From: Streptomyces murinus
Lineage (GTDB): Bacteria; Actinomycetota; Actinomycetes; Streptomycetales; Streptomycetaceae
Direction: 5' to 3'
Assembly (NCBI RefSeq): GCF_002154555.1
Contig: NZ_MUNF01000015.1
Coordinates: forward strand, 1-56,957
Length of the DNA stretch: 56,957 nucleotides
Shown piece by piece: positions 1-56,957 of this stretch (positions within the stretch are counted from its first letter, which is position 1; each line of letters opens with the position of its first letter). A model generated the notes under the pieces. The model made no database searches, had not been told where the DNA came from, and saw only the letters and a program-made list of their open reading frames with translations. The position numbers were made by a program, and so were the translations under genes.

Positions 1-353
1 TGCCGGTCGTCGCCCTCGCCGAGCGCTACCGGGTGCTCGCCGCCACCGGCCTCGCCCCGGCCGACCCCACCGCCTCGGCGCACTGGTCCGGGCCGCGTGC
101 CCGCCGGATCCTGCGGGCCGGCTTCGACTGGTGGCTGGAGTGGGAGCAGGACGAACACCCCCGCCGCCACATCGACCTCAACCACCTGGCGTTCGCGCTG
201 TCCTGCGCGGGCCGCCCGGCCGAGGCCGCCGTCCTCTTCCGGCGCATCGGCGCCCACGCCACCCGGGCCCCCTGGAGCTACCCGCACCGCGACCCGCGCG
301 CCGCCTTCCGCGCGGCCCGCGCCCAGGCCTCGGCATTCCTTGCGCATCCCTGA
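1..353 (+). CDS. C-terminal part of an unknown protein (5' end outside the window)
   Basis: The frame is open from the first bases of the window to a TGA at 351-353, so only the last ~116 residues are visible. The fragment is rich in Ala and Arg. It contains an amphipathic stretch (about 178-250) whose alternating small and Leu residues look like one tetratricopeptide-type helical hairpin. No catalytic motif is visible and I do not recognise the family. It points toward the molybdopterin oxidoreductase gene, 71 bases downstream. That it is coding is likely from third-position G+C and reading-frame length; the function is unknown. Confidence 0.6.
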   Translation, partial: PVVALAERYRVLAATGLAPADPTASAHWSGPRARRILRAGFDWWLEWEQDEHPRRHIDLNHLAFALSCAGRPAEAAVLFRRIGAHATRAPWSYPHRDPRAAFRAARAQASAFLAHP

Positions 354-424
354 ATTCCTTACGAATCCCTGACCGGGGCCCCGATTCCCTGGCCACCCCG
401 CAGGCCCGGTGTTCGAATGAGGAG

Positions 425-1141
425 GTGAACCCCGAACCCTCCGAGGAGCGGGACGGCACCCCCGTCGGCCGCCGTGTCTTCCTCGGCACCCTCGGCCTGG
501 GCGCCCTCGGCGTGCTCGCCGCGCCCACCCTGCAACGCGCCCTGGAGGGCATCGCGGGCAAGGACCCGACGGGCCTGACCGGTCTGCTGCCCAACGGCGG
601 CGGCTTCCGCTACTACTCGGTCGCCGCCTCCGTCCCCGACAAGAACGCCACGGACTACCGCCTGACCGTCGGCGGCCTGGTCGACCGACCTCGTGCCTAC
701 ACCCTCGCCGAGCTGCGCGCCCTGCCACAGACCCGGCTGGTCAAGGACGTCCAGTGCGTCACCGGCTGGCGGGTCCCCGGCACCCCCTTCGAGGGCGTAC
801 GCCTCGCCGACCTCCTCGACGCGGCCGGGGTCCGCCGCGGCGCCAAGGCGATCCGCTTCACCTGCTTCGACGGCACCTACAGCGAGAGCCTCACCCTCGA
901 CCAGGCCCGCCGCCCGGACGTCCTGGTCGCCCTGCGCATGCAGAACAAGGACATCGGCCACGACCACGGCGGCCCCGTCCGCCTCTATGTCGCGCCCATG
1001 TACTTCTACAAGTCCGCCAAATGGCTCTCCGGCATCACCGTCACCGACCGCGTCGAGCCGGGCTACTGGGAGAACCTGGGCTACGACGTCGACGCCTGGG
1101 TCGGCCGTTCGAACGGACGCACCGATGAGCCTACGAGCTGA
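425..1141 (+). CDS. Tat-exported molybdopterin-dependent oxidoreductase (sulfite oxidase/YedY-like)
   Basis: This 238-residue protein begins with a twin-arginine signal: GRRVFLG followed by a Gly/Ala/Leu-rich hydrophobic stretch (residues about 15-40). The rest is the oxidoreductase molybdopterin-binding domain of the sulfite oxidase superfamily. The probable Mo-ligating cysteine lies in VQCVTGW, followed by a WRVPGTPFEGV-type segment. Family members reduce or oxidise small S- or N-oxides outside the membrane. The GTG at 425 is the only plausible start; an AGGAGG directly abuts it, which is unusually close. The gene overlaps the next one, a heme-b membrane protein, by 17 bases. This suggests a MsrPQ-like pair in which the cytochrome feeds electrons to the Mo enzyme; the substrate is not evident. 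Confidence 0.85.
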   Translation: MNPEPSEERDGTPVGRRVFLGTLGLGALGVLAAPTLQRALEGIAGKDPTGLTGLLPNGGGFRYYSVAASVPDKNATDYRLTVGGLVDRPRAYTLAELRALPQTRLVKDVQCVTGWRVPGTPFEGVRLADLLDAAGVRRGAKAIRFTCFDGTYSESLTLDQARRPDVLVALRMQNKDIGHDHGGPVRLYVAPMYFYKSAKWLSGITVTDRVEPGYWENLGYDVDAWVGRSNGRTDEPTS

Positions 1142-1763
1142 CACCCCGGCCCGCCCCGCCGCCCGGATCCGCCGCTTCTCCCGGGCCGAACGCTGGGTGC
1201 ACCGGACCACGGCCGCGCTGATGGGCGTGTGCGTGGTGACCGCGGCCGTCCTCTACATCCCCCAGCTCGCCGTCCTGGTCGGCCGCCGCGCCCTGGTCGT
1301 CCGCGTCCATGAGTGCGCCGGGCTCGCGCTGCCCGCCCCCGTCCTGCTGGGCCTGGCCTCCCGCGCCTTCCGCGCCGATCTGCGCTTCCTCAACCGGTTC
1401 GGCCCGCACGACAAGGTCTGGCTGCGGGCCGCCCTGCGCCGCGACCGACGCCCGCAGGTGCGCCCGGCGGGCAAGTTCAACGCCGGGCAGAAGATCTACG
1501 CCGCCTGGATCGCCGGGGCGACCCTGGTCATGCTCGGCACCGGCCTGCTGATGTGGTTCACCCATCTCGCCCCACTGGTCTGGCGCACCTCCGCCACCTT
1601 CGTCCACGACTGGCTCGCCCTCACCATCGCGGTCGTCCTGGCCGGCCATATCGGCATGGCGCTGGGCGATCCGGAGGCGCGGGAGGGGCTGCGCACGGGC
1701 ACGGTCAGCGAGGAGTGGGCTAAACGGCAGCACCCGCTGTGGCGAACCCGCCCGCGCCCCTGA
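1125..1763 (+). CDS. Cytochrome b561-like four-helix membrane protein, partner of the Mo oxidoreductase
   Basis: The 212-residue product has about four hydrophobic segments (near residues 28-48, 62-82, 132-155 and 165-185). Histidines at the helix ends suit heme b ligation: ERWVHR, RVHECAG, FVHDWLA and AGHIGMA. This arrangement is that of the formate-dehydrogenase-gamma/cytochrome b561 superfamily, which passes electrons from the quinone pool to exported enzymes. The ATG at 1125 lies inside the end of the upstream oxidoreductase gene, so translation is probably coupled. Much longer readings of this frame upstream of 1125 are shadows of the oxidoreductase. A strong hairpin follows directly. 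Electron-donor function is inferred from family and context. Confidence 0.83.
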   Translation: MSLRADTPARPAARIRRFSRAERWVHRTTAALMGVCVVTAAVLYIPQLAVLVGRRALVVRVHECAGLALPAPVLLGLASRAFRADLRFLNRFGPHDKVWLRAALRRDRRPQVRPAGKFNAGQKIYAAWIAGATLVMLGTGLLMWFTHLAPLVWRTSATFVHDWLALTIAVVLAGHIGMALGDPEAREGLRTGTVSEEWAKRQHPLWRTRPRP

Positions 1764-1782
1764 ACGGGTCCGGGTCCACGAA

Positions 1783-1816
1783 GAGGCCCGCCCCCCGGAA
1801 AAGGGGGGCGGGCCTC
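1783..1816. terminator. Bidirectional intrinsic terminator
   Basis: A perfect 14-bp G+C-rich stem (1783-1796 with 1803-1816) closes on a 6-base loop, GGAAAA. It lies between the convergent ends of the cytochrome gene (1763) and the gluconate permease gene (1836), so it can serve both. Confidence 0.85.
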
Positions 1817-1835
1817 CGTCGTCGTACCGCCGTCG

Positions 1836-3233
1836 CTACACCACCAGTGACAGCACCAGCACCAGCGCGCCGCCGACCACCGACAGGATCGTCTCCATGA
1901 TCGACCAGGTCTTGACGGTCTGGCCGACGGTGAGTCCGAAGTACTCCTTGACCAGCCAGAACCCGGCGTCGTTGACGAAGCTGAAGAAGAGCGAGCCGGC
2001 GCCGATCGCCAGGACCAGCAGCGCGGTGTGCGCGGTCGACATGTCGGCCGCGAGCGGGGCGACCAGACCGGCCGCCGAGACCGTCGCCACCGTCGCCGAG
2101 CCCGTCGCGAGCCGGATCACCACGGCGATCAGCCAGGCCAGCAGCACCGCCGGGATCGACCAGCTCCTGGAGACGTCAAGGATCATCTGGCCGACACCGC
2201 AGTCGATCAGCGTCTGCTTGAAGCCGCCGCCCGCGCCCACGATCAGCAGGATGCCGGCGATGGGCATCAGGCCCTTCTCCACCGTGGCCTGGAGCCGCTC
2301 CTTGCTGAACCCGGCGGGCCGGCCCAGCGTGAAGAAGCCGACGATCACCGCGGCGAGCAGCGCGATCAGCGGGGCACCGATGACGTCGAAGGCACGCTGC
2401 GTGGTGTTCGCCGGGTCGTCGATGACGATGTCCACCAGCGCCTTGAGCAGCATCAGCGCCACCGGCAGCAGGATGGTCACGAGCGTCGCGGCGAAGCTCG
2501 GACGGCGGGTCAGCTCCTGCGAGGGCCGCTGCGGCAGCATCCGCTCGGGCGCCGGGACGTCCACCCAGCGGGCCGCGACCTTCGAGAACAGCGGGCCGCC
2601 GACGATCACCGTCGGGATGGCGACCAGGATGCCGAACGCCAGCGTCACCCCCAGGTTGGCGTGCAGCGCGGAGATCGCGACCAGCGGGCCCGGGTGCGGC
2701 GGGATCAGACCGTGCATCACGGACAGACCGGCCAGCGCCGGGATGCCGATGCGCATCAGGGAGTAGTTGCCGCGCTTGGCGACCATCAGCACGACCGGGA
2801 TCAGCAGCACGATGCCGACCTCGAAGAAGATCGGCAGCCCGATCACGGAGGCGATGAGCACCATCGCCCACGGCATCGCCCGGCCGCTCGCCCTGGCCAG
2901 GATCGTGTCCACGATCTGGTCCGCGCCCCCGGAGTCGGCGAGCAGTTTGCCGAGCGTGGCGCCCAGCGCGATCAGCACACCGACGCTGGCGACCGTGGCG
3001 CCGAGCCCGGTGGTGAAACTGGTGAGCACCTTGTCGAGGGGCGCGCCGGCGGCCGCGCCGAGCGCCAGCGACCCGATGGTCAGCGCCAGGAAGGCATGCA
3101 GCTTGAACTTGGTGATGAGCAGGACGATCACCGCGATGCCCACCAGGACGGCGATGCCCAGCTGGGCGTGTCCTGCGGTGGAGATCGGCGGAGGGGCGTC
3201 CGCTGCCAGCATCTCGACGCTGAGTCTGGTCAC
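1836..3233 (-). CDS. gntT: Gluconate:H+ symporter (GntP/GntT family)
   Basis: About 465 residues and 12-14 hydrophobic segments fit the GntP family of gluconate/organic-acid:proton symporters. Typical stretches include a conserved PHPGPL-like motif (IPPHPGPLVAIS) and long Leu/Ile/Val/Ala helices throughout. The chosen GTG at 3231-3233 has an AAGGA six bases upstream. A longer reading to 3365 would add a Pro/Ser-rich, non-membrane N-terminus and run into gntK, so I reject it. The gene follows gntK by 37 bases on the same strand, so the two form a gntK-gntT operon for gluconate uptake and phosphorylation. The likely controller is the divergent FadR/GntR-type regulator at 3937. Confidence 0.9.
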   Translation of the reverse strand: MTRLSVEMLAADAPPPISTAGHAQLGIAVLVGIAVIVLLITKFKLHAFLALTIGSLALGAAAGAPLDKVLTSFTTGLGATVASVGVLIALGATLGKLLADSGGADQIVDTILARASGRAMPWAMVLIASVIGLPIFFEVGIVLLIPVVLMVAKRGNYSLMRIGIPALAGLSVMHGLIPPHPGPLVAISALHANLGVTLAFGILVAIPTVIVGGPLFSKVAARWVDVPAPERMLPQRPSQELTRRPSFAATLVTILLPVALMLLKALVDIVIDDPANTTQRAFDVIGAPLIALLAAVIVGFFTLGRPAGFSKERLQATVEKGLMPIAGILLIVGAGGGFKQTLIDCGVGQMILDVSRSWSIPAVLLAWLIAVVIRLATGSATVATVSAAGLVAPLAADMSTAHTALLVLAIGAGSLFFSFVNDAGFWLVKEYFGLTVGQTVKTWSIMETILSVVGGALVLVLSLVV

Positions 3234-3270
3234 GGGGGTTCCTTGCGGTAACAGGGAGTTGGGGAGGGCG

Positions 3271-3795
3271 CTACTGCGGCGCGGATGCGGTGGACAGCCC
3301 GTCCAGTGCCAGTACGGCGCGTTCGGTGATCTCCTCGGGGCCGCCGGCGACGTCCACGGCGACACCCGCCTCGTCCGGCCCGAGGGGCTCCAGCGTGGCG
3401 AACTGCGAGTCCAGCAGCGCGGTCGGCATGAAGTGGCCCTGCCGGTGCGCCATCCGGTCCTCGATCAGCTTCCGGTCACCGGTCAGGTGCACGAACACGA
3501 CCCCGGGCGCCACCGCCCGCAGCCGGTCCCGGTACGCCCGCTTCAGCGCCGAACTGCTGACCACCCCGCCGAGCCCCGCCCGCCCGTGCGCCCAGTGGCC
3601 GATGGCGTCCAGCCAGGGCAGGCGGTCGCTGTCGTCCAGCGGTATCCCGGCCGTCATCTTGTCGATGTTGGCCTTGGGGTGGAAGTCGTCGCCCTCGGCG
3701 TACGGGACGCCCAGCCGCGCGGCGAGCAGGGGACCGATCGTGGTCTTGCCCGTCCCCGCGACGCCCATCACGACGACGACCTGGGGGGTTCGCAT
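3271..3795 (-). CDS. gntK: Gluconokinase (thermoresistant type)
   Basis: The 174-residue product is the usual length for GntK-type gluconokinase, which phosphorylates D-gluconate to 6-phosphogluconate for the pentose phosphate or Entner-Doudoroff routes. The Walker A loop is GVAGTGKTT near the N-terminus. It is followed by the family-specific EGDDFHPKAN substrate motif and, later, SSSALKRAYRD and the HRQGHFMP segment. The ATG at 3793-3795 is preceded by GAGG with good spacing; an ATG nine codons further upstream lacks a site. First gene of a gntK-gntT operon, divergent from the regulator gene. Confidence 0.93.
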   Translation of the reverse strand: MRTPQVVVVMGVAGTGKTTIGPLLAARLGVPYAEGDDFHPKANIDKMTAGIPLDDSDRLPWLDAIGHWAHGRAGLGGVVSSSALKRAYRDRLRAVAPGVVFVHLTGDRKLIEDRMAHRQGHFMPTALLDSQFATLEPLGPDEAGVAVDVAGGPEEITERAVLALDGLSTASAPQ

Positions 3796-3936
3796 GTACT
3801 GCCTCGCTGTCTTCCTCGACATCCGACGCCACGGCGGCGTCGCCACACTGAAACCTATTAGGTACGACGAATTCAAGAGTCTGTGATGTATAAGTCTGAC
3901 TTTTTGTTTCCGTGACCTACGCCGTACGCTGAGTGC
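3796..3936. promoter_or_regulatory. Divergent gntK/gntR control region with candidate operator
   Basis: This 141-bp spacer is A/T-richer than its surroundings and separates divergently read gntK and gntR, so it must hold both promoters. CCTATTAGG (3854-3862) is a 9-bp palindrome apart from its centre. It lies within a run of A/T-rich sequence ending in a T5 stretch (3901-3905). GntR/FadR-type regulators typically bind such short inverted repeats, but I cannot identify the operator with certainty. Confidence 0.4.
3925..3930 (+). promoter_or_regulatory. Candidate -10 hexamer of a leaderless gntR transcript
   Basis: TACGCT ends 6 bases before the ATG at 3937 and no Shine-Dalgarno sequence is present, which suggests that transcription starts at or next to the start codon. 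Confidence 0.4.
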
Positions 3937-4638
3937 ATGAGCACACCGGGCCGGGGGCTGCACGGCCGCGTACTGGACAGCCTCGGCCCCGCGATCACCG
4001 CGGGCGAGTACCCGCCGGGCAGCATCCTGCGCACCGACGAACTCGCTCAGCACTTCGAGGTGTCACGCTCCGTGATGCGCGAGGCGGTGCGGGTCCTCGA
4101 ATCCATGCACCTCGTCGAGTCCCGCCGCCGCGTGGGCGTCACCGTCCGCCCCAAGAGCGAGTGGAACGTCTACGACCCGCAGGTCATCCGCTGGCGGCTG
4201 GCCGGCGCCGACCGCCCCCACCAGCTGCGCTCGCTCACCGTGCTGCGCTCCGCGATCGAACCGGCCGCGGCCGGACTCGCGGCCCGGCACGCCACCGCCG
4301 AGCAGTGCGCCGAACTCACCGAGTGCGCGCTCGGCATGGTCGCCCACTCACGCGGCCACCGGCTCGCGGAGTACCTGTTCCACGACGTCGCCTTCCACCG
4401 GGTCATCCTCACCGCCTCCGGCAACGAGATGTTCGCCCGCCTCGGCGATGTCGTGGCCGAGGTGCTGACCGGCCGCACCCAGCACGAGGTCATGTTCGAG
4501 GACCCCGACCCGGCGGCCGTCACCCTGCATGTACGGGTCGCCGAGGCGGTGCGCGCCCGGGACGCGGTCCGCGCCGAGGAACTCACCCGGCAGATCACCG
4601 TGGGCGCGCTCCAGGAACTGGACATCCTGGCACCCTGA
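3937..4638 (+). CDS. gntR: GntR-family (FadR/FCD subgroup) transcriptional regulator of gluconate genes
   Basis: The 233-residue protein has an N-terminal winged helix-turn-helix (residues about 10-75; helix pair around LAQHFEVSRSVMREAVRVLE) and a C-terminal all-helical FCD effector domain. That domain keeps the metal-binding pattern, with conserved His and Asp residues around FHDVAFHRVI. FCD regulators sense sugar acids such as gluconate. It is divergent from gntK-gntT, so it most likely represses that operon and perhaps itself. There is no ribosome binding site; TACGCT sits 6 bases before the ATG, so the mRNA may be leaderless. Confidence 0.88.
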   Translation: MSTPGRGLHGRVLDSLGPAITAGEYPPGSILRTDELAQHFEVSRSVMREAVRVLESMHLVESRRRVGVTVRPKSEWNVYDPQVIRWRLAGADRPHQLRSLTVLRSAIEPAAAGLAARHATAEQCAELTECALGMVAHSRGHRLAEYLFHDVAFHRVILTASGNEMFARLGDVVAEVLTGRTQHEVMFEDPDPAAVTLHVRVAEAVRARDAVRAEELTRQITVGALQELDILAP

Positions 4639-4673
4639 CCGGGGCGCGGCAGACGGGAACTGTCAGACAGGCC

Positions 4674-5048
4674 CTAGTCCAGGAAGTCCCCGTCCACGTA
4701 CACCCACGCCCCGTCCACCCGCTCGAACCGGCTGCGCTCATGCAGCGAGCCGCCCCGGTAGGAGGCGCGGAAGGTCACCGTCCCGGTGGCGTGGAAGGCG
4801 GACCCGTCGGCGCCGCCGAGGATCTCCAGACCCGTCCACCGCATCCGCGGATCGAGGTCGAGCCGCTCCGGCCGGGTCCGCGGATGCCAGGTGCGCAGCA
4901 GATACCCCGTGTCCCCCTTGACGAAGGCGCAGTACCGCGAGCGCATCAGCAGCTCGGCGGTCGGCGCGTCCGCGGCGCCCGAGTGGAAACGGCCGCAGCA
5001 GGCGTCGTAGGACTGAGGCAGTCCGCAGGGGCAGGTACGCGTGGTCAT
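4674..5048 (-). CDS. YchJ/UPF0225-family protein with SEC-C zinc motif
   Basis: The 124-residue product starts with a SEC-C-like cysteine motif (CPCG, then DACCGRFHSG), which binds zinc. It continues with the YchJ middle domain, with the typical AELLMRSRYCAFVKGD and LLRTWHPRTRP segments and an NTF2-like ending. The family's function is not established. I choose the ATG at 5046-5048, with GGGG just upstream; starts 3 and 11 codons further out remain possible. It stands alone, convergent with gntR, with 35 bases between them. Confidence 0.85.
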   Translation of the reverse strand: MTTRTCPCGLPQSYDACCGRFHSGAADAPTAELLMRSRYCAFVKGDTGYLLRTWHPRTRPERLDLDPRMRWTGLEILGGADGSAFHATGTVTFRASYRGGSLHERSRFERVDGAWVYVDGDFLD

Positions 5049-5130
5049 GCGCCCCATTGTGCCGGGACGGGACGGGCGCACCGGGCCCGGGGGCAGGGGA
5101 GGCGTCCGCCGCCGGGCGGGTGCACAGTGG

Positions 5131-5172
5131 AGAACGGGCGGACCCGCGAAGCGCAGAACGGGCGGACCCGCG
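5131..5172 (+). repeat. Two 18-bp direct repeats upstream of the DUF1876 gene
   Basis: The 18-mer at 5131-5148 recurs exactly at 5155-5172, a period of 24 bp. Each copy contains CGGG-N4-CCCG, a short inverted repeat. The pair ends 57 bases before the DUF1876 start, so a tandem regulator-binding site is plausible. Confidence 0.6.
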
Positions 5173-5229
5173 GCGGACGTACGGCCCGGCGCGCCCGGGG
5201 GCCCGCGCCGCGAGGAGGAGGGACGGACG

Positions 5230-5547
5230 ATGACCCGACCCGTCAGCAGCCATCACCCGCCGGCCGTCAAGGAGTGGCGGCTGAACCTGTACCTGTCCGA
5301 GCACGACCCGGACACCACGGCCCGGATCGTCCTGGACACCGGGGACAACGTCCTGGAGAGCCACGCCGAGGCCCGCCGCAACCCGTACGACCGCGACATA
5401 CCCGAGATCGGCGACGAACTCGCCGCCGGCCGCGCCCTGATCGCCATGGGCCGGCTGCTGGTGCGCGCGGCCAACGGCGACATGCGGGCGCTGGGCGCGA
5501 TCGACACGGAGAGCAGCCCCACACCGCTCTGGCTGCCCCGGGAGTGA
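5230..5547 (+). CDS. DUF1876 (dsRBD-fold, Rv1738-like) protein
   Basis: The 105-residue product matches DUF1876: a beta-rich N-terminal half (KEWRLNLYLSEHD, TARIVLDTG), a conserved NPYDRDIPEIGDELAAGRAL turn, then a helix. Mycobacterial relatives (Rv1738, Rv2632c) are hypoxia/dormancy induced, and Rv1738 has a fold like ribosome-hibernation factors. The ATG at 5230 is preceded by GAGGAGGAGGG. Nine bases separate it from the next gene, a homologue-like match to Rv0571c, another dormancy (DosR) regulon member. An oxygen- or stress-linked operon is inferred. The two 18-bp repeats upstream are candidates for its control. Confidence 0.85.
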   Translation: MTRPVSSHHPPAVKEWRLNLYLSEHDPDTTARIVLDTGDNVLESHAEARRNPYDRDIPEIGDELAAGRALIAMGRLLVRAANGDMRALGAIDTESSPTPLWLPRE

Positions 5548-5556
5548 GGTGCCGCC

Positions 5557-6888
5557 GTGCGGTTCGCCGACCGGCTGGAAGCGGGGCGCAGGCTCGGCGC
5601 CCGCCTGGAACAGCTGCGGGGCCCGGACGTGGTGGTGCTCGGACTGCCGCGCGGGGGAGTACCGGTGGCCGCCGAGGTCGCCGACGCCCTGGACGCCCCG
5701 CTGGATGTCTGCCTCGTGCGCAAACTCGGGGTGCCGTACCAGCCCGAACTGGCGATGGGCGCGATCGGCGAGGACGGCGTACGGGTGCTCAACGCGGACG
5801 TGCTGCGCGGCACCGGCGTCCGCGACGACGAACTCGCCCGGATCGAGGAGCGCGAGCGCCGGGTGCTCGCCGAACGCGCCGAACGCTACCGGGGCGAATG
5901 CCCCTCCGTGCCGCTCACCGGCCGCACCGCCGTGGTCGTGGACGACGGGGTGGCCACCGGCTCCACCGCCCGGGTCGCCTGCCGGGTCGCCCGCGCCCGC
6001 GGCGCCGCCCGTATCGTGCTCGCGGTCCCCGTCGCCCCCCGCGACGTCGCCCGCCGCCTCGGTGGCGACGCCGACGACGTGGTCTGCCTGGAGACACCCT
6101 GGGACTTCGCCGCCGTCGGACAGTTCTACGACGACTTCACCCAGGCCGAGGACGTGGAGGTCACGGCGTGTCTGCGCCGGGCACGGCGACGTCGCCCGAG
6201 CGCCGGACCGGGCGGCCGGGCCGCCGAGCGGGAGGTGACCGTGCCCGCCGGTGCGGTACGGCTGGGCGGCGGCCTGACCGTGCCCGAGGGCGCCACCGGC
6301 GTCATCGCCTTCGCGCACGGCAGCGGCAGCAGCCGGCACAGCCCCCGCAACCGGCAGGTCGCCGAGGGCCTGCACCGCGCCGGGCTCGGCACCCTGCTGT
6401 TCGACCTGCTCACCGACGCGGAGGCACGGGACCGCGACAACGTGTTCGACATCCCGCTGCTGGCCGGCCGGCTGCTCGCCGCCACCCAGTGGCTGCGCGC
6501 GGAACCCGCGACCTCCGGCCTCGCCCTCGGCTACTTCGGCGCCAGCACCGGCGCGGCCGCCGCCCTGTGGGCCGCCGTCGAGGGGCATCCCGCCGCCGTC
6601 GTCTCCCGGGGCGGCCGCCCCGACCTCGCCGGACCCCGGCTCCCCGAGGTCACCGCGCCCACCCTGCTGATCGTCGGCGGCGCCGACCCCCTCGTCCTCG
6701 ACCTCAACCGGGACGCGCGGTCCCGGCTGCGCTGCGAGAACCGGCTGGAGACCGTCCCCGGCGCCACCCACCTCTTCGAGGAACCCGGCACGCTGGAGAG
6801 GGTGACCGAACTGGCCCGCGACTGGTTCACGGACCATCTGGCACCCGCGCACGTCCAGGGTCCCTCGACCCCGGCACCGGACGGCTGA
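5557..6888 (+). CDS. Phosphoribosyltransferase - alpha/beta hydrolase fusion protein (Rv0571c-like)
   Basis: This 443-residue two-domain protein has a type I phosphoribosyltransferase domain at residues 1-205, with the PRPP-binding loop VVVDDGVATGSTA at about 126-138. A dienelactone-hydrolase-like alpha/beta hydrolase follows at about 225-435: nucleophile elbow GASTG with Ser330, acid in GGADPLV, and catalytic His in GATHLFEEPG. The GTG at 5557 is preceded by GGAGTGAGG, which overlaps the stop of the DUF1876 gene. The same fusion and length are found in the M. tuberculosis DosR regulon. Substrate and biological role are unknown; co-transcription with DUF1876 suggests a role in dormancy or low oxygen. 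Confidence 0.87.
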   Translation: MRFADRLEAGRRLGARLEQLRGPDVVVLGLPRGGVPVAAEVADALDAPLDVCLVRKLGVPYQPELAMGAIGEDGVRVLNADVLRGTGVRDDELARIEERERRVLAERAERYRGECPSVPLTGRTAVVVDDGVATGSTARVACRVARARGAARIVLAVPVAPRDVARRLGGDADDVVCLETPWDFAAVGQFYDDFTQAEDVEVTACLRRARRRRPSAGPGGRAAEREVTVPAGAVRLGGGLTVPEGATGVIAFAHGSGSSRHSPRNRQVAEGLHRAGLGTLLFDLLTDAEARDRDNVFDIPLLAGRLLAATQWLRAEPATSGLALGYFGASTGAAAALWAAVEGHPAAVVSRGGRPDLAGPRLPEVTAPTLLIVGGADPLVLDLNRDARSRLRCENRLETVPGATHLFEEPGTLERVTELARDWFTDHLAPAHVQGPSTPAPDG

Positions 6889-7053
6889 CCGCCCCGAGAC
6901 CGCTGCCCTTCAGGCCCGCCGGACACGCCTCGAACCCGCCGCCCCCGAGGACACCGTCTGGCTGCGCAGGACCTTCGACGCGCAGACCCGGGGCGCCCAC
7001 GTCGAGCCGGGGCCCGACGGCACCCTCGTCGTCTCGTCGTCCCTCGGTGAGGC
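6889..7053 (+). pseudogene. Possible remnant of a gene's 3' end
   Basis: Between the fusion-protein stop and the PolX stop, the frame starting at 6908 reads as sensible protein (LEPAAPEDTVWLRRTFDAQ and on to a DGTLVVSS ending). It has no start codon or ribosome binding site and no stop before it enters the convergent polX gene. The composition is protein-like, but the family is not recognisable. It could be the tail of a lost gene or chance open reading in G+C-rich DNA. Confidence 0.3.
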
Positions 7054-8778
7054 TCAGCGACCGCCCTTGCGCAGAAACCGCCGCAGCCGGGTCAACGGCC
7101 AGGTGTTGATCACCTCGTCCGGGGTCAGCCAGCCGCGCTGGGCGGTGCCGATGCCGTAGCGCAGCTGCGCCAGCTGCGGCACCGAGTGCGCGTCGGTGTT
7201 CACCGCGAACCGCACCCCGTGCGTCCGCGCCCGCAGGATGTCCTCGTCCCCGAGGTCCAGCCGGTCCGGCTGGGCGTTGACCTCCAGCGCGGTCCCCGTG
7301 CGCGCGCAGACCGCGAACACCTCGTCCCAGTCCGCGTCCACCCCCGCCCGACGGCCGATCAGCCGGGTGGTCGGATGCCCGAGGATGTTCACGTACGGGT
7401 TCTCCACCGCCCGCACCAGCCGCCGCGTCATGGTCTTGCGACCGAGGTCGAAACGCGAGTGCAGCGAGGCCACGCACAGATCGAAACCGGCCAGGAACTC
7501 GTCCGGCCAGTCGAGCCCGCCGTCCGGTCCGATGTTCAGCTCGGTGCCGTGCAGCAGCCGCATCCGGTGATGCGTCCCGTCCAGCTCCCGCAGCCGCTCC
7601 CGCTGGGCGAGGATCTTCTCGTCCGTCATCCGCTGCATGGACAGATCCGGCGCGTGATCGGTCACCGCGTAGTACGCGTACCCGCGTTTCGCCGCCGCCT
7701 CCACCATGGCGTCCAGAGACGCCAGACCATCGGTGAGATCCGTATGGGTGTGCAGATCACCGCGGACGTCCCGCTCGGCAACTACCTCGGGCAGCTCCCC
7801 GCGCAGCGCCGCCTCGATCTCCCCGCGGTCCTCCCGCAGCGTCGGCACGATCCACGGCAGCCCGAGCCGCGCGTACACCTCTTCCTCGGTGCGCGAGGCC
7901 AGCGACTCCCCGCTCTCCGCGTCGAACACGCCGTACTCCGACAGCTTCAGCCCTTCGCGCACGGCGATCGTCCGGGTGCGGATGTTGTGCGCCTTGGACC
8001 CGGTGAAGTACTGGAGCCCCGCGCCCCACGACTCCGGCGGCAGCACCCGCAGATCCACCTGGAGCCCCTTGCCGGTGCGCACGGATGTCTTCTTCGTCCC
8101 CCGCGCGATCACCTCGGCGGTGCCCGGCAGCTCGCACAGCGCCGCCATGAACGGCGCCGACTTCCTCGCCGCCACCAGGATGTCCACATCCCCGACGGTC
8201 TCCCGCATCCGCCGCAGCGACCCCGCGTACGCGCACCGCCGGCACCCGGTCACCGCTTCCAGCGCGGCGACGATCCCCTCTGCGGTGTCCAGCGCGAGCG
8301 CCAACGGCACCCGCGCCCCGGCCCCCCGCAGCAGCTCGATCCCGTGCCGGATGTTGTCCTGCGTCTTCTCCCCGAACCCCTTGAGATCCGCCAGCCGGTC
8401 CGCCTCGATGGCCGCGGCCAGTTCGCTCACCGAGGAGATGTGCAGATCCTCGTACAGCCGCAGCGCCTTCTTCGGCCCGAGCGTCGGGATGGCGATCAAC
8501 TCCCGCACCCCGGCGGGAATCCTGGCCCGCCGCTCCTCCACGGCCGCCATCTTCCCGGTGCGCAGATACTCGACCACCTTCTCGGCGATCGACCGCCCCA
8601 CATTCGGAATCTCCCGCAGCCCCTCCTCGTCGAGCTTCGAGACATCCGCCGGATACCCCCCGACGGCACGCGCCGCCTTCTCGTAGGCACGCGCCTTGAA
8701 CGCGTCACCTCCGGTGATCGCGATGAGATCCGCGTACTCCCGCAGAACCGCCTCGACCTCGTCATTGACCCGGGCCAC
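7054..8778 (-). CDS. polX: DNA polymerase X / PHP-domain protein
   Basis: The 574-residue protein has the bacterial PolX layout. A helix-hairpin-helix and 8-kDa-like region occupies residues about 1-150 (LREIPNVGRSIAEKV, IPTLGPKKALRLYEDL). Then comes the nucleotidyltransferase palm with the metal-binding VGDVDILVA and a later QVDLRVLP, and a C-terminal PHP phosphoesterase domain with the metal ligands in GDLHTHTDLTDG, VTDHAPDLSM, HGTELNI, NILGHPTTR and VNTDAHS. All PHP ligands look intact, so gap filling plus 3'-5' exonuclease/AP-site activity in base-excision repair is likely. It starts with a GTG at 8776-8778; TTG- or ATG-type alternatives inside would cut the HhH domain. Confidence 0.9.
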   Translation of the reverse strand: MARVNDEVEAVLREYADLIAITGGDAFKARAYEKAARAVGGYPADVSKLDEEGLREIPNVGRSIAEKVVEYLRTGKMAAVEERRARIPAGVRELIAIPTLGPKKALRLYEDLHISSVSELAAAIEADRLADLKGFGEKTQDNIRHGIELLRGAGARVPLALALDTAEGIVAALEAVTGCRRCAYAGSLRRMRETVGDVDILVAARKSAPFMAALCELPGTAEVIARGTKKTSVRTGKGLQVDLRVLPPESWGAGLQYFTGSKAHNIRTRTIAVREGLKLSEYGVFDAESGESLASRTEEEVYARLGLPWIVPTLREDRGEIEAALRGELPEVVAERDVRGDLHTHTDLTDGLASLDAMVEAAAKRGYAYYAVTDHAPDLSMQRMTDEKILAQRERLRELDGTHHRMRLLHGTELNIGPDGGLDWPDEFLAGFDLCVASLHSRFDLGRKTMTRRLVRAVENPYVNILGHPTTRLIGRRAGVDADWDEVFAVCARTGTALEVNAQPDRLDLGDEDILRARTHGVRFAVNTDAHSVPQLAQLRYGIGTAQRGWLTPDEVINTWPLTRLRRFLRKGGR

Positions 8779-8816
8779 ACATCGAGTCTAGGAACCCGGC
8801 CGCGTCCGGGCATGCG

Positions 8817-8842
8817 AAAGGCCCCCGCAGAGCAGGGGCCTT
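8817..8842 (-). terminator. Terminator of the tRNA-Leu gene
   Basis: AAGGCCCC (8818-8825) pairs perfectly with GGGGCCTT (8835-8842) around a 9-base loop. It starts 4 bases past the tRNA CCA end on the minus strand. Confidence 0.7.
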
Positions 8843-8845
8843 CAC

Positions 8846-8933
8846 TGGTGTCCGAGGGGGGACTTGAACCCCCACGCCCGATAAAGGGCACTAGCACCTC
8901 AAGCTAGCGCGTCTGCCATTCCGCCACCCGGAC
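8846..8933 (-). tRNA. tRNA-Leu (anticodon GAG), CCA encoded
   Basis: Read on the minus strand, GTCCGGG (from 8933) pairs with CTCGGAC. A standard D arm follows. The anticodon stem CTAGC/GCTAG carries the loop TTGAGGT, with GAG at positions 34-36. A long class II variable arm is closed by GCCC/GGGC, and the T arm contains GTTCAAGTC. The discriminator is A and CCA is genomically encoded (8846-8848). The long variable arm and the GAG anticodon identify leucine, reading CUC/CUU codons. Nothing beside it suggests use as an integration site here: no integrase or duplicated 3' end is visible. Confidence 0.96.
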
Positions 8934-9146
8934 AAGGTGTCTGTCGTGCGCGGTTTTCCCTCGGCGGGGTTTCCCTCGCGGCGACAGAGGAAACATTACC
9001 AGGCTTTCGGGGGTGGCTGATCACCCCCCGGCCAGGGGCGGGCGGGCGTGAACGGCGTGTGACGGGCCGGGACCGGTCTTGGGCCGGGAGCGGGCGCGGA
9101 GAGAGGATGAGGGGGACCCACCAGCAGGGAAGCGGGAGGAAGCAGC

Positions 9147-10472
9147 GTGAGCGAGAAGGACACGGCCCAGGGCGTCACCGGTGAGGACGAGGTCGTGGAC
9201 CTCTGCCGCGATCTGATCCGGTTCGACACCAGCAACTACGGCGACCACTCAGGACCCGGCGAGCGCCAGGCCGCCGAGTGGGTCGCCGAGAAGCTGGCGG
9301 AGGTCGGCCTGGAGCCGAAGATCTACGAGTCCCACCCCGGCCGCGCCTCCACCGTGGCCCGCATCGCGGGGGAGGACCCCTCCCGGCCCGCCCTGCTGAT
9401 CCACGGCCACCTGGACGTCGTACCGGCCAACGCCGACGACTGGACCCACCACCCCTTCTCCGGCGAGATCGCCGACGGATGCGTATGGGGGCGCGGGGCG
9501 GTCGACATGAAGGACATGGACGCCATGACCCTCGCGGTGGTGCGCGACCGGCTGCGCAGCGGGCGGCGGCCTCCGCGTGACATCGTCGTCGCCTTCCTCG
9601 CCGACGAGGAGGCGGGCGGCACCTTCGGCGCCCGCCACCTGGTCGACCACCACCCCGAGCTGTTCGAGGGCGTCACCGAGGCGATCAGCGAGGTCGGCGG
9701 TTTCTCCTTCACGGTGAACGAGCACCGGCGGCTCTACCTGATCCAGACGGCCGAGAAGGGCATGCACTGGATGAAGCTCACCGTGGCCGGCACCGCCGGG
9801 CACGGCTCCATGATCCACCGGGACAACGCCATCACCGAGCTGTCCGAGGCGGTCGCCCGGGTCGGCCGGCACAAGTTCCCGGTGCGGGTCACCAAGACCA
9901 CCCGGGCCTTCCTCGACGAGCTGGGCGACGCGCTCGGCACCGAGCTGGACCCCGAGGACATGGAGGCGACCATCGCCAAGCTCGGCGGCATCGCCAAGCT
10001 GATCGGCGCGACCCTGAGCAACACCGCCAACCCGACGCAGCTGAACGCCGGTTACAAGGTCAACGTCATCCCCGGCGAGGCCACCGCGCACATCGACGGC
10101 CGTTTCCTGCCCGGGTACGAGGAGGAGTTCCTCGGCGACCTCGACCGGCTGCTCGGCCCGCATGTGCGCCGCGAGGACGTGCACGCCGACAAGGCCGTCG
10201 AGACCAGCTTCGACGGGGCGCTGGTCGAGGCCATGCAGTCCGCGCTGCTCGCCGAGGACCCCATCGCCAAGGCGGTCCCGTACATGCTCTCCGGCGGTAC
10301 CGACGCCAAGTCCTTCGACGACCTCGGCATCCGCGGCTTCGGCTTCGCCCCCCTGAAGCTGCCGCCGGAGCTGGACTTCGCCGGCATGTTCCACGGCGTG
10401 GACGAGCGGGTGCCGGTGGACGGCCTTCAGTTCGGTGTGCGGGTGCTCGACCGGTTCATCGACGCGTCCTGA
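9147..10472 (+). CDS. M20 family metallopeptidase (dipeptidase/ArgE-like)
   Basis: The 441-residue product is an M20 di-zinc hydrolase. Visible motifs are HGHLDVVP (zinc His and catalytic Asp), WGRGAVDMKD (bridging Asp), DEEAGGTFGA (catalytic Glu and zinc Glu) and a late FHGVDERVP with the final zinc His. The inserted dimerisation domain lies around residues 210-330 (GTAGHGSMIH). Members cleave dipeptides or N-acyl amino acids in the cytoplasm; the substrate cannot be read from sequence. The GTG at 9147 has GGGAGGAAG upstream. It sits alone between tRNA-Leu and the chaplin genes. Confidence 0.9.
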   Translation: MSEKDTAQGVTGEDEVVDLCRDLIRFDTSNYGDHSGPGERQAAEWVAEKLAEVGLEPKIYESHPGRASTVARIAGEDPSRPALLIHGHLDVVPANADDWTHHPFSGEIADGCVWGRGAVDMKDMDAMTLAVVRDRLRSGRRPPRDIVVAFLADEEAGGTFGARHLVDHHPELFEGVTEAISEVGGFSFTVNEHRRLYLIQTAEKGMHWMKLTVAGTAGHGSMIHRDNAITELSEAVARVGRHKFPVRVTKTTRAFLDELGDALGTELDPEDMEATIAKLGGIAKLIGATLSNTANPTQLNAGYKVNVIPGEATAHIDGRFLPGYEEEFLGDLDRLLGPHVRREDVHADKAVETSFDGALVEAMQSALLAEDPIAKAVPYMLSGGTDAKSFDDLGIRGFGFAPLKLPPELDFAGMFHGVDERVPVDGLQFGVRVLDRFIDAS

Positions 10473-10637
10473 GCGGCCGCCGGGGCGTTCGAGTCGGGCC
10501 GCCTCGACTTCGGGCACGCGTTCGAGATCGACTGAGAAGGGTGAATGCGACCATAAGCTCGTAGCTCCATTACTCCCTCCTCGTTACAGGTGATGCGACC
10601 CCGCACCTTGGGGCCGCTTTGCCAACGAGGAGGAACA

Positions 10638-10871
10638 ATGATCAAGAAGGTCGTCGCTGCCGCGGCTGCCACCGGTGGGCTGGTTCTCGCGGGCGCGGGC
10701 CTGGCCGTCGCCGACTCCGGTGCCCAGGGTGCCGCCCTGCACTCCCCGGGTGTCGTCTCCGGCAACGTCATCCAGGTGCCCGTGCACGTTCCGGTGAACG
10801 TGTGCGGCGACACGATCAATGTGATCGGGCTCCTGAACCCCGCCTTCGGCAACACCTGCGTCAACAGCTGA
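10638..10871 (+). CDS. chpH: Short chaplin (ChpH-like hydrophobic aerial-hypha coat protein)
   Basis: The 77-residue precursor has a Sec signal peptide (MIKK, then a run of Ala/Gly/Leu, with cleavage probably after LAVA near residue 25) and one chaplin domain of about 50 residues. That domain shows the GNVIQVPVHVPVNVCG core, two cysteines and the GLLNPAFGN ending. Chaplins are secreted and assemble as amyloid-like fibres that lower surface tension so aerial hyphae can rise. The sequence closely resembles what I recall of S. coelicolor ChpH. GAGGAGGAAC precedes the ATG. Developmental sigma/Bld control is expected but no specific site was identified. Confidence 0.93.
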   Translation: MIKKVVAAAAATGGLVLAGAGLAVADSGAQGAALHSPGVVSGNVIQVPVHVPVNVCGDTINVIGLLNPAFGNTCVNS

Positions 10872-10924
10872 CACCGGTTCCCCGGAGGGGCTTTCCACCC
10901 CGAGGGGCGTCTTCTTTCAGCCGT

Positions 10925-10959
10925 CGGCCTCGGAGCGCGCGCCATGCGCTCCGAGGCCG
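10925..10959 (+). terminator. Terminator after the short chaplin gene
   Basis: A perfect 14-bp stem (10925-10938 with 10946-10959) closes on a 7-base loop and is soon followed by CTTTT. Weaker CCCC/GGGG hairpins precede it. It separates the two chaplin transcripts. Confidence 0.85.
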
Positions 10960-11011
10960 ACCGGCCTTTTCCAGACAGTGAAGGCAAGCGAAGGCAGGGG
11001 GGTACGCAGCA

Positions 11012-11821
11012 ATGCGACAAGGAACCCGTAAGGGTCTGATGACCATGGCGGCGGCGACCGGGGTACTCGCCGCCGCGACCGGTATGGCACACGCGGACGC
11101 GGGCGCGTCCGGCGCCGCCACCGGCTCACCCGGCGTGCTGTCCGGCAACACCGTCCAGGTGCCGGTGCATGTGCCGGTGAACGTCTGCGGCAACACCGTC
11201 AATGTCGTCGGGCTCCTCAACCCGGCGATGGGCAACGCCTGCGCCAACTCCGGTGGCGGCCACGGAGGCCAGGGCCACGGCGGCGCCGGCGGTTCAGGGG
11301 GAGCGAGCGCCGGCGGACACACCTCCGGCTCGCCGGGCGTGGGATCGGGCAACACCGTCCAGGTGCCGATCGACGTCCCGGTGAACGCGTGCGGCAACAG
11401 CGTCGACGTCATCGGCGTGGGCAACCCCGCCATGGGCAACGACTGCTCCAACGGCGGCGGTACGCACGGCCTTCCGCCGGGCGGCGGCCACACCACCCCG
11501 CCGAGCCACCCCGGTCACCCGGGCCACCCGAGTCACCCGGGCCACCCCGGTCACCCGAGTCACCCTGGCCACCCGACTCAGCCGGGCACGCCCACCACCC
11601 CGGGCGCGCCGACCACCCCGGGCACTCCGCACCACCCGGGCACCCCGGCGACCCCGCCCGCCCACCAGGTGCATGTCCCGCAGGCGCCCTCGGCGTCCCT
11701 GACCACGGGGCAGCTCGCGCACACCGGCAGCGACCTGCCGCTGGGCCTCGCGCTGCCGGCCGGTGCGGGCGCGCTGATCGCGGGCGCCGTGCTCTACCGC
11801 AAGGCACGGGCCAGGGTCTGA
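11012..11821 (+). CDS. chpC: Long chaplin, sortase-anchored (ChpC-like)
   Basis: The 269-residue precursor has a signal peptide (residues 1-30, ending AHA). Two chaplin domains follow (about 34-75 and 107-148), each with two cysteines and a GNTVQVP core, joined by a Gly/His-rich linker. Next come a Pro/His/Gly/Thr-rich wall-spanning region with PGHPSHPGHP repeats (about 163-225) and a C-terminal sorting signal: LAHTG, a hydrophobic helix and a RKARARV positive tail. LAxTG is the class E sortase motif of streptomycetes. The two-domain, anchored layout is that of ChpA-C. Its place directly after the short chaplin supports ChpC. Confidence 0.92.
   Translation: MRQGTRKGLMTMAAATGVLAAATGMAHADAGASGAATGSPGVLSGNTVQVPVHVPVNVCGNTVNVVGLLNPAMGNACANSGGGHGGQGHGGAGGSGGASAGGHTSGSPGVGSGNTVQVPIDVPVNACGNSVDVIGVGNPAMGNDCSNGGGTHGLPPGGGHTTPPSHPGHPGHPSHPGHPGHPSHPGHPTQPGTPTTPGAPTTPGTPHHPGTPATPPAHQVHVPQAPSASLTTGQLAHTGSDLPLGLALPAGAGALIAGAVLYRKARARV
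11501..11582 (+). repeat. PGHPSHPGHP-type codon repeats in the long chaplin
   Basis: Short tandem units encoding Pro-Gly-His and Pro-Ser-His form the flexible wall-spanning spacer. The copies vary at third positions, so length change by slippage would be slow but in frame. Confidence 0.7.
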
Positions 11822-11900
11822 TCCGGCGTACGGTCACGCCGCGACGAGCGGCGAACAAGCCGTGACGGATGGCGAACAAGCCGTGACGAGCGGCGCATGA

Positions 11901-11934
11901 GGAGCGGGTCCGGCCCTGTCGGCGGGCCCGCTCC
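11901..11934 (+). terminator. Terminator after the long chaplin gene
   Basis: GGAGCGGG (11901-11908) pairs with CCCGCTCC (11927-11934), with further pairing possible in the loop. A GACTCTTT tail follows. It may also serve the convergent small gene at 11973. Confidence 0.7.
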
Positions 11935-11972
11935 GACTCTTTCGCGCCTCCGCCGGCCTCAGGGGTCCCGCC

Positions 11973-12161
11973 TCACCAGGTGGCCCGCAGCTGGCGGATG
12001 ATCCGCCGCCGCAGCCGCACCTTGCGGCTGCCGTCGCGCAGCAGGCTCAGGCGGTCCAACTCCCAGTGTCCGTACTCGGCATGGTCCGTCAGCAGACGTG
12101 TGGTCTCCTTGCGGGACACCCCGCGAGGCACATACACGTCGACAAATTCGTATTCCGGCAT
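11973..12161 (-). CDS. DUF5703 family small protein
   Basis: The 62-residue basic protein starts MPEYEFVDVYVPRGVSRKE and ends in an Arg-rich RKVRLRRRIIRQLR helix. This pattern is conserved in streptomycetes as DUF5703; no function is known. It is divergent from the acidic-protein gene at 12209 with only 47 bases between, so both promoters must overlap. No clear ribosome binding site is seen for this ATG either. Confidence 0.78.
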   Translation of the reverse strand: MPEYEFVDVYVPRGVSRKETTRLLTDHAEYGHWELDRLSLLRDGSRKVRLRRRIIRQLRATW

Positions 12162-12195
12162 CGCATCTATTGTGCGGGCTGGTGCCCGGTACGGA

Positions 12196-12201
12196 TAGCG
12201 T
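12196..12201 (+). promoter_or_regulatory. Candidate -10 hexamer of a leaderless transcript
   Basis: TAGCGT ends 7 bases before the ATG at 12209 and there is no ribosome binding site, which fits a start of transcription at the A of ATG. Confidence 0.4.
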
Positions 12202-12208
12202 CTGCACT

Positions 12209-12967
12209 ATGTCTGATGCTGCGCAGCCCACCGCTGCCGAGGTACGCGCCGCCGCCGAGGCGATCAAGACCGCGCTCGACCGTCACCTGGCGGCGGTCGA
12301 ACGCAGGTCAGGAGACGACGACCCGGCCGTTTTCGAGGCGTTCAACCAGCTGGCCGCGGCCGCCGAGGTGTACGACGAGCTGCTCTACGACCGCTACGAC
12401 GAGGTCACCCCCTTCGAGATCCCCGGCGCCGACGAGACGCTGCCGCCGTACGCGGGCCCCGAGGAACCCCACGCGATCAGTGTGCTGATCCGCCGCGACT
12501 ACACCGTGGCGGAGCCCCAGCGGCTGCTGGCCCAGGCCGAGCGGGTCGAGGCCGCGGAGGACTTCGAGGACCTCGCCGGTCTGGACGAGGACGCCGCGGG
12601 CACCGTTCCCGGGGCGCTGGGCCTGCTCTTCGGCGAGTTCGAACCGGACGAGATCGCCTCCCGGCACAAGGAGTTCGGCCTGGAGGAGGGCGACTCCACG
12701 CTCTGGGTCACCGCGGCCGACGAGGCCCCGGAGGCCGGGGAGTGGCTGGAGGCCCCCTTCGAGCACTTCGATCCACAGGCGGTGGTCTGCCGCTTCGACG
12801 TCAGCGCGGTGTTCGACGACGAGGACGACGAACACGACGATCACGACGGCACCGACCCGGACGCCGAGGACGACGACCTGGAGTTCGTGGACGACGAGGA
12901 TCTGGACGAGACCGACGAGCACGACGGCGAGGCCGACGGCGCGGGCGTCCGGGGCGTCGGCCGGTGA
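12209..12967 (+). CDS. Conserved hypothetical acidic cytoplasmic protein
   Basis: The 252-residue protein is of unknown family. Its N-terminal part is helical and Ala/Glu-rich, a mixed middle domain spans about 60-190, and the last ~50 residues are almost entirely Asp/Glu with a few His. No catalytic motif, signal peptide or membrane segment is visible. The ATG at 12209 is chosen because the frame further upstream enters the divergent DUF5703 gene and because TAGCGT lies 7 bases before it. A similar gene is conserved at this place in streptomycetes (recollection). The acidic tail may bind basic proteins or metals, which is speculation. Confidence 0.8.
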   Translation: MSDAAQPTAAEVRAAAEAIKTALDRHLAAVERRSGDDDPAVFEAFNQLAAAAEVYDELLYDRYDEVTPFEIPGADETLPPYAGPEEPHAISVLIRRDYTVAEPQRLLAQAERVEAAEDFEDLAGLDEDAAGTVPGALGLLFGEFEPDEIASRHKEFGLEEGDSTLWVTAADEAPEAGEWLEAPFEHFDPQAVVCRFDVSAVFDDEDDEHDDHDGTDPDAEDDDLEFVDDEDLDETDEHDGEADGAGVRGVGR

Positions 12968-12972
12968 CCTCG

Positions 12973-13025
12973 GCGGCGGTGCCGTGACGGCGCGAAACCG
13001 GTACGGCACCGCCGCACAGCGCCCT
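12973..13025. terminator. Bidirectional terminator between convergent genes
   Basis: A perfect 13-bp stem (12973-12985 with 13013-13025) spans a 27-base loop between the acidic-protein gene and the convergent RecD2-like gene. Confidence 0.65.
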
Positions 13026-13061
13026 CCCGGATGGTCCCCACCCCGCCGGCGCCGGGGCGTC

Positions 13062-15449
13062 TCAGTCCGTGGGGGACTGCGGGCGCAGCAGAGTCGCCAG
13101 CCGGGTCGTACGGGGCTTCGCCGGGATCTCCGCGACCGCCCGCGGCAGCGCACCCTCCGCGCCCTGGACCACGGAGAGATGCCGCTCGCCCCGGCCGAAC
13201 GCCGTGTACACCCACGGCCTGCTCAGCGCCTGCGCGGCATCGCCGGGCAGCACCACGACCGCCGCCGGCCAGCGCCCGCCCACCGCCTGGTGCGCGGTCA
13301 GCGCCCATCCGTGCCGCACCCACGCCTCGACCCGCTCTCGCGGTACGACCACGGGGGCGCCCGCGCAGGACAGGTGCAGCCCCTCGGCGTCGGCCTTCAC
13401 CACCGTGCCCGGCAGGGTACGGCCCGGGGCGGGGGAGTAGGCGATCCGGTCGCCGGGGTCGAAACCGCCGAACCGGCCGGGGCCGGGGTTGAGGCGTTCC
13501 TTCAGGGCGGCGTTGAGGGCCCGGGTACCGGCCGCGCCGCCATGGCCCGGCGTGATCACCACGGTCCCCTCGACGGGCACCCCGAAGGCCCGCGGCACCG
13601 AGTCCGCGACCAGCTGCACGGTACGGTGCACGGCCTCGCCCGCGTCCCGCACCGGCACGATCACGACCTCCTTGCCGGGCGCCTCGACCTGGTTCAGCTC
13701 GCCGATGCCGATCCCGGAGACCAGTTCGCCGATCGGTCCGGGGTCGGGCAGCCGGGAGGCGATCTGGGGGCAGGCGCGGGCCGCGAGCAGATCGGCGAAG
13801 ACCCGCCCGGGACCGGCCGACCACAGCAGCGCCGGATCCCCGCCGAGCACCAGCCGCGCCCCGTCGGGCAGCGACTCCACCAGCATCGCCGCGCTCTCCA
13901 CGTCCAGTTGGGGCGCGTCCGGCACGATCAGCAGATCCAGCTCCAGCGCTCCGTCCCCGTCCCGGCCGGGTCCCTCGGCACCGGCCAGCAGCCCGGCGAC
14001 CGTGCCCACGCCCGCTCCCCGCGTCGGCGGCAGCGCGGCGAGCCGGTCGCGGCCGTCGGCGGTGTGGCACACGGCGAGGGCCCGCAGGCCCGCGTCCCGG
14101 GCGGCACCGAGCAGGGCGGCCGGTTCGGCACGGGAGGCGTCGCCGCCGGTGTGCAGGACCAGACCGTGCCCGGCGACCGCGCGGGCCAGCTCGGCGGCAC
14201 CGCCCGACAGCGCCGCGACGACCTGCGCCCAGGTCTCCTTACCGTCCTGGGACGGGGAGCTGATCAGCCGGGCCAGGCCATCGGCGAGGCTCTCCTCGGC
14301 CATCGCGTACCGCTCCAGGGCGATCAGCACCCGCACCGGGCGCTCCGCCTCCTCCTCGTCGTCCGCCGGCTGCGCGGCCGGGGCGCCCGGCTCCTCCAGG
14401 GCGTCCTCGAACACCAGCGCCTCACCCTCGGCCAGGGTGCTCTGCACGGCCTCGTCCGGGTCCGGCACCCCTCGCTGGGCCAGCGCCGCGGTGAGCGCGG
14501 GCGCCTCCAGGGCGGTGTGTCCGGCGAGGGCAGCCTGCTCCAGCAGCCAGACCGTCACCGCACGCCCCCGCCGCTCGTCCTGCGGACCGCACTCGGCACC
14601 GAGCAGCGCCCGCGCGAAACCGTCCGCCTGCTCGGGCCGCACCCCGGGGACCCGCAGCAACTGCCAGGGGTCCGCCCGCAGCAGTTCCCCGGCACCCTCG
14701 CCGAGCGTCACGGCCGCCTGCTGCCCCAGCGCCTCCGGCGCACCACCCTCCGCGAGCACCCGCCGTACGGCATCCACCGTCCGCGGTGAGGGCCCGACCG
14801 GCGCGGGGGCGGGAGCGGGCCGCTCCTGGCGCACCGGCACCGGCTCCGGCTCGGGTGCCGGGCGGACCGGGGCGGCCGCGGTTGCCGCGGGGCCCGGCTC
14901 GGGTGTCCGCTCGGGCGCGGGCCGCGAGGGCGCGGCGAACACCGTGGACGCCGGCTTCCCGCCCGCCTCCACCGCCCGCACCGCGGCCAGCAGATCGGCG
15001 GCCTTCCCGCTCAGCTTGGCGCCGCTCTCGACGGGGCCGTCCCGCTCCGCCCTGCGCCGCTCGATCCGCTCCCGCTCCAGCCGCTGCGCGGCCAACTCGG
15101 CCGCCGCCTCGGACAACTCCGGCTTCCCGGCACCATCGGCAGCCGCCTCAGCCGCCTCAGCCGCCTCAGCCGCCTCAGCCGCCTCAGCCGCCTCAGCCGC
15201 CTCAGCCGCCTCAGCCGAGCCCGCTCCTTCGGCCGACTCCGCCGTCTCCTCGCCCGCGCCGCCGTCCGTCACCTCGGACGTCTCGGCCGCCCCGGACACC
15301 TCGGCCGCACCGTCACCGCCGTCCGCCGCGAGCTCACCCTCGTCTGCCGCGAGCCCACCCCCGGCCGCCTCGTCCGGCGCTCCCGGCGTTCCCGGCGCCT
15401 CCGGCGTCCCCGGCCCCGTTTCCTCCGTGGTCTCCGGTTCCGTGCTCAC
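13062..15449 (-). CDS. RecD2-like helix-hairpin-helix protein with degenerate helicase motifs
   Basis: The 795-residue protein begins with ~140 residues of Ala/Glu/Pro low complexity, including an (A-E-A)-type repeat. A RecD2-type HhH domain follows (LLRVPGVRPEQADGFARAL), then a region that aligns by eye with the RecD2 ATPase core. Walker A GGPGTGKT is replaced by a TGGDASRAE-like stretch, Walker B DE is VPDAPQ, GDPDQLPSVGPG is GDPALLWSAGPG, HKSQGSEF is HQAVGGRW, and YTALTRAR is YTAFGRGE. ATP hydrolysis is therefore unlikely, leaving a DNA-binding or scaffold role (inference). The GTG start overlaps the aldo/keto reductase stop as GTGA, so the two are coupled. Confidence 0.85.
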   Translation of the reverse strand: MSTEPETTEETGPGTPEAPGTPGAPDEAAGGGLAADEGELAADGGDGAAEVSGAAETSEVTDGGAGEETAESAEGAGSAEAAEAAEAAEAAEAAEAAEAAEAAADGAGKPELSEAAAELAAQRLERERIERRRAERDGPVESGAKLSGKAADLLAAVRAVEAGGKPASTVFAAPSRPAPERTPEPGPAATAAAPVRPAPEPEPVPVRQERPAPAPAPVGPSPRTVDAVRRVLAEGGAPEALGQQAAVTLGEGAGELLRADPWQLLRVPGVRPEQADGFARALLGAECGPQDERRGRAVTVWLLEQAALAGHTALEAPALTAALAQRGVPDPDEAVQSTLAEGEALVFEDALEEPGAPAAQPADDEEEAERPVRVLIALERYAMAEESLADGLARLISSPSQDGKETWAQVVAALSGGAAELARAVAGHGLVLHTGGDASRAEPAALLGAARDAGLRALAVCHTADGRDRLAALPPTRGAGVGTVAGLLAGAEGPGRDGDGALELDLLIVPDAPQLDVESAAMLVESLPDGARLVLGGDPALLWSAGPGRVFADLLAARACPQIASRLPDPGPIGELVSGIGIGELNQVEAPGKEVVIVPVRDAGEAVHRTVQLVADSVPRAFGVPVEGTVVITPGHGGAAGTRALNAALKERLNPGPGRFGGFDPGDRIAYSPAPGRTLPGTVVKADAEGLHLSCAGAPVVVPRERVEAWVRHGWALTAHQAVGGRWPAAVVVLPGDAAQALSRPWVYTAFGRGERHLSVVQGAEGALPRAVAEIPAKPRTTRLATLLRPQSPTD
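15141..15212 (-). repeat. 9-bp tandem repeat (about eight copies) in the RecD2-like gene
   Basis: AGCCGCCTC repeats head to tail with no variation and encodes Ala-Glu-Ala units in the low-complexity N-terminus. The period is a multiple of three, so copy-number change keeps the frame. Confidence 0.85.
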
Positions 15450-16429
15450 AGCGTGCTCCAGTCGTGATCGGGATAGCGGTGCAAGGGCGCCGACACATCG
15501 TCCAGCGCCCGGCAGATCTCGTCAGGAAGACTAAGCGCCTCCACTGACAATGCCGCCGTGAGCTGCTGCGCGGTGCGCGCGCCGACGATCGGGGCGGTGA
15601 CTCCGGGGCGGTCGCGGACCCAGGCGAGCGCCACCTGGAGCGGGGTGACCGCGAGCCCGTCGGCGGCCGTCGTCACCGCGTCCACGATGCGCGTCGCGGT
15701 GTCGTCCAGATACGGCTCCACGAACGGCGCCAGATGCTCGGACGCGCCACGCGAGTCCCCGGGCGTGCCGTGCCGGTACTTTCCGGTCAGCACGCCCCGG
15801 CCGAGCGGGGAGGAGGGCAGCAGGCCCACCTCCAGGTCCAGCGCGGCGGGCAGCACCTCGCGCTCCACGCCCCGCTGGAGCAGCGAGTACTCCATCTGCG
15901 TGCTGGCCAGCCGGGTGCGGGTGCCCGGCGCCGCGAGCTGCCAGGTGGCCGCCTTGGCGAGCTGCCAGCCGCAGAAGTTGGACACCCCCGCGTACCGGGC
16001 CCGGCCGCTGGCCACCGCTATGTCGAGGGCCTGGAGCGTCTCCTCCAGCGGGGTCCCGGTGTCGTACGCGTGGATGTGCCACAGGTCCACATGGTCCGTG
16101 CCCAGGCGGACCAGTGAGGCGTCCAGCGCGGCGAGCAGATGGCCGCGGGAGCCGTCGAAGCGGCGCCCGGGGTCAGGGACGCTGCCCGCCTTCGTGGAGA
16201 TCACCAGGTCGCGGCGCGGCACGAGCCGTTCCATGAGCCGCCCGAGCAGATACTCCGCCTCCCCGCCGCCGTACACGTCCGCGGTGTCGACGAGGGTGCC
16301 GCCGGCCTCCCAGAACGCCTTGAGCATGTCCGCGGCGTCATGCTCCTCGGTGTCCCGGCCCCAGGTGAGGGTGCCGAGTCCGATCCGGGACACGCGCAGG
16401 CCGGTACGGCCGAGATGCCTCTGCTCCAT
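15446..16429 (-). CDS. Aldo/keto reductase
   Basis: The 327-residue (alpha/beta)8 barrel oxidoreductase uses NADPH. It has the family opening LGRTGLRVSRIGLGT, the catalytic Asp/Tyr in LVDTADVYGGGEAE, catalytic Lys in ISTKAGS, His in LWHIHAYD, and a late cofactor-binding APIVGARTAQQL. It most resembles general aldo/keto reductases of the potassium-channel-beta/YajO type; the substrate is unknown. The ATG at 16427-16429 is preceded by TAATCT (minus strand) 7 bases away and by no Shine-Dalgarno, suggesting a leaderless message. A longer reading to 16486 is less likely. Its TGA overlaps the GTG of the RecD2-like gene. Confidence 0.88.
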   Translation of the reverse strand: MEQRHLGRTGLRVSRIGLGTLTWGRDTEEHDAADMLKAFWEAGGTLVDTADVYGGGEAEYLLGRLMERLVPRRDLVISTKAGSVPDPGRRFDGSRGHLLAALDASLVRLGTDHVDLWHIHAYDTGTPLEETLQALDIAVASGRARYAGVSNFCGWQLAKAATWQLAAPGTRTRLASTQMEYSLLQRGVEREVLPAALDLEVGLLPSSPLGRGVLTGKYRHGTPGDSRGASEHLAPFVEPYLDDTATRIVDAVTTAADGLAVTPLQVALAWVRDRPGVTAPIVGARTAQQLTAALSVEALSLPDEICRALDDVSAPLHRYPDHDWSTL

Positions 16430-16436
16430 GACCGCG

Positions 16437-16442
16437 AGATTA
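16437..16442 (-). promoter_or_regulatory. Candidate -10 hexamer of a leaderless aldo/keto reductase transcript
   Basis: On the minus strand TAATCT ends 7 bases before the ATG, the same arrangement as at several other genes here. Confidence 0.45.
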
Positions 16443-16568
16443 CTGGCCGGAACGAGTGGGGCGGGATGCCTGTGGACAACTCGCACGGGCCCGCACGGGG
16501 CGCCGCCCGCGCCCCCGCGCTAAGGTCTGCACCACAGGGACGTTACTCATGGGTAAGGGGATTCGGCC

Positions 16569-17624
16569 ATGCAACTCGGACTCAACCTCGGCTACTGGGG
16601 TGCGGGAATGGACGGGGACAATCTGGCCGTGGCCCAGGAGGCCGACCGGCTGGGCTACGCCGTGTGCTGGGCCGCCGAGGCGTACGGCTCCGACGCGGCC
16701 ACCGTGCTCAGCTGGGTCGCCGCCCAGACCGAGCGCATCGACGTCGGCTCGGCCATCTTCCAGATCCCGGCCCGCCAGCCCGCGATGACCGCGATGACGG
16801 CGGCCACCCTGGACACCCTCTCCGGCGGCCGCTTCCGGCTCGGCCTCGGCGTCTCCGGGCCCCAGGTCTCGGAGGGCTGGTACGGCGTCAGGTTCGACAA
16901 GCCGCTGGCCCGCACCCGCGAGTACGTGGAGATCGTCCGCAAGGCGATGACCCGTGAGCGGCTGTCGTACGAGGGCGAGCACTGGACGCTGCCGCTGCCG
17001 GGCGGCCCCGGCAAGCCGCTCAAGCTGACCGTGCACCCGCAGCGCGAGCACATCCCGCTGTACATCGCGGCGATCGGCCCGAAGAACCTGGAGCAGACCG
17101 GCGAGATCGCCGACGGCGCCCTGCTGATCTTCCCCGCCGCCGAGCACCTGGAGGAGACCACCCTCACGCATCTGCGCGCGGGCCGGGCGAAGGCGGGCAA
17201 GACCCTCGACGGGTTCGACGTGTGCCCGACCCTGCCGCTGGCCGTCGGCGACGACAAGGACGTGGCCGCGCTCGCCGACACCTTCCGCCCCTACACCGCG
17301 CTGTACGTCGGCGGCATGGGCAGCGCCAAGCAGAACTTCTACAACAAGCTCGCGCAGCGCATGGGGTACGAGCGGGAGGCCGCCGAGATCCAGGAGAAGT
17401 ACCTGTCCGGGGACAAGCAGGGCGCGGCCGCCGCGATCCCGCAGGACCTCATCGACAAGACCACGCTGCTGGGTTCCGTCGACCGCATCGCCGACCGGAT
17501 GAAGGCCTACGCCGAGGCCGGTGTCACCACCCTCAGCCTCGCGCCCGCCGGGTTCACCCTTCAGGAGCGGCTCGCCTCCCTGCGCGCCGGCACCGAGGCC
17601 CTGGAGCGCGCCGGACTCGCCTGA
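16569..17624 (+). CDS. LLM class F420-dependent oxidoreductase
   Basis: The 351-residue luciferase-like TIM barrel belongs to the F420-dependent family, with the opening MQLGLNLGYWG, RIDVGSAIFQIPARQP, TLDTLSGGRFRLGLGVSGPQ, and the late SVDRIADRMKAYAEAGVTTLSL segment. Such enzymes use reduced deazaflavin F420 for hydride transfer, common in actinobacteria; the substrate is unknown. The ATG at 16569 is preceded by TAAGGGGATT. It is divergent from the aldo/keto reductase, with 139 bases between them. Confidence 0.9.
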   Translation: MQLGLNLGYWGAGMDGDNLAVAQEADRLGYAVCWAAEAYGSDAATVLSWVAAQTERIDVGSAIFQIPARQPAMTAMTAATLDTLSGGRFRLGLGVSGPQVSEGWYGVRFDKPLARTREYVEIVRKAMTRERLSYEGEHWTLPLPGGPGKPLKLTVHPQREHIPLYIAAIGPKNLEQTGEIADGALLIFPAAEHLEETTLTHLRAGRAKAGKTLDGFDVCPTLPLAVGDDKDVAALADTFRPYTALYVGGMGSAKQNFYNKLAQRMGYEREAAEIQEKYLSGDKQGAAAAIPQDLIDKTTLLGSVDRIADRMKAYAEAGVTTLSLAPAGFTLQERLASLRAGTEALERAGLA

Positions 17625-17745
17625 GCAAGGGGGCTTCTACGGCCGTGGTGGGGGCTCGGGGGTCTTCCCCGCCACGGCCGTCACCGGGAACAACGCGCCC
17701 GGCGACGAGCGGTTACGACTCCCCGGCCCCCTTCTTCCGAGGTTT

Positions 17746-17777
17746 TCCGGAGGTCGTCCGGAGGTCTTCCGGAGATC
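17746..17777. repeat. Three tandem 11-bp repeats with palindromic TCCGGA
   Basis: TCCGGAGGTC at 17746-17755 and 17757-17766, and TCCGGAGATC at 17768-17777. They lie in the 172-bp gap between the convergent oxidoreductase and corA genes. They could form alternative hairpins or be a residue of slippage. Confidence 0.6.
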
Positions 17778-17796
17778 CCCTCGCGGCCGAGGCGGC

Positions 17797-18807
17797 TCAC
17801 AGCCACTCGCGCCGCTTGAACAGCCGGTACAGGAGCACCTCCAGCAGCGCCATCACCAGGATCACCACCGGGTACGACCACAGCCAGTGCAGCTCGGGCA
17901 TGTGGTCGAAGTTCATGCCGTAGATACCGGCGATCATCGTGGGCACCGCGGCCATCGCCGCCCAGGCGGAGATCTTCCGCATGTCGTCGTTCTGCCGCAC
18001 GCTCGTCTGCGCCAGATGCGCCGACAGCACGTCCGACACCAGCCGGTCCAGGCCCTCCACCGACTCGTTGACCCGGGCGAGATGGTCGCCCACGTCCCGG
18101 AAGAACGGCCGCGCCTCCTCGTGCACGAACGGCACCCCGCCGCCCGAGCCGAGCGGCCCCGTCCCCGCCAGCCGGTTCAGCGGCACCGTCAACGGCCCGG
18201 TCGCCCGGCGGAACTCCACGATCTGCCGCTTGAAGCCGTAGATCCGCGAGGCGGTGTTGCGCGCGCCGCCCCCTTCGGGCCGGAACACCTCCGCCTCCAC
18301 CTCCTCCAGATCCGTCTGGAGCTCGGTCGCCACCTCCAGGTACCGGTCCACGATGGCGTCGGCGATCGCGTACAGCACCGAGGTGGGCCCCTTGTGGAGC
18401 ATCTCCGGCTCCTCCTCAAGGCGGTGCCGCACCGCCGCGAGCGGCGAGGCCTCGCCGTGCCGCACCGTCACCACGAAGCAGTCCCCGACGAAGACCATGA
18501 TCTCGCCCGCCGAGACCGTGTCGCTCTCCGGTTCGTACGCCACCGGTTTCAGCACCACGAACAGCGAATCCTCGTACACCTCCAGTTTGGGCCGCTGATG
18601 AGCCTTGAGAGCGTCCTCCACCGCCAGCGGGTGCAGCCCGAACTCCTGGGTCACCAGGCCGAACTCCCGCTCGGACGGCTCGTACAGCCCGATCCACACG
18701 AAGCCACCCGCCGCCCGCGCCTCGGCGAGCGCGTCGGACAGGTCCTCGGGACCCTCGGTCCGCTGTCCGTGCCGGTAGATGGCACAGTCGACGATCACGG
18801 AGCGCAT
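17797..18807 (-). CDS. corA: CorA-family magnesium/cobalt transporter
   Basis: The 336-residue protein has a large soluble N-terminal domain (1-270) with long helices. Two C-terminal membrane helices follow, the first (about 278-298) leading into the signature loop YGMNFDHMPE, then a second helix and a basic RLFKRREW tail. This is the CorA/MIT topology for Mg2+ (or Co2+) channels; the GMN motif is intact. The ATG at 18805-18807 has AAGGGAG immediately upstream. It is divergent from the phosphatase gene, with 53 bases between. Confidence 0.92.
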   Translation of the reverse strand: MRSVIVDCAIYRHGQRTEGPEDLSDALAEARAAGGFVWIGLYEPSEREFGLVTQEFGLHPLAVEDALKAHQRPKLEVYEDSLFVVLKPVAYEPESDTVSAGEIMVFVGDCFVVTVRHGEASPLAAVRHRLEEEPEMLHKGPTSVLYAIADAIVDRYLEVATELQTDLEEVEAEVFRPEGGGARNTASRIYGFKRQIVEFRRATGPLTVPLNRLAGTGPLGSGGGVPFVHEEARPFFRDVGDHLARVNESVEGLDRLVSDVLSAHLAQTSVRQNDDMRKISAWAAMAAVPTMIAGIYGMNFDHMPELHWLWSYPVVILVMALLEVLLYRLFKRREWL

Positions 18808-18847
18808 TCTCCCTTCACGAGATCAACAGCGCACCACCTGATGCGCC

Positions 18848-18853
18848 TACCCT
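18848..18853 (+). promoter_or_regulatory. Candidate -10 hexamer of a leaderless phosphatase transcript
   Basis: TACCCT ends 7 bases before the ATG at 18861, and no ribosome binding site is present. Confidence 0.45.
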
Positions 18854-18860
18854 GGTCCGC

Positions 18861-19547
18861 ATGCCCACGCTGATCCTCGTAAGGCACGGACGTTCCACCG
18901 CCAACACCTCCGGCGTGCTCGCCGGCTGGACCCCGGGGGTCGCCCTGGACGAGCGCGGCACCGCCCAGGCCGCCGCCCTGCCCGCCCGGCTCGCCGCCCT
19001 GCCGCTGGCCGAGATCGTCACCAGCCCGCTCCAGCGCTGCCAGGAGACCCTGGCCCCGCTCCTCGCGGCCCGGCCCGGCCTGAGCCCCCACACCGACGAC
19101 CGGATCGGGGAGTGCCACTACGGCGACTGGTCCGGCCGCAAGCTCGCCGAACTCAAGGACGAGCCGCTGATGGACGTCGTCCAGGCCCACCCCTCCGCCG
19201 CCGCCTTCCCCGGCGGGGAGTCCATGCGCGCCATGCAGACCCGCGCCGCCGAGGCGGTCCGCGAGTGGAACGCGCGCGTCGAGCGCGATCACGGCGCCGA
19301 CGCCACCTACCTGATGTGCTCCCACGGTGACATCATCAAGTCCCTGGTCGCCGAGGCCCTCGGCCTCCACCTCGACCTCTTCCAGCGGATCTCCGTGGAG
19401 CCGTGTTCCGTCACCGCGATCCGCTACACCCGGCTGCGCCCCTTCCTCGTCCGCCTCGGCGACACCGGCGATCTCGCCTCGCTCGCCCCGCGCGAGGAGC
19501 ACCCCGACGGCGACGCACCGGTCGGTGGCGGTGCGGGCGCACCGTGA
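18861..19547 (+). CDS. Histidine phosphatase (phosphoglycerate-mutase-like)
   Basis: The 228-residue product has the histidine phosphatase fold, with the phosphorylated His in LVRHGRSTAN (residues about 7-16), a TSPLQRC arginine motif, the proton donor region GECHYGDWSGR and the second His in MCSHGDIIKSL. It matches the MSMEG_4193 subgroup conserved in actinobacteria next to DUF3090. The substrate is not known; glycolytic mutase activity is unlikely given the short core. It probably opens an operon with DUF3090 and the SCO1664-family gene. TACCCT 7 bases before the ATG suggests a leaderless transcript. Confidence 0.9.
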   Translation: MPTLILVRHGRSTANTSGVLAGWTPGVALDERGTAQAAALPARLAALPLAEIVTSPLQRCQETLAPLLAARPGLSPHTDDRIGECHYGDWSGRKLAELKDEPLMDVVQAHPSAAAFPGGESMRAMQTRAAEAVREWNARVERDHGADATYLMCSHGDIIKSLVAEALGLHLDLFQRISVEPCSVTAIRYTRLRPFLVRLGDTGDLASLAPREEHPDGDAPVGGGAGAP

Positions 19548-19644
19548 TCGTCGCCCGCAGTAGGGTGAAGCGATCCGCGCCGTCGCGTATCCGCAGCGGC
19601 CCGCACCCGCACCGCCGAAACTCTCGACCCAATGGAGACAGGAC

Positions 19645-20235
19645 GTGTCCCGTCAGGTGTTCCTCTACGATCCGCCGGACCGCTTCGTGGCCGGCACGGT
19701 CGGACTGCCCGGACGCCGTACGTTCTTCCTCCAGGCCATGGCGGGTCCCCGGGTGACCAGCGTGGTCCTGGAGAAGACCCAGGTCGCCGCGCTCGCCGAG
19801 CGCATGGACGAACTCCTGGACGAGGTGGTGCGCCGCAGCGGCGGCAGCGCCCCCGTCCCGGCCATGGCGCCCAGCGAGATCTCCGACACCGCCCCGCTGG
19901 AGAGTCCCGTGGAGGAGGAGTTCCGGGTCGGCACCATGGCCCTGGCCTGGGACGCCGAGGAACAGCGCATGGTCGTGGAGGCGCAGGCCCTGGTGGAGCT
20001 GGACGCCGACACCGAGGAGGACCTCGCCGAGGCCGAGGAACGGCTGCTCCAGGACGAGGAGAACGGGCCCCCGATGCTGCGGGTCCGGCTGACCGGCGCG
20101 CAGGCCCGTGCCTTCGCCAAACGCGCCCTCGACGTCGTCAACGCCGGGCGGCCGCCGTGCCCGCTGTGCAGCCTCCCGCTCGATCCGGAAGGACACGTAT
20201 GCCCGCGCCAGAACGGATACCGCCGCGGGGCGTGA
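19645..20235 (+). CDS. DUF3090 family protein with C-terminal zinc ribbon
   Basis: The 196-residue conserved actinobacterial protein starts MSRQVFLYDPPDRFVAGTVG and continues with a GRRTFFLQA motif. A C-terminal CPLC...CP cysteine cluster (residues about 172-187) should bind zinc. No enzymatic function is established. The GTG at 19645 follows GGAGACAGGAC. It overlaps the next gene by 37 bases, and the phosphatase-DUF3090-SCO1664 trio recurs in actinobacteria, so they probably work together. Confidence 0.88.
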   Translation: MSRQVFLYDPPDRFVAGTVGLPGRRTFFLQAMAGPRVTSVVLEKTQVAALAERMDELLDEVVRRSGGSAPVPAMAPSEISDTAPLESPVEEEFRVGTMALAWDAEEQRMVVEAQALVELDADTEEDLAEAEERLLQDEENGPPMLRVRLTGAQARAFAKRALDVVNAGRPPCPLCSLPLDPEGHVCPRQNGYRRGA

Positions 20236-21026
20236 CCGCCGCCGACCCGGGCGCCGCCGAACTGCTCGCCCGCGGTGAGCTGACCGTGCGCGGCCGCATC
20301 CGCGACGCCTCCAACGCCGCCCTGTTCTGCACCGTCGCCCACGACGGCCGCGAAGCCGACTGCGTCTACAAGCCGGTGGCGGGGGAGCGCCCCCTGTGGG
20401 ACTTCCCCGACGGCACCCTGGCCGCCCGGGAGGTCGCCGCCTACGAGGTCTCCGAGGCCACCGGCTGGGGCCTCGTCCCGCCCACCGTGCTGCGCGACGG
20501 CCCCTACGGCGAGGGCATGTGCCAGCTGTGGATCGAGGTCTCCCCGGAGCCCGAACTCCTCGCCCTGGTCGACGGCGAGGAGCCCGAGCCCGGCTGGAAG
20601 GCCATCGGCTTCGCCGAGGTCGGCGAGGGCCGCACCGCGCTGCTCGTGCACGCCGACGACGAGCGGCTGCGCCGGCTCGCCGTCCTGGACGCCGTGATCA
20701 ACAACGCCGACCGCAAGGGCGGCCATCTGCTGCCCACCGCCGACGGCCGGCTCTACGGCATCGACCACGGCGTCACCTTCAACGCCGAGGACAAACTGCG
20801 CACCCTGCTGTGGGGCTGGGCAGGCGAACCCCTCACCGCCGAGGCCGTCGGAGTCCTCAAGGGGCTCCGTGACGCCCTGGACGGCGCTCTGGGCGAGCGC
20901 CTGGGCCCGCTGATCACCACCGCGGAACTGGACGCCACCCGCGCCCGTGTCGCCGCCCTCCTCGCCTGCGGGCTGCACCCGGAACCCGGCGGGGACTGGC
21001 CGGCGATCCCCTGGCCGCCCGTGTGA
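20199..21026 (+). CDS. SCO1664-family protein (PI3/4-kinase-like fold)
   Basis: The 275-residue protein has features of an atypical PI3/PI4-kinase-like fold: a nucleotide-binding Lys in CVYKPVAGERPLWDFPDG, a conserved glutamate region AAREVAAYEVSEATGW, the catalytic-loop-like VINNADRKGGHLL and the metal-binding IDHGVTFN. Members are restricted to actinobacteria and uncharacterised. The ATG at 20199 is preceded by GGAAGGA and lies inside the end of the DUF3090 gene. It may phosphorylate a protein or small molecule; the substrate is unknown. Confidence 0.85.
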   Translation: MPAPERIPPRGVTAADPGAAELLARGELTVRGRIRDASNAALFCTVAHDGREADCVYKPVAGERPLWDFPDGTLAAREVAAYEVSEATGWGLVPPTVLRDGPYGEGMCQLWIEVSPEPELLALVDGEEPEPGWKAIGFAEVGEGRTALLVHADDERLRRLAVLDAVINNADRKGGHLLPTADGRLYGIDHGVTFNAEDKLRTLLWGWAGEPLTAEAVGVLKGLRDALDGALGERLGPLITTAELDATRARVAALLACGLHPEPGGDWPAIPWPPV

Positions 21027-21121
21027 GCACAGCCCGTGTGAGCACAGTGCGACCGAAGATACAAGAGCGCACAACCGGCCATCCGACTCGATCCCGGTCG
21101 TGTACGCCACGCGCGGCCGGT

Positions 21122-21127
21122 TAGGCT
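21122..21127 (+). promoter_or_regulatory. Candidate -10 hexamer of a leaderless mshC transcript
   Basis: TAGGCT ends 7 bases before the ATG at 21135. The ATG at 21129, one base after the hexamer, would lie upstream of the predicted transcript start, so the later ATG is preferred. Confidence 0.5.
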
Positions 21128-21134
21128 CATGTAC

Positions 21135-22364
21135 ATGCATGCCTGGCCCGCTTCCGAGGTCCCCGCCCTGCCTGGTCAGGGCCGCGACCTGAGGATCCAC
21201 GACACCGCGACCGGCGGCCTGGTCACCCTCCAGCCCGGTCCCGTCGCCCGTATCTACGTCTGCGGTATCACCCCGTACGACGCGACCCACATGGGTCACG
21301 CGGCGACCTACAACGCGTTCGACCTCGTTCAGCGCGTGTGGCTCGACACCAAGCGGCAGGTCCACTACGTCCAGAACGTCACCGACGTCGACGACCCGCT
21401 CCTGGAGCGCGCGGAGCGCGACGGCGTCGACTGGGTCGCCCTCGCCGAGAAGGAGACCTCCCTCTTCCGCGAGGACATGACCGCCCTGCGGATGCTTCCG
21501 CCCCAGCACTACATAGGCGCCGTCGAGGCCATACCCGGCATCGTCCCGCTCGTGGAACGGCTGCGCGACCTCGGCGCGGCCTACGAGCTGGAAGGTGACA
21601 TCTACTTCTCCGTCGAGTCCGACCCGCACTTCGGCTCGGTCTCGCATCTCGACGCGGCGGCCATGCGGCTGCTGTCCGCCGAGCGCGGCGGCGACCCGGA
21701 CCGCCCGGGCAAGAAGAACCCGGTGGACCCGATGCTGTGGATGGCGGCCCGCGAGGGCGAGCCCAGCTGGGACGGCGCCTCCCTCGGCCCCGGCCGGCCC
21801 GGCTGGCACATCGAGTGCGTGGCCATCGCCCTCGACCACCTCGGCATGGGCTTCGACGTCCAGGGCGGCGGCTCCGACCTCGCCTTCCCGCACCACGAGA
21901 TGGGCGCCTCGCACGCCCAGGTGCTCACCGGCGAGTTCCCGATGGCCAAGGCGTACGTACACGCCGGCATGGTCGCCCTGCACGGCGAGAAGATGTCCAA
22001 GTCCAAGGGCAATCTGGTCTTCGTCTCCCAGGTGCGGCGCGACGGCGTCGATCCGGCCGCGATCCGGCTGGCCCTGCTGGCCCACCACTACCGGGCCGAC
22101 TGGGAGTGGACCGACCAGGTCCTCCAGGACGCCGTCGACCGCCTCGACCGCTGGCGCGCCGCGGTCTCCCGCCCCGACGGCCCCTCCGCCGACGCCCTGG
22201 TCGAGGAGATCCGCGACGCCCTGTCCAACGACCTGGACGCCCCCACGGCGCTTGCCGCGGTGGACCGCTGGGCGGCCCGGCAGAACTCCGAGGGCGGCCA
22301 GGACACGGGCGCCCCGGGCCTGGTGACGAGGGCCGTGGACGCCCTCCTGGGCGTCGCCCTGTAA
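21135..22364 (+). CDS. mshC: Mycothiol ligase MshC (cysteine:1-D-myo-inosityl glucosaminide ligase)
   Basis: The 409-residue product resembles a cysteinyl-tRNA synthetase without its anticodon domain. Zinc-binding Cys and adenylate site are seen in [16 protein letters not shown] (HxGH), with a [14 protein letters not shown] segment, PGWHIECVA with further zinc ligands, and KMSKSKGN. MshC uses ATP to join cysteine to GlcN-Ins, the penultimate step of mycothiol synthesis. The start at 21135 (MHAWPASEV) rather than 21129 fits the TAGGCT hexamer 7 bases upstream. A strong terminator follows. Confidence 0.95.
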
Positions 22365-22375
22365 ACACCGCTGAC

Positions 22376-22400
22376 CCCCGCGCCCCAAAGGGGCGCGGGG
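22376..22400 (+). terminator. mshC terminator
   Basis: A perfect 11-bp stem (CCCCGCGCCCC at 22376-22386 with its complement at 22390-22400) closes on a 3-base AAA loop, 11 bases after the stop codon. Confidence 0.85.
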
Positions 22401-22504
22401 CCGTATCGATGTGCGGCTCCGCCGCGTGGGCGCGAGAAACCACGACGACGCGGCAGCCGCCCGACGACCTCGGGCGGCACCCCGTAGCGCATCGGCAACA
22501 CGAA

Positions 22505-22538
22505 GAAGGGGCGGCCCCCAACCCGGGACCGCCCCTTC
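22505..22538 (-). terminator. parJ terminator
   Basis: GAAGGGGCGG (22505-22514) pairs perfectly with CCGCCCCTTC (22529-22538) around 14 bases, 8 bases past the parJ stop on the minus strand. Confidence 0.75.
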
Positions 22539-22546
22539 GCCGTACC

Positions 22547-23476
22547 TCAGTCCTCCGACCCGTCACCCTCGTCATCGCCGGCCGAACCACCGGAGGCATC
22601 CGCATCGGGCTTCGAGGGCCGCGCCTTGCCGCCCGGGGCGTCCCGGCGCCGCAGATACCGCTCGAACTCCCGCGCGATCGCCTCACCGGACGCCTCCGGC
22701 AGCTCCGCGGTGTCGCGGGCCTCCTCCAGCGTCTGGACGTACTCCGCGACCTCGCTGTCCTCCGCCGCCAGCTGGTCCACGCCCACCTGCCAGGCCCGTG
22801 CGTCCTCCGGCAGCTCGCCCTGCGGGATCCGCAGGTCCAGCAGATCCTCGAGACGGTTGAGCAGCGCCAGCGTGGCCTTCGGGTTGGGCGGCTGGGAGAC
22901 GTAGTGCGGCACCGCCGCCCACAGCGACACCGCCGGCACCCCGGCATGCGTGCACGCCTCCTGGAGGACCCCGACGATGCCCGTGGGACCCTCGTACTTC
23001 GTCTCCTCCAGATCCATCCGCTGCGCCAGATCCGTGTCCGAGGTGACCCCGCTGACCGGCACCGGACGGGTGTGCGGGGTGTCCCCGAGCAGCGCGCCCA
23101 TGACGACCACCAGCTCCACGCCCAGCTCGTGCGCGAAGCCCAGCAGCTCGTTGCAGAACGAGCGCCATCGCATGGACGGCTCGATGCCCCGGACCAGCAC
23201 CAGGTCGCGCGGCTTGGCACCGCCGACGCGGACCACCGAGAGCCGGGTCGTCGGCCAGGTGATCTTGCGTACCCCGTCCTCCATGAACACCGTCGGCCGG
23301 TTCACCTGGAAGTCGTAGTAGTCCTCGGCGTCCAGCGCCGCGAACACCTCGCCCTTGAACTCGCGTTCCAGGTGCGCGACCGCCGTGGAGGCGGCGTCAC
23401 CTGCATCGTTCCAGCCCTCGAACGCGGCCACCATGACTGGGTCGATCAGCTCGGGAACCCCCTCCAGCTCGATCAC
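22547..23476 (-). CDS. parJ: PAC2-family protein, ParJ-like
   Basis: The 309-residue product has the PAC2 (proteasome-assembly-chaperone-like) domain across residues 1-270, with typical stretches VMVAAFEGWNDAGDAAS, LVLVRGIEPSMRW and a charged, disordered tail. The family member at this chromosomal place in S. coelicolor, ParJ, binds ParA and regulates its polymerisation during sporulation septation. Gene order (next to mshC and the glycerol operon) supports the same assignment. The GTG at 23474-23476 has GGAAGGAGG upstream. Confidence 0.85.
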   Translation of the reverse strand: MIELEGVPELIDPVMVAAFEGWNDAGDAASTAVAHLEREFKGEVFAALDAEDYYDFQVNRPTVFMEDGVRKITWPTTRLSVVRVGGAKPRDLVLVRGIEPSMRWRSFCNELLGFAHELGVELVVVMGALLGDTPHTRPVPVSGVTSDTDLAQRMDLEETKYEGPTGIVGVLQEACTHAGVPAVSLWAAVPHYVSQPPNPKATLALLNRLEDLLDLRIPQGELPEDARAWQVGVDQLAAEDSEVAEYVQTLEEARDTAELPEASGEAIAREFERYLRRRDAPGGKARPSKPDADASGGSAGDDEGDGSED

Positions 23477-23665
23477 CCAGTGCCTCCTTCCGACGTGCCC
23501 TCGCTTGACTCACCAACCTTACGGCGTCCGGCAAGGGCGTCCGCAGTCCCCTTGTAGGGGCAGTGAACGGATCACTGCCCCGCGCTCCCCGCTCGAACAC
23601 CCCTCGCGCCCCTGAGAAAGCCCGGACCCGGAACCCGGATCCGGGGCCCGCGCGGACGGGCGCGC

Positions 23666-23702
23666 GGAAGGGGCGGCCCGTGCGTACGGCGCCGCCCCTT
23701 CC
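23666..23702 (-). terminator. Terminator of the glycerol operon
   Basis: A perfect 12-bp stem (23666-23677 with 23691-23702) around a 13-base loop, 23 bases beyond the glpD stop on the minus strand. The stem sequence resembles the parJ terminator (GGAAGGGGCGG). The rest of the parJ-glpD gap holds no gene that I can see. Confidence 0.8.
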
Positions 23703-23725
23703 CCGATGTCGCTGTCCGGCCGGGA

Positions 23726-25342
23726 CTACTTCTCGTCGAGCAGACCCTGGACCTTCGCCCGGACCTCGTCCGTGGCCAGGCCGCGGATCGTCAGCGTGGT
23801 ACGGCGGCGTAGCACATCGTCCGCCGTCTCGGCCCACTCGTGGTCACGGGCCCACACGACCTGCGCCCAGATCTCCGGCGCGTCCGGGTGCACCCGCTGC
23901 GCCAGCTCCGGGTTCTCGTTCGCCATACGGGCGATGTCGAAGGCCAGCGAGCCGTAGTGGGTGGCCAGGTGCTTGGCGGTGTCGGCGGCCATCCGCGGGC
24001 CGGGCGCCGGACCGTCCACCAGCAGCCGGTGCGCGACCGCGCGCGGGTTGGCGACACCGGGCAGCGGCAGCTTCTTCGGCAGCGAGGAGATCGGCTCGAA
24101 GTCGTCGCCCAGCGGGTGGCCCGGCAGCGCCTCCAGCTTCTTCATGATCGTACGACCGATGTGGCGGAACGTGGTCCACTTGCCGCCCGCGACGGACAGC
24201 ATGCCGCCCTTGCCCTCGGTCACCACCGTCTCGCGCTTGGCCTTCGCGGTGTCACCGGGACCGCCCGGCAGCACCCGCAGACCGGCGAACGCGTACGTGA
24301 TCAGGTCCTTCTTCAGCTGCTGGTCCCGGACGGAGAACGCCGCCTCGTCCAGGATCTGCGCTATGTCCTTGTCGTTGACCGAAACATCCGCCGGGTCGCC
24401 CTCGTACTCCTCGTCGGTGGTGCCGAGCAGCAGCATGTCCTCCCACGGGAGGGCGAAGGTGATCCGGTACTTGTCGATCGGCGTGGCCAGCGCGGCCTTC
24501 CACGGCGAGGTCCGCTTCAGGACCAGGTGCGCGCCCTTGGACAGGCGGATGGACGGCGCCGCGTTCGGGTCCTCCAACTTGCGCAGGTGGTCGACCCAGG
24601 GGCCGGTCGCGTTCAGCACCAGACGGGCGTCGACACCGAACTCGTCACCGGACGTACGGTCCTTCAGCTCCGCGCCCGTCACCCGGCCCCGGGTGAAGCG
24701 CAGGCCGGTGACCTCGGCATGGTTCAGGACGACCGCGCCCGCCTCGACGGCCGCGCGGACCGTCATCAGCGCCATGCGCGCGTCGTTCATCTGGTCGTCG
24801 CCGTACACGGCCACGGCCTTGAGGTTCTCGGTACGCAGCTCGGGCACGTCCTGCGCCGCCTTGGCGGGGGAGAGCAGGTGGCCGACGCCGTCGCCGAACG
24901 CGGACAGCGCCGAGTAGGCGAAGACGCCCGCGCCGAGCTTCGCCGCGCCGTGCGGCCCGCCCTTGTACACGGGGAGGTAGAAGGTCAGCGGGTTCGCCAG
25001 GTGGGGAGCCACCTGACGGGACACCGCACGGCGCTCGAAGTGGTTCTCCGCCACCAGCTTCACCGCGCCGGTCTGCAGGTAGCGCAGACCGCCGTGGAGC
25101 AGCTTGGAGGAGGCGGAGGACGTGGCACCGGCGAAGTCGCCGGCATCGACCAGCGCCACCCTGAGCCCGGACTGCGCGGCGTGCCAGGCGGTGGAGATGC
25201 CCAGGATGCCGCCGCCGATCACAAGAAGGTCGTACGACGCCTTGGAGAGCTGCTCCCTGGTCTCGGCGCGACTCGGGTTGGAGCCGGAGGCCGGGCGCGT
25301 TCCCAGGGCAGGCACGGACTGCAGGGTGGACTGACTGGTCAT
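23726..25342 (-). CDS. glpD: Glycerol-3-phosphate dehydrogenase (FAD-dependent)
   Basis: The 538-residue product oxidises glycerol-3-phosphate to dihydroxyacetone phosphate, passing electrons via FAD to quinone. The FAD dinucleotide-binding motif VIGGGILGIST follows a ~38-residue N-terminal extension. Further family motifs are SSASSKLLHGGLRYL, NATGPWVDHLRK, a FAD-contacting AFAGLRVLPGG and SVAGGKWTTFRH, and a C-terminal helical domain. Last gene of gylR/glpF-glpK-glpD, 48 bases after glpK. The ATG at 25340-25342 has GAGGAG about 12 bases upstream. Confidence 0.95.
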   Translation of the reverse strand: MTSQSTLQSVPALGTRPASGSNPSRAETREQLSKASYDLLVIGGGILGISTAWHAAQSGLRVALVDAGDFAGATSSASSKLLHGGLRYLQTGAVKLVAENHFERRAVSRQVAPHLANPLTFYLPVYKGGPHGAAKLGAGVFAYSALSAFGDGVGHLLSPAKAAQDVPELRTENLKAVAVYGDDQMNDARMALMTVRAAVEAGAVVLNHAEVTGLRFTRGRVTGAELKDRTSGDEFGVDARLVLNATGPWVDHLRKLEDPNAAPSIRLSKGAHLVLKRTSPWKAALATPIDKYRITFALPWEDMLLLGTTDEEYEGDPADVSVNDKDIAQILDEAAFSVRDQQLKKDLITYAFAGLRVLPGGPGDTAKAKRETVVTEGKGGMLSVAGGKWTTFRHIGRTIMKKLEALPGHPLGDDFEPISSLPKKLPLPGVANPRAVAHRLLVDGPAPGPRMAADTAKHLATHYGSLAFDIARMANENPELAQRVHPDAPEIWAQVVWARDHEWAETADDVLRRRTTLTIRGLATDEVRAKVQGLLDEK

Positions 25343-25390
25343 GTGGGGTACTTACTCCTCGTCAGAGCGGTCTGCGCGGAAAGAGGCAGC

Positions 25391-26929
25391 TCAGCTCTCG
25401 TCCTCGATCCAGCCCATGGTCCGGTCGACGGCCTTGAGCCAGTTCTTGTACTCACGGTCGCGGGTCTCCGCGTCCATCTGGGGGGTCCACTCGGCGGCCC
25501 GGCGCCAGTTGGCGCGCAGCTCGTCGGTGCTGGACCAGAAGCCGACGGCGAGGCCGGCGGCGTAGGCGGCGCCGAGGCAGGTGGTCTCGGCGACCATCGG
25601 GCGCACCACGGGTGCGTCCAGGACGTCGGCGAGCGTCTGCATCAGCAGGTTGTTGGAGGTCATGCCGCCGTCGACCTTCAGGGCCACCAGCTCGTCGCCG
25701 GAGTCCTTCACCATGGCGTCGGCGATCTCCCGGGTCTGCCAGGCGGTGGCCTCCAGGACGGCGCGCGCGAGGTGCGCCTTGGTGACGTACCGGGTCAGAC
25801 CGGCGATCACACCGCGGGCGTCGGAACGCCAGTGCGGGGCGAACAGGCCGGAGAAGGCCGGCACGAAGTAGGCGCCGCCGTTGTCCTCGACCGAGAGCGC
25901 GAGCGTCTCGATCTCGGCGGCGGTGGAGATCAGGCCCATCTGGTCGCGCATCCACTGCACCAGCGAACCGGTGACGGCGATCGAGCCCTCCAGGGCGTAG
26001 ACCGTGGGCTGCTCGCCGATCTTGTAGCCGACGGTGGTCAGCAGACCGGCGTACGAGTTGATGATCTTGTCGCCGGTGTTCATCACCATGAAGGTGCCGG
26101 TGCCGTAGGTCGACTTGGTCTCGCCCTCGGAGAAACAGGTCTGGCCGAACAGGGCCGCCTGCTGGTCGCCGAGCGCGGAGGCGACCGGGATGCCGCCCAG
26201 CAGGTCGCCGAGCTTGCCGCCGGTGACCTCGCCGTAGACCTCGGCGGAGGAGCGGATCTCGGGCAGGATGTTCAGCGGCACACCGATCGACTCGGCGATC
26301 TTCTCGTCCCACTGCATCGTGTGCAGGTTCATGAGCATGGTGCGCGAGGCGTTGGTGACGTCGGTGACGTGCCGTCCGCCGTTGACACCGCCGGTCAGGT
26401 TCCAGATGACCCAGGTGTCCATGGTGCCGAAGAGGATGTCCCCGGCGGCGGCGCGCTCCTTGAGGCCCTCGACGTTGTCGAGCAGCCAGCGGGCCTTGGG
26501 GCCGGCGAAGTAGGAGGCCAGCGGCAGGCCGGTCTCGCGGCGGAAGCGGTCCTGGCCGACGTTGCGGCCGAGCTCCCGGCACAGGCCGTCGGTGCGGGTG
26601 TCCTGCCAGACGATGGCGTTGTGGACGGGCTCACCGGTGTTCTTGTCCCACAGCACGGTGGTCTCGCGCTGGTTGGTGATGCCGATGGCCTTGATGTCGT
26701 CGCGGGTGATGCCGGCCTTGGCGACGGCTCCGGCGACGACCTCCTGGACGTTGGTCCAGATCTCGTTGGCGTTGTGCTCGACCCAGCCCGGCTTCGGGAA
26801 GATCTGCTCGTGCTCCTTCTGGTCGACGGAGACGATACGGCCGTCCCGGTCGAAGATGATGCAGCGCGAGGAGGTGGTGCCCTGGTCGATCGCCGCGATG
26901 AAGGGGCCTGCGGTGTGGGCGTCGGTCAC
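25391..26929 (-). CDS. glpK: Glycerol kinase
   Basis: The 512-residue FGGY-family kinase converts incoming glycerol to sn-glycerol-3-phosphate. Visible are the phosphate-binding [15 protein letters not shown] near the N-terminus, a glycerol-binding [14 protein letters not shown], the FGGY signature region with [13 protein letters not shown], and [13 protein letters not shown]. The GTG at 26927-26929 has AGGAG upstream. It lies 76 bases after glpF in the same operon; glycerol induction through GylR is expected. Confidence 0.95.
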
Positions 26930-27005
26930 TGTGTGCTCCTGAAGGGTCCGTGGTTTGAGGGGCTGAACGTACGGCGCGTGCGCGAATTCCCTGTGGGGGG
27001 TTTCG

Positions 27006-27797
27006 TCAGAAGGCGACGTTGTAGATACCCGCCGCGATGGCGGCGCCGATCAGCGGGCCGACCACCGGGATCCAGGCGTAGCTCCAGTCGGAGCCGCCCT
27101 TGTTGGGCAGCGGCAGCAGGGCGTGCACGATGCGCGGGCCGAGGTCACGGGCCGGGTTGATCGCGTAGCCCGTCGGGCCGCCGAGGGACAGGCCGATGGC
27201 CACCACCACGAAGGCGGTGATCAGACCGCCGAGCGCGCCGAGGCCGTCGCCGTTGTTGTTCAGGCCCTGCGTGAGGACCGCGAGGATCAGCACGATGGTG
27301 CCGATGATCTCCGTGACGAGGTTCTGCACCACGTTCCGGATCTCCGGGCCGGTGGAGAAGATGCCGAGCACCGGGCCGGCGCCCTGCTCCTGGGCCTCGA
27401 CCGCCTTGGCCGACGTGGCCTGGGCGCCAGGACCGCCGACGATCTCCTTGTCGGTGAGGTGCGCGTGGAACTGCCCGTAGTAGGCGAGCCACACGAGGAC
27501 CGCACCGATCATGGCGCCGAGCAGCTGGCCGCCGAGGTAGTACGGAACGTTGCTCCAGTCGCTGTTCTTGATGGCCAGGGCGACGGTGACGGCCGGGTTC
27601 AGATGGGCGCCGGAGAGCGGCGCGGAGATGTAGACGGCCGTCATGACCGCGAAGCCCCACCCGAAGGCGATGGCGACCCAGCCGGCGTTACGGGCCTTGG
27701 AGGCCTTCAGCGTGACAGCGGCGCAGACGCCGCCGCCGAGCAGGATGAGTATGGCGGTACCGAGGGTCTCGCCGATGAAGATGTCGGAGCTGGACAC
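27006..27797 (-). CDS. glpF: Glycerol facilitator (aquaglyceroporin, MIP family)
   Basis: The 263-residue protein has six membrane helices and the two pore-lining NPA boxes of the MIP family: [14 protein letters not shown] and [13 protein letters not shown]. The residue after the second box is Asp (NPARDLGPR), typical of glycerol-conducting members. First structural gene of the operon, starting with a GTG at 27795-27797. The 354-bp leader upstream holds the promoter and GylR operator. Confidence 0.94.
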
Positions 27798-27927
27798 CCG
27801 CGACTCCTTTGTCCTTCGTCCAGGGGGAAGCGAACCCCGGTCCCACCGGGGGTTCTGGTGCCCTCGGGGATGAGAGCGATGCCGGCCCTTGGCGTTGTCA
27901 CACTCTAACGCGTATTACCGATAGGTG

Positions 27928-27942
27928 TTCGACAATGCCGAC
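27928..27942. promoter_or_regulatory. GylR operator upstream of glpF
   Basis: TTCGACAATGCCGAC is a near-perfect 15-bp inverted repeat (TTCGrCA-N-TGyCGAA). Almost the same sequence in opposite orientation precedes gylR at 29001-29015. It lies just downstream of the predicted glpF transcription start, a repressor-like position. Confidence 0.65.
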
Positions 27943-27953
27943 CGATGGACGGG

Positions 27954-27983
27954 AGTCTCGCTTCGGTGTTACGCGTGCGTCAA
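27954..27983 (-). promoter_or_regulatory. Candidate glpF promoter
   Basis: On the minus strand TTGACG (27983-27978) and GAGACT (27959-27954) are 18 bp apart. The start would fall near 27947, next to the GylR palindrome. The remaining leader to 28151 is A/T-rich for this genome and holds no gene that I can support. Confidence 0.45.
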
Positions 27984-28151
27984 GAGTTCTCTTATCGAAA
28001 ACCGGATCGTTATTGATCGTTGTCGGCTATCACTCTTCGCCACGCTATGTAGTTTTAGCCCCAGTTTGTCCACTTCAGGGTAGGCCGAGAGCCGGAACGC
28101 CGCCCGGCGTCCCGGTCATACCCACAACAGAGCGTGATCCCTCAGGGACCT

Positions 28152-28916
28152 TCAGAACCGCCCGGCGCCCAGGTCCCTGGAGACCGCACGGGCGCAGTCA
28201 CGCACCGCGGCGATCAGCTCGGGCCGCAGCTCGCCGTCCCGGCACAGCCGCTCCACCGCACCCGTGATGCCGACGGCACCCACGGGCATCCGGCGCCGGT
28301 CGTGGACGGGCGCGGCGATCGACGCCACGCCCTCCCATGTCTCCTCCACGTCGGCCGCGTAGCCCCGCGCGCGCGTGAGGTCGAGGATCTGCTCGAACTC
28401 TGCCGCGTCGCACACCGTGCGGTCCGTGAACGCCTTGCGCTCGGTCTCCAGCGCCTCGCTGTGCGCCACCGGGTCGTACGCCGAGAGCACCTTGCCCAGC
28501 GCCGTGCAGTGCAGGGGCTGCATGGCCCCGATCTCCAGCACCTGCCGGCTGTCGTCGGGCCGGAAGACGTGGTGCACGATCAGCACGCCGTGCTGGTGCA
28601 GCACGCCCAGGTGCACGCTCTCCCCGCTGGAGCGGGCCAGATCGTCCGTCCACACCAGGGCACGCGCCCGCAGCTCGTGGACGTCCAGATAGGTGGTGCC
28701 CAGGCGCAGCAGCTCCGCGCCCAGCTGATAGCGGCCCGAGGCGTCGTCCTGCTCCACGAAGCCCTCCTGCTGGAGGGTGCGCAGAATGCCGTGCGCGGTG
28801 CCCTTGGCGAGGCCGAGCGAGGAGGCGATGTCCGACAGCCCGAGCCGTCGCTCGCCGCCCGCGAGCAGCCGCAGCATCGCGGCCGCGCGTTCGAGCGACT
28901 GGATGTTCCGTGCCAT
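28152..28916 (-). CDS. gylR: IclR-family regulator of the glycerol operon
   Basis: The 254-residue protein has an N-terminal winged helix-turn-helix (residues about 5-70, LSDIASSLGLAKGTAHGILRTLQ) and a C-terminal IclR effector domain with the ALGKVLSAYDP and RGYAADVEETWEGVASIAAPV motifs. It directly precedes glpF-glpK-glpD on the same strand, the classic gyl arrangement. There GylR represses the operon and itself until glycerol or glycerol-3-phosphate is present. Palindromes at 29001-29015 and 27928-27942 are the likely binding sites. AGGA lies 5 bases before the ATG. Confidence 0.93.
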   Translation of the reverse strand: MARNIQSLERAAAMLRLLAGGERRLGLSDIASSLGLAKGTAHGILRTLQQEGFVEQDDASGRYQLGAELLRLGTTYLDVHELRARALVWTDDLARSSGESVHLGVLHQHGVLIVHHVFRPDDSRQVLEIGAMQPLHCTALGKVLSAYDPVAHSEALETERKAFTDRTVCDAAEFEQILDLTRARGYAADVEETWEGVASIAAPVHDRRRMPVGAVGITGAVERLCRDGELRPELIAAVRDCARAVSRDLGAGRF

Positions 28917-28937
28917 CGCCGTCCTGCCTCCGTCCCC

Positions 28938-28950
28938 TTCGACTGCCGAA
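28938..28950. promoter_or_regulatory. Degenerate GylR half-site pair
   Basis: TTCGACTGCCGAA has both arms of the GylR palindrome but is two bases shorter in the centre. It lies 22 bases before the gylR start. Confidence 0.4.
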
Positions 28951-29000
28951 ACACATCTATGGGCGAAGCGCCGCCGACTTCCTGCGCTTCGCTACCACCG

Positions 29001-29015
29001 TTCGGCAATGTCGAA
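29001..29015. promoter_or_regulatory. GylR operator upstream of gylR
   Basis: TTCGGCAATGTCGAA is the same inverted repeat as at the glpF promoter and is followed by CACTA, shared with that site in inverted orientation. It sits in the 303-bp gap between divergent gylR and metH. That gap also has TAGTCT (29138-29143), a plausible metH -10 element; no cobalamin or SAM riboswitch fold is evident there. Confidence 0.65.
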
Positions 29016-29219
29016 CACTACCGGTCCATGTCGACCTCCCGCTAATGGTCGGTCGACACCTGTTACATCACATGTGGCGCCAGGGCCATCCGCGTCCGTC
29101 TCGTGGACGCCTGTGCCCATCCAAGCCCACTCCCGGTTAGTCTGGCGCCGTGCGGCCCTCCCGCCCGACGTGGGGGCACCGCATAGCCGACAGCCGTCGC
29201 ACCTTCAGGGAGCCCTTAC

Positions 29220-32200
29220 ATGGCCTCGTTGCCAACGTCCCCTATCGCCGACAGCCGGACCCGTGCGTCCGCGCTCCGAGAGGCCCTCGCCACCCGCGTG
29301 GTGGTCGCCGACGGAGCCATGGGCACCATGCTCCAGGCCCAGGAACCGACCCTGGACGACTTCCAGCAGCTCGAGGGCTGCAACGAGATCCTCAATCTCA
29401 CCCGTCCCGACATCGTCCGCTCGGTCCATGAGGCCTACTTCGCGGTCGGCGTCGACTGCGTCGAGACCAACACCTTCGGCGCCAACCACTCCGCCCTCGG
29501 CGAGTACGACATCTCCGGCCGCGTCCATGAACTCTCCGCGGCCGGCGCCCGCCTCGCCCGGGAGAGTGCCGACGCGTTCACGGCCCGCGACGGCCGCCCC
29601 CGCTGGGTCCTCGGCTCGATGGGCCCCGGCACCAAGCTGCCCACCCTCGGTCACATCGGCTACGCCACGATCCGCGACGGCTTCCAGGCGAACGCGGAGG
29701 GCCTGATCGAGGGCGGCGCGGACGCGCTGCTCGTGGAGACCACCCAGGACCTCCTCCAGACCAAGGCGTCGGTCATCGGCGCCCGCAGCGCCCTGGCCGC
29801 CCTCGGTGTGGACGTGCCGGTGCTGGTGTCGATGGCCTTCGAGACGACCGGCACGATGCTGCTGGGCTCCGAGATCGGCGCCGCGCTGACCGCGCTCGAA
29901 CCGCTCGGCATCGACATGATCGGCCTCAACTGCTCGACCGGACCTGCCGAGATGACCGAACACCTGCGTCATCTGTCCCGGCACTCCCGCGTTCCGCTGC
30001 TCTGCATGCCCAACGCCGGCCTGCCGATCCTCACCAAGGACGGCGCCCACTTCCCCCTCGACCTCCGAGGGCCTGGCGGACGCGCAGGAGACGTTCGTCC
30101 GTGAGTACGGCCTCTCGCTGGTCGGTGGCTGCTGCGGTACGACCCCCGAGCACCTGCGCCAGGTCGTGGAGCGGGTGCGGGGTCTGACCCCGCCGGCGCG
30201 TGATCCGCGTCCCGAGCCGGGTGCGGCGTCGCTGTATCAGTCGGTGCCGTTCCGGCAGGACACCTCGTATCTGGCGATCGGTGAGCGGACGAACGCGAAC
30301 GGGTCGAAGAAGTTCCGCGAGGCGATGCTGGAGGCCCGCTGGGACGACTGTGTGGAGATCGCCCGGGAACAGATCCGTGAGGGCGCGCACATGCTCGACC
30401 TGTGTGTGGACTACGTCGGCCGCGACGGCGTGGCGGACATGGCGGAGCTGGCCGGGCGCCTCGCGACGGCGTCGACGCTGCCGATCGTGCTGGACTCCAC
30501 CGAGGTGAACGTCATCGAGGCGGGTCTGGAGCGGCTGGGCGGTCGTGCGGTGATCAACTCGGTGAACTACGAGGACGGCGACGGGCCCGAGTCCCGCTTC
30601 GCGAAGGTCACCGACCTCGCCCGCCGCCATGGTGCCGCGCTGATCGCGCTGACGATCGACGAGGAGGGCCAGGCCCGTACCGTCGAGAACAAGGTCGCGA
30701 TCGCGGAGCGGCTGATCGAGGACCTGACCGGGAACTGGGGGATCCTGGAGTCGGACATCCTGATCGACACTTTGACGTTCACGATCTGCACGGGTCAGGA
30801 GGAGTCCCGCAAGGACGGTGTCGCGACGATCGAGGCGATCCGTGAGCTGAAGAAGCGGCATCCGGACGTGCAGACCACGCTGGGCCTGTCGAACATCTCC
30901 TTCGGTCTGAACCCGGCCGCACGCATCCTGCTCAACAGTGTCTTCCTGGACGAGTGCGTCAAGGCCGGTCTGGACTCGGCGATCGTGCACGCCTCGAAGA
31001 TCCTCCCCATCGCGCGTTTCAGCGAAGAAGAGGTGCGAACGGCGCTCGACCTCATCTACGACCGCCGCGCCGAGGGCTATGACCCGCTCCAGAAGCTGAT
31101 GCGGCTGTTCGAGGGGGCGACGGCGAAGTCGCTGAAGGCGGGCAAGGCCGAGGAGCTGGCGGCGCTGCCGCTGGAGGAGCGTCTCAAGCGGCGGATCATC
31201 GACGGTGAGCGCAACGGTCTGGAGGCCGACCTGGATGCCGCGCTCCGGGAGCGTCCCGCTCTGGACATCGTCAACGAGACGCTGCTGGACGGGATGAAGG
31301 TCGTCGGTGAGCTGTTCGGGTCGGGGCAGATGCAGTTGCCGTTCGTGCTCCAGTCCGCCGAGGTGATGAAGGCCGCGGTCGCTCATCTGGAGCCGCACAT
31401 GGAGAAGTCGGACGCGGACGGCAAGGGCACCATCGTGCTGGCCACCGTGCGCGGTGACGTCCATGACATCGGCAAGAACCTGGTCGACATCATCCTGTCG
31501 AACAACGGCTACAACGTGGTCAACCTGGGCATCAAGCAGCCGGTCTCCGCGATCCTGGAGGCCGCCGAGGAACACCGCGCGGACGTGATCGGGATGTCCG
31601 GGCTGCTGGTGAAGTCCACGGTGATCATGAAGGAGAACCTCCAGGAGCTCAACCAGCGCGACCTGGCCGGCACCTACCCCGTCATCCTCGGCGGCGCCGC
31701 CCTCACCCGCGCCTACGTCGAACAGGACCTCCACGAGATCTACCAGGGCGAGGTCCGCTACGCCCGCGACGCCTTCGAGGGCCTGCGCCTCATGGACGCC
31801 CTGATCGGCGTCAAACGCGGCGTGCCCGGCGCGAAGCTCCCCGAACTCAAGCAACGCCGGGTCCCCAGGAGGGCGCCGGTCCTCATGGAACCGGAAGGCG
31901 AAGGACGCTCGGACGTCGCCTCGGACAACCCGGTACCGGCCCCGCCGTTCTGGGGCACCCGCGTCATCAAGGGCATCCAGCTCAAGGAATACGCCTCCTG
32001 GCTCGACGAGACCGCTCTCTTCAAGGGGCAGTGGGGACTGACGAACGACCTGGTCGAGACCGAGGGCCGGCCCAGGCTGCGCGGACTGCTGGACCGGCTC
32101 CAGAGGGAGAACCTGCTCGAAGCGGCCGTGGTCCACGGCTACTTCCCCTGCGTCTCCAAGGGGGACGATCTGATCGTCCTGGACGAGCACGGCGGGGAAC

Positions 32201-32706
32201 TCACCCGCTTCACGTTCCCCCGGCAGAGCCGTGGCCGCCGGCTGTGCCTGGCCGACTTCTTCCGCCCGGAGGAGTCCGGCGAGCGGGATGTCGTCGGCTT
32301 CCAGGTCGTCACCGTCGGCTCCCGCATCGGCGAGGAGACGGCCAAGCTGTTCGAGGCCAACGCCTACCGCGACTACCTCGAACTCCACGGCCTGTCCGTC
32401 CAGTTGGCCGAAGCCCTCGCCGAGTACTGGCACGCACGCGTCCGCACCGAACTCGGCATCTCCGCTGCCGACCCGGCGTCCATGGCCGGCATGTTCCGTA
32501 CCGAGTACCAGGGTTGCCGCTATTCGTTCGGCTATCCGGCCTGCCCCGACCTGGAGGACCGCGGCAAGATCGCGGCCCTGCTGGAGCCGGAGCGGATCGG
32601 TGTCCACCTCTCCGAGGAGTTCCAGCTGCACCCCGAGCAGTCCACGGACGCCCTCGTCGTCCACCACCCCGAGGCGGGCTATTTCAACGCGGGGCGGCGC
32701 TCATGA
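29220..32706 (+). pseudogene. metH: Cobalamin-dependent methionine synthase, split by a one-base frameshift
   Basis: The full MetH domain order is present. The homocysteine-binding barrel has the first zinc Cys in LNCSTGPAEM and the Cys-Cys pair in GGCCGTTPEHL. Then come the folate-binding barrel (GERTNANGSKKFREAM), the cobalamin domain ([11 protein letters not shown] with the B12-ligating His) and the C-terminal activation domain. The frame is broken near 30053-30060, where one base too many (in C5, or the G at 30060) ends translation at 30104 before the Cys-Cys pair. The downstream frame runs intact for ~870 codons. It is a sequencing error or a recent inactivation. The stop overlaps the metF start as ATGA. 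Confidence 0.9.
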
Positions 32707-33560
32707 TCACCTTCTCCTTCGAGTTCTTCCCGCCCAAGACCCCCGCGGGCGAGCGCACTCTGTGGCAGACGATCCGCCGGGTCGAGTCCCTGCGCCCGGA
32801 CTTCGTCTCCGTCACCTATGGCGCGGGCGGCTCGTCCCGGGACCGTACGATCGAGGTCACCCGGCGCATCGCGGCCGAGACGACATTGCGCTCGGTCGCC
32901 CATCTCACCGCCGTGGGCCACTCGGTGGCCGAGCTGCGGCACATCATCGGCAGCTACGCGGCCGCCGGCATCCGCGACGTCCTCGCGCTGCGCGGAGATC
33001 CCCCGGGCGACCCCAGGGGCCCCTGGGTGCCGCACCCGGACGGCTTCACCCACGCCGTCCAACTGGTCGAACTGGTCCGCTCACTGGGTGACTTCCGCAT
33101 CGGTGTCGCGGCCTTCACGGAACGGCACCCGCGCTCGCCCGACTGGGACAGCGAGATCCGGCACTTCGTGGCCAAGTGCAAGGCGGGCGCGGACTACGCC
33201 ATCACGCAGATGTTCTTCCACGCGGACGACTATCTGCGGCTGCGCGACCGAGCGGCGGCGGCCGGCTGCGACATCCCGATCATCCCGGAGATCATGCCCG
33301 CCACCGACGTACGCCAGATCCGGCGGTTCGCCGAACTGAGCGGAGCCGCCTTCCCCGAGGACCTCGCCCACCGCCTGGAAGCGGCCCGCGACGACCCCGC
33401 CGCCGCCCACCGCATCGGCGTCGACCACGCCACCGCCATGGCCGACCGGCTCCTCACCGAAGGAGCGCCCGGTCTGCACTACATCACCCTCAACCGTTCG
33501 ACGGCGGCCCTGGACATCCACCGGGCCCTCCACGTTTCAAGGAGCACAAGTGTCCGCTGA
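32703..33560 (+). CDS. metF: Methylenetetrahydrofolate reductase
   Basis: The 285-residue TIM-barrel flavoprotein reduces 5,10-methylene- to 5-methyl-tetrahydrofolate, the methyl donor for MetH. Family features are the opening [13 protein letters not shown] with the catalytic Glu, [33 protein letters not shown] and [11 protein letters not shown]. The ATG overlaps the metH stop (ATGA at 32703-32706), so the two are translationally coupled. It overlaps ahcY by 11 bases. The context is a methyl-cycle operon rather than a lone housekeeping gene. Confidence 0.94.
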
Positions 33561-34980
33561 ACCCACCGACTTCAAGGTCGCCGATCTCTCGCTGGCCGAG
33601 TTCGGCCGCAAGGAGATCACCCTCGCCGAGCATGAGATGCCCGGTCTGATGGCGATCCGCAAGGAGTACGCCGAGAGCCAGCCGCTGGCCGGCGCCCGCG
33701 TCACCGGCTCTCTGCACATGACCGTGCAGACTGCCGTGCTGATCGAGACCCTGGTGGCCCTCGGCGCCCGGGTCCGTTGGGCGTCCTGCAACATCTTCTC
33801 CACCCAGGACCACGCGGCCGCCGCCATCGCCGTCGGCCCGAACGGCACGCCGGACAACCCCCAGGGCGTCCCGGTCTTCGCCTGGAAGGGCGAGACCCTG
33901 GACGAGTACTGGTGGTGCACCGAGCAGGCGCTGACCTGGCCGGACAGCCCCACCGGCGGTCCGAACATGATCCTGGACGACGGTGGCGACGCCACCCTCC
34001 TCGTCCACCAGGGCGTCGCCCACCAGAAGACCGGCCAGCTCCCGCCCGCTGACAACGACGAACTCGCCGTCGTCCGAGCCCTGCTCGAACGCAGCACCCT
34101 CGACTGGACCGCCCTGGCCGCCGACATCAGAGGTGTGACCGAGGAGACCACGACGGGTGTGCACCGTCTGTACGAGATGCAGCGCGACGGTGAACTCCTC
34201 TTCCCGGCGATCAACGTGAACGACGCGGTGACGAAGTCGAAGTTCGACAACAAGTACGGCTGCCGTCATTCCCTGGTGGACGGCATCAACCGTGCCACCG
34301 ACGTGCTGATCGGTGGCAAGACGGCCGTCGTGTGTGGTTACGGCGATGTGGGCAAGGGCTGTGCGGAGTCGTTGCGTGGTCAGGGTGCGCGGGTGATCGT
34401 GACGGAGATCGACCCGATCTGCGCGTTGCAGGCGGCGATGGACGGTTACCAGGTCACGACGCTGGACGAGGTCGTGGACAAGGCCGACATCTTCGTGACC
34501 ACGACGGGTAACAAGGACATCATCATGGCCTCGGACATGGCCAGGATGAAGCATCAGGCGATCGTGGGGAACATCGGTCATTTCGACAACGAGATCGACA
34601 TGGCGGGTCTGGCGAGGATTCCGGGGATCGTCAAGGACGAGGTGAAGCCGCAGGTCCACACGTGGACGTTCGCGGACGGCAAGGTGATCATCGTGCTGTC
34701 CGAGGGGCGCCTGTTGAACCTGGGCAATGCGACGGGGCATCCGTCGTTCGTGATGTCGAACTCGTTCGCGGACCAGACGCTGGCCCAGATCGAGCTGTTC
34801 ACCAAGCCCGATGAGTACCCGACCGGTGTGTATGTGCTGCCCAAGCACCTGGACGAGAAGGTCGCCCGTCTCCACCTGGACTCCCTCGGTGTGAAGCTGA
34901 CGACGCTGCGCCCGGAGCAGGCGGCGTACATCGGTGTCGAGGTCGAGGGCCCGTACAAGCCGGACCACTACCGCTACTGA
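33550..34980 (+). CDS. ahcY: Adenosylhomocysteinase (S-adenosylhomocysteine hydrolase)
   Basis: The 476-residue enzyme splits S-adenosylhomocysteine to homocysteine and adenosine, removing the inhibitor left by methyltransferases. Visible are [14 protein letters not shown], the catalytic region [18 protein letters not shown]-binding [27 protein letters not shown], and the C-terminal KPDHYRY that reaches the neighbouring subunit's cofactor. The GTG at 33550 follows AAGGAG inside the end of metF. From about 34130 on, codons switch from C-ending to T/G-ending, unlike the first third. Confidence 0.96.
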
Positions 34981-34983
34981 CCC

Positions 34984-35766
34984 ATGAGTCTCGCGACCCG
35001 GACGACAGTGACCGCGGGCCCCCTCGCGTATCCCGCGCGGGGTTCCGCCGGTGACTGCAATGCGCACCTGAGCCGGCAGGTGGAGCGCGGCGCACGGCAC
35101 CTGCTGATCTGCGCCGACCGGCCCACGGGCCTGGGCATGGACAGCGACGACCCGGCCGTGCGCGGTTCCGTGGGCCGCTGCGGTGGGGCGGTCGACTCGA
35201 TCGACGACATGCGCGTCCTGCTGCGCGGCCTGCCGCTGGACGAGATCACCGCGACGCTCCTCGCCGAGCCGCCCGGCGCGGCGTTGCTGGTGGTCCTGTG
35301 GGCCCTGGTGGCGCAGGAGCGGGGCGTCGGCGGGCGGTGCCGCGTCGAGGTCCTGCTCCGTCCGTCACCGGGGCCGGCGACGGACGGGTACGACGCCCCG
35401 TCGATGTCGCTGCTGACCGCGGTCTGTGCTCCGGCCGGCATTCCGGTGCGCGCGGCATCACCCGGCGAACTCCGGCAAGGGGGGCAATTCCCTCGAACGG
35501 GGTGGGACATGGAGTCGTACGGGCCGGCCCTGTCCCCCTTGGGGGTGATCGAGGTCGCCCAGGCCGAGCGTCTGGCCAAGCTGCGGGCCTGGCGCTGCGA
35601 GGACCGGCTCGACGCGGCCCTCGCCGCGCTGCGCGACGCGGCGGGGCGCCCCGCGGACATGTGGCTCCGGGCCGCGCTGGGCGACGCTTTGGCCGCGGGT
35701 GCCACCCTCGCGGAGGTGTCCGGCGTCCTTGACGCGGCCCGGCGGGCGGCCCGTGTCCGTACATGA
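34984..35766 (+). CDS. Internally shortened methylmalonyl-CoA-mutase-like protein
   Basis: This 260-residue protein follows ahcY by 3 bases. Residues ~22-110 match by eye the N-terminal half of the methylmalonyl-CoA mutase large chain: DRPTGLGMDSDDP where mutases have a DLPTQxGYDSD-type motif, GAVDSIDDMRVLL, and GLPLDEI. Residues ~195-258 match its barrel end (QAERLAKLRAWRCEDRLDAA, ATLAEVSGVLD). Roughly the middle half of a normal ~500-residue barrel, including most of the substrate channel, is absent, and no B12-binding domain is present. It cannot be a working mutase. It may be a relic or a repurposed scaffold; the frame is intact and expression is probably coupled. Confidence 0.7.
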   Translation: MSLATRTTVTAGPLAYPARGSAGDCNAHLSRQVERGARHLLICADRPTGLGMDSDDPAVRGSVGRCGGAVDSIDDMRVLLRGLPLDEITATLLAEPPGAALLVVLWALVAQERGVGGRCRVEVLLRPSPGPATDGYDAPSMSLLTAVCAPAGIPVRAASPGELRQGGQFPRTGWDMESYGPALSPLGVIEVAQAERLAKLRAWRCEDRLDAALAALRDAAGRPADMWLRAALGDALAAGATLAEVSGVLDAARRAARVRT

Positions 35767-35958
35767 GGAGGCGCGAACCCGGCGGGTGCTTCTCGGGTTT
35801 GTCACGGAGTGCCGCCCGGCGTGGCCGTGAGCGGGTCCTGCGGCTAGCGTGTGGGTCAACACGGCACGGGAAAGATCCTCCTCAAGTACCACGATCGATC
35901 CTTTGCCAATCCATTACGCTTGAGCCAAGGCTGCGCGAGGCAGCCATGGAGGAGTGAG

Positions 35959-36846
35959 ATGAGGAGCAGCAACCCGGTCTTCTCGCGACGGGGCTTCAGC
36001 CGCGACAACGGCTACGCCGGCTTCAACGCCGCACCGCAGGCCGGGTACGCAGGCGGCAACCCGTACGCGCAGAACCCCTACGCGCAAGGTGGCCAGAACC
36101 CGTACGCGCAGCAGGGCGGTTACGGACAGCCCGGCGCCCAGTACGGCGCCCCGCCGCAGGCCCCGGCCACCACCGGCCGGATGACGATGGACGACGTCGT
36201 CGTCCGCTCGGCCCTGACGCTCGGCACGGTCGCCCTGGGCGCCGTCCTGGCCTGGGCCCTGCTGCCGGTCTCGCCCACGAGCTACGGCCTGGCCGTCGGT
36301 TCCGCGCTGATCGCGTTCGTCCTGGCGATGGTGCAGAACTTCAAGCGCACCCCGGTGCCCGCGCTGATCCTCGGATACGCGGCCTTCGAGGGCGTCTTCC
36401 TCGGCGTCATCAGCGAGATGTACAACAGCCGCTGGCAGGGCGCCCCCTTCCAGGCGGTGCTCGGCACCATGGCCGTCACCGGCGCCACCCTCCTTGTCTA
36501 CAAGGCCGGCTGGATCCGCGTCACCGCGCGCTACGCCCGCATCGGCATGGCCATCGCGATGGCCTTCGTGGGCGTCATGGTGGTCAATCTGCTGCTGGTC
36601 GTGTTCGGCGTCGCCGAGGACGGCGGCCTGCGCAGCTTCGGCCCGCTCGGCGCGGTCGTCGGCATCATCGCGATCCTGCTCGGCGCGTTCTTCCTGACCC
36701 TCGACTTCAAGCAGATCCAGGACGGCATCGCCTACGGCGCGCCGCGCAACGAGTCCTGGCTCGCCGCGTTCGGTCTCACCGTCACCCTGGTGTGGATCTA
36801 CCTGGAGATGCTGCGCCTGGTGGCGATCTTCACCAACAACGACTAG
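35959..36846 (+). CDS. Bax inhibitor-1/YccA family membrane protein
   Basis: The 295-residue protein has a Gly/Tyr/Pro-rich cytoplasmic N-terminus with NPYAQ repeats (residues ~28-55), then seven hydrophobic segments from ~80 on. The family pattern is FEGVFLGVISEMYNSRW and a late DFKQIQDGIAYGAPRNESW. YccA/BI-1 proteins are integral membrane proteins linked to FtsH modulation and calcium leak in other bacteria; the role here is unknown. GGAGGAGTGAG lies before the ATG at 35959. A promoter-like TACGCT (35915-35920) lies ~40 bases upstream. Confidence 0.9.
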   Translation: MRSSNPVFSRRGFSRDNGYAGFNAAPQAGYAGGNPYAQNPYAQGGQNPYAQQGGYGQPGAQYGAPPQAPATTGRMTMDDVVVRSALTLGTVALGAVLAWALLPVSPTSYGLAVGSALIAFVLAMVQNFKRTPVPALILGYAAFEGVFLGVISEMYNSRWQGAPFQAVLGTMAVTGATLLVYKAGWIRVTARYARIGMAIAMAFVGVMVVNLLLVVFGVAEDGGLRSFGPLGAVVGIIAILLGAFFLTLDFKQIQDGIAYGAPRNESWLAAFGLTVTLVWIYLEMLRLVAIFTNND

Positions 36847-36871
36847 CGCGCGTACGGCACGCAGTTCAGGC

Positions 36872-36902
36872 AAGGGCCCCGGGCTTCCCGTCCGGGGCCC
36901 TT
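36872..36902. terminator. Bidirectional terminator
   Basis: AAGGGCCCCGG (36872-36882) pairs perfectly with CCGGGGCCCTT (36892-36902) between the convergent BI-1 and DUF4287 genes. Confidence 0.85.
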
Positions 36903-36922
36903 CGCCGTCCGGGGGCGGTGTC

Positions 36923-37153
36923 TCAGAGCAGCTTGCGGGCCGCCCTGCGCAGGTCGTACTCGTGCACGATGGCCTTGGCGTGGCCGTACGCCAGGTCGTA
37001 CTCGTGCCTCAGCCAGGTGACCTTCTCCTCGAAGCGGAACAGGGCGGGGCCTTCTTCGACGGTCCGCAGCCAGTCGGAGACCTCACGACCGGTGCAGTGC
37101 GGGATGCGGGCGAGCATGTTGCGATGGGTCTCCTCGGAGAAGACTTGGGACAT
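36923..37153 (-). CDS. DUF4287 domain small protein
   Basis: The 76-residue helical protein has the DUF4287 pattern: an N-terminal helix with MLARIPHCTGREVSDWL, then WLRHEYDLAYGHAKAIVHEYDL, where the GHA(K/M)AI signature is plain. Function unknown. The ATG is at 37151-37153 with a GGAGGTGCCG-like site upstream. It is convergent with the BI-1 gene and divergent from the small gene at 37253. Confidence 0.82.
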   Translation of the reverse strand: MSQVFSEETHRNMLARIPHCTGREVSDWLRTVEEGPALFRFEEKVTWLRHEYDLAYGHAKAIVHEYDLRRAARKLL

Positions 37154-37240
37154 CGGCACCTCCGGGCGCAAAGGGGATGTGGGCCGGTCCTTCACGTCAC
37201 CGTGCCCGAGGGTTCGCCTCTTGGCAACAGTGCGGCGCGT

Positions 37241-37246
37241 TACGCT
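37241..37246 (+). promoter_or_regulatory. Candidate -10 hexamer of a leaderless transcript
   Basis: TACGCT ends 6 bases before the GTG at 37253, with no ribosome binding site between; TTGGCA 14 bases further up is a weak -35 match. Confidence 0.4.
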
Positions 37247-37252
37247 CGGCGC

Positions 37253-37564
37253 GTGGTTGATACGACACCCCTGACCCAAGCAGTGGATCACTTCGCCGAC
37301 CGGCTGCGGGCCGCGCCGCAGAGCAGGCTTCAGCGCAGCGCCGCCGGGGCCGCGCTGGAACTGGCCCGGGAGTTGGCCCGCCGGGCACAGGCGGTGGAGG
37401 AGCCGGGCACCGAGCCGCGGGAGATGCCGGACGCCGGGATGTTCGCGGTGGCCGATCAGATCGTGGTGGCCGCACACGACTTGGCGCTGGTGCTGAAGAA
37501 CGACGAAGAGGTCGGCGAGGCGGTGCGGCTGGTCGAGGAGGCGCGGGGGCGGGCGGGGGTCTGA
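37253..37564 (+). CDS. Hypothetical helical protein
   Basis: The 103-residue protein is predicted all-helical, rich in Ala/Arg/Glu (LQRSAAGAALELARELARR; VADQIVVAAHDLALVLK), with no signal peptide or known motif. The GTG at 37253 is chosen from the TACGCT hexamer 6 bases upstream; longer readings enter the divergent DUF4287 gene. Not recognised. Confidence 0.65.
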   Translation: MVDTTPLTQAVDHFADRLRAAPQSRLQRSAAGAALELARELARRAQAVEEPGTEPREMPDAGMFAVADQIVVAAHDLALVLKNDEEVGEAVRLVEEARGRAGV

Positions 37565-37601
37565 GCGCGCCGCCCGGGTTTCGAAAGGGATCGGGGACCA
37601 A

Positions 37602-37620
37602 GGCGCCGTGAGCCGGCGCC
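37602..37620. terminator. Short terminator between convergent genes
   Basis: GGCGCCG (37602-37608) pairs with CGGCGCC (37614-37620) around TGAGC. Confidence 0.5.
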
Positions 37621-37629
37621 GCCGTCCCG

Positions 37630-38409
37630 CTACAGGGACGCGATGACGCGGTCCGCCAGGATGTAGATCATGTCCTCGCCGCAGGCGAAGGTGAGCGTGT
37701 AGGCGCCGGAGACACCCGAACCGCCCAGCAGATAGGGGGCCTCGCCCGCCGCCACGGCCCCCGCGAGGCGCTCGGCCGTCTCCCGGTGACCCGGCGTCAT
37801 GCACAGCGTGGTGCCGTCGGCGAAGACATAGACGTCCAGGGTGCCCAGCGGACCGGGGCGCACATCGGCCAGCTCTACGCGCTCGTCGGCCAGATGCTCC
37901 AGCGTGGTGGCCGTGCGCTCCTGGTCGCCCGCGGCCGACTGGGCCGGGACGAAGTCCGGGTGGGAGGGATGCCGGCGGCGGGCCGCGGCCAGCTCCGGGG
38001 ACTCCCCGGCGAACTCGTCGGTGTCGGCGGCGGACTCCGCCACCGGCTCCAGACCCGCGAAGTCGGACTGCCGCGGCAGGAAGGGCTCATGGTCGGGCAG
38101 GCCCAGCACCGAGGGCGCGTCGGAGGCGTCCCGGGCCTCCTGCGCGGCCCAGAAGGCACGTGCCTCGGCGAGTTCCCGCTCCCGCTCCTCGGCGAGCGCC
38201 TCGGCCACGGCCGCCCGTATCCGCTCGGTGTCGGCGTGGGTGCGGGCGTGCGGCAGCAGTGCCTGCGTCGCCGCGGACTGGTTCTCCGCGAGCTGTGCCT
38301 GAAGCTCCGTGAGCTGACGGCGCAGCTTCAGCACGGTGCGCAGGACGGCGACGCCCACGGCGCCCGTGGCGGCCGTGGTGAGCAGCAGGGCGATCGGCAT
38401 GGCGCTCAC
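37630..38409 (-). CDS. Hypothetical membrane-anchored coiled-coil protein
   Basis: The 259-residue protein has an N-terminal membrane helix (residues ~4-24), a coiled-coil stretch (~28-95, LRRQLTELQAQLAENQ, EERERELAEARAFW), an acidic linker and a compact C-terminal domain (~170-259) with TLDVYVFADGTTLCMTPGHRE. Family unknown; probably an inner-membrane protein with its bulk in the cytoplasm. The start is the GTG at 38409 or the ATG at 38400; the difference is three residues. Confidence 0.7.
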   Translation of the reverse strand: MSAMPIALLLTTAATGAVGVAVLRTVLKLRRQLTELQAQLAENQSAATQALLPHARTHADTERIRAAVAEALAEERERELAEARAFWAAQEARDASDAPSVLGLPDHEPFLPRQSDFAGLEPVAESAADTDEFAGESPELAAARRRHPSHPDFVPAQSAAGDQERTATTLEHLADERVELADVRPGPLGTLDVYVFADGTTLCMTPGHRETAERLAGAVAAGEAPYLLGGSGVSGAYTLTFACGEDMIYILADRVIASL

Positions 38410-38717
38410 TGACGTACTCCCAGGTTCAAAAGTCGACCCCCGACTTCCTACATCAGCTTGAAGGGCGGACTACCCAGCTGTCAGTGCGTAACGTCACGAA
38501 ACGGACAGTTCTTTGGTCTCGCGATCACCTTCGGCGGTCTGCCGTCCGGTGCTGACCTGCGCCGATACCCGGGGCGGGGGAGATAGGTCACATCCTGGGG
38601 GAGATTGGATCACAGAAAGGCCCAGAACCCGGTGGTTTTGCGGGTTCTGGGCCGATCCCTGACGTAAAGTGCCCGATTCGCTACGGACGGTTGGTCAGCC
38701 GGTGCGGGCGGGCCGGG
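38410..38717. other. Intergenic stretch, 308 bp
   Basis: No gene that I can support. It holds the upstream region of the coiled-coil protein gene (minus strand) and, at 38619-38653, the thiolase terminator. The middle (about 38455-38600) is less G+C-rich than its surroundings, without a clear motif. Confidence 0.6.
38619..38653 (-). terminator. Thiolase gene terminator
   Basis: A perfect 13-bp stem (GGCCCAGAACCCG at 38619-38631 with 38641-38653) closes on a 9-base loop, about 65 bases past the thiolase stop on the minus strand. Confidence 0.8.
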
Positions 38718-39938
38718 TCAGCTGAGGCGCTCGATGACCATCGCCATGCCCTGGCCGCCGCCGACGCACATCGTCTCCAGGCCGAACTGCTTGTCGTGCC
38801 ACTGGAGGGAGTTGATCAGGGTGCCGGTGATCCGGGCGCCGGTCATGCCGAAGGGGTGGCCGACGGCGATCGCGCCGCCGTTGACGTTCACCTTGTCGAG
38901 GTCGAAGCCCAGCTCGCGGTAGGAGGGGATCACCTGGGCGGCGAAGGCCTCGTTGATCTCGACCAGGTCGATGTCGTCCGAGGTCAGACCGGCCCGGCGC
39001 AGCGCCTGCTTGCTGGCCTCGACCGGGCCGAGGCCCATGATCTCGGGGGAGAGGGCGGAGACGCCGGTGGAGACGATGCGGGCGAGCGGGGTCAGGCCCA
39101 GCTCGCGGGCCTTGGTGTCGCTCATGACGACCAGGGCGGCGGCGCCGTCGTTGAGCGGGCAGCAGTTGCCGGCGGTGACCAGGCCGTCGGGGCGGAAGAC
39201 CGGCTTCAGGCCGGAGACGCCCTCCAGGGTGACGCCGGCGCGCGGGCCGTCGTCCTTGCTGACCACGGTGCCGTCGGGCAGCGTGACCGGGGTGATCTCG
39301 CGCTCCCAGAAGCCCGCCGCGATGGCCTGCTCGGCGAGGTTCTGCGAGCGGACGCCGAACTCGTCCATCTCCTGGCGGGTGATGCCCTTCCAGCGGGCCA
39401 GGTTCTCGGCGGTCTGGCCCATCGCGATGTACGCGTCCGGGACAAGACCGTCCTCGCGCGGGTCGTGCCAGCTGGTGCCCTCCTGCCGCGCGACGGCCTC
39501 GGTACGGGCCTCGGCCTCGGCGAAGAACGGGTTGCGGGTGTCCGGGAAGCTGTCGGAGCTGCCCTTGGCGAAGCGCGAGACCGTCTCGACACCGGCCGAG
39601 ATGAAGACGTCGCCCTCGCCGGCCTTGATGGCGTGCAGGGCCATCCGGGAGGTCTGGAGCGAGGAGGAGCAGTAGCGGGTGATGGTGCAGCCGGGCAGGT
39701 GGTCCATGCCCATCTGCACGGCGACGATCCGGCCGAGGTTGTTGCCCTGCTCGCCGCCGGGCAGACCGCAGCCGAGCATCAGGTCGTCGATGTCCGTCGG
39801 GTCCAGCTCGGGCACCTTGGCGAGCGCGGCCTGGATGATCGTGGCGGCGAGGTCGTCGGCGCGCAGATCCTTGAGCGACCCCTTGCCGGCGCGGCCGATG
39901 GGGGAGCGGGCGGTCGAGACGATCACGGCTTCGGGCAT
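38718..39938 (-). CDS. Acetyl-CoA C-acyltransferase (thiolase)
   Basis: The 406-residue thiolase has all active-site elements: nucleophile Cys90 in TRYCSSSLQ, the NEAFAAQ motif, catalytic His in [10 protein letters not shown], and the second Cys in [10 protein letters not shown]. It catalyses acyl-CoA cleavage in beta-oxidation, or acetyl-CoA condensation in reverse. Length and motifs fit the FadA/AtoB type; the direction is not decidable from sequence. No partner beta-oxidation genes lie adjacent. A palindromic AAGCGCTT about 105 bp upstream could bind a TetR-type lipid regulator. Confidence 0.92.
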
Positions 39939-40042
39939 CGGGGCTCCAGATGAACGGGGTGTTGTGCAGGGCCGGTCTGGAAGTTACCCGGCCGTAGTTG
40001 ACAGGTCATCGGTGTGGGGGTGTGACTCTGACCGCAGTTTCT

Positions 40043-40050
40043 AAGCGCTT
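40043..40050. promoter_or_regulatory. Candidate TetR-type operator upstream of the thiolase gene
   Basis: AAGCGCTT is a perfect palindrome within CTAAGCGCTTGC. Similar palindromes precede acyl-CoA metabolism genes controlled by TetR-family regulators in actinobacteria. Only one flank extends the symmetry, so it is tentative. Confidence 0.3.
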
Positions 40051-40170
40051 GCTTTGGCTGCTCGGTGTCTTCGGCGGACGGGACGGGTGCCGGTCGGTGG
40101 GCCGGACGGGTGCCATGGGTCGGCGGGGGCGGGCGCCGGGCGGCTCCGAGTGGGCTCCGGACCTGCGCCG

Positions 40171-40228
40171 GGCGGGCGCCGGCGTGTGAGGCCCAGGGTA
40201 CGGCGCACTCGCCCGGCCGGTGCCCGCC
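40171..40228 (-). terminator. Terminator of the SGNH hydrolase gene
   Basis: A 12-bp stem (40171-40182 with 40217-40228) with one G-T pair spans a 34-base loop, immediately past the stop codon on the minus strand. Confidence 0.45.
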
Positions 40229-40229
40229 G

Positions 40230-41249
40230 TCAGGAGGACGGCGTCGCCGCCTCCGGCTCCGGGACGCGGCGGCGATGGCGCCGCTTGAGCAGAGCCCAGG
40301 GGCCGCGCGGCCCGGTCGGCATCGCGGCCGTGACCTCCGTACCGGCCTCCGCCGCGGCCTCGGCCGCCGCCCGGGCCACCGGCAGGAAGCCCTCGCGACG
40401 CAGGAGATCCGGCCGCTCCTCCTCCGCCGGCCACAGGCCCAGCGCCGCGCACACCGTGGGCAGCACGGCCATCGCGGCCGTGGCGTAGCCCTCGGCCGAG
40501 GGGTGGTAGTTGTCCGGGCCGAACAGCTCCCGGGGATTGGCCGCGAACTCCGGGCCCAGCAGATCGCCCAGCGAGACCGTGCGCCCGCCCTGCTCCACCA
40601 CCCCGATCGTCTGCGCCGCCGCCAGCTGCCGCGAGGCCCGCCGCGCCAGCCAGCGCAGCGGCTGCTGCACCGGCTCGATCGTGCCGAGGTCGGGACAGGT
40701 GCCGACCACCACCTCCGCGCCGGCCGTGCGCAGCCGCCGTACGGCCGCCGACAGATGCCGTACCGAACGCGTCGGCGGCATCCGGTGCGTCACATCGTTC
40801 GCGCCGATCATGATCACGCAGATGTCCGGCGCGGGCGGCCCGGCCGACAGCACCAGCGCGACCTGGCGGTCCAGATCGTCGGACTGCGCCCCGGTCTGCG
40901 CCACGTTCCGCAGCTCCACGGGGCGTTCCGCGACCGCCGCGAGCCCGGAGGCCAGCAGCGCGCCCGGCGTCTGCCCCGACCGGTGCACGCCCTGCCCCGC
41001 GGCCGTGGAGTCGCCGAGCATCACCAGGCGCAGGGGCGGCTCACCGGGTACGTCGTACACCCGGCCGTACGTCCCCTCCGCGCCCGGTACCCGCTCGCCG
41101 GTGCCGTTGCCCACATGGCGCCGGGCCAGCCGCATCTCCGCGAGCAGCAGTCCGACCGCGGCCGCTCCGACCAGTCCGGCCCCGCCCCCGCCGTACGCCG
41201 CCCCGGCCGCGATCCGCCGGGCCACCCGCGCCCTCGACATGTTCGTCAT
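40230..41249 (-). CDS. SGNH/GDSL hydrolase, membrane-anchored or secreted
   Basis: The 339-residue product starts with a basic segment and a hydrophobic Gly/Ala-rich helix (residues ~10-38), a signal or anchor. An SGNH domain follows: nucleophile block MLGDSTAAGQG (~78), Gly block TGAQS, Asn block MIGANDVTH and the Asp-His block DNYHPSAEGY (~255). All four blocks are intact, so esterase/lipase-type hydrolysis outside the membrane is likely. The ATG at 41247-41249 follows GAGGAGG at 12-base spacing; an ATG three codons in is the alternative. It is divergent from the cystathionine beta-synthase gene. Confidence 0.87.
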   Translation of the reverse strand: MTNMSRARVARRIAAGAAYGGGGAGLVGAAAVGLLLAEMRLARRHVGNGTGERVPGAEGTYGRVYDVPGEPPLRLVMLGDSTAAGQGVHRSGQTPGALLASGLAAVAERPVELRNVAQTGAQSDDLDRQVALVLSAGPPAPDICVIMIGANDVTHRMPPTRSVRHLSAAVRRLRTAGAEVVVGTCPDLGTIEPVQQPLRWLARRASRQLAAAQTIGVVEQGGRTVSLGDLLGPEFAANPRELFGPDNYHPSAEGYATAAMAVLPTVCAALGLWPAEEERPDLLRREGFLPVARAAAEAAAEAGTEVTAAMPTGPRGPWALLKRRHRRRVPEPEAATPSS

Positions 41250-41407
41250 GCGTCGCCGCCACCTCCTCGTAGCCGTACACCCACTCCTTGCCCCGTACAG
41301 GGCGTGCGCCAATCTCGACGGGGAGTGAACGACCGCCCGAGCCGCGCCTTGGGCCTTAGGCTGACGGCACCACTACGACCACTTTTTTGCAGCGACCGGA
41401 GACAACG

Positions 41408-42799
41408 GTGCGATTCCACGACTCGATGATCAGCCTCGTCGGCGACACCCCGCTGGTGAAGCTCAACAACGTGACCAAGGGCATCCAGGCGACCGTCCTG
41501 GCCAAGGTGGAGTACTTCAACCCGGGCGGTTCCGTGAAGGACCGCATCGCCCTGCGCATGATCGAGGCCGCCGAGGAGAGCGGGGAGCTCAAGCCCGGCG
41601 GCACCATCGTGGAGCCCACCAGCGGCAACACCGGTGTGGGGCTGGCGATCGTGGCCCAGCAGAAGGGCTACAAGTGCATTTTCGTATGCCCTGACAAGGT
41701 GAGCACGGACAAGATCAACGTGCTGCGTGCCTACGGCGCCGAGGTCGTCGTCTGCCCGACCGCCGTGGACCCTGAGCACCCGGACTCGTACTACAACGTC
41801 TCCGACCGCCTGGTGCGTGAGACCCCCGGCGCCTGGAAGCCCGACCAGTACTCCAACCCGAACAACCCGCTGTCGCACTACCACTCCACCGGCCCGGAGC
41901 TGTGGGACCAGACCGAGGGCAAGATCACCCACTTCGTGGCGGGCGTCGGCACCGGCGGCACCATCTCCGGCACCGGCCGCTATCTGAAGGACGCCAGTGA
42001 CGGCAAGGTCCAGGTCATCGGCGCCGACCCGGAGGGCTCCGTCTACTCGGGCGGCTCCGGGCGCCCGTACCTGATCGAGGGCGTCGGCGAGGACTTCTGG
42101 CCGACCGCCTACGACCGCACCGTCGCCGACGAGATCGTGGCCGTGTCCGACAAGGACGCCTTCCAGATGACCCGCCGCCTCGCCAAGGAGGAGGGCCTGC
42201 TGGTGGGCGGCTCCTGCGGCATGGCCGTGGTCGCCGCGCTGCGCGTCGCCGAGCGGCTCGGCCCGGACGACGTCGTCGTGGTGCTGCTCCCGGACAGCGG
42301 CCGCGGCTACCTCTCGAAGATCTTCAACGACGAGTGGATGGCCGACTACGGCTTCCTGGAGGACGAGGGCCCGAGCGCCCGCGTCGCCGACGTCCTCAAG
42401 GACAAGGCGGGCGCGACCATCCCCTCCCTGGTGCACATGCACCCGGAGGAGACCGTCGGCCAGGCCATCGAGGTGCTGCGCGAGTACGGCGTCTCGCAGA
42501 TGCCCGTGGTCAAGCCGGGCGCGGGTCACCCGGACGTGATGGCCGCGGAGGTCGTCGGCTCGGTCGTGGAGCGCGAGCTGCTCGACGCGCTGTTCTCCCA
42601 GCGGGCGTCCCTGTCGGACCCGCTGGAGAAGCACATGTCCGCTCCGCTGCCGCAGGTCGGCTCCGGTGAGCCGGTCGGCGACCTGATGCAGGTGCTCGGC
42701 ACGGCGGACGCGGCGATCGTCCTCGTCGAGGGCAAGCCCAAGGGCGTCGTCAGCCGCCAGGACCTGCTGTCCTTCCTGGCCAAGGGCGGCACCAAGTAG
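41408..42799 (+). CDS. Cystathionine beta-synthase
   Basis: The 463-residue PLP enzyme joins serine and homocysteine in reverse transsulfuration. The PLP lysine is K44 in FNPGGSVKDRIA. The phosphate-binding loop is EPTSGNTGVGLA. GVGTGGTISGTGRYLK and a GGSCGMAVVAAL segment complete the catalytic fold-type II core. Two CBS (Bateman) domains follow from ~340 (VHMHPEETVGQAIEVLREYGV; GVVSRQDLLSFL). The start is a GTG at 41408 after CGGAG, ~45 bases past a TAGGCT hexamer (41357-41362). It consumes the homocysteine made by AhcY and thus links to the methyl cycle upstream. Confidence 0.93.
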   Translation: MRFHDSMISLVGDTPLVKLNNVTKGIQATVLAKVEYFNPGGSVKDRIALRMIEAAEESGELKPGGTIVEPTSGNTGVGLAIVAQQKGYKCIFVCPDKVSTDKINVLRAYGAEVVVCPTAVDPEHPDSYYNVSDRLVRETPGAWKPDQYSNPNNPLSHYHSTGPELWDQTEGKITHFVAGVGTGGTISGTGRYLKDASDGKVQVIGADPEGSVYSGGSGRPYLIEGVGEDFWPTAYDRTVADEIVAVSDKDAFQMTRRLAKEEGLLVGGSCGMAVVAALRVAERLGPDDVVVVLLPDSGRGYLSKIFNDEWMADYGFLEDEGPSARVADVLKDKAGATIPSLVHMHPEETVGQAIEVLREYGVSQMPVVKPGAGHPDVMAAEVVGSVVERELLDALFSQRASLSDPLEKHMSAPLPQVGSGEPVGDLMQVLGTADAAIVLVEGKPKGVVSRQDLLSFLAKGGTK

Positions 42800-42809
42800 T
42801 CCGACCGAC

Positions 42810-42841
42810 ACGGGCCCCTTCCCGGGTGGGAGGGGGCCCGT
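42810..42841 (+). terminator. Cystathionine beta-synthase terminator
   Basis: ACGGGCCCC (42810-42818) pairs with GGGGCCCGT (42833-42841), extendable with one mismatch. The same core recurs in the terminators at 43220 and 43665. Confidence 0.8.
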
Positions 42842-42869
42842 TCCGGTATCCGGGGTACACCGGTTCCGA

Positions 42870-43160
42870 TCACATGCCCGAGTCGTCCTCGACCTGGAGC
42901 CCATTCGTCCACGCCTGGGCCGAGGCGAGGTCGGGTGCGGTGCCCACCACCTGGTACGCGAAGCCGTCCCACGTCTCCAGGACCCGCGGCTCGTCGGGCC
43001 GGAGGTGCCCGGCGCCGCCGTGCACCGGCCGGTGACGGCTGTACTGGTCCAAAGGCGGGCGGCGCCGCTTGTTGTACGCGGCGAGCGGGTCGTCGGCGTT
43101 CACACGCGGGACGGCGCGGGACGGCTGGTTGGGGGGCCCGGGTCGGCGGTGCTTGCCCAT
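42870..43160 (-). CDS. DUF6087 family small protein
   Basis: The 96-residue protein is Arg/Pro-rich, with a central HLRPDEPRVLETWDGFAYQVVG segment that marks DUF6087, a small family common in Streptomyces accessory regions next to XRE/DUF397 genes. No function is known. The ATG is at 43158-43160. First of the run of small unknown genes downstream of cystathionine beta-synthase. Confidence 0.72.
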   Translation of the reverse strand: MGKHRRPGPPNQPSRAVPRVNADDPLAAYNKRRRPPLDQYSRHRPVHGGAGHLRPDEPRVLETWDGFAYQVVGTAPDLASAQAWTNGLQVEDDSGM

Positions 43161-43219
43161 GGCCTCGATGCTCTCAGGCCGCGACCCCGCACGTCTGGAT
43201 TCCGCCGGAGACCACGGGG

Positions 43220-43256
43220 ACGGGCCCCTTCCACGACCAGGTGGGAGGGGGCCCGT
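43220..43256 (-). terminator. Terminator of the small gene at 43284
   Basis: A ~15-bp stem (43220-43234 with 43241-43256, one bulge or mismatch) uses the same ACGGGCCCC...GGGGCCCGT core as the terminator at 42810. Confidence 0.75.
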
Positions 43257-43283
43257 GCCTGTGCGCGATGTACGAGTCCCTCT

Positions 43284-43535
43284 TCAGCCGAACATCTTCA
43301 TCTCGATCTCGACGCGCGCGATCTGCACCCCGGTCTCCTGACGGAGCCGCCGCGCGGCCCACGTCACGGCGTCCTCCAGGCATGGCGCTGCCACCGTGCA
43401 ATGGAAGGACACGCCGTTCGGGTCCTGCTCCCATCCGATCTCGCCGCTGGCGAGCACATCCGAGTTGCAGAACCGGTCGGACTGCTCAGCCGACGGCCGC
43501 ACCTCGGGGTACAGGGTGAACCACCACTCACGCAC
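43284..43535 (-). CDS. Hypothetical small protein
   Basis: The 83-residue protein begins MREWWFTLYPEV, has a single beta-rich stretch (VSFHCTVAAPCLEDAV) and ends with RVEIEMKMFG. No known family. The start is the GTG at 43533-43535; longer readings cross a terminator (43665-43699) and the DUF397 array. No ribosome binding site is evident, so the start is uncertain. Confidence 0.6.
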   Translation of the reverse strand: MREWWFTLYPEVRPSAEQSDRFCNSDVLASGEIGWEQDPNGVSFHCTVAAPCLEDAVTWAARRLRQETGVQIARVEIEMKMFG

Positions 43536-43664
43536 AACCGCTGTGCTTACGTGTGAACTCGTCAATGCGCCTCGCCTCCATGCCCGCGCTCCTCTAACGG
43601 GCGGGGGCCCCTTCGGATACGCCGTCTCGCAGGGACAGCACGCCGCCGCCCGGCCGTGTACGGG

Positions 43665-43699
43665 AACGGGCCCCTCCAACTCGTTCGGAGGGGCCCGTT
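43665..43699 (-). terminator. Terminator of the DUF397 operon
   Basis: A perfect 13-bp stem (43665-43677 with 43687-43699) with a 9-base loop, 16 bases beyond the last DUF397 stop. It is the third copy of the ACGGGCCCC-type core in this kilobase. Confidence 0.85.
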
Positions 43700-43714
43700 C
43701 CTGCGTGCGGCGTG

Positions 43715-43903
43715 TCAGGCGCGCTGGTCCGAGGCGAACTGGACGAACGCGGACCAGGAGTTGGCGCGGAAGGTGAGGGTGCCGGCGTCGTGGTCCTTGG
43801 TGTCGCGTACGGGGACGGTGCCGGGGATGTTGGTGGCGACCTCGATGCACTGGCCGCCGTTGTTGCTGTACGAGGACGTGAACCAGCGGGGGAAGTCCGT
43901 CAC
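43715..43903 (-). CDS. DUF397 protein 1 (distal)
   Basis: The 62-residue protein is a complete DUF397 domain: RWFTSSYSNNGGQCIEVA, a PVRDTKDHDAG turn and a SWSAFVQFA ending. DUF397 proteins pair with XRE/DUF5753 regulators in streptomycetes; in Scr-type pairs they behave as the toxin-like or effector partner. The start GTG overlaps the upstream copy's TGA (GTGA at 43900-43903). Nearly identical in its first two thirds to copy 4, but with a different C-terminus (ASDQRA). Confidence 0.85.
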   Translation of the reverse strand: MTDFPRWFTSSYSNNGGQCIEVATNIPGTVPVRDTKDHDAGTLTFRANSWSAFVQFASDQRA

Positions 43904-44094
43904 AGGGTGTCCTTCTGGGAGGCGAACTGGACGAACGCGGACCAGGGGTCCGTGCTGAAGGTGAGGGTTCCGGCGTCGCGGTCCTTGGTGTCGCGTACGG
44001 GCACGATGCCGGGGACGTTGGCGGCGACCTCCACGCAGGCGCCGCCGTTGCTGCTGTACGAGGACGTGAACCACTGCGGGTTGTCGGTCGTCAC
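43900..44094 (-). CDS. DUF397 protein 2
   Basis: 64 residues, same domain (WFTSSYSSNGGACVEVA, PVRDTKDRDAG, PWSAFVQFASQKDTL). A GTGA overlap joins it to both neighbours. Its C-terminal QKDTL is shared with copy 5, suggesting that a two-gene block was duplicated. Confidence 0.85.
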   Translation of the reverse strand: MTTDNPQWFTSSYSSNGGACVEVAANVPGIVPVRDTKDRDAGTLTFSTDPWSAFVQFASQKDTL

Positions 44095-44285
44095 GAGGTG
44101 GCCTTTCGAGAGGCGAACTGGACGAACGCGGACCAGGAGTCGGTACGGAAGGTGAGGATTCCGGCGTCGTGGTCCTTGGTATCGCGGACGGGGACGGTGC
44201 CGGGGATGTTGGTGGCGACCTCGACGCAGTTGCCGCCGTTGCTGCTGTGCGAGGACGTGCACCAGCGCGGGTTGTCGGTCGTCAC
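44091..44285 (-). CDS. DUF397 protein 3
   Basis: 64 residues. It differs from its siblings by Cys and His substitutions in the first motif (RWCTSSHSSNGGNCVEVA) and by Ile in AGILTF. The ending RKATS is shared with copy 4. GTG start with a 4-base overlap on both sides. Confidence 0.85.
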   Translation of the reverse strand: MTTDNPRWCTSSHSSNGGNCVEVATNIPGTVPVRDTKDHDAGILTFRTDSWSAFVQFASRKATS

Positions 44286-44473
44286 GAGGTGGCCTTTCGA
44301 GAGGCGAACTGGACGAAGGCGGACCAGGAGTTGGCGCGGAAGGTGAGGGTGCCGGCGTCGTGGTCCTTGGTGTCGCGGACGGGGACGGTGCCGGGGATGT
44401 TGGTGGCGACCTCGACGCAGTTGCCGCCGTTGTTGCTGTAGGAGGACGTGTGCCAGCGGGGGAAGTCCGTCAC
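44282..44473 (-). CDS. DUF397 protein 4
   Basis: 63 residues (RWHTSSYSNNGGNCVEVA, PVRDTKDHDAG, SWSAFVQFASRKATS). It starts VTDFPRW like copy 1. GTGA overlaps join it to copies 3 and 5. Confidence 0.85.
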   Translation of the reverse strand: MTDFPRWHTSSYSNNGGNCVEVATNIPGTVPVRDTKDHDAGTLTFRANSWSAFVQFASRKATS

Positions 44474-44664
44474 AGGGTGTCCTTCTGGGTGGCGAGCTGG
44501 ACGAAGGCGGACCAGGAGTTGGTGCTGAAGGTGAGGGTGCCGGCGTCGCGGTCCTTGGTGTCGCGTACGGGCACGGTGCCGGGGACGTTGGTGGCGACTT
44601 CCACGCAGTCGCCGCCGTTGTTGCTGTAGGAGGAGGTGAACCAGCGGGGGGAGTCGGTCGTCAC
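44470..44664 (-). CDS. DUF397 protein 5 (regulator-proximal)
   Basis: 64 residues (RWFTSSYSNNGGDCVEVA, PVRDTKDRDAG, SWSAFVQLATQKDTL). Its GTG overlaps the XRE regulator's stop (44661-44664), so it is the copy directly coupled to the regulator and the likely original partner. Confidence 0.85.
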   Translation of the reverse strand: MTTDSPRWFTSSYSNNGGDCVEVATNVPGTVPVRDTKDRDAGTLTFSTNSWSAFVQLATQKDTL

Positions 44665-45497
44665 GGGGTGCCCTTTCGTACCTCATGGATCATGGCCACC
44701 GATGCCGCCTGGGGCAGAGCTTCGGCCTGCAACTGATGGTAGGCCGACAACAGGGGCAGTACGGCTGCCGTATCGCGTTCCACATGCCCTCGCATCTGGG
44801 ATTCCGCGTACGCGACGACTGACAGGTCCGACATCGTCAGCAAGTTCATGGGAAAGTCGAACGTGCGGCGCTCCCCTATGCCGTATGGGGCGATCTGGAG
44901 GACGGTGTTCGGCAGTTCGGCGAACTGAGTCAGCCGATCAAGCTGGGCGTTCATGACTTTGGGGCCGCCGATCGGTCTGCGAACGCAGCTCTCATCCATC
45001 ACCACCAGCATCATGGGCAGGCGGGGCCGCTCCAGGGCGGCTTGCCGCTCCGCCAGGAACGCGACGCGCTCATCTGCCTGTTCGCGCGTGATGGCGCCTC
45101 GTCGCGCTGCGCTGTCTGCCAGCACCCGGGCGTACTCCGGTGTCTGTAGCAACCCAGGGATGATCCCGATCTGAAACAGCCGGATCTCCGCGGCCCGCCC
45201 CTCGTACTTGATGTACTCCGGGAAGCCCTCCAGCAGGTTGCCGTGCTTGATCTCGCGGTACTCGCGTTCGAACGACTCCGCCGTGTCCGCGATGCCGAAC
45301 GCCCTGTCAGCACTACGCGAAAAGCGAAGGGTTGGAGGCTTCCGACCAGTTTCGATGGCCGAGATATGCACGCTGGAATATTCCGTGAGGGTGGCCAGAT
45401 CCTCCTGGGTCCAGCCGCGTGTCTCGCGCTTGCTGCGCATACGCGCCCCGAAGGCCGCCTGAGGCGAGGCGTCGGGGTTCAACTCCTTGCGGTTCAA
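44661..45497 (-). CDS. XRE-family regulator with DUF5753 domain (Scr1-type antitoxin-like)
   Basis: The 278-residue protein has an N-terminal XRE helix-turn-helix (residues ~12-70: RETRGWTQEDLATLTEYSS, then HISAIETGRKPPTL) and a DUF5753 domain (~90-270: IPGLLQTPEYARVL, RQAALERP, LPNTVLQIAPYG). This is the Scr1-type 'TA system antitoxin-like' regulator that pairs with DUF397 partners. The start is set at the TTG at 45495-45497, which gives the usual family N-terminus (NRKELNPDASPQAAFGAR); GGAAGGA lies 13 bases upstream. An earlier non-ATG start is possible. It heads a six-gene chain with 4-base overlaps throughout. Confidence 0.87.
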   Translation of the reverse strand: MNRKELNPDASPQAAFGARMRSKRETRGWTQEDLATLTEYSSVHISAIETGRKPPTLRFSRSADRAFGIADTAESFEREYREIKHGNLLEGFPEYIKYEGRAAEIRLFQIGIIPGLLQTPEYARVLADSAARRGAITREQADERVAFLAERQAALERPRLPMMLVVMDESCVRRPIGGPKVMNAQLDRLTQFAELPNTVLQIAPYGIGERRTFDFPMNLLTMSDLSVVAYAESQMRGHVERDTAAVLPLLSAYHQLQAEALPQAASVAMIHEVRKGTP

Positions 45498-45618
45498 GAG
45501 TCGTTCGACGTCCTTCCGTTCCAGCCTGACCAGTTGAAGGGGTTTCCACTGTAGGTCACTCTGAAGGCGCTCGGTAGCGACTCCGCTACACAGAGGAGTG
45601 GTTGAGAAAGGCTGGGCG

Positions 45619-46077
45619 ATGCACCCCCACACCAGCACGGCCATCGAGGTCGCGGAGATCACCAACTCTCTGGCTGCGGTTTTGAACGACGCGGCCATCA
45701 AACTCCCCCAGTTCCACGCGAGGTTGGCTCCGAACGAGGGCCGGGATTTCGTCATTCGACTGGGTGACTGCAACGTACGGCAGGGACGTGCCCTGCTCTA
45801 CCTGCTGCTCGACGGACTGCTCCTGCGGCAGCGGTACCCCTCCGAGTTGCCGACGGGCGCTCCGGTGAGATCCGCGGAGTGCGGGCTGAGCCCGGACGAC
45901 ATGCTGGCCAGACTGAAGTGCGCCTTCAGCCAGGCCGGTTGGCTGGTCGATGTGGACGTCGTCCAGACGGCCTGGGGGCCCCGCCTCGCGTTCCGCAACG
46001 GCCTGCGGCTGGACCACGTGGAGGAGCTGATTCTGACGGTCGAGGCCGGCGTCAGGGCCAGGGTGATCAAGGTTTGA
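45619..46077 (+). CDS. Hypothetical protein of the accessory region
   Basis: The 152-residue protein is of unknown family, mixed alpha/beta, without signal or membrane segments; segments such as LGDCNVRQGRALLYLLLDGLLL are notable. The ATG at 45619 has AAAGG seven bases upstream; a GTG seven codons earlier is the alternative. It is divergent from the XRE regulator, with 121 bases between, so the shared spacer may contain that regulator's operator. Its TGA overlaps the next ATG (TGATG). Confidence 0.65.
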   Translation: MHPHTSTAIEVAEITNSLAAVLNDAAIKLPQFHARLAPNEGRDFVIRLGDCNVRQGRALLYLLLDGLLLRQRYPSELPTGAPVRSAECGLSPDDMLARLKCAFSQAGWLVDVDVVQTAWGPRLAFRNGLRLDHVEELILTVEAGVRARVIKV

Positions 46078-46226
46078 TGACCCTCGCCGTGTACCGGGTG
46101 GACCGTCAGGGGAACCGGCACGTGGTGCGGAAGGCGCACGAGGTGACTCCCCTCAAGTGGCCCGAGTTCTCCAGCGCCTGGCCGCCGTGCCGATGTCTGA
46201 GGCACCGCAACAGCAACCGCCCATGA
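46077..46226 (+). CDS. Hypothetical 49-residue protein
   Basis: Starts MTLAVYRVDRQGNRHVV, overlapping the previous stop by one base (TGATG), and ends with a Cys pair in PPCRCLRHRN. Short proteins with this opening and PCRC ending occur in Streptomyces accessory clusters (recollection). Coding is supported by the coupling on both ends. Confidence 0.6.
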   Translation: MTLAVYRVDRQGNRHVVRKAHEVTPLKWPEFSSAWPPCRCLRHRNSNRP

Positions 46227-46411
46227 GGGCCCGGCCTTTGACACGAGGCTTCTGCCTCCTGTGCCGCCACACCAAGTACGTCCTCTGGATCGGTCCGGTC
46301 GAGCACGACGGACAGCGCGCGCCGGCCTACGCCTGCGAGGACTGCTGCGCGTTCGTACGGACCTACATCCACCAGTGCAACCAGCGGTGGGACCAGCGTC
46401 CCGCCACCTGA
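46223..46411 (+). CDS. Hypothetical zinc-ribbon-like small protein
   Basis: The 62-residue protein has two CxxC pairs (FCLLCRH and YACEDCCAF) about 30 residues apart, a likely zinc ribbon. The ATG at 46223 overlaps the previous stop as ATGA; an ATG at 46193 would add ten residues but has no ribosome binding site either. Function unknown. Confidence 0.62.
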   Translation: MRARPLTRGFCLLCRHTKYVLWIGPVEHDGQRAPAYACEDCCAFVRTYIHQCNQRWDQRPAT

Positions 46412-46446
46412 CCGACCTTCACCGCAACCGCGCCCGGGAGCCCACG

Positions 46447-46824
46447 ATGTTCCGATGCAAGGCCACGACCGCCCTGGACGACGCCGTCCTCGCCCTCGCG
46501 ATGCAGATTCCGTCCCCGCGAGCGGACATCGACTGGGCGGCGTCCCGCTCGCTGCGGTGCCTGCTCGAAGACGTTCCGCACGACCACCACGCGGCGTTCC
46601 TCCGCACCGGCGCGAGCGCGGCCCCGGACTCCGACGTCTTCGTGTGCTGGCGCGACGGGGCGTCCGAGCAGTGGTTCGAGGACATCGAGTGCTGCATGAA
46701 CAGGCCGACCCCGCTGGCCCCGGGCTGCACCCTCTTCAAGAACCACCCCGGCCGGTGCGACTGGCAGTACGCCGACCCCGAGGACAAGGCCATCCAGGAG
46801 GCCGCCGAGCGCCTCACCCTGTGA
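46447..46824 (+). CDS. Hypothetical protein
   Basis: The 125-residue cytoplasmic protein is rich in His, Asp and Trp (VPHDHHAAFLRTG, FVCWRDGASEQWFEDIECC, HPGRCDWQY) with several cysteines that could bind metal. CGGGAG precedes the ATG. Part of the co-directional run of small genes from 45619; family not recognised. Confidence 0.62.
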   Translation: MFRCKATTALDDAVLALAMQIPSPRADIDWAASRSLRCLLEDVPHDHHAAFLRTGASAAPDSDVFVCWRDGASEQWFEDIECCMNRPTPLAPGCTLFKNHPGRCDWQYADPEDKAIQEAAERLTL

Positions 46825-46835
46825 GGCGGCCACAG

Positions 46836-47063
46836 ATGCCGATGCTGACGCCGCCTTCATGCCCCGCCTGCCCGGACTCGCAGCCGCTGTGGAAGGACGT
46901 CACCCGGATCACCGAGCCCATGCCGGACAACTGGTTCTGGTACTGCGCGAACTGCGAACGGTTCTGGCGCCCCAGCGCGGAACACAAGGAGGTGTTCACC
47001 CATGGGCCACCAGGAGGACCGAGCGGTCCCGTGCAGCGCGACCCCCGGGTGTCCCGGGACTAA
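46836..47063 (+). CDS. Hypothetical zinc-ribbon-like protein
   Basis: The 75-residue protein has CPACP near the start and CANC ~30 residues later, within WYCANCERFWRP, a plausible zinc ribbon. The start is 11 bases after the preceding stop; an ATG two codons in is the alternative. Its last third overlaps the next small gene in another frame. Confidence 0.58.
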   Translation: MPMLTPPSCPACPDSQPLWKDVTRITEPMPDNWFWYCANCERFWRPSAEHKEVFTHGPPGGPSGPVQRDPRVSRD

Positions 47064-47145
47064 GAGCACGGTGTACCTCTACGACGACCACGGGAACTGC
47101 GTCTCCCAGCAGTCCTTCGCGTGCGGCGTCTGCGGCAGGCAGTAG
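47002..47145 (+). CDS. Hypothetical 47-residue cysteine-rich protein
   Basis: The frame from the ATG at 47002 to the TAG at 47145 encodes a small protein with cysteines spaced like a zinc ribbon (VPCSATPGCPG; FACGVCGRQ at the end). AAGGAGG lies 9 bases upstream, a strong site. It overlaps the end of the previous gene by 62 bases. Last gene of the small-protein run. Confidence 0.6.
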   Translation: MGHQEDRAVPCSATPGCPGTKSTVYLYDDHGNCVSQQSFACGVCGRQ

Positions 47146-47373
47146 CCCCCCGCCCACCTCGCCCACGAGTCCGTGACCTCGGCGAACTCACGGTGACCAG
47201 GGGCGTTCGAATCGCCGCGCAAGTGGTACGAGGGTGTCACGTGTACGCAGCACCGTCTTAACACGCGTCCGGCAGATTAGGGGTTGTCGGCGTCACGGAC
47301 CTCCGGAGCGGCTCCCGGACCTCCATGGACGCCAAGGATGCGCGGCCCGGCCCTGACCCGGCCCGCATCCCCC

Positions 47374-47426
47374 GCGGGGACCGCCGTCGTCCCGCCCCCC
47401 GGCAACGGGGGTGCGGCGGTCCCCGC
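47374..47426 (-). terminator. Terminator of the membrane-protein gene at 47453
   Basis: A perfect 13-bp outer stem (47374-47386 with 47414-47426) encloses an inner CCCCC/GGGGG hairpin, 26 bases past the stop on the minus strand. The remainder of the 307-bp gap from 47146 holds no gene that I can support. Confidence 0.75.
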
Positions 47427-47452
47427 GCAAATCTCTCCCGTGGCCCGGGACC

Positions 47453-47896
47453 TCAGTCGTCACCGCCGGAGCGGCGCCGTCCCGACAGCAGTTCGGGGTG
47501 CTGGCGTATCGCCTGGGTCGCGTTGACCCCGACGATCCCGATCCAGGTGGCCACCATTCCGGCGAGTCCGGCGAGGGCGCCGGCGATCGCGGACAGCGGG
47601 ACGGCGAGGACCAGGGTGAGCAGGGCGAAGCCGTACCGCTCGCCCCAGGAGTCCACCGGATTCCGGCGCCCGGCCGCACCGCGCGCCGCCGCCATCTGCT
47701 GTTCGGCCACCTGCCGCCGCACCCGCCGGTCCACCGCGCCGTCGAGCCGCTGCTCGACCTTCTCCAGGAAGGATTCGACCAGGGCGGAGTCATAGTCGTC
47801 CCCCAGGTCCCGGCGGGCCCGGACGGTCGCGTCGAGGTCCTTCCGCAGCTCGGCGTCGCCCTTGAGTCCGACGTCCTGCGGGTCACGTGCGCTCAT
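47453..47896 (-). CDS. Hypothetical membrane protein with N-terminal coiled coil
   Basis: The 147-residue protein has a charged helical N-terminal half (SFLEKVEQRLDGAVDRRVRRQVAEQQM) likely to form a coiled coil. Two close membrane helices follow (~90-130, FALLTLVLAVPLSAIAGALAG and a second), then a short basic tail. Conserved hypothetical in streptomycetes; function unknown. The ATG is at 47894-47896. Confidence 0.72.
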   Translation of the reverse strand: MSARDPQDVGLKGDAELRKDLDATVRARRDLGDDYDSALVESFLEKVEQRLDGAVDRRVRRQVAEQQMAAARGAAGRRNPVDSWGERYGFALLTLVLAVPLSAIAGALAGLAGMVATWIGIVGVNATQAIRQHPELLSGRRRSGGDD

Positions 47897-47966
47897 GCCC
47901 TCACCCTAGAAAACGCCGGGCCCCCACCGCACTGGGGAAAGCCCCCCTCTTGAGGTGGTGCGAACC

Positions 47967-48018
47967 CCTCAGGGCGGACTCAGGGAGGGCTCGGAGTGGC
48001 CTCAGGGCGGACTCAGGG
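47967..48018. repeat. 19-bp direct repeat
   Basis: The 19-mer CCTCAGGGCGGACTCAGGG occurs at 47967-47985 and again at 48000-48018. The second copy includes the stop codon of the carbonic-anhydrase-like gene (48013-48015), so duplication may have shaped that gene's end. Confidence 0.75.
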
Positions 48019-48666
48019 CAGCAGCGACACCAGCCCCGGCCCGGCGTCCACCCGTGCGGCCACCACCCGGGCCGCCCCGAACGCGGGGTCGGCCCGGATC
48101 GCGTCCCGCACCCAGGTGGTCTGGGCCCGCAGGGTGTGCTCCGCCCAGTCGCCGGGCCGGTCCCGGGTGCGGCGGGCGGCGGGGGCGATCTCCTCCACCA
48201 GCAGCTCCAGATGGCCCGGCACCGGCGCCCCGGTGCGCAGCCGCTCCAGCGTGGCGGCCACCGCGGCGCACCGCTCGTGTCCGAGGACCAGCACGAGCGG
48301 CGCGCCGAGTTCCTGCACGCCGTACTGCACGGACGCCAGCACGGCCTCGTCCAGGACCAGCCCGGCGGTACGGACGCACAGCAACTCCCCGAGCGGCTGG
48401 TCCAGGACCAGCTCCGGCGGTACGGGCGCGTCCACACAGCCGATGACCACCGCGCACGGTCGCCGCCCGGTGGGACGGACGTACGGCTGCCGGGGGCGGC
48501 CACCGGTGGAGCGGGCGTTGCCGGCGAGGAGTTCGTCCAGGACGGCGGCCGCGGTGGGTCGTGGCTCGTCCGCGCCGGGTGGGGGGACGAGCGAGGGAAA
48601 GGGAGGACAGGGCGGACGGGGAGCGGGCGCGGTCGGCGTCCGTAAGGCCCGGTGGGGGGTGGCCAT
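48013..48666 (-). CDS. Beta-carbonic-anhydrase-like protein, active site altered
   Basis: The 217-residue protein aligns by eye with beta-class carbonic anhydrases. The first zinc motif CxDSR appears as GCVDAPVPPEL, keeping Cys and Asp but lacking the Arg that completes the catalytic dyad. The second zinc motif HxxC is present in LGHERCAAV, and the VRTAGLVLDEAVLASVQYGV stretch matches the conserved RNAG...SLEYAV region. Zinc binding is likely; normal CO2 hydration is doubtful. An N-terminal ~35 residues are Pro-rich. The ATG is at 48664-48666. Confidence 0.75.
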   Translation of the reverse strand: MATPHRALRTPTAPAPRPPCPPFPSLVPPPGADEPRPTAAAVLDELLAGNARSTGGRPRQPYVRPTGRRPCAVVIGCVDAPVPPELVLDQPLGELLCVRTAGLVLDEAVLASVQYGVQELGAPLVLVLGHERCAAVAATLERLRTGAPVPGHLELLVEEIAPAARRTRDRPGDWAEHTLRAQTTWVRDAIRADPAFGAARVVAARVDAGPGLVSLLP

Positions 48667-48765
48667 GACGCTTCCTCGGTGTTCGTGCCAGTAGTGTTCA
48701 CCGTAGGCACGCGAACCATCACTCAGGGTGGCGATTTAACGACACTTGGCCGTTTCCGCGCCGGA

Positions 48766-49206
48766 TCATCGCCGCCCGGATACCGCCCCTTGAACGGCGT
48801 CCTCTTGAACGGCGTCGTCACAGGAAACCTCCGACGCGCCCCGCGCCTGGTTCACCCGGACGGCCTCGACATAGTCGGAGATCGCGTCCCGGCTGCGCAG
48901 CAGGCACTCGATGCGCTGCGTCATCCGGTCCCGCTCGCGCTCCAGCGTCGCCATCGTCTCGGGCGTGGCGTCCGTGACGTGGATCGCCCGGGGCTCCTTG
49001 AGGCAGGGCAGGATCTGCTTGATGACGCGGGTCGGCAGCCCGGAGTCGAGCAGCCCCCTGATCTGGAGGACCCGGTCCACACAGGGCTCGCCGTACTCCC
49101 GGTAGCCGTTCGCGGCGCGGTCCGAGACGAGCAGCCCCTGCTCCTCGTAGTAGCGCAGCATCCGGCGCGGTGTGCCGGTGCGTTCGGCCAGTTCCCCGAT
49201 GCGCAT
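48766..49206 (-). CDS. MerR-family transcriptional regulator
   Basis: The 146-residue protein has a MerR winged helix at its start (MRIGELAERTGTPRRMLRYYEEQGLL, then ANGYREY), a dimerisation coiled coil (~80-120) and a Cys-containing tail. GAGGAGACGACGTC precedes the ATG at 49204-49206. It is divergent from an MFS exporter gene, with AGGGTTGAACCCT between; activation of the exporter by a bound drug-like ligand is inferred. Confidence 0.87.
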   Translation of the reverse strand: MRIGELAERTGTPRRMLRYYEEQGLLVSDRAANGYREYGEPCVDRVLQIRGLLDSGLPTRVIKQILPCLKEPRAIHVTDATPETMATLERERDRMTQRIECLLRSRDAISDYVEAVRVNQARGASEVSCDDAVQEDAVQGAVSGRR

Positions 49207-49248
49207 GACGTCGTCTCCTCGGACCGGCTTGACCTTCACATAAATGTG

Positions 49249-49261
49249 AGGGTTGAACCCT
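49249..49261. promoter_or_regulatory. MerR-type operator palindrome
   Basis: AGGGTTGAACCCT is a perfect inverted repeat around a central G, extendable to 19 bp with one mismatch. It lies in the 62-bp gap between the divergent merR-like and MFS genes, 7 bases before the MFS start codon. Confidence 0.65.
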
Positions 49262-49268
49262 AACAGTC

Positions 49269-50486
49269 ATGTCAATGTCTCAGGCATCCCCGCACACCGC
49301 TGTTCTGCCGGCTCCCGCCGCCAAACTGCCCCTTTCGGCGCTGCTCGCGCTGGCCGCGGCGGCCTTCATGGCCATCCTCACCGAGGCGCTGCCCGCGGGC
49401 GTCCTGCCGGAGATGGCCCGCGGTCTCTCCGTCGGCGAGGCCGCGGCGGGCCAGACCCTGACGGTCTACGCGCTCGCCACCGGCCTCTCCGCGATCCCCG
49501 TGTCCCTGGCCACCGCGACCTGGCGCCGCAAGCGGCTGCTGCTGCTCGCGGTCCTGACCATCACCGTCGCGAACGCCGTCACCGCCCTGTCCTCCAGCTA
49601 CCTGCTCACCATGGCCTTCCGGCTGGCCGCCGGCGTGGCCGCGGCCGTGATCTGGGCCGAACTCGTGGGCTACGCACGCCGGCTGGCGCCCCCGCGGCTG
49701 GTGGGCAGGGCCATCGCGATCACCATGGGCGGGGTCCCGCTGGCGCTCTCCGTGGGCATCCCCGTCGGCACCTTCCTCGGGTCGGCGATCGGCTGGCGGG
49801 CGACCTTCGGCCTGACGGCCCTGGTCTGCGTGCTGCTGCTCGGCTGGATCACCGTCTCGGTGCCGGACCACCCCGGCCGACGGCCCGGACGGAGCGCGTC
49901 GATCCTCGGCGCGCTCCGGCTGCCCGGTGTGCTCCCGGTGCTGTTCGTGGTCGCCGCCTACGTCCTGGCGCACAACATCCTCTACACCTACATCTCCGCG
50001 TTCCTCGGCCGGCACGGCATGGGCGGCTCCCGCGATCTCGTGCTGCTGGTCTTCGGCATCGCCTCCGTGGTGAGCATCCTCGTCACCGGCGCCCTGGTCG
50101 ACCGCCGGCTGCGGGGCCTGACCGTCGCAGGCACCGCGCTGTTCCTGGTGGCGGCCGTACTGCTGCTCACAGGGGCAGGCAACGGCTTCGCGGTGTACGG
50201 CGCGACGGTGCTGTGGGGGCTCGGCTGGGGCGGCATGGGCACCCTGCTCCAGACCGCGGTCACCGACGCCGGGGGCGACCGGGCGCAGGCGCTGCTGGTC
50301 ACCACGTGGAACTCGGCCATGGCCGGCGGCGGCGCGGCCGGCGGCCTGCTGCTCGACACCCTCGGCCCCGGCTCCTTCCCCTGGAGCGCGCTCGCCCTGC
50401 TGGTCCCCGTCCTGGCCGTCGTCCTCGGAGCCCGCGCGCACGGCTTCCCCGTCGAGCGCCCCGGGCGGCGGGCCTCGGCGTCCTGA
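49269..50486 (+). CDS. MFS transporter (DHA1-type drug exporter)
   Basis: The 405-residue protein has 12 hydrophobic segments and the DHA1 layout of arabinose-efflux-like permeases: the helix 1 region MAILTEALPAGVLPEMARGL, helix 4-5 motif RLAAGVAAAVIWAELVGY, then GGVPLALSVGIPVGTFLG, and two six-helix halves split by a basic loop (~195-210). These export drugs or sugars by proton antiport. It is regulated by the adjacent divergent MerR protein. No ribosome binding site is visible before the ATG, and the operator lies almost at the start, so a very short or absent leader is likely. Confidence 0.88.
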   Translation: MSMSQASPHTAVLPAPAAKLPLSALLALAAAAFMAILTEALPAGVLPEMARGLSVGEAAAGQTLTVYALATGLSAIPVSLATATWRRKRLLLLAVLTITVANAVTALSSSYLLTMAFRLAAGVAAAVIWAELVGYARRLAPPRLVGRAIAITMGGVPLALSVGIPVGTFLGSAIGWRATFGLTALVCVLLLGWITVSVPDHPGRRPGRSASILGALRLPGVLPVLFVVAAYVLAHNILYTYISAFLGRHGMGGSRDLVLLVFGIASVVSILVTGALVDRRLRGLTVAGTALFLVAAVLLLTGAGNGFAVYGATVLWGLGWGGMGTLLQTAVTDAGGDRAQALLVTTWNSAMAGGGAAGGLLLDTLGPGSFPWSALALLVPVLAVVLGARAHGFPVERPGRRASAS

Positions 50487-51012
50487 CGTCGAGGTTCGTC
50501 CGGTGAGGGCCGCCGCTGAAAATAAGAGTTGACAAGGTTTCTGACCTGGGCACTGTTAGTTCGACAGATTTCGTACTAGTGCAAGTTCGGGGCTTTTGAA
50601 ATGAGAGTGGTGCTGACCTGCTCTTATCGAGAGGCGCAGCGGTGACCTTTGCTTTGGCATCTCCGTCTGCCGCCGGCGGTCGCTGCGCTTCTCCGGCCTC
50701 TCTCTGCGGGCGACGACCACGCGTGTGAACCCACGTTGTGCCGAGGGTGTTCTGCGCTCAACGCCGAGGTGAGATCTCCCGGTGCGACAATTGCTGAGGC
50801 ATTGTCAGTGGCGGGCGGTACCCTCAGATTTGGCTCAAATGAGGACCCCGGCGGCGTCGAGGTCGACGGGCACCGGGGTCGCTCCTGATTGGCGTCTGGA
50901 ACATACCTCGAACGCAACGCCGAAGGCACCCAGTGTCATTCGGTTGTGATCACCGCCTCTCGATCTGGCACGCCGGGCCTCCTCGCAGAACAGAGGAAGG
51001 AACCCAGGCAAA
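50487..51012. other. Gene-poor, A/T-richer stretch upstream of the OLD-type ATPase
   Basis: These 526 bp lack a convincing gene. A frame at 50649-50888 has a poor start and no ribosome binding site. TTGACA (50529-50534) is a good -35 box. ATAAGAG near 50523 and CTCTTAT near 50621 are inverted arms ~90 bp apart. The composition differs sharply from the flanking MFS gene, suggesting the left edge of an acquired segment and possibly a non-coding RNA or long leader. Confidence 0.5.
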
Positions 51013-52941
51013 GTGCAACTGGTCAAAGCTCAGGTGACCGACTACAGATCGGTCGAGGACTCCGAGATATTCGACGTCGAGGAGGACGTGACCTGCCTCG
51101 TCGGGAAGAACGAGTCAGGCAAGACGACGCTCTTGCAGGCACTCTTCCGGCTCAACCCCGTGGAGCCCGCTGGCTTCGACGAGGTTGTCGACTTCCCGGC
51201 CCGCAAGACCCGGGAGCGTAAGCAGCTCCCGGCCAACAAGAGGATTCCGGTGGTCCGGGCGACGTTTCGCTTCGACGACACCGAGTTGAAGGCGATCCAA
51301 GACGAGCTCGGCCCGAAAGCCATGAGAAGCGCCGAGTTCGAGGTCGTAATCGGCTACCGGGAGGGCGGCAGGACCTGGACGCTGCAGTGCAACGAGCCCG
51401 CGGTTGTCGATCACCTGCGTTCTACCTTGGACCTGCCGACTGCGGCAGCCAAGGCCATTGGCGGCGCGAAAAGTATCGCGGATCTTCTCGACGCGCTCGA
51501 CGAACTGGATGAACCGCCGTCAGACGCGACCGTGCTCGCCGATCGCATCCGGGACTGGCGTGACAGCAGCCTCCAGAAGCACCTGATCGACGAGTACGCA
51601 CTCCCGTCCCTGCCGAAGTTCGTCTACTTCGCTGACTACGACACGATGCCGGGCAAGGTCGCGCTGCCCGACCTGATCCGTCGACGGGATTCCGACGAGC
51701 TCACTCGTGGCGAACGCGCTCTGATGAGCCTGCTGGACATGGCGGGGGTCTCGCCGGAGGAGTTCAAGGACGCCGACCAGCACGAACGGCTTCTGCGCGA
51801 GCTGGAGAACTCCGGCAACGTCATCTCGGACGAGGTCTTCGAGTACTGGTCTCAGAACACCGAGCTCGAAGTCCAGCTGAAGGTCCTGCCACCCGAAACC
51901 GGGGCCCTCCCGCCTTTCGATGAGGGACCGATCCTTCAGATCCGTGTTTTCAACCGCCGCCATCGCGCCTCGGTGCCCTTCGACGATCGATCCCGCGGAT
52001 TTGTCTGGTTCTTCTCCTTCCTCGCCTACTTCAACGAGTTGGAGGCGGCGGGCTCCACGGACCTGATCCTCCTCCTGGACGAGCCGGGGCTGTCCCTCCA
52101 CGGCCGTGCCCAGGAAGATCTGCTCCGCCTGATCGACGAGAGGCTGGCCCCGAAGCACCAGGTCCTCTACACCACGCACTCGCCGTTCATGGTCGACCCC
52201 GGAAATCTCCAGAGGGTCCGGACGGTCATCGACATGGAGCGCGGCGGTGCGAAGGTCTCCTCGGAGATCTTCAAGGCCGACGAGGATACTGCCTTCCCGT
52301 TGCTGACCGCGATGGGCGTCGAGATGACCCAGACGCTGTTCGTCGGCGAGCACACTCTGCTCCTCGAAGGCCCGAGCGACCTGATCTACCTCGACGTCCT
52401 CACGGACGTCGCCGAGGCGAACGGCTCCACCGGACTCGACCCGCGCTGGGTCAAGACGCCCATCGGCGGCTCCGGGAAGCTGTCCACCTTCGTGACCCTT
52501 CTGGGCGCGAACAAGCTGAACGTCGCCGTCCTCGTCGACTCCAGCACCAAGGACGTCGGGGCCGTCCAGCGCCTGCGGGACAACGACCAACTCGCCAAGA
52601 ACGGGCTCGTCGAGATCAGCGAGTTCACCAGCACGGCCGACGCGGATGTCGAGGATCTGTTCGACCGGGATTTCTACCTCGAACTCGTCAACCGCGCCTA
52701 TGCCTCCGAGCTCACCAAACCGATCGCCGCCTCCGAGCTCAACTCCAAGGACCCCCGAGTCGTCCGGCAGATCGAGGCGGTGTTCAGGAAGCGGAAGATC
52801 GCCACGCGATTCAACCACTACAGGCCGGCCGCGGTACTCCTCCGTGAGCAGGCCGCGCTCACCTCGCGTATCGACCCGGCGACGGTCACGCGAGCCGAGC
52901 AACTATTCACGCGGCTCAACTCCCTGCTCCCCAGGCGGTGA
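51013..52941 (+). CDS. OLD-family ATPase/TOPRIM protein
   Basis: The 642-residue product has an ABC/SMC-like ATPase domain with Walker A VGKNESGKTTLL (~residue 31), a long helical insertion, a signature-like SRGFVWFFSF, Walker B LILLLDEPGLSLH (~355) and the switch His in TTHSPFMVD. A C-terminal TOPRIM-like domain follows, with the acidic residue in LLLEGPSDLIYLD (~457), VAVLVDSSTKD and DADVEDLFDRDFY. The usual DxD of TOPRIM appears as D-S-S. OLD proteins are nucleases in phage exclusion, Gabija and retron systems. The GTG at 51013 has GAGGAAGGAA upstream. Less G+C-rich than neighbouring genes. Confidence 0.87.
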   Translation: MQLVKAQVTDYRSVEDSEIFDVEEDVTCLVGKNESGKTTLLQALFRLNPVEPAGFDEVVDFPARKTRERKQLPANKRIPVVRATFRFDDTELKAIQDELGPKAMRSAEFEVVIGYREGGRTWTLQCNEPAVVDHLRSTLDLPTAAAKAIGGAKSIADLLDALDELDEPPSDATVLADRIRDWRDSSLQKHLIDEYALPSLPKFVYFADYDTMPGKVALPDLIRRRDSDELTRGERALMSLLDMAGVSPEEFKDADQHERLLRELENSGNVISDEVFEYWSQNTELEVQLKVLPPETGALPPFDEGPILQIRVFNRRHRASVPFDDRSRGFVWFFSFLAYFNELEAAGSTDLILLLDEPGLSLHGRAQEDLLRLIDERLAPKHQVLYTTHSPFMVDPGNLQRVRTVIDMERGGAKVSSEIFKADEDTAFPLLTAMGVEMTQTLFVGEHTLLLEGPSDLIYLDVLTDVAEANGSTGLDPRWVKTPIGGSGKLSTFVTLLGANKLNVAVLVDSSTKDVGAVQRLRDNDQLAKNGLVEISEFTSTADADVEDLFDRDFYLELVNRAYASELTKPIAASELNSKDPRVVRQIEAVFRKRKIATRFNHYRPAAVLLREQAALTSRIDPATVTRAEQLFTRLNSLLPRR

Positions 52942-53089
52942 GCTGAGCCTCCCTGGGACGTCGTCCTGCCCAGTGCCTTTCCTCTCGGCTCGACAAGTAG
53001 AACCTGGCGGGGAAGGCCTGGCAGCACGGACTGGGACGGGCCTCTTTGACTTGTCCTCGTGGTTCGCCTGGATGGGTGATGATGTTGTA

Positions 53090-54226
53090 ATGAGCTTGGA
53101 CCTCAGCAACTATGAACTCCGCTGGCCCACAGAGCTGTTCGTTGCCGAAGGCGAGCGCATCCTTCGAATCACCGGCTCTTCCTGGGAGGAGCAGGCGAAA
53201 TGGCTTCTGACAGAGGCCCTCGGGGGCGGGGCGGCCCTGGACTTTGAGGAGGCTCCCGACCACAGGGATCCGGCAGACGACCCATGGGCCACCACGACCA
53301 GCCGCTGGCGCCGTCTGCCCAGCGCGGAGGACCGCTGCGACTGGTTCGAGGAACTCGTCAAGCGAGCGTCCGAGCTGCACCACGCAGTCGCCCCTCGGCC
53401 TTACTGGCCGGAGCGGCATGGCAGCGGCGTGTCTGCTGGCGGCCGGGCTGAGCGAGACGCCCGGGAGGACTTCGCCCGACTCATCGGGGACTTCTCCGAG
53501 AACGGATACTTGGCCGAGTTGTTCGGCCAGTACTGCGTAGACGATCACGATGAACTGCCCGACCCTTCCGGGGTGATCGAGCGCCGTCTGGGAATCCCCG
53601 GCCTGTGGCCCTTCGCGCCGCAGACCTGGGATGAGGACACTTTCTACGGCCTCATCGAGGTGTTCCACGACCTAGTCAGCCGCCCCCGGCGGCGACACTT
53701 TCACAGCTACGGCGGTTGTGGCTGGCACCACTCGGAGTTCCACAACGGCCCCGCACGCATCCTGTTCCGGTGGAGAGTGGACCGGCTGCTGCGCGAAGCT
53801 GGCATCGAGTATGAGTTGGCCGTAGAGGGAGAGGACCTCGGGCGCCTCGTCGCCGTCACCGACGACGCCCGCTCCGAGCTGGTGCACCGCGCCCTCCACG
53901 ACAGCCCGACCGACATCACCGCCGGCGTGCGCCACGCCATCGCACTCTTCCGAGGACGCGAATCGTCGCCCGAGAGCAAGAGATCGGCGATCTTCAACCT
54001 CGCCCGCGTCCTGGAGGACCGCCGCGCTCTGATCAAGGAGCACCTCGGAAAGGACGAGGGCGCTCTCTTCGAGATCGCCAACCGCTTCGACCTACGTCAC
54101 CGTCGGGCCGACCAGCGCGGCGACTACGACGAAGCCTTCCTCGACTGGATCTTCTGGTGGTACCTGGCCACGGTGGAACTGACCAACCAGCTGATCGCAT
54201 CCCGCGACCCCCGCCCCGAGAAATGA
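53090..54226 (+). CDS. Unknown protein with HEPN-like C-terminus, partner of the OLD-type ATPase
   Basis: The 378-residue protein is not a recognised family. The N-terminal 250 residues are mixed, with an unusual HFHSYGGCGWHH cluster. The C-terminal third is helical and contains RFDLRH (residues ~332-337), an R-x4-H spacing as in HEPN ribonucleases, followed by FLDWIFWWYLATVELTNQLI, a pattern I associate with Abi-like proteins. It follows the OLD gene on the same strand after 148 bp, with TTGACT (53047-53052) as a possible own promoter. The start is the ATG at 53090 or 53072. Toxin or effector function is an inference. Confidence 0.72.
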   Translation: MSLDLSNYELRWPTELFVAEGERILRITGSSWEEQAKWLLTEALGGGAALDFEEAPDHRDPADDPWATTTSRWRRLPSAEDRCDWFEELVKRASELHHAVAPRPYWPERHGSGVSAGGRAERDAREDFARLIGDFSENGYLAELFGQYCVDDHDELPDPSGVIERRLGIPGLWPFAPQTWDEDTFYGLIEVFHDLVSRPRRRHFHSYGGCGWHHSEFHNGPARILFRWRVDRLLREAGIEYELAVEGEDLGRLVAVTDDARSELVHRALHDSPTDITAGVRHAIALFRGRESSPESKRSAIFNLARVLEDRRALIKEHLGKDEGALFEIANRFDLRHRRADQRGDYDEAFLDWIFWWYLATVELTNQLIASRDPRPEK

Positions 54227-54278
54227 GGCACTCCTCTTCTGCTCTCATCCGGCGCAGGGGCGCGGCGGACCGGGCGCA

Positions 54279-54300
54279 CGCTGTATAACGGTATACAGCG
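54279..54300. promoter_or_regulatory. Perfect palindromic operator upstream of the RpiR gene
   Basis: CGCTGTATA (54279-54287) and TATACAGCG (54292-54300) form a perfect 9-bp inverted repeat with an ACGG spacer, an A/T-rich core in G+C-rich DNA. It lies ~90 bp before the RpiR-type gene and is probably its own or a co-regulator's binding site. Confidence 0.7.
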
Positions 54301-54389
54301 AAACCTTGTCTGAATATCGGTCCGTGTTCGGTGCGGCCCCGGCGCTGTACTCTCCCGGGGCGGTGAGGACAACCGAGGGGGAGTACGTG

Positions 54390-55232
54390 ATGAGCGTGAC
54401 CGACAGCCCGGCCAACCGGTTGCAGGCGCTCTTCGAGGGTCACCGGCTCACGCCGACCCAGCGCCGTATCGCGCACAGCATGGTGCGGCGCGCCGCCGAC
54501 GTGCCCTTCCTGTCCAGCGTGGAGCTGGCCGAACTGGCCGGGGTCAGCCAGCCGTCGGTGACCCGGTTCGCGGTCGCCCTCGGCTTCGACGGCTACCCCG
54601 CGCTGCGCCGGCACCTGCGCGAGGTGGTGCCCGCCGAACCGGCCCCCGAGAACGGTGTGCACAACGAGTACCAGCTCGCCGTCGAGGCCGAGATCGAGAA
54701 CCTGCGCCACCTCGCCGATCTGCTCGCCGACCCGCGCCCGGTGCAGCAGGCCGGACGGATCCTCGCCGCCTCCCGCCCGCTGCCGGTGCTCGGCCTGCGC
54801 GCCGCCGCCTCCCAGGCGTACGGCTTCGCGTACTTCGCCGCCAAGGTCCACCCGGACGTCCGGCTGCTCGACGAGGGCGGCACGATGATCCAGGACCGCA
54901 TCGACGCGGCCGTCCGCGCGGGCGCCAGCGCCCTGCTCTGCTTCGCGCTGCCCCGCCATCCGCGCGAGGTGGTCGACACCCTCGCCCACGCCCAGGACGT
55001 CGGCCTGACCGTCGTCACCGTCGCCGACTCCGCGTTCGCGCCCGTCGCCAAGCACTCCGACCTGCTGCTGCCCGCCGCCGTCGGCACCGGCCTCGCCTTC
55101 GACACCGCGTGCGCGCCGATGCTGCTGGGCCGGGTGCTGCTGGAGGCGGTCTGCGACGATCTGCCGGACGCGCAGGCCCGCCTGGAGGAGTTCGACGCGA
55201 AGGCCGCCGCCCGGGGGCTCTTCGTGGAGTGA
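54390..55232 (+). CDS. MurR/RpiR-family transcriptional regulator with SIS domain
   Basis: The 280-residue protein has an N-terminal RpiR helix-turn-helix (residues ~8-80: LTPTQRRIAHSMV, LAELAGVSQPSVTRFAVALGF) and a C-terminal SIS sugar-phosphate-binding domain (~125-260: LPVLGLRAAASQAYGFAYF, ALLCFALPRHPREVVD). Such regulators respond to phosphosugars or related ligands; in streptomycetes one often sits beside histidine-utilisation genes, which are not in the window. GGGGGAG precedes the ATG at 54390. TACTCT (54348-54353) is a plausible -10 box. Confidence 0.87.
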   Translation: MSVTDSPANRLQALFEGHRLTPTQRRIAHSMVRRAADVPFLSSVELAELAGVSQPSVTRFAVALGFDGYPALRRHLREVVPAEPAPENGVHNEYQLAVEAEIENLRHLADLLADPRPVQQAGRILAASRPLPVLGLRAAASQAYGFAYFAAKVHPDVRLLDEGGTMIQDRIDAAVRAGASALLCFALPRHPREVVDTLAHAQDVGLTVVTVADSAFAPVAKHSDLLLPAAVGTGLAFDTACAPMLLGRVLLEAVCDDLPDAQARLEEFDAKAAARGLFVE

Positions 55233-55322
55233 GCCCTGGTGCTCTCAGGTTTGTCTCACGTTCGCCCGCTAACGTCCCCGCCGGACAGAGGCAGTGCGGG
55301 ACTCGTGACACGGGAGGGTGAC

Positions 55323-55934
55323 GTGGCGCGCGGAGAGCGTGGCGAAGGCAGGGAGCGCGGCGGCCGGGGACTGGCCCGGGTGGCCGTCGTCGTACGGGCG
55401 GGAGCCGCCCCGCTGTGGTGGTTCGGGGTGGTCGCCGCGGGCGTCGGCGCCGTGCCCGAGGGCTGGACGGGACGCCGGATCGGGGTGTTCGCCGGGGCCG
55501 CGCTGTTCGTCGTCGCCGCCGCGGTGGTGGCGCTGACCCGGCGGCGCCGCTACGACGCCCTCGCCCGGGGCGCGAGTCGCGCGGGCAAGTACGACGTGCT
55601 CCAGGACCGCGCGGTGACCGTGCGCAACTGGCGCCGCGGACACCGCTGGTGGCTGGTGGGGGCCTGGGCGCTCGCGCTCGGGTCCGCCTTCGCGGTGCCG
55701 GTGGCCGGCGGGCTGCTGCTGGCCGGGTGCGGCACCGGACTGCGGCTGAAGGCCGGCTGGCTCGGGCGGCGCGAACGGGCCCTGGACAGCCTGCTCTGGG
55801 TGCGGGTCGACTGGCTCGACGGACGCGGCGGCCGCCCGGTGGGCAAGGCGGTCAAGGGCCTGCGCGGTACGGGCATCGCGGCCGGCGACGCGGCTCCGGG
55901 CGGAACGCGCCGCCGTACCGCGGCCCTCGTCTGA
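55323..55934 (+). CDS. Hypothetical membrane protein
   Basis: The 203-residue basic protein has two hydrophobic pairs: ~residues 28-70 (WWFGVVAAGVGAV; IGVFAGAALFVVAAAVVAL) and ~112-140 (WWLVGAWALALGSAFAVPVAGGLLL). Loops between them are Arg-rich. Four membrane helices are likely; no known family. The start is the GTG at 55323 after GGGAGGGTGAC; a GTG at 55305 is the alternative. It is convergent with the roadblock gene. Confidence 0.68.
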   Translation: MARGERGEGRERGGRGLARVAVVVRAGAAPLWWFGVVAAGVGAVPEGWTGRRIGVFAGAALFVVAAAVVALTRRRRYDALARGASRAGKYDVLQDRAVTVRNWRRGHRWWLVGAWALALGSAFAVPVAGGLLLAGCGTGLRLKAGWLGRRERALDSLLWVRVDWLDGRGGRPVGKAVKGLRGTGIAAGDAAPGGTRRRTAALV

Positions 55935-55945
55935 CCGGAGGGGGC

Positions 55946-56320
55946 CTAGACCTCCAGGTTCTCCTCGATCCGCTTCAGCTGGTGGCGGGCCATCGCCAGG
56001 TTGGCGCGGGTCGAGTCCAGGACCAGGTAGAGGAACAGACCGTTGCCGCCGCGCCCCTGGAGCAGGCGGATCAGGTGGTACTGGTCGGAGAGCGTGATGA
56101 GGACGTCCTCGATCTCGCTCTTGAGGCCCAGCATCTCCATCGTGCGCATCTTGGCGCGGATCACATCGGTGTTGCCTGCGGCGGCCACGTTCAGGTCGAA
56201 GGTCTTGCTGCCGCCCATCGTGCCCAGCGCCATCCCGCTGGTGTAGTCGACGAGCGCGACGCCGGTGGCGCCCTCGATCGAGGTCAGCGCCTCTTTGAGG
56301 GCGGTCTCGGTGTTGGCCAT
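55946..56320 (-). CDS. Roadblock/LC7 domain protein (first of pair)
   Basis: The 124-residue protein has the roadblock/LC7 fold: LTSIEGATGVALVDYTSGMALGT, a central helix MRTMEMLGLKSEIEDVLI, the YHLIRLL strand and a FLYLVLDSTRANLAMAR ending. Bacterial roadblock proteins regulate Ras-like GTPases and occur in cvn operons and beside MglA. GAGAGG lies before the ATG at 56318-56320. It follows the second roadblock gene by 11 bases in the same operon. Confidence 0.85.
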   Translation of the reverse strand: MANTETALKEALTSIEGATGVALVDYTSGMALGTMGGSKTFDLNVAAAGNTDVIRAKMRTMEMLGLKSEIEDVLITLSDQYHLIRLLQGRGGNGLFLYLVLDSTRANLAMARHQLKRIEENLEV

Positions 56321-56331
56321 GTCGGGTCCTC

Positions 56332-56820
56332 TCAACTGTCGGTTGTGGTGCGTGCGGTGGTCGTGCGCGGGGTCCGCGTGGCGCGGGCCCGCGGCGGCGC
56401 GGTGGTCGGGCGTGCGGGCGCGTTCCGGGCGGCCGCGGCCTCGGCGGCGTCCAGGACCTCGCCGATCCGGGCGCCGGAGCGGCGGCCCTCCAGATGCAGC
56501 CGGCCGACGTTGACCCGGTCCTGCGCGAGCAGGGTCAGTACGGCGCTGCGTCCTGCGGCGTAGGTGGCGACGTAGCCGCGCTCGCCGCGCACCAGCAGTT
56601 CCCGCAGGCCGCCGTTGCCGGTGGCGTCGGCGACCCGTACGGAGACGCCGAGCGCGGCCGCGGTGAGCGCCGCGAGCCCGTCGGGGTCGACGCCGGGCGT
56701 GTCATGGGCGACGACGAGTCCGTCGACGCCGGCCGCGAGCGCGCCGGTGAGCTGCGGCACCCGGGTGCGCAGCCGGTGCAGCTCCTCCAGGACGGTCCGA
56801 AGGTCGTCCTCGGACACCAT
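56332..56820 (-). CDS. Roadblock/LC7-like protein (second of pair)
   Basis: The 162-residue protein has a diverged roadblock/LC7 domain (residues ~18-120: LTGALAAGVDGLVVAHDTPGVDPDGLAAL, GYVATYAAGRSAVLTLL) and a disordered Ala/Arg/Thr-rich tail. GAGGAGAGAG precedes the ATG at 56818-56820. It probably forms a heterodimer with the smaller roadblock protein encoded next to it, as in other paired LC7 operons (inference). Confidence 0.78.
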   Translation of the reverse strand: MVSEDDLRTVLEELHRLRTRVPQLTGALAAGVDGLVVAHDTPGVDPDGLAALTAAALGVSVRVADATGNGGLRELLVRGERGYVATYAAGRSAVLTLLAQDRVNVGRLHLEGRRSGARIGEVLDAAEAAAARNAPARPTTAPPRARATRTPRTTTARTTTDS

Positions 56821-56851
56821 CAGCTCTCTCCTCTCGGCGGGGCGTGGCCGT

Positions 56852-56957
56852 TCAAAGGGCCTCCAGCGCATCCCTGAGCCTCTTCAGCAGCGCGATGTCG
56901 GGGTCGGTGACCGGGGGCAGCGGCGGGGGAAGGTTCCGGGCCTGCTCCGGTGCGGTC
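56852..56957 (-). CDS. C-terminal end of an unknown protein (5' end outside the window)
   Basis: On the minus strand the frame is open from the window edge to a TGA at 56852-56854. It encodes a Pro-rich stretch followed by an amphipathic helix (TDPDIALLKRLRDALEAL). It lies 31 bases upstream of the roadblock pair on the same strand, so it is probably the first visible gene of that operon. Family not recognisable from ~34 residues. Confidence 0.6.
   Translation of the reverse strand, partial: TAPEQARNLPPPLPPVTDPDIALLKRLRDALEAL

Follow-up and report, generated by a model that had tools for sequence, protein, structure and literature searches.

Next to ahcY in Streptomyces murinus lies a short open reading frame (ORF) that, judged from its sequence, is a descendant of a vitamin B12-type mutase minus the catalytic half. 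The balance tips slightly toward regarding its product as a pseudoenzyme, that is, a shrunken, catalytically dead descendant of a stand-alone IcmA-like large subunit, which probably serves acyl-CoA mutase metabolism as a binding protein; the strongest competing reading is that mutase genes have decayed repeatedly. The ORF lies in a 56,957-nucleotide stretch of contig NZ_MUNF01000015.1 (the window), and it belongs to a set of similarly shortened proteins, here called stubs. To our knowledge, half TIM barrels seldom survive as proteins, and rarely can the disappearance of a catalytic centre be followed step by step through intermediate forms in orthologous clusters. The stub set makes testable what remains when an enzyme turns into a non-enzyme, and it may lead to a protein that regulates how precursors are supplied in Streptomyces clusters. 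The portions of the open-licence literature that were searched contain no description of such stubs.

The open reading frame

The preliminary description of this DNA placed an open frame 3 nt behind ahcY, and its coordinates and adjacency are correct: ahcY ends at 34980, the ATG lies at 34984, and the stop codon ends at 35766 (Table 1). The start codon is insecure, because no clear ribosome site is seen upstream of this ATG and the gene caller chose the GTG at 35008 instead. A long frame by itself says little here, because open frames that reach 260 codons (with the stop and open ends counted) number 76 in the window (71% GC), against 28 called genes whose products reach 260 aa. The coding score per codon is 0.26 in the frame of the ORF and between -0.97 and -0.10 in the other five frames; it is the fourth lowest among 44 genes of at least 100 aa outside the training set (median 0.47). 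Promoter and terminator scans across 34900-36000 found nothing. The source assembly comprises 7.95 Mb in 1088 contigs.

Table 1. Positions of the short mutase-like ORF, its parts, and the adjoining genes
Feature	Position	Strand	Remarks
metH	29298..32706	+	broken near 30090 by a frameshift that leaves open frames 29298-30104 and 30166-32706
metF	32703..33560	+	second match, 63% identity, elsewhere in the genome
ahcY (adenosylhomocysteinase)	33550..34980	+	only copy found in the assembly
short mutase-like ORF	34984..35766	+	260 aa; alternative start GTG 35008 gives 252 aa
N-terminal block, first half of substrate barrel	35041..35325	+	residues 20-114; PF01642 56-149; 1REQ 87-258
C-terminal helical block	35542..35760	+	residues 187-259; 1REQ 484-562; most constrained part in relatives
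Trp203 in RAWR	35590..35592	+	in 14/15 complete stubs; LRAWR in 3/75 intact mutases and G306
downstream gene	35959..36846	+	separated from metH by 1.4-4.3 Mb in six other genomes

Mutase ancestry and the missing half

The sole Pfam family found in the product is MM_CoA_mutase (PF01642, 4.3e-22), which matches in two stretches; at 78.8 bits versus a curated cut-off of 22.1, the match is not a chance one and indicates membership of the superfamily by descent. With TIGR00641, which represents the functional acyl-CoA mutase large subunit, the product scores 87.1 bits, below the NCBIfam cut-off of 303.8. A profile made from six short relatives aligns to residues 87-258 and 484-562 of 1REQ and skips 259-483. 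Thus, of the initial claim that the motif block and the end of the barrel flank a missing centre, the two flanks are indeed recognisable, but the loss is larger, comprising the whole second half of the barrel: the window protein lacks a complete barrel with catalytic residues, the equivalent of 1REQ 259-483 is absent, and the predicted model has four strands. The B12 domain, also said to be missing, is absent; however, its absence is ancestral and not part of the truncation, because the closest intact relatives are themselves large subunits of about 526 aa that stand alone. With both blocks in one open frame and the common centre missing, the window ORF belongs to the stub set. It lacks the Arg of PS(L/M)R, which we take to be the counterpart of MMUT Arg228, so that a retained chaperone interface is a guess.

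The AlphaFold model of the window protein was built on an alignment of 40 rows (the window protein, four other stubs, and 35 longer mutase rows, one of them cut by a contig end) and has a pLDDT of 79 and a pTM of 0.79. It contains four strands with helices, followed by four C-terminal helices, with low confidence at residues 1-12 and 167-186. When the model is compared with known structures by VIA-align, mutases score Z 18-23; for 1REQ the score is 22.5, with 3.4 Å over 240 residues (74-557) that take in both blocks, and the next hit after the mutases is glutamate mutase at 6.6. In Foldseek the top 34 rows are mutases, with long superpositions at an rmsd of 12-16 Å and a TM of about 0.6. Another stub (L001), folded without an alignment, gave a pLDDT of 36 and no usable model. 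Because most of the alignment rows are intact mutases, the model shows compatibility with the mutase fold, not autonomous folding of the stub. In the human mutase, as described in PMC10356863, a belt of about 100 residues encircles the active site and connects it with the B12 domain; the C block of the stubs would correspond to this belt.

Relatives lacking the same centre

Relatives were sought in a contig scan and in 392 Streptomyces and 394 Streptomycetaceae genomes (two overlapping draws, best matches only), which yielded both intact mutases and proteins that match the two blocks without the centre. At least 14 complete relatives of 235-454 aa lack the same centre, and a further one (G059) has a stub-like N block ended by a contig end. 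The short homologues that the preliminary description wished to see sought elsewhere therefore exist, and a simple deletion pseudogene with no short homologues is not what was found. The lengths, which hinge on predicted starts, are 260 aa (window), 262 (L001), 250 (G146), 282 (G305), 277 (G208), 256 (G227), 256 (G453), 235 (G685), 243 (G570), 358 (L024), 419 (L043), 444 (L019), 454 (G072), 398 (G039), and 441 (G133). Six matches with short frames were read individually: besides G133 (a stub) and G059 (the cut stub), these were G306, which is of intact type but contains a gap of N, and three intact-type genes that contig ends cut short (G763, G426, and G807). The single TGA in G685 is its own stop codon. 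The G208 stub, found at two places near both chromosome ends, is counted once; its copies (L115) sit about 25 kb inside either end, the arrangement that terminal inverted repeats would produce. (It should be noted that the rates, simulation, and neighbour counts given below cover 14 stubs including the window gene, with G133 and G059 outside.)

So far, stubs have been found in Streptomycetaceae only. In a class draw of 148 genomes there was no other stub among the best matches listed besides the window's own, and 381 plasmid records held no place covering 80% of the window protein. A second genus draw, centred on G009 and containing nearly the same genomes, gave no closer relative of the window gene. 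The 419-aa stub of S. fuscichromogenes (L043:4923-6182) differs from the other members in its third-position GC (0.70) and its negative coding score.

The stand-alone Streptomyces large subunits (TIGR00641 type, about 526 aa; L002, L104, and L008) share with the stubs both blocks, RAWR, and the lack of an in-chain B12 domain, but keep SGYH, HTQT, and SLHTN, which the stubs have lost. FHTQT and SLHTN are gone from all 14 aligned stubs, and SGYH is altered in every one of the seven that retain this stretch (L019, G072, G039, L024, L043, G146, and G133), the forms being SGHR, SGHL, CGHE, SGRL, SGCE, SGRL, and SGHR. The His of SGYH is presumably His244 of the P. shermanii enzyme, which fits the H244A entry 1E1C. 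All three motifs are retained in intact relatives. In L002 and L104 a gene of 133 or 135 aa with a GLDGHDRG motif follows, which by this motif is read as the B12 subunit; L008 is without such a neighbour. A literal search for GLDGHDR, a narrow test, found no gene in the stretches around the 15 stubs.

Erosion in orthologous clusters

Five loci have in common the order P450, P450, ferredoxin, stub, with stubs of 444, 454, 358, 250, and 243 aa (Pfam check of the locus genes: L118). In these orthologous clusters the stub has been eroded in frame and step by step, from 454 to 243 aa. Two further loci, L117 (stub of 235 aa) and L145 (398 aa), have a metallophosphatase-like and then a phosphopantetheinyl-transferase-like gene nearby (Pfam: L145 only); they too are likely orthologous, which is less sure because two extra genes intervene in L117. 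A similar 345-aa gene adjoins both the L001 stub (L001:7128-8165) and, at L002:7368-8405, the intact L002 mutase and the B12-subunit gene that accompanies it; this hints that the L001 stub could be what erosion has left of an enzyme at its original site.

Descent of the stubs

FastTree, applied to 89 proteins, places the stubs next to the Streptomyces stand-alone large subunits, the nearest being L008, L002, and L104. In a more careful tree, with 14 stubs and 24 intact proteins, a single branch (96/89) separates off all the stubs, as it does in 97% of 200 bootstrap trees, although its bootstrap had not settled and L002 and L104 were absent from it. When these two and G133 were added (15 stubs and 26 intact proteins), two changes were needed, a single change occurred in just 6% of bootstrap trees, and L001, G208, G453, and G227 grouped with L002 and L104. 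A single stub clade, supported with the 24 intact rows, was thus lost once the nearest intact relatives were included, which lowers the odds for a pseudoenzyme and raises those for decay: since the stubs are not one clade in the company of these relatives, mutase genes may have decayed repeatedly and independently. The stubs derive from one sub-lineage of intact enzymes, in which truncation may have occurred a single time or repeatedly. A DNA tree left the set unresolved, with many inner supports of 28-62 and the outgroup beside the G146-G570-L024 lineage.

A recent simple deletion in one of the genome's own mutase genes has six other mutase matches in this genome to draw upon, but it is scarcely credible, given that the window gene stands apart from the genome's own copies L046, L047, and L049 in the trees and that its relatives lack the same part. 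In both protein trees the longest branch, with 2.6-2.7 changes per column, is that of the window gene. It keeps all 40 columns that are invariant across the 14 stubs, and where the stubs and the Streptomyces intact consensus differ (40 columns), it agrees with the stubs at 15 positions and with the intact form at 5.

The only column to pass a group-separation test is the Trp of RAWR (13/14 stubs vs 1/24 intact proteins). As a stub signature it was dropped, because LRAWR is present in 3/75 intact proteins and in G306; the intact mutases that bear LRAWR are the nearest intact relatives of the stubs. By its distribution, this Trp marks the lineage and is not an invention of the stubs.

Selection and open frames

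Rates were estimated by the modified Nei-Gojobori method (kappa 2), with a bootstrap over codons, for the 11 closest or orthologous pairs out of 91, which share sequences. In the C-terminal block omega is 0.06-0.47, with the upper bound below 1 in 11/11 of these non-independent pairs; this block of the relatives is under purifying selection. For the N block omega is 0.28-1.04, with an interval that spans 1 in 5/11 pairs, and the remainder gives 0.49-1.06. In the truncated orthologues L024, G146, and G570 the values are 0.91-1.04 for the N block, which looks neutral, 0.29-0.47 for the C block, and 0.74-0.80 for the whole gene. Control values are 0.11-0.23 for P450 and 0.17-0.68 for ferredoxin (63 codons) in 10 pairs, and 0.17-0.20 and 0.17-0.26, respectively, within this trio; an unweighted count of rates gives the same picture. 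The dN/dS check called for in the preliminary description is therefore divided: the C block of the relatives is clearly constrained, but the whole gene is near neutral in the three truncated orthologues. As to the marks of a pseudogene, the window frame is intact, and among the truncated orthologues it is the N block and the rest that are near neutral. For the window gene against its relatives, whole-gene dN/dS is uninformative, with dS at 0.7-1.4 and no close relative found.

The frame is open in 14/14 stubs, a count that may have missed copies frameshifted between the blocks. Neutral drift, simulated on the DNA tree (start L047, set treated as one clade, 5.13 substitutions per site over the whole family), left a mean of 1.7 and a maximum of 6 of the 14 frames open in 200 runs. 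Taken by itself, the window gene would still be open under neutrality with a chance of 0.085 by the tree simulation or 0.02-0.04 by a separate estimate.

These results bear on a slow-decay relic, to which we give an appreciable, though less than even, probability. In such a history cluster mutase genes would lose function repeatedly, and the window copy would drift, staying open partly by luck in GC-rich DNA. The long branch, the low coding score, the abundance of long open frames in the window, a neutral open-frame chance of 0.02-0.09, the near-neutral whole-gene omega of the truncated orthologues, the possibility of several truncation origins, and the position of the gene at a rearrangement junction (see below) are all in keeping with it; the open frames throughout the set, the constrained C block of the relatives, and the invariant and stub-like columns of the window gene argue against it. 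Counting against a pseudoenzyme are the divergence of the window copy, the greatest in the set, its possible decay, its missing Arg, and its low coding score, as well as the near-neutral N block of the truncated orthologues, the occurrence of the Trp mark in intact mutases, the predominance of intact mutases in the alignment behind the model, the large rmsd in Foldseek, and the differing neighbours of the stubs.

A possible binding role

The data establish that the stubs descend from a mutase, have lost its catalytic centre, and have open frames throughout the set, and that the C-terminal helices of the relatives are under purifying selection. According to the pseudoenzyme reading, in-frame deletions have eroded the catalytic second barrel half of a stand-alone acyl-CoA mutase, once or several times. 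The product would fold as a half barrel joined to the helices that connect barrel and B12 domain in complete mutases, and it would act as a binding protein. Most likely it would dock on a mutase large subunit, a separate B12 subunit, a G-protein chaperone, or a carrier protein, and docking could tune precursor supply or complex assembly. In the window strain the stub is the last gene behind a SAM-regeneration-type metF-ahcY pair. A binding role is the simplest account of the open frames together with the constraint on the C helices. Of the retained non-catalytic role proposed at the outset, then, these two supports stand, but the link to AhcY, MetF, or MetH finds no support. A wider and more doubtful idea, which we regard as possible but rather unlikely, is that enzymes are here turning into non-enzymes, perhaps several times in parallel: stand-alone mutases of one Streptomyces lineage would be shedding the catalytic half through in-frame deletions (from 454 down to 235 aa), with the C helices selected as an adaptor or regulator of mutase complexes or of carrier-protein complexes.

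A mutase-derived subunit without catalysis is described, in PMC10481361, for a bacterial methylmalonyl-CoA mutase. The likeness is that of a mutase-derived, non-catalytic chain; however, that subunit has substrate and cobalamin domains and an active mate, whereas the stub is a half barrel with no known partner.

Gene neighbourhood

The gene was initially placed in an operon with metH. Both metH and metF do lie upstream on the same strand, but metH is frameshifted; this copy, split at 30040-30166, is the one strong metH match in the window genome, and the split is either a sequencing error or a real break. A role in the SAM cycle as a partner of AhcY, MetF, or MetH, without catalytic activity, would fit the ATG lying directly behind ahcY, as well as a relative (L114) that overlaps a PfkB adenosine-kinase-like gene by 4 nt. 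This explanation is improbable: in the stretches read, 0/14 complete relatives lie beside ahcY, metF, or metH (the L114 contig ends just upstream), and 0/7 other loci with a second ahcY copy carry a stub. From this comparison, the adjacency of the window gene to ahcY and metF is probably incidental. The furaquinocin cluster has a SAM-regeneration run metK-adoK-metH-metF-ahcY, according to PMC9686526; the metF-ahcY order is the same at the window, but the stub is absent from the second-ahcY loci. Five of these seven (L121, L122, L123, L125, and L127) have metK-, adoK-, and metH-like genes upstream (Pfam: L121 only); the window genome has no close cassette-type adoK, the best match being 70%. 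In nine other genomes the best ahcY adjoins a protein of 204-209 aa.

The other stubs lie near genes for P450, ferredoxin, 2-oxoacid dehydrogenase, carboxyl transferase, or pyruvate-ferredoxin-type oxidoreductase, and also near thioesterase, acyl-CoA dehydrogenase, AfsA, PfkB, or methyltransferase genes; in our reading of these neighbours, they are mostly genes typical of natural-product clusters. The start is at most 7 nt from, or overlaps, the upstream stop in 6/14 stubs (window, L024, L118, L114, L116, and L145). That the frame is kept open solely since downstream genes need translation through it might apply to two members, which lie 13 and 25 nt ahead of a reductase gene. It is not the general reason, because the next gene is convergent in 9/14 stubs and close on the same strand in just 2/14; with a 192-bp gap in the window, we consider it very improbable for the ORF.

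Downstream of this gap is what we take to be a gene for a Bax-inhibitor-like membrane protein. In six other genomes a non-cassette metH and the Bax-like gene are 1.4-4.3 Mb apart (context checked in G009, G013, and G031); in the window, 28000-37000 joins the metH side to the Bax-like side via metH-metF-ahcY-stub. The first 900 bases around the metH start are like native copies. The junction is either a rearrangement or an assembly join (chimera). Farther along the window, at 43715-44664, five small tandem ORFs of 62-64 aa form one family, presumably DUF397-like, behind a helix-turn-helix-like regulator at 44661-45497.
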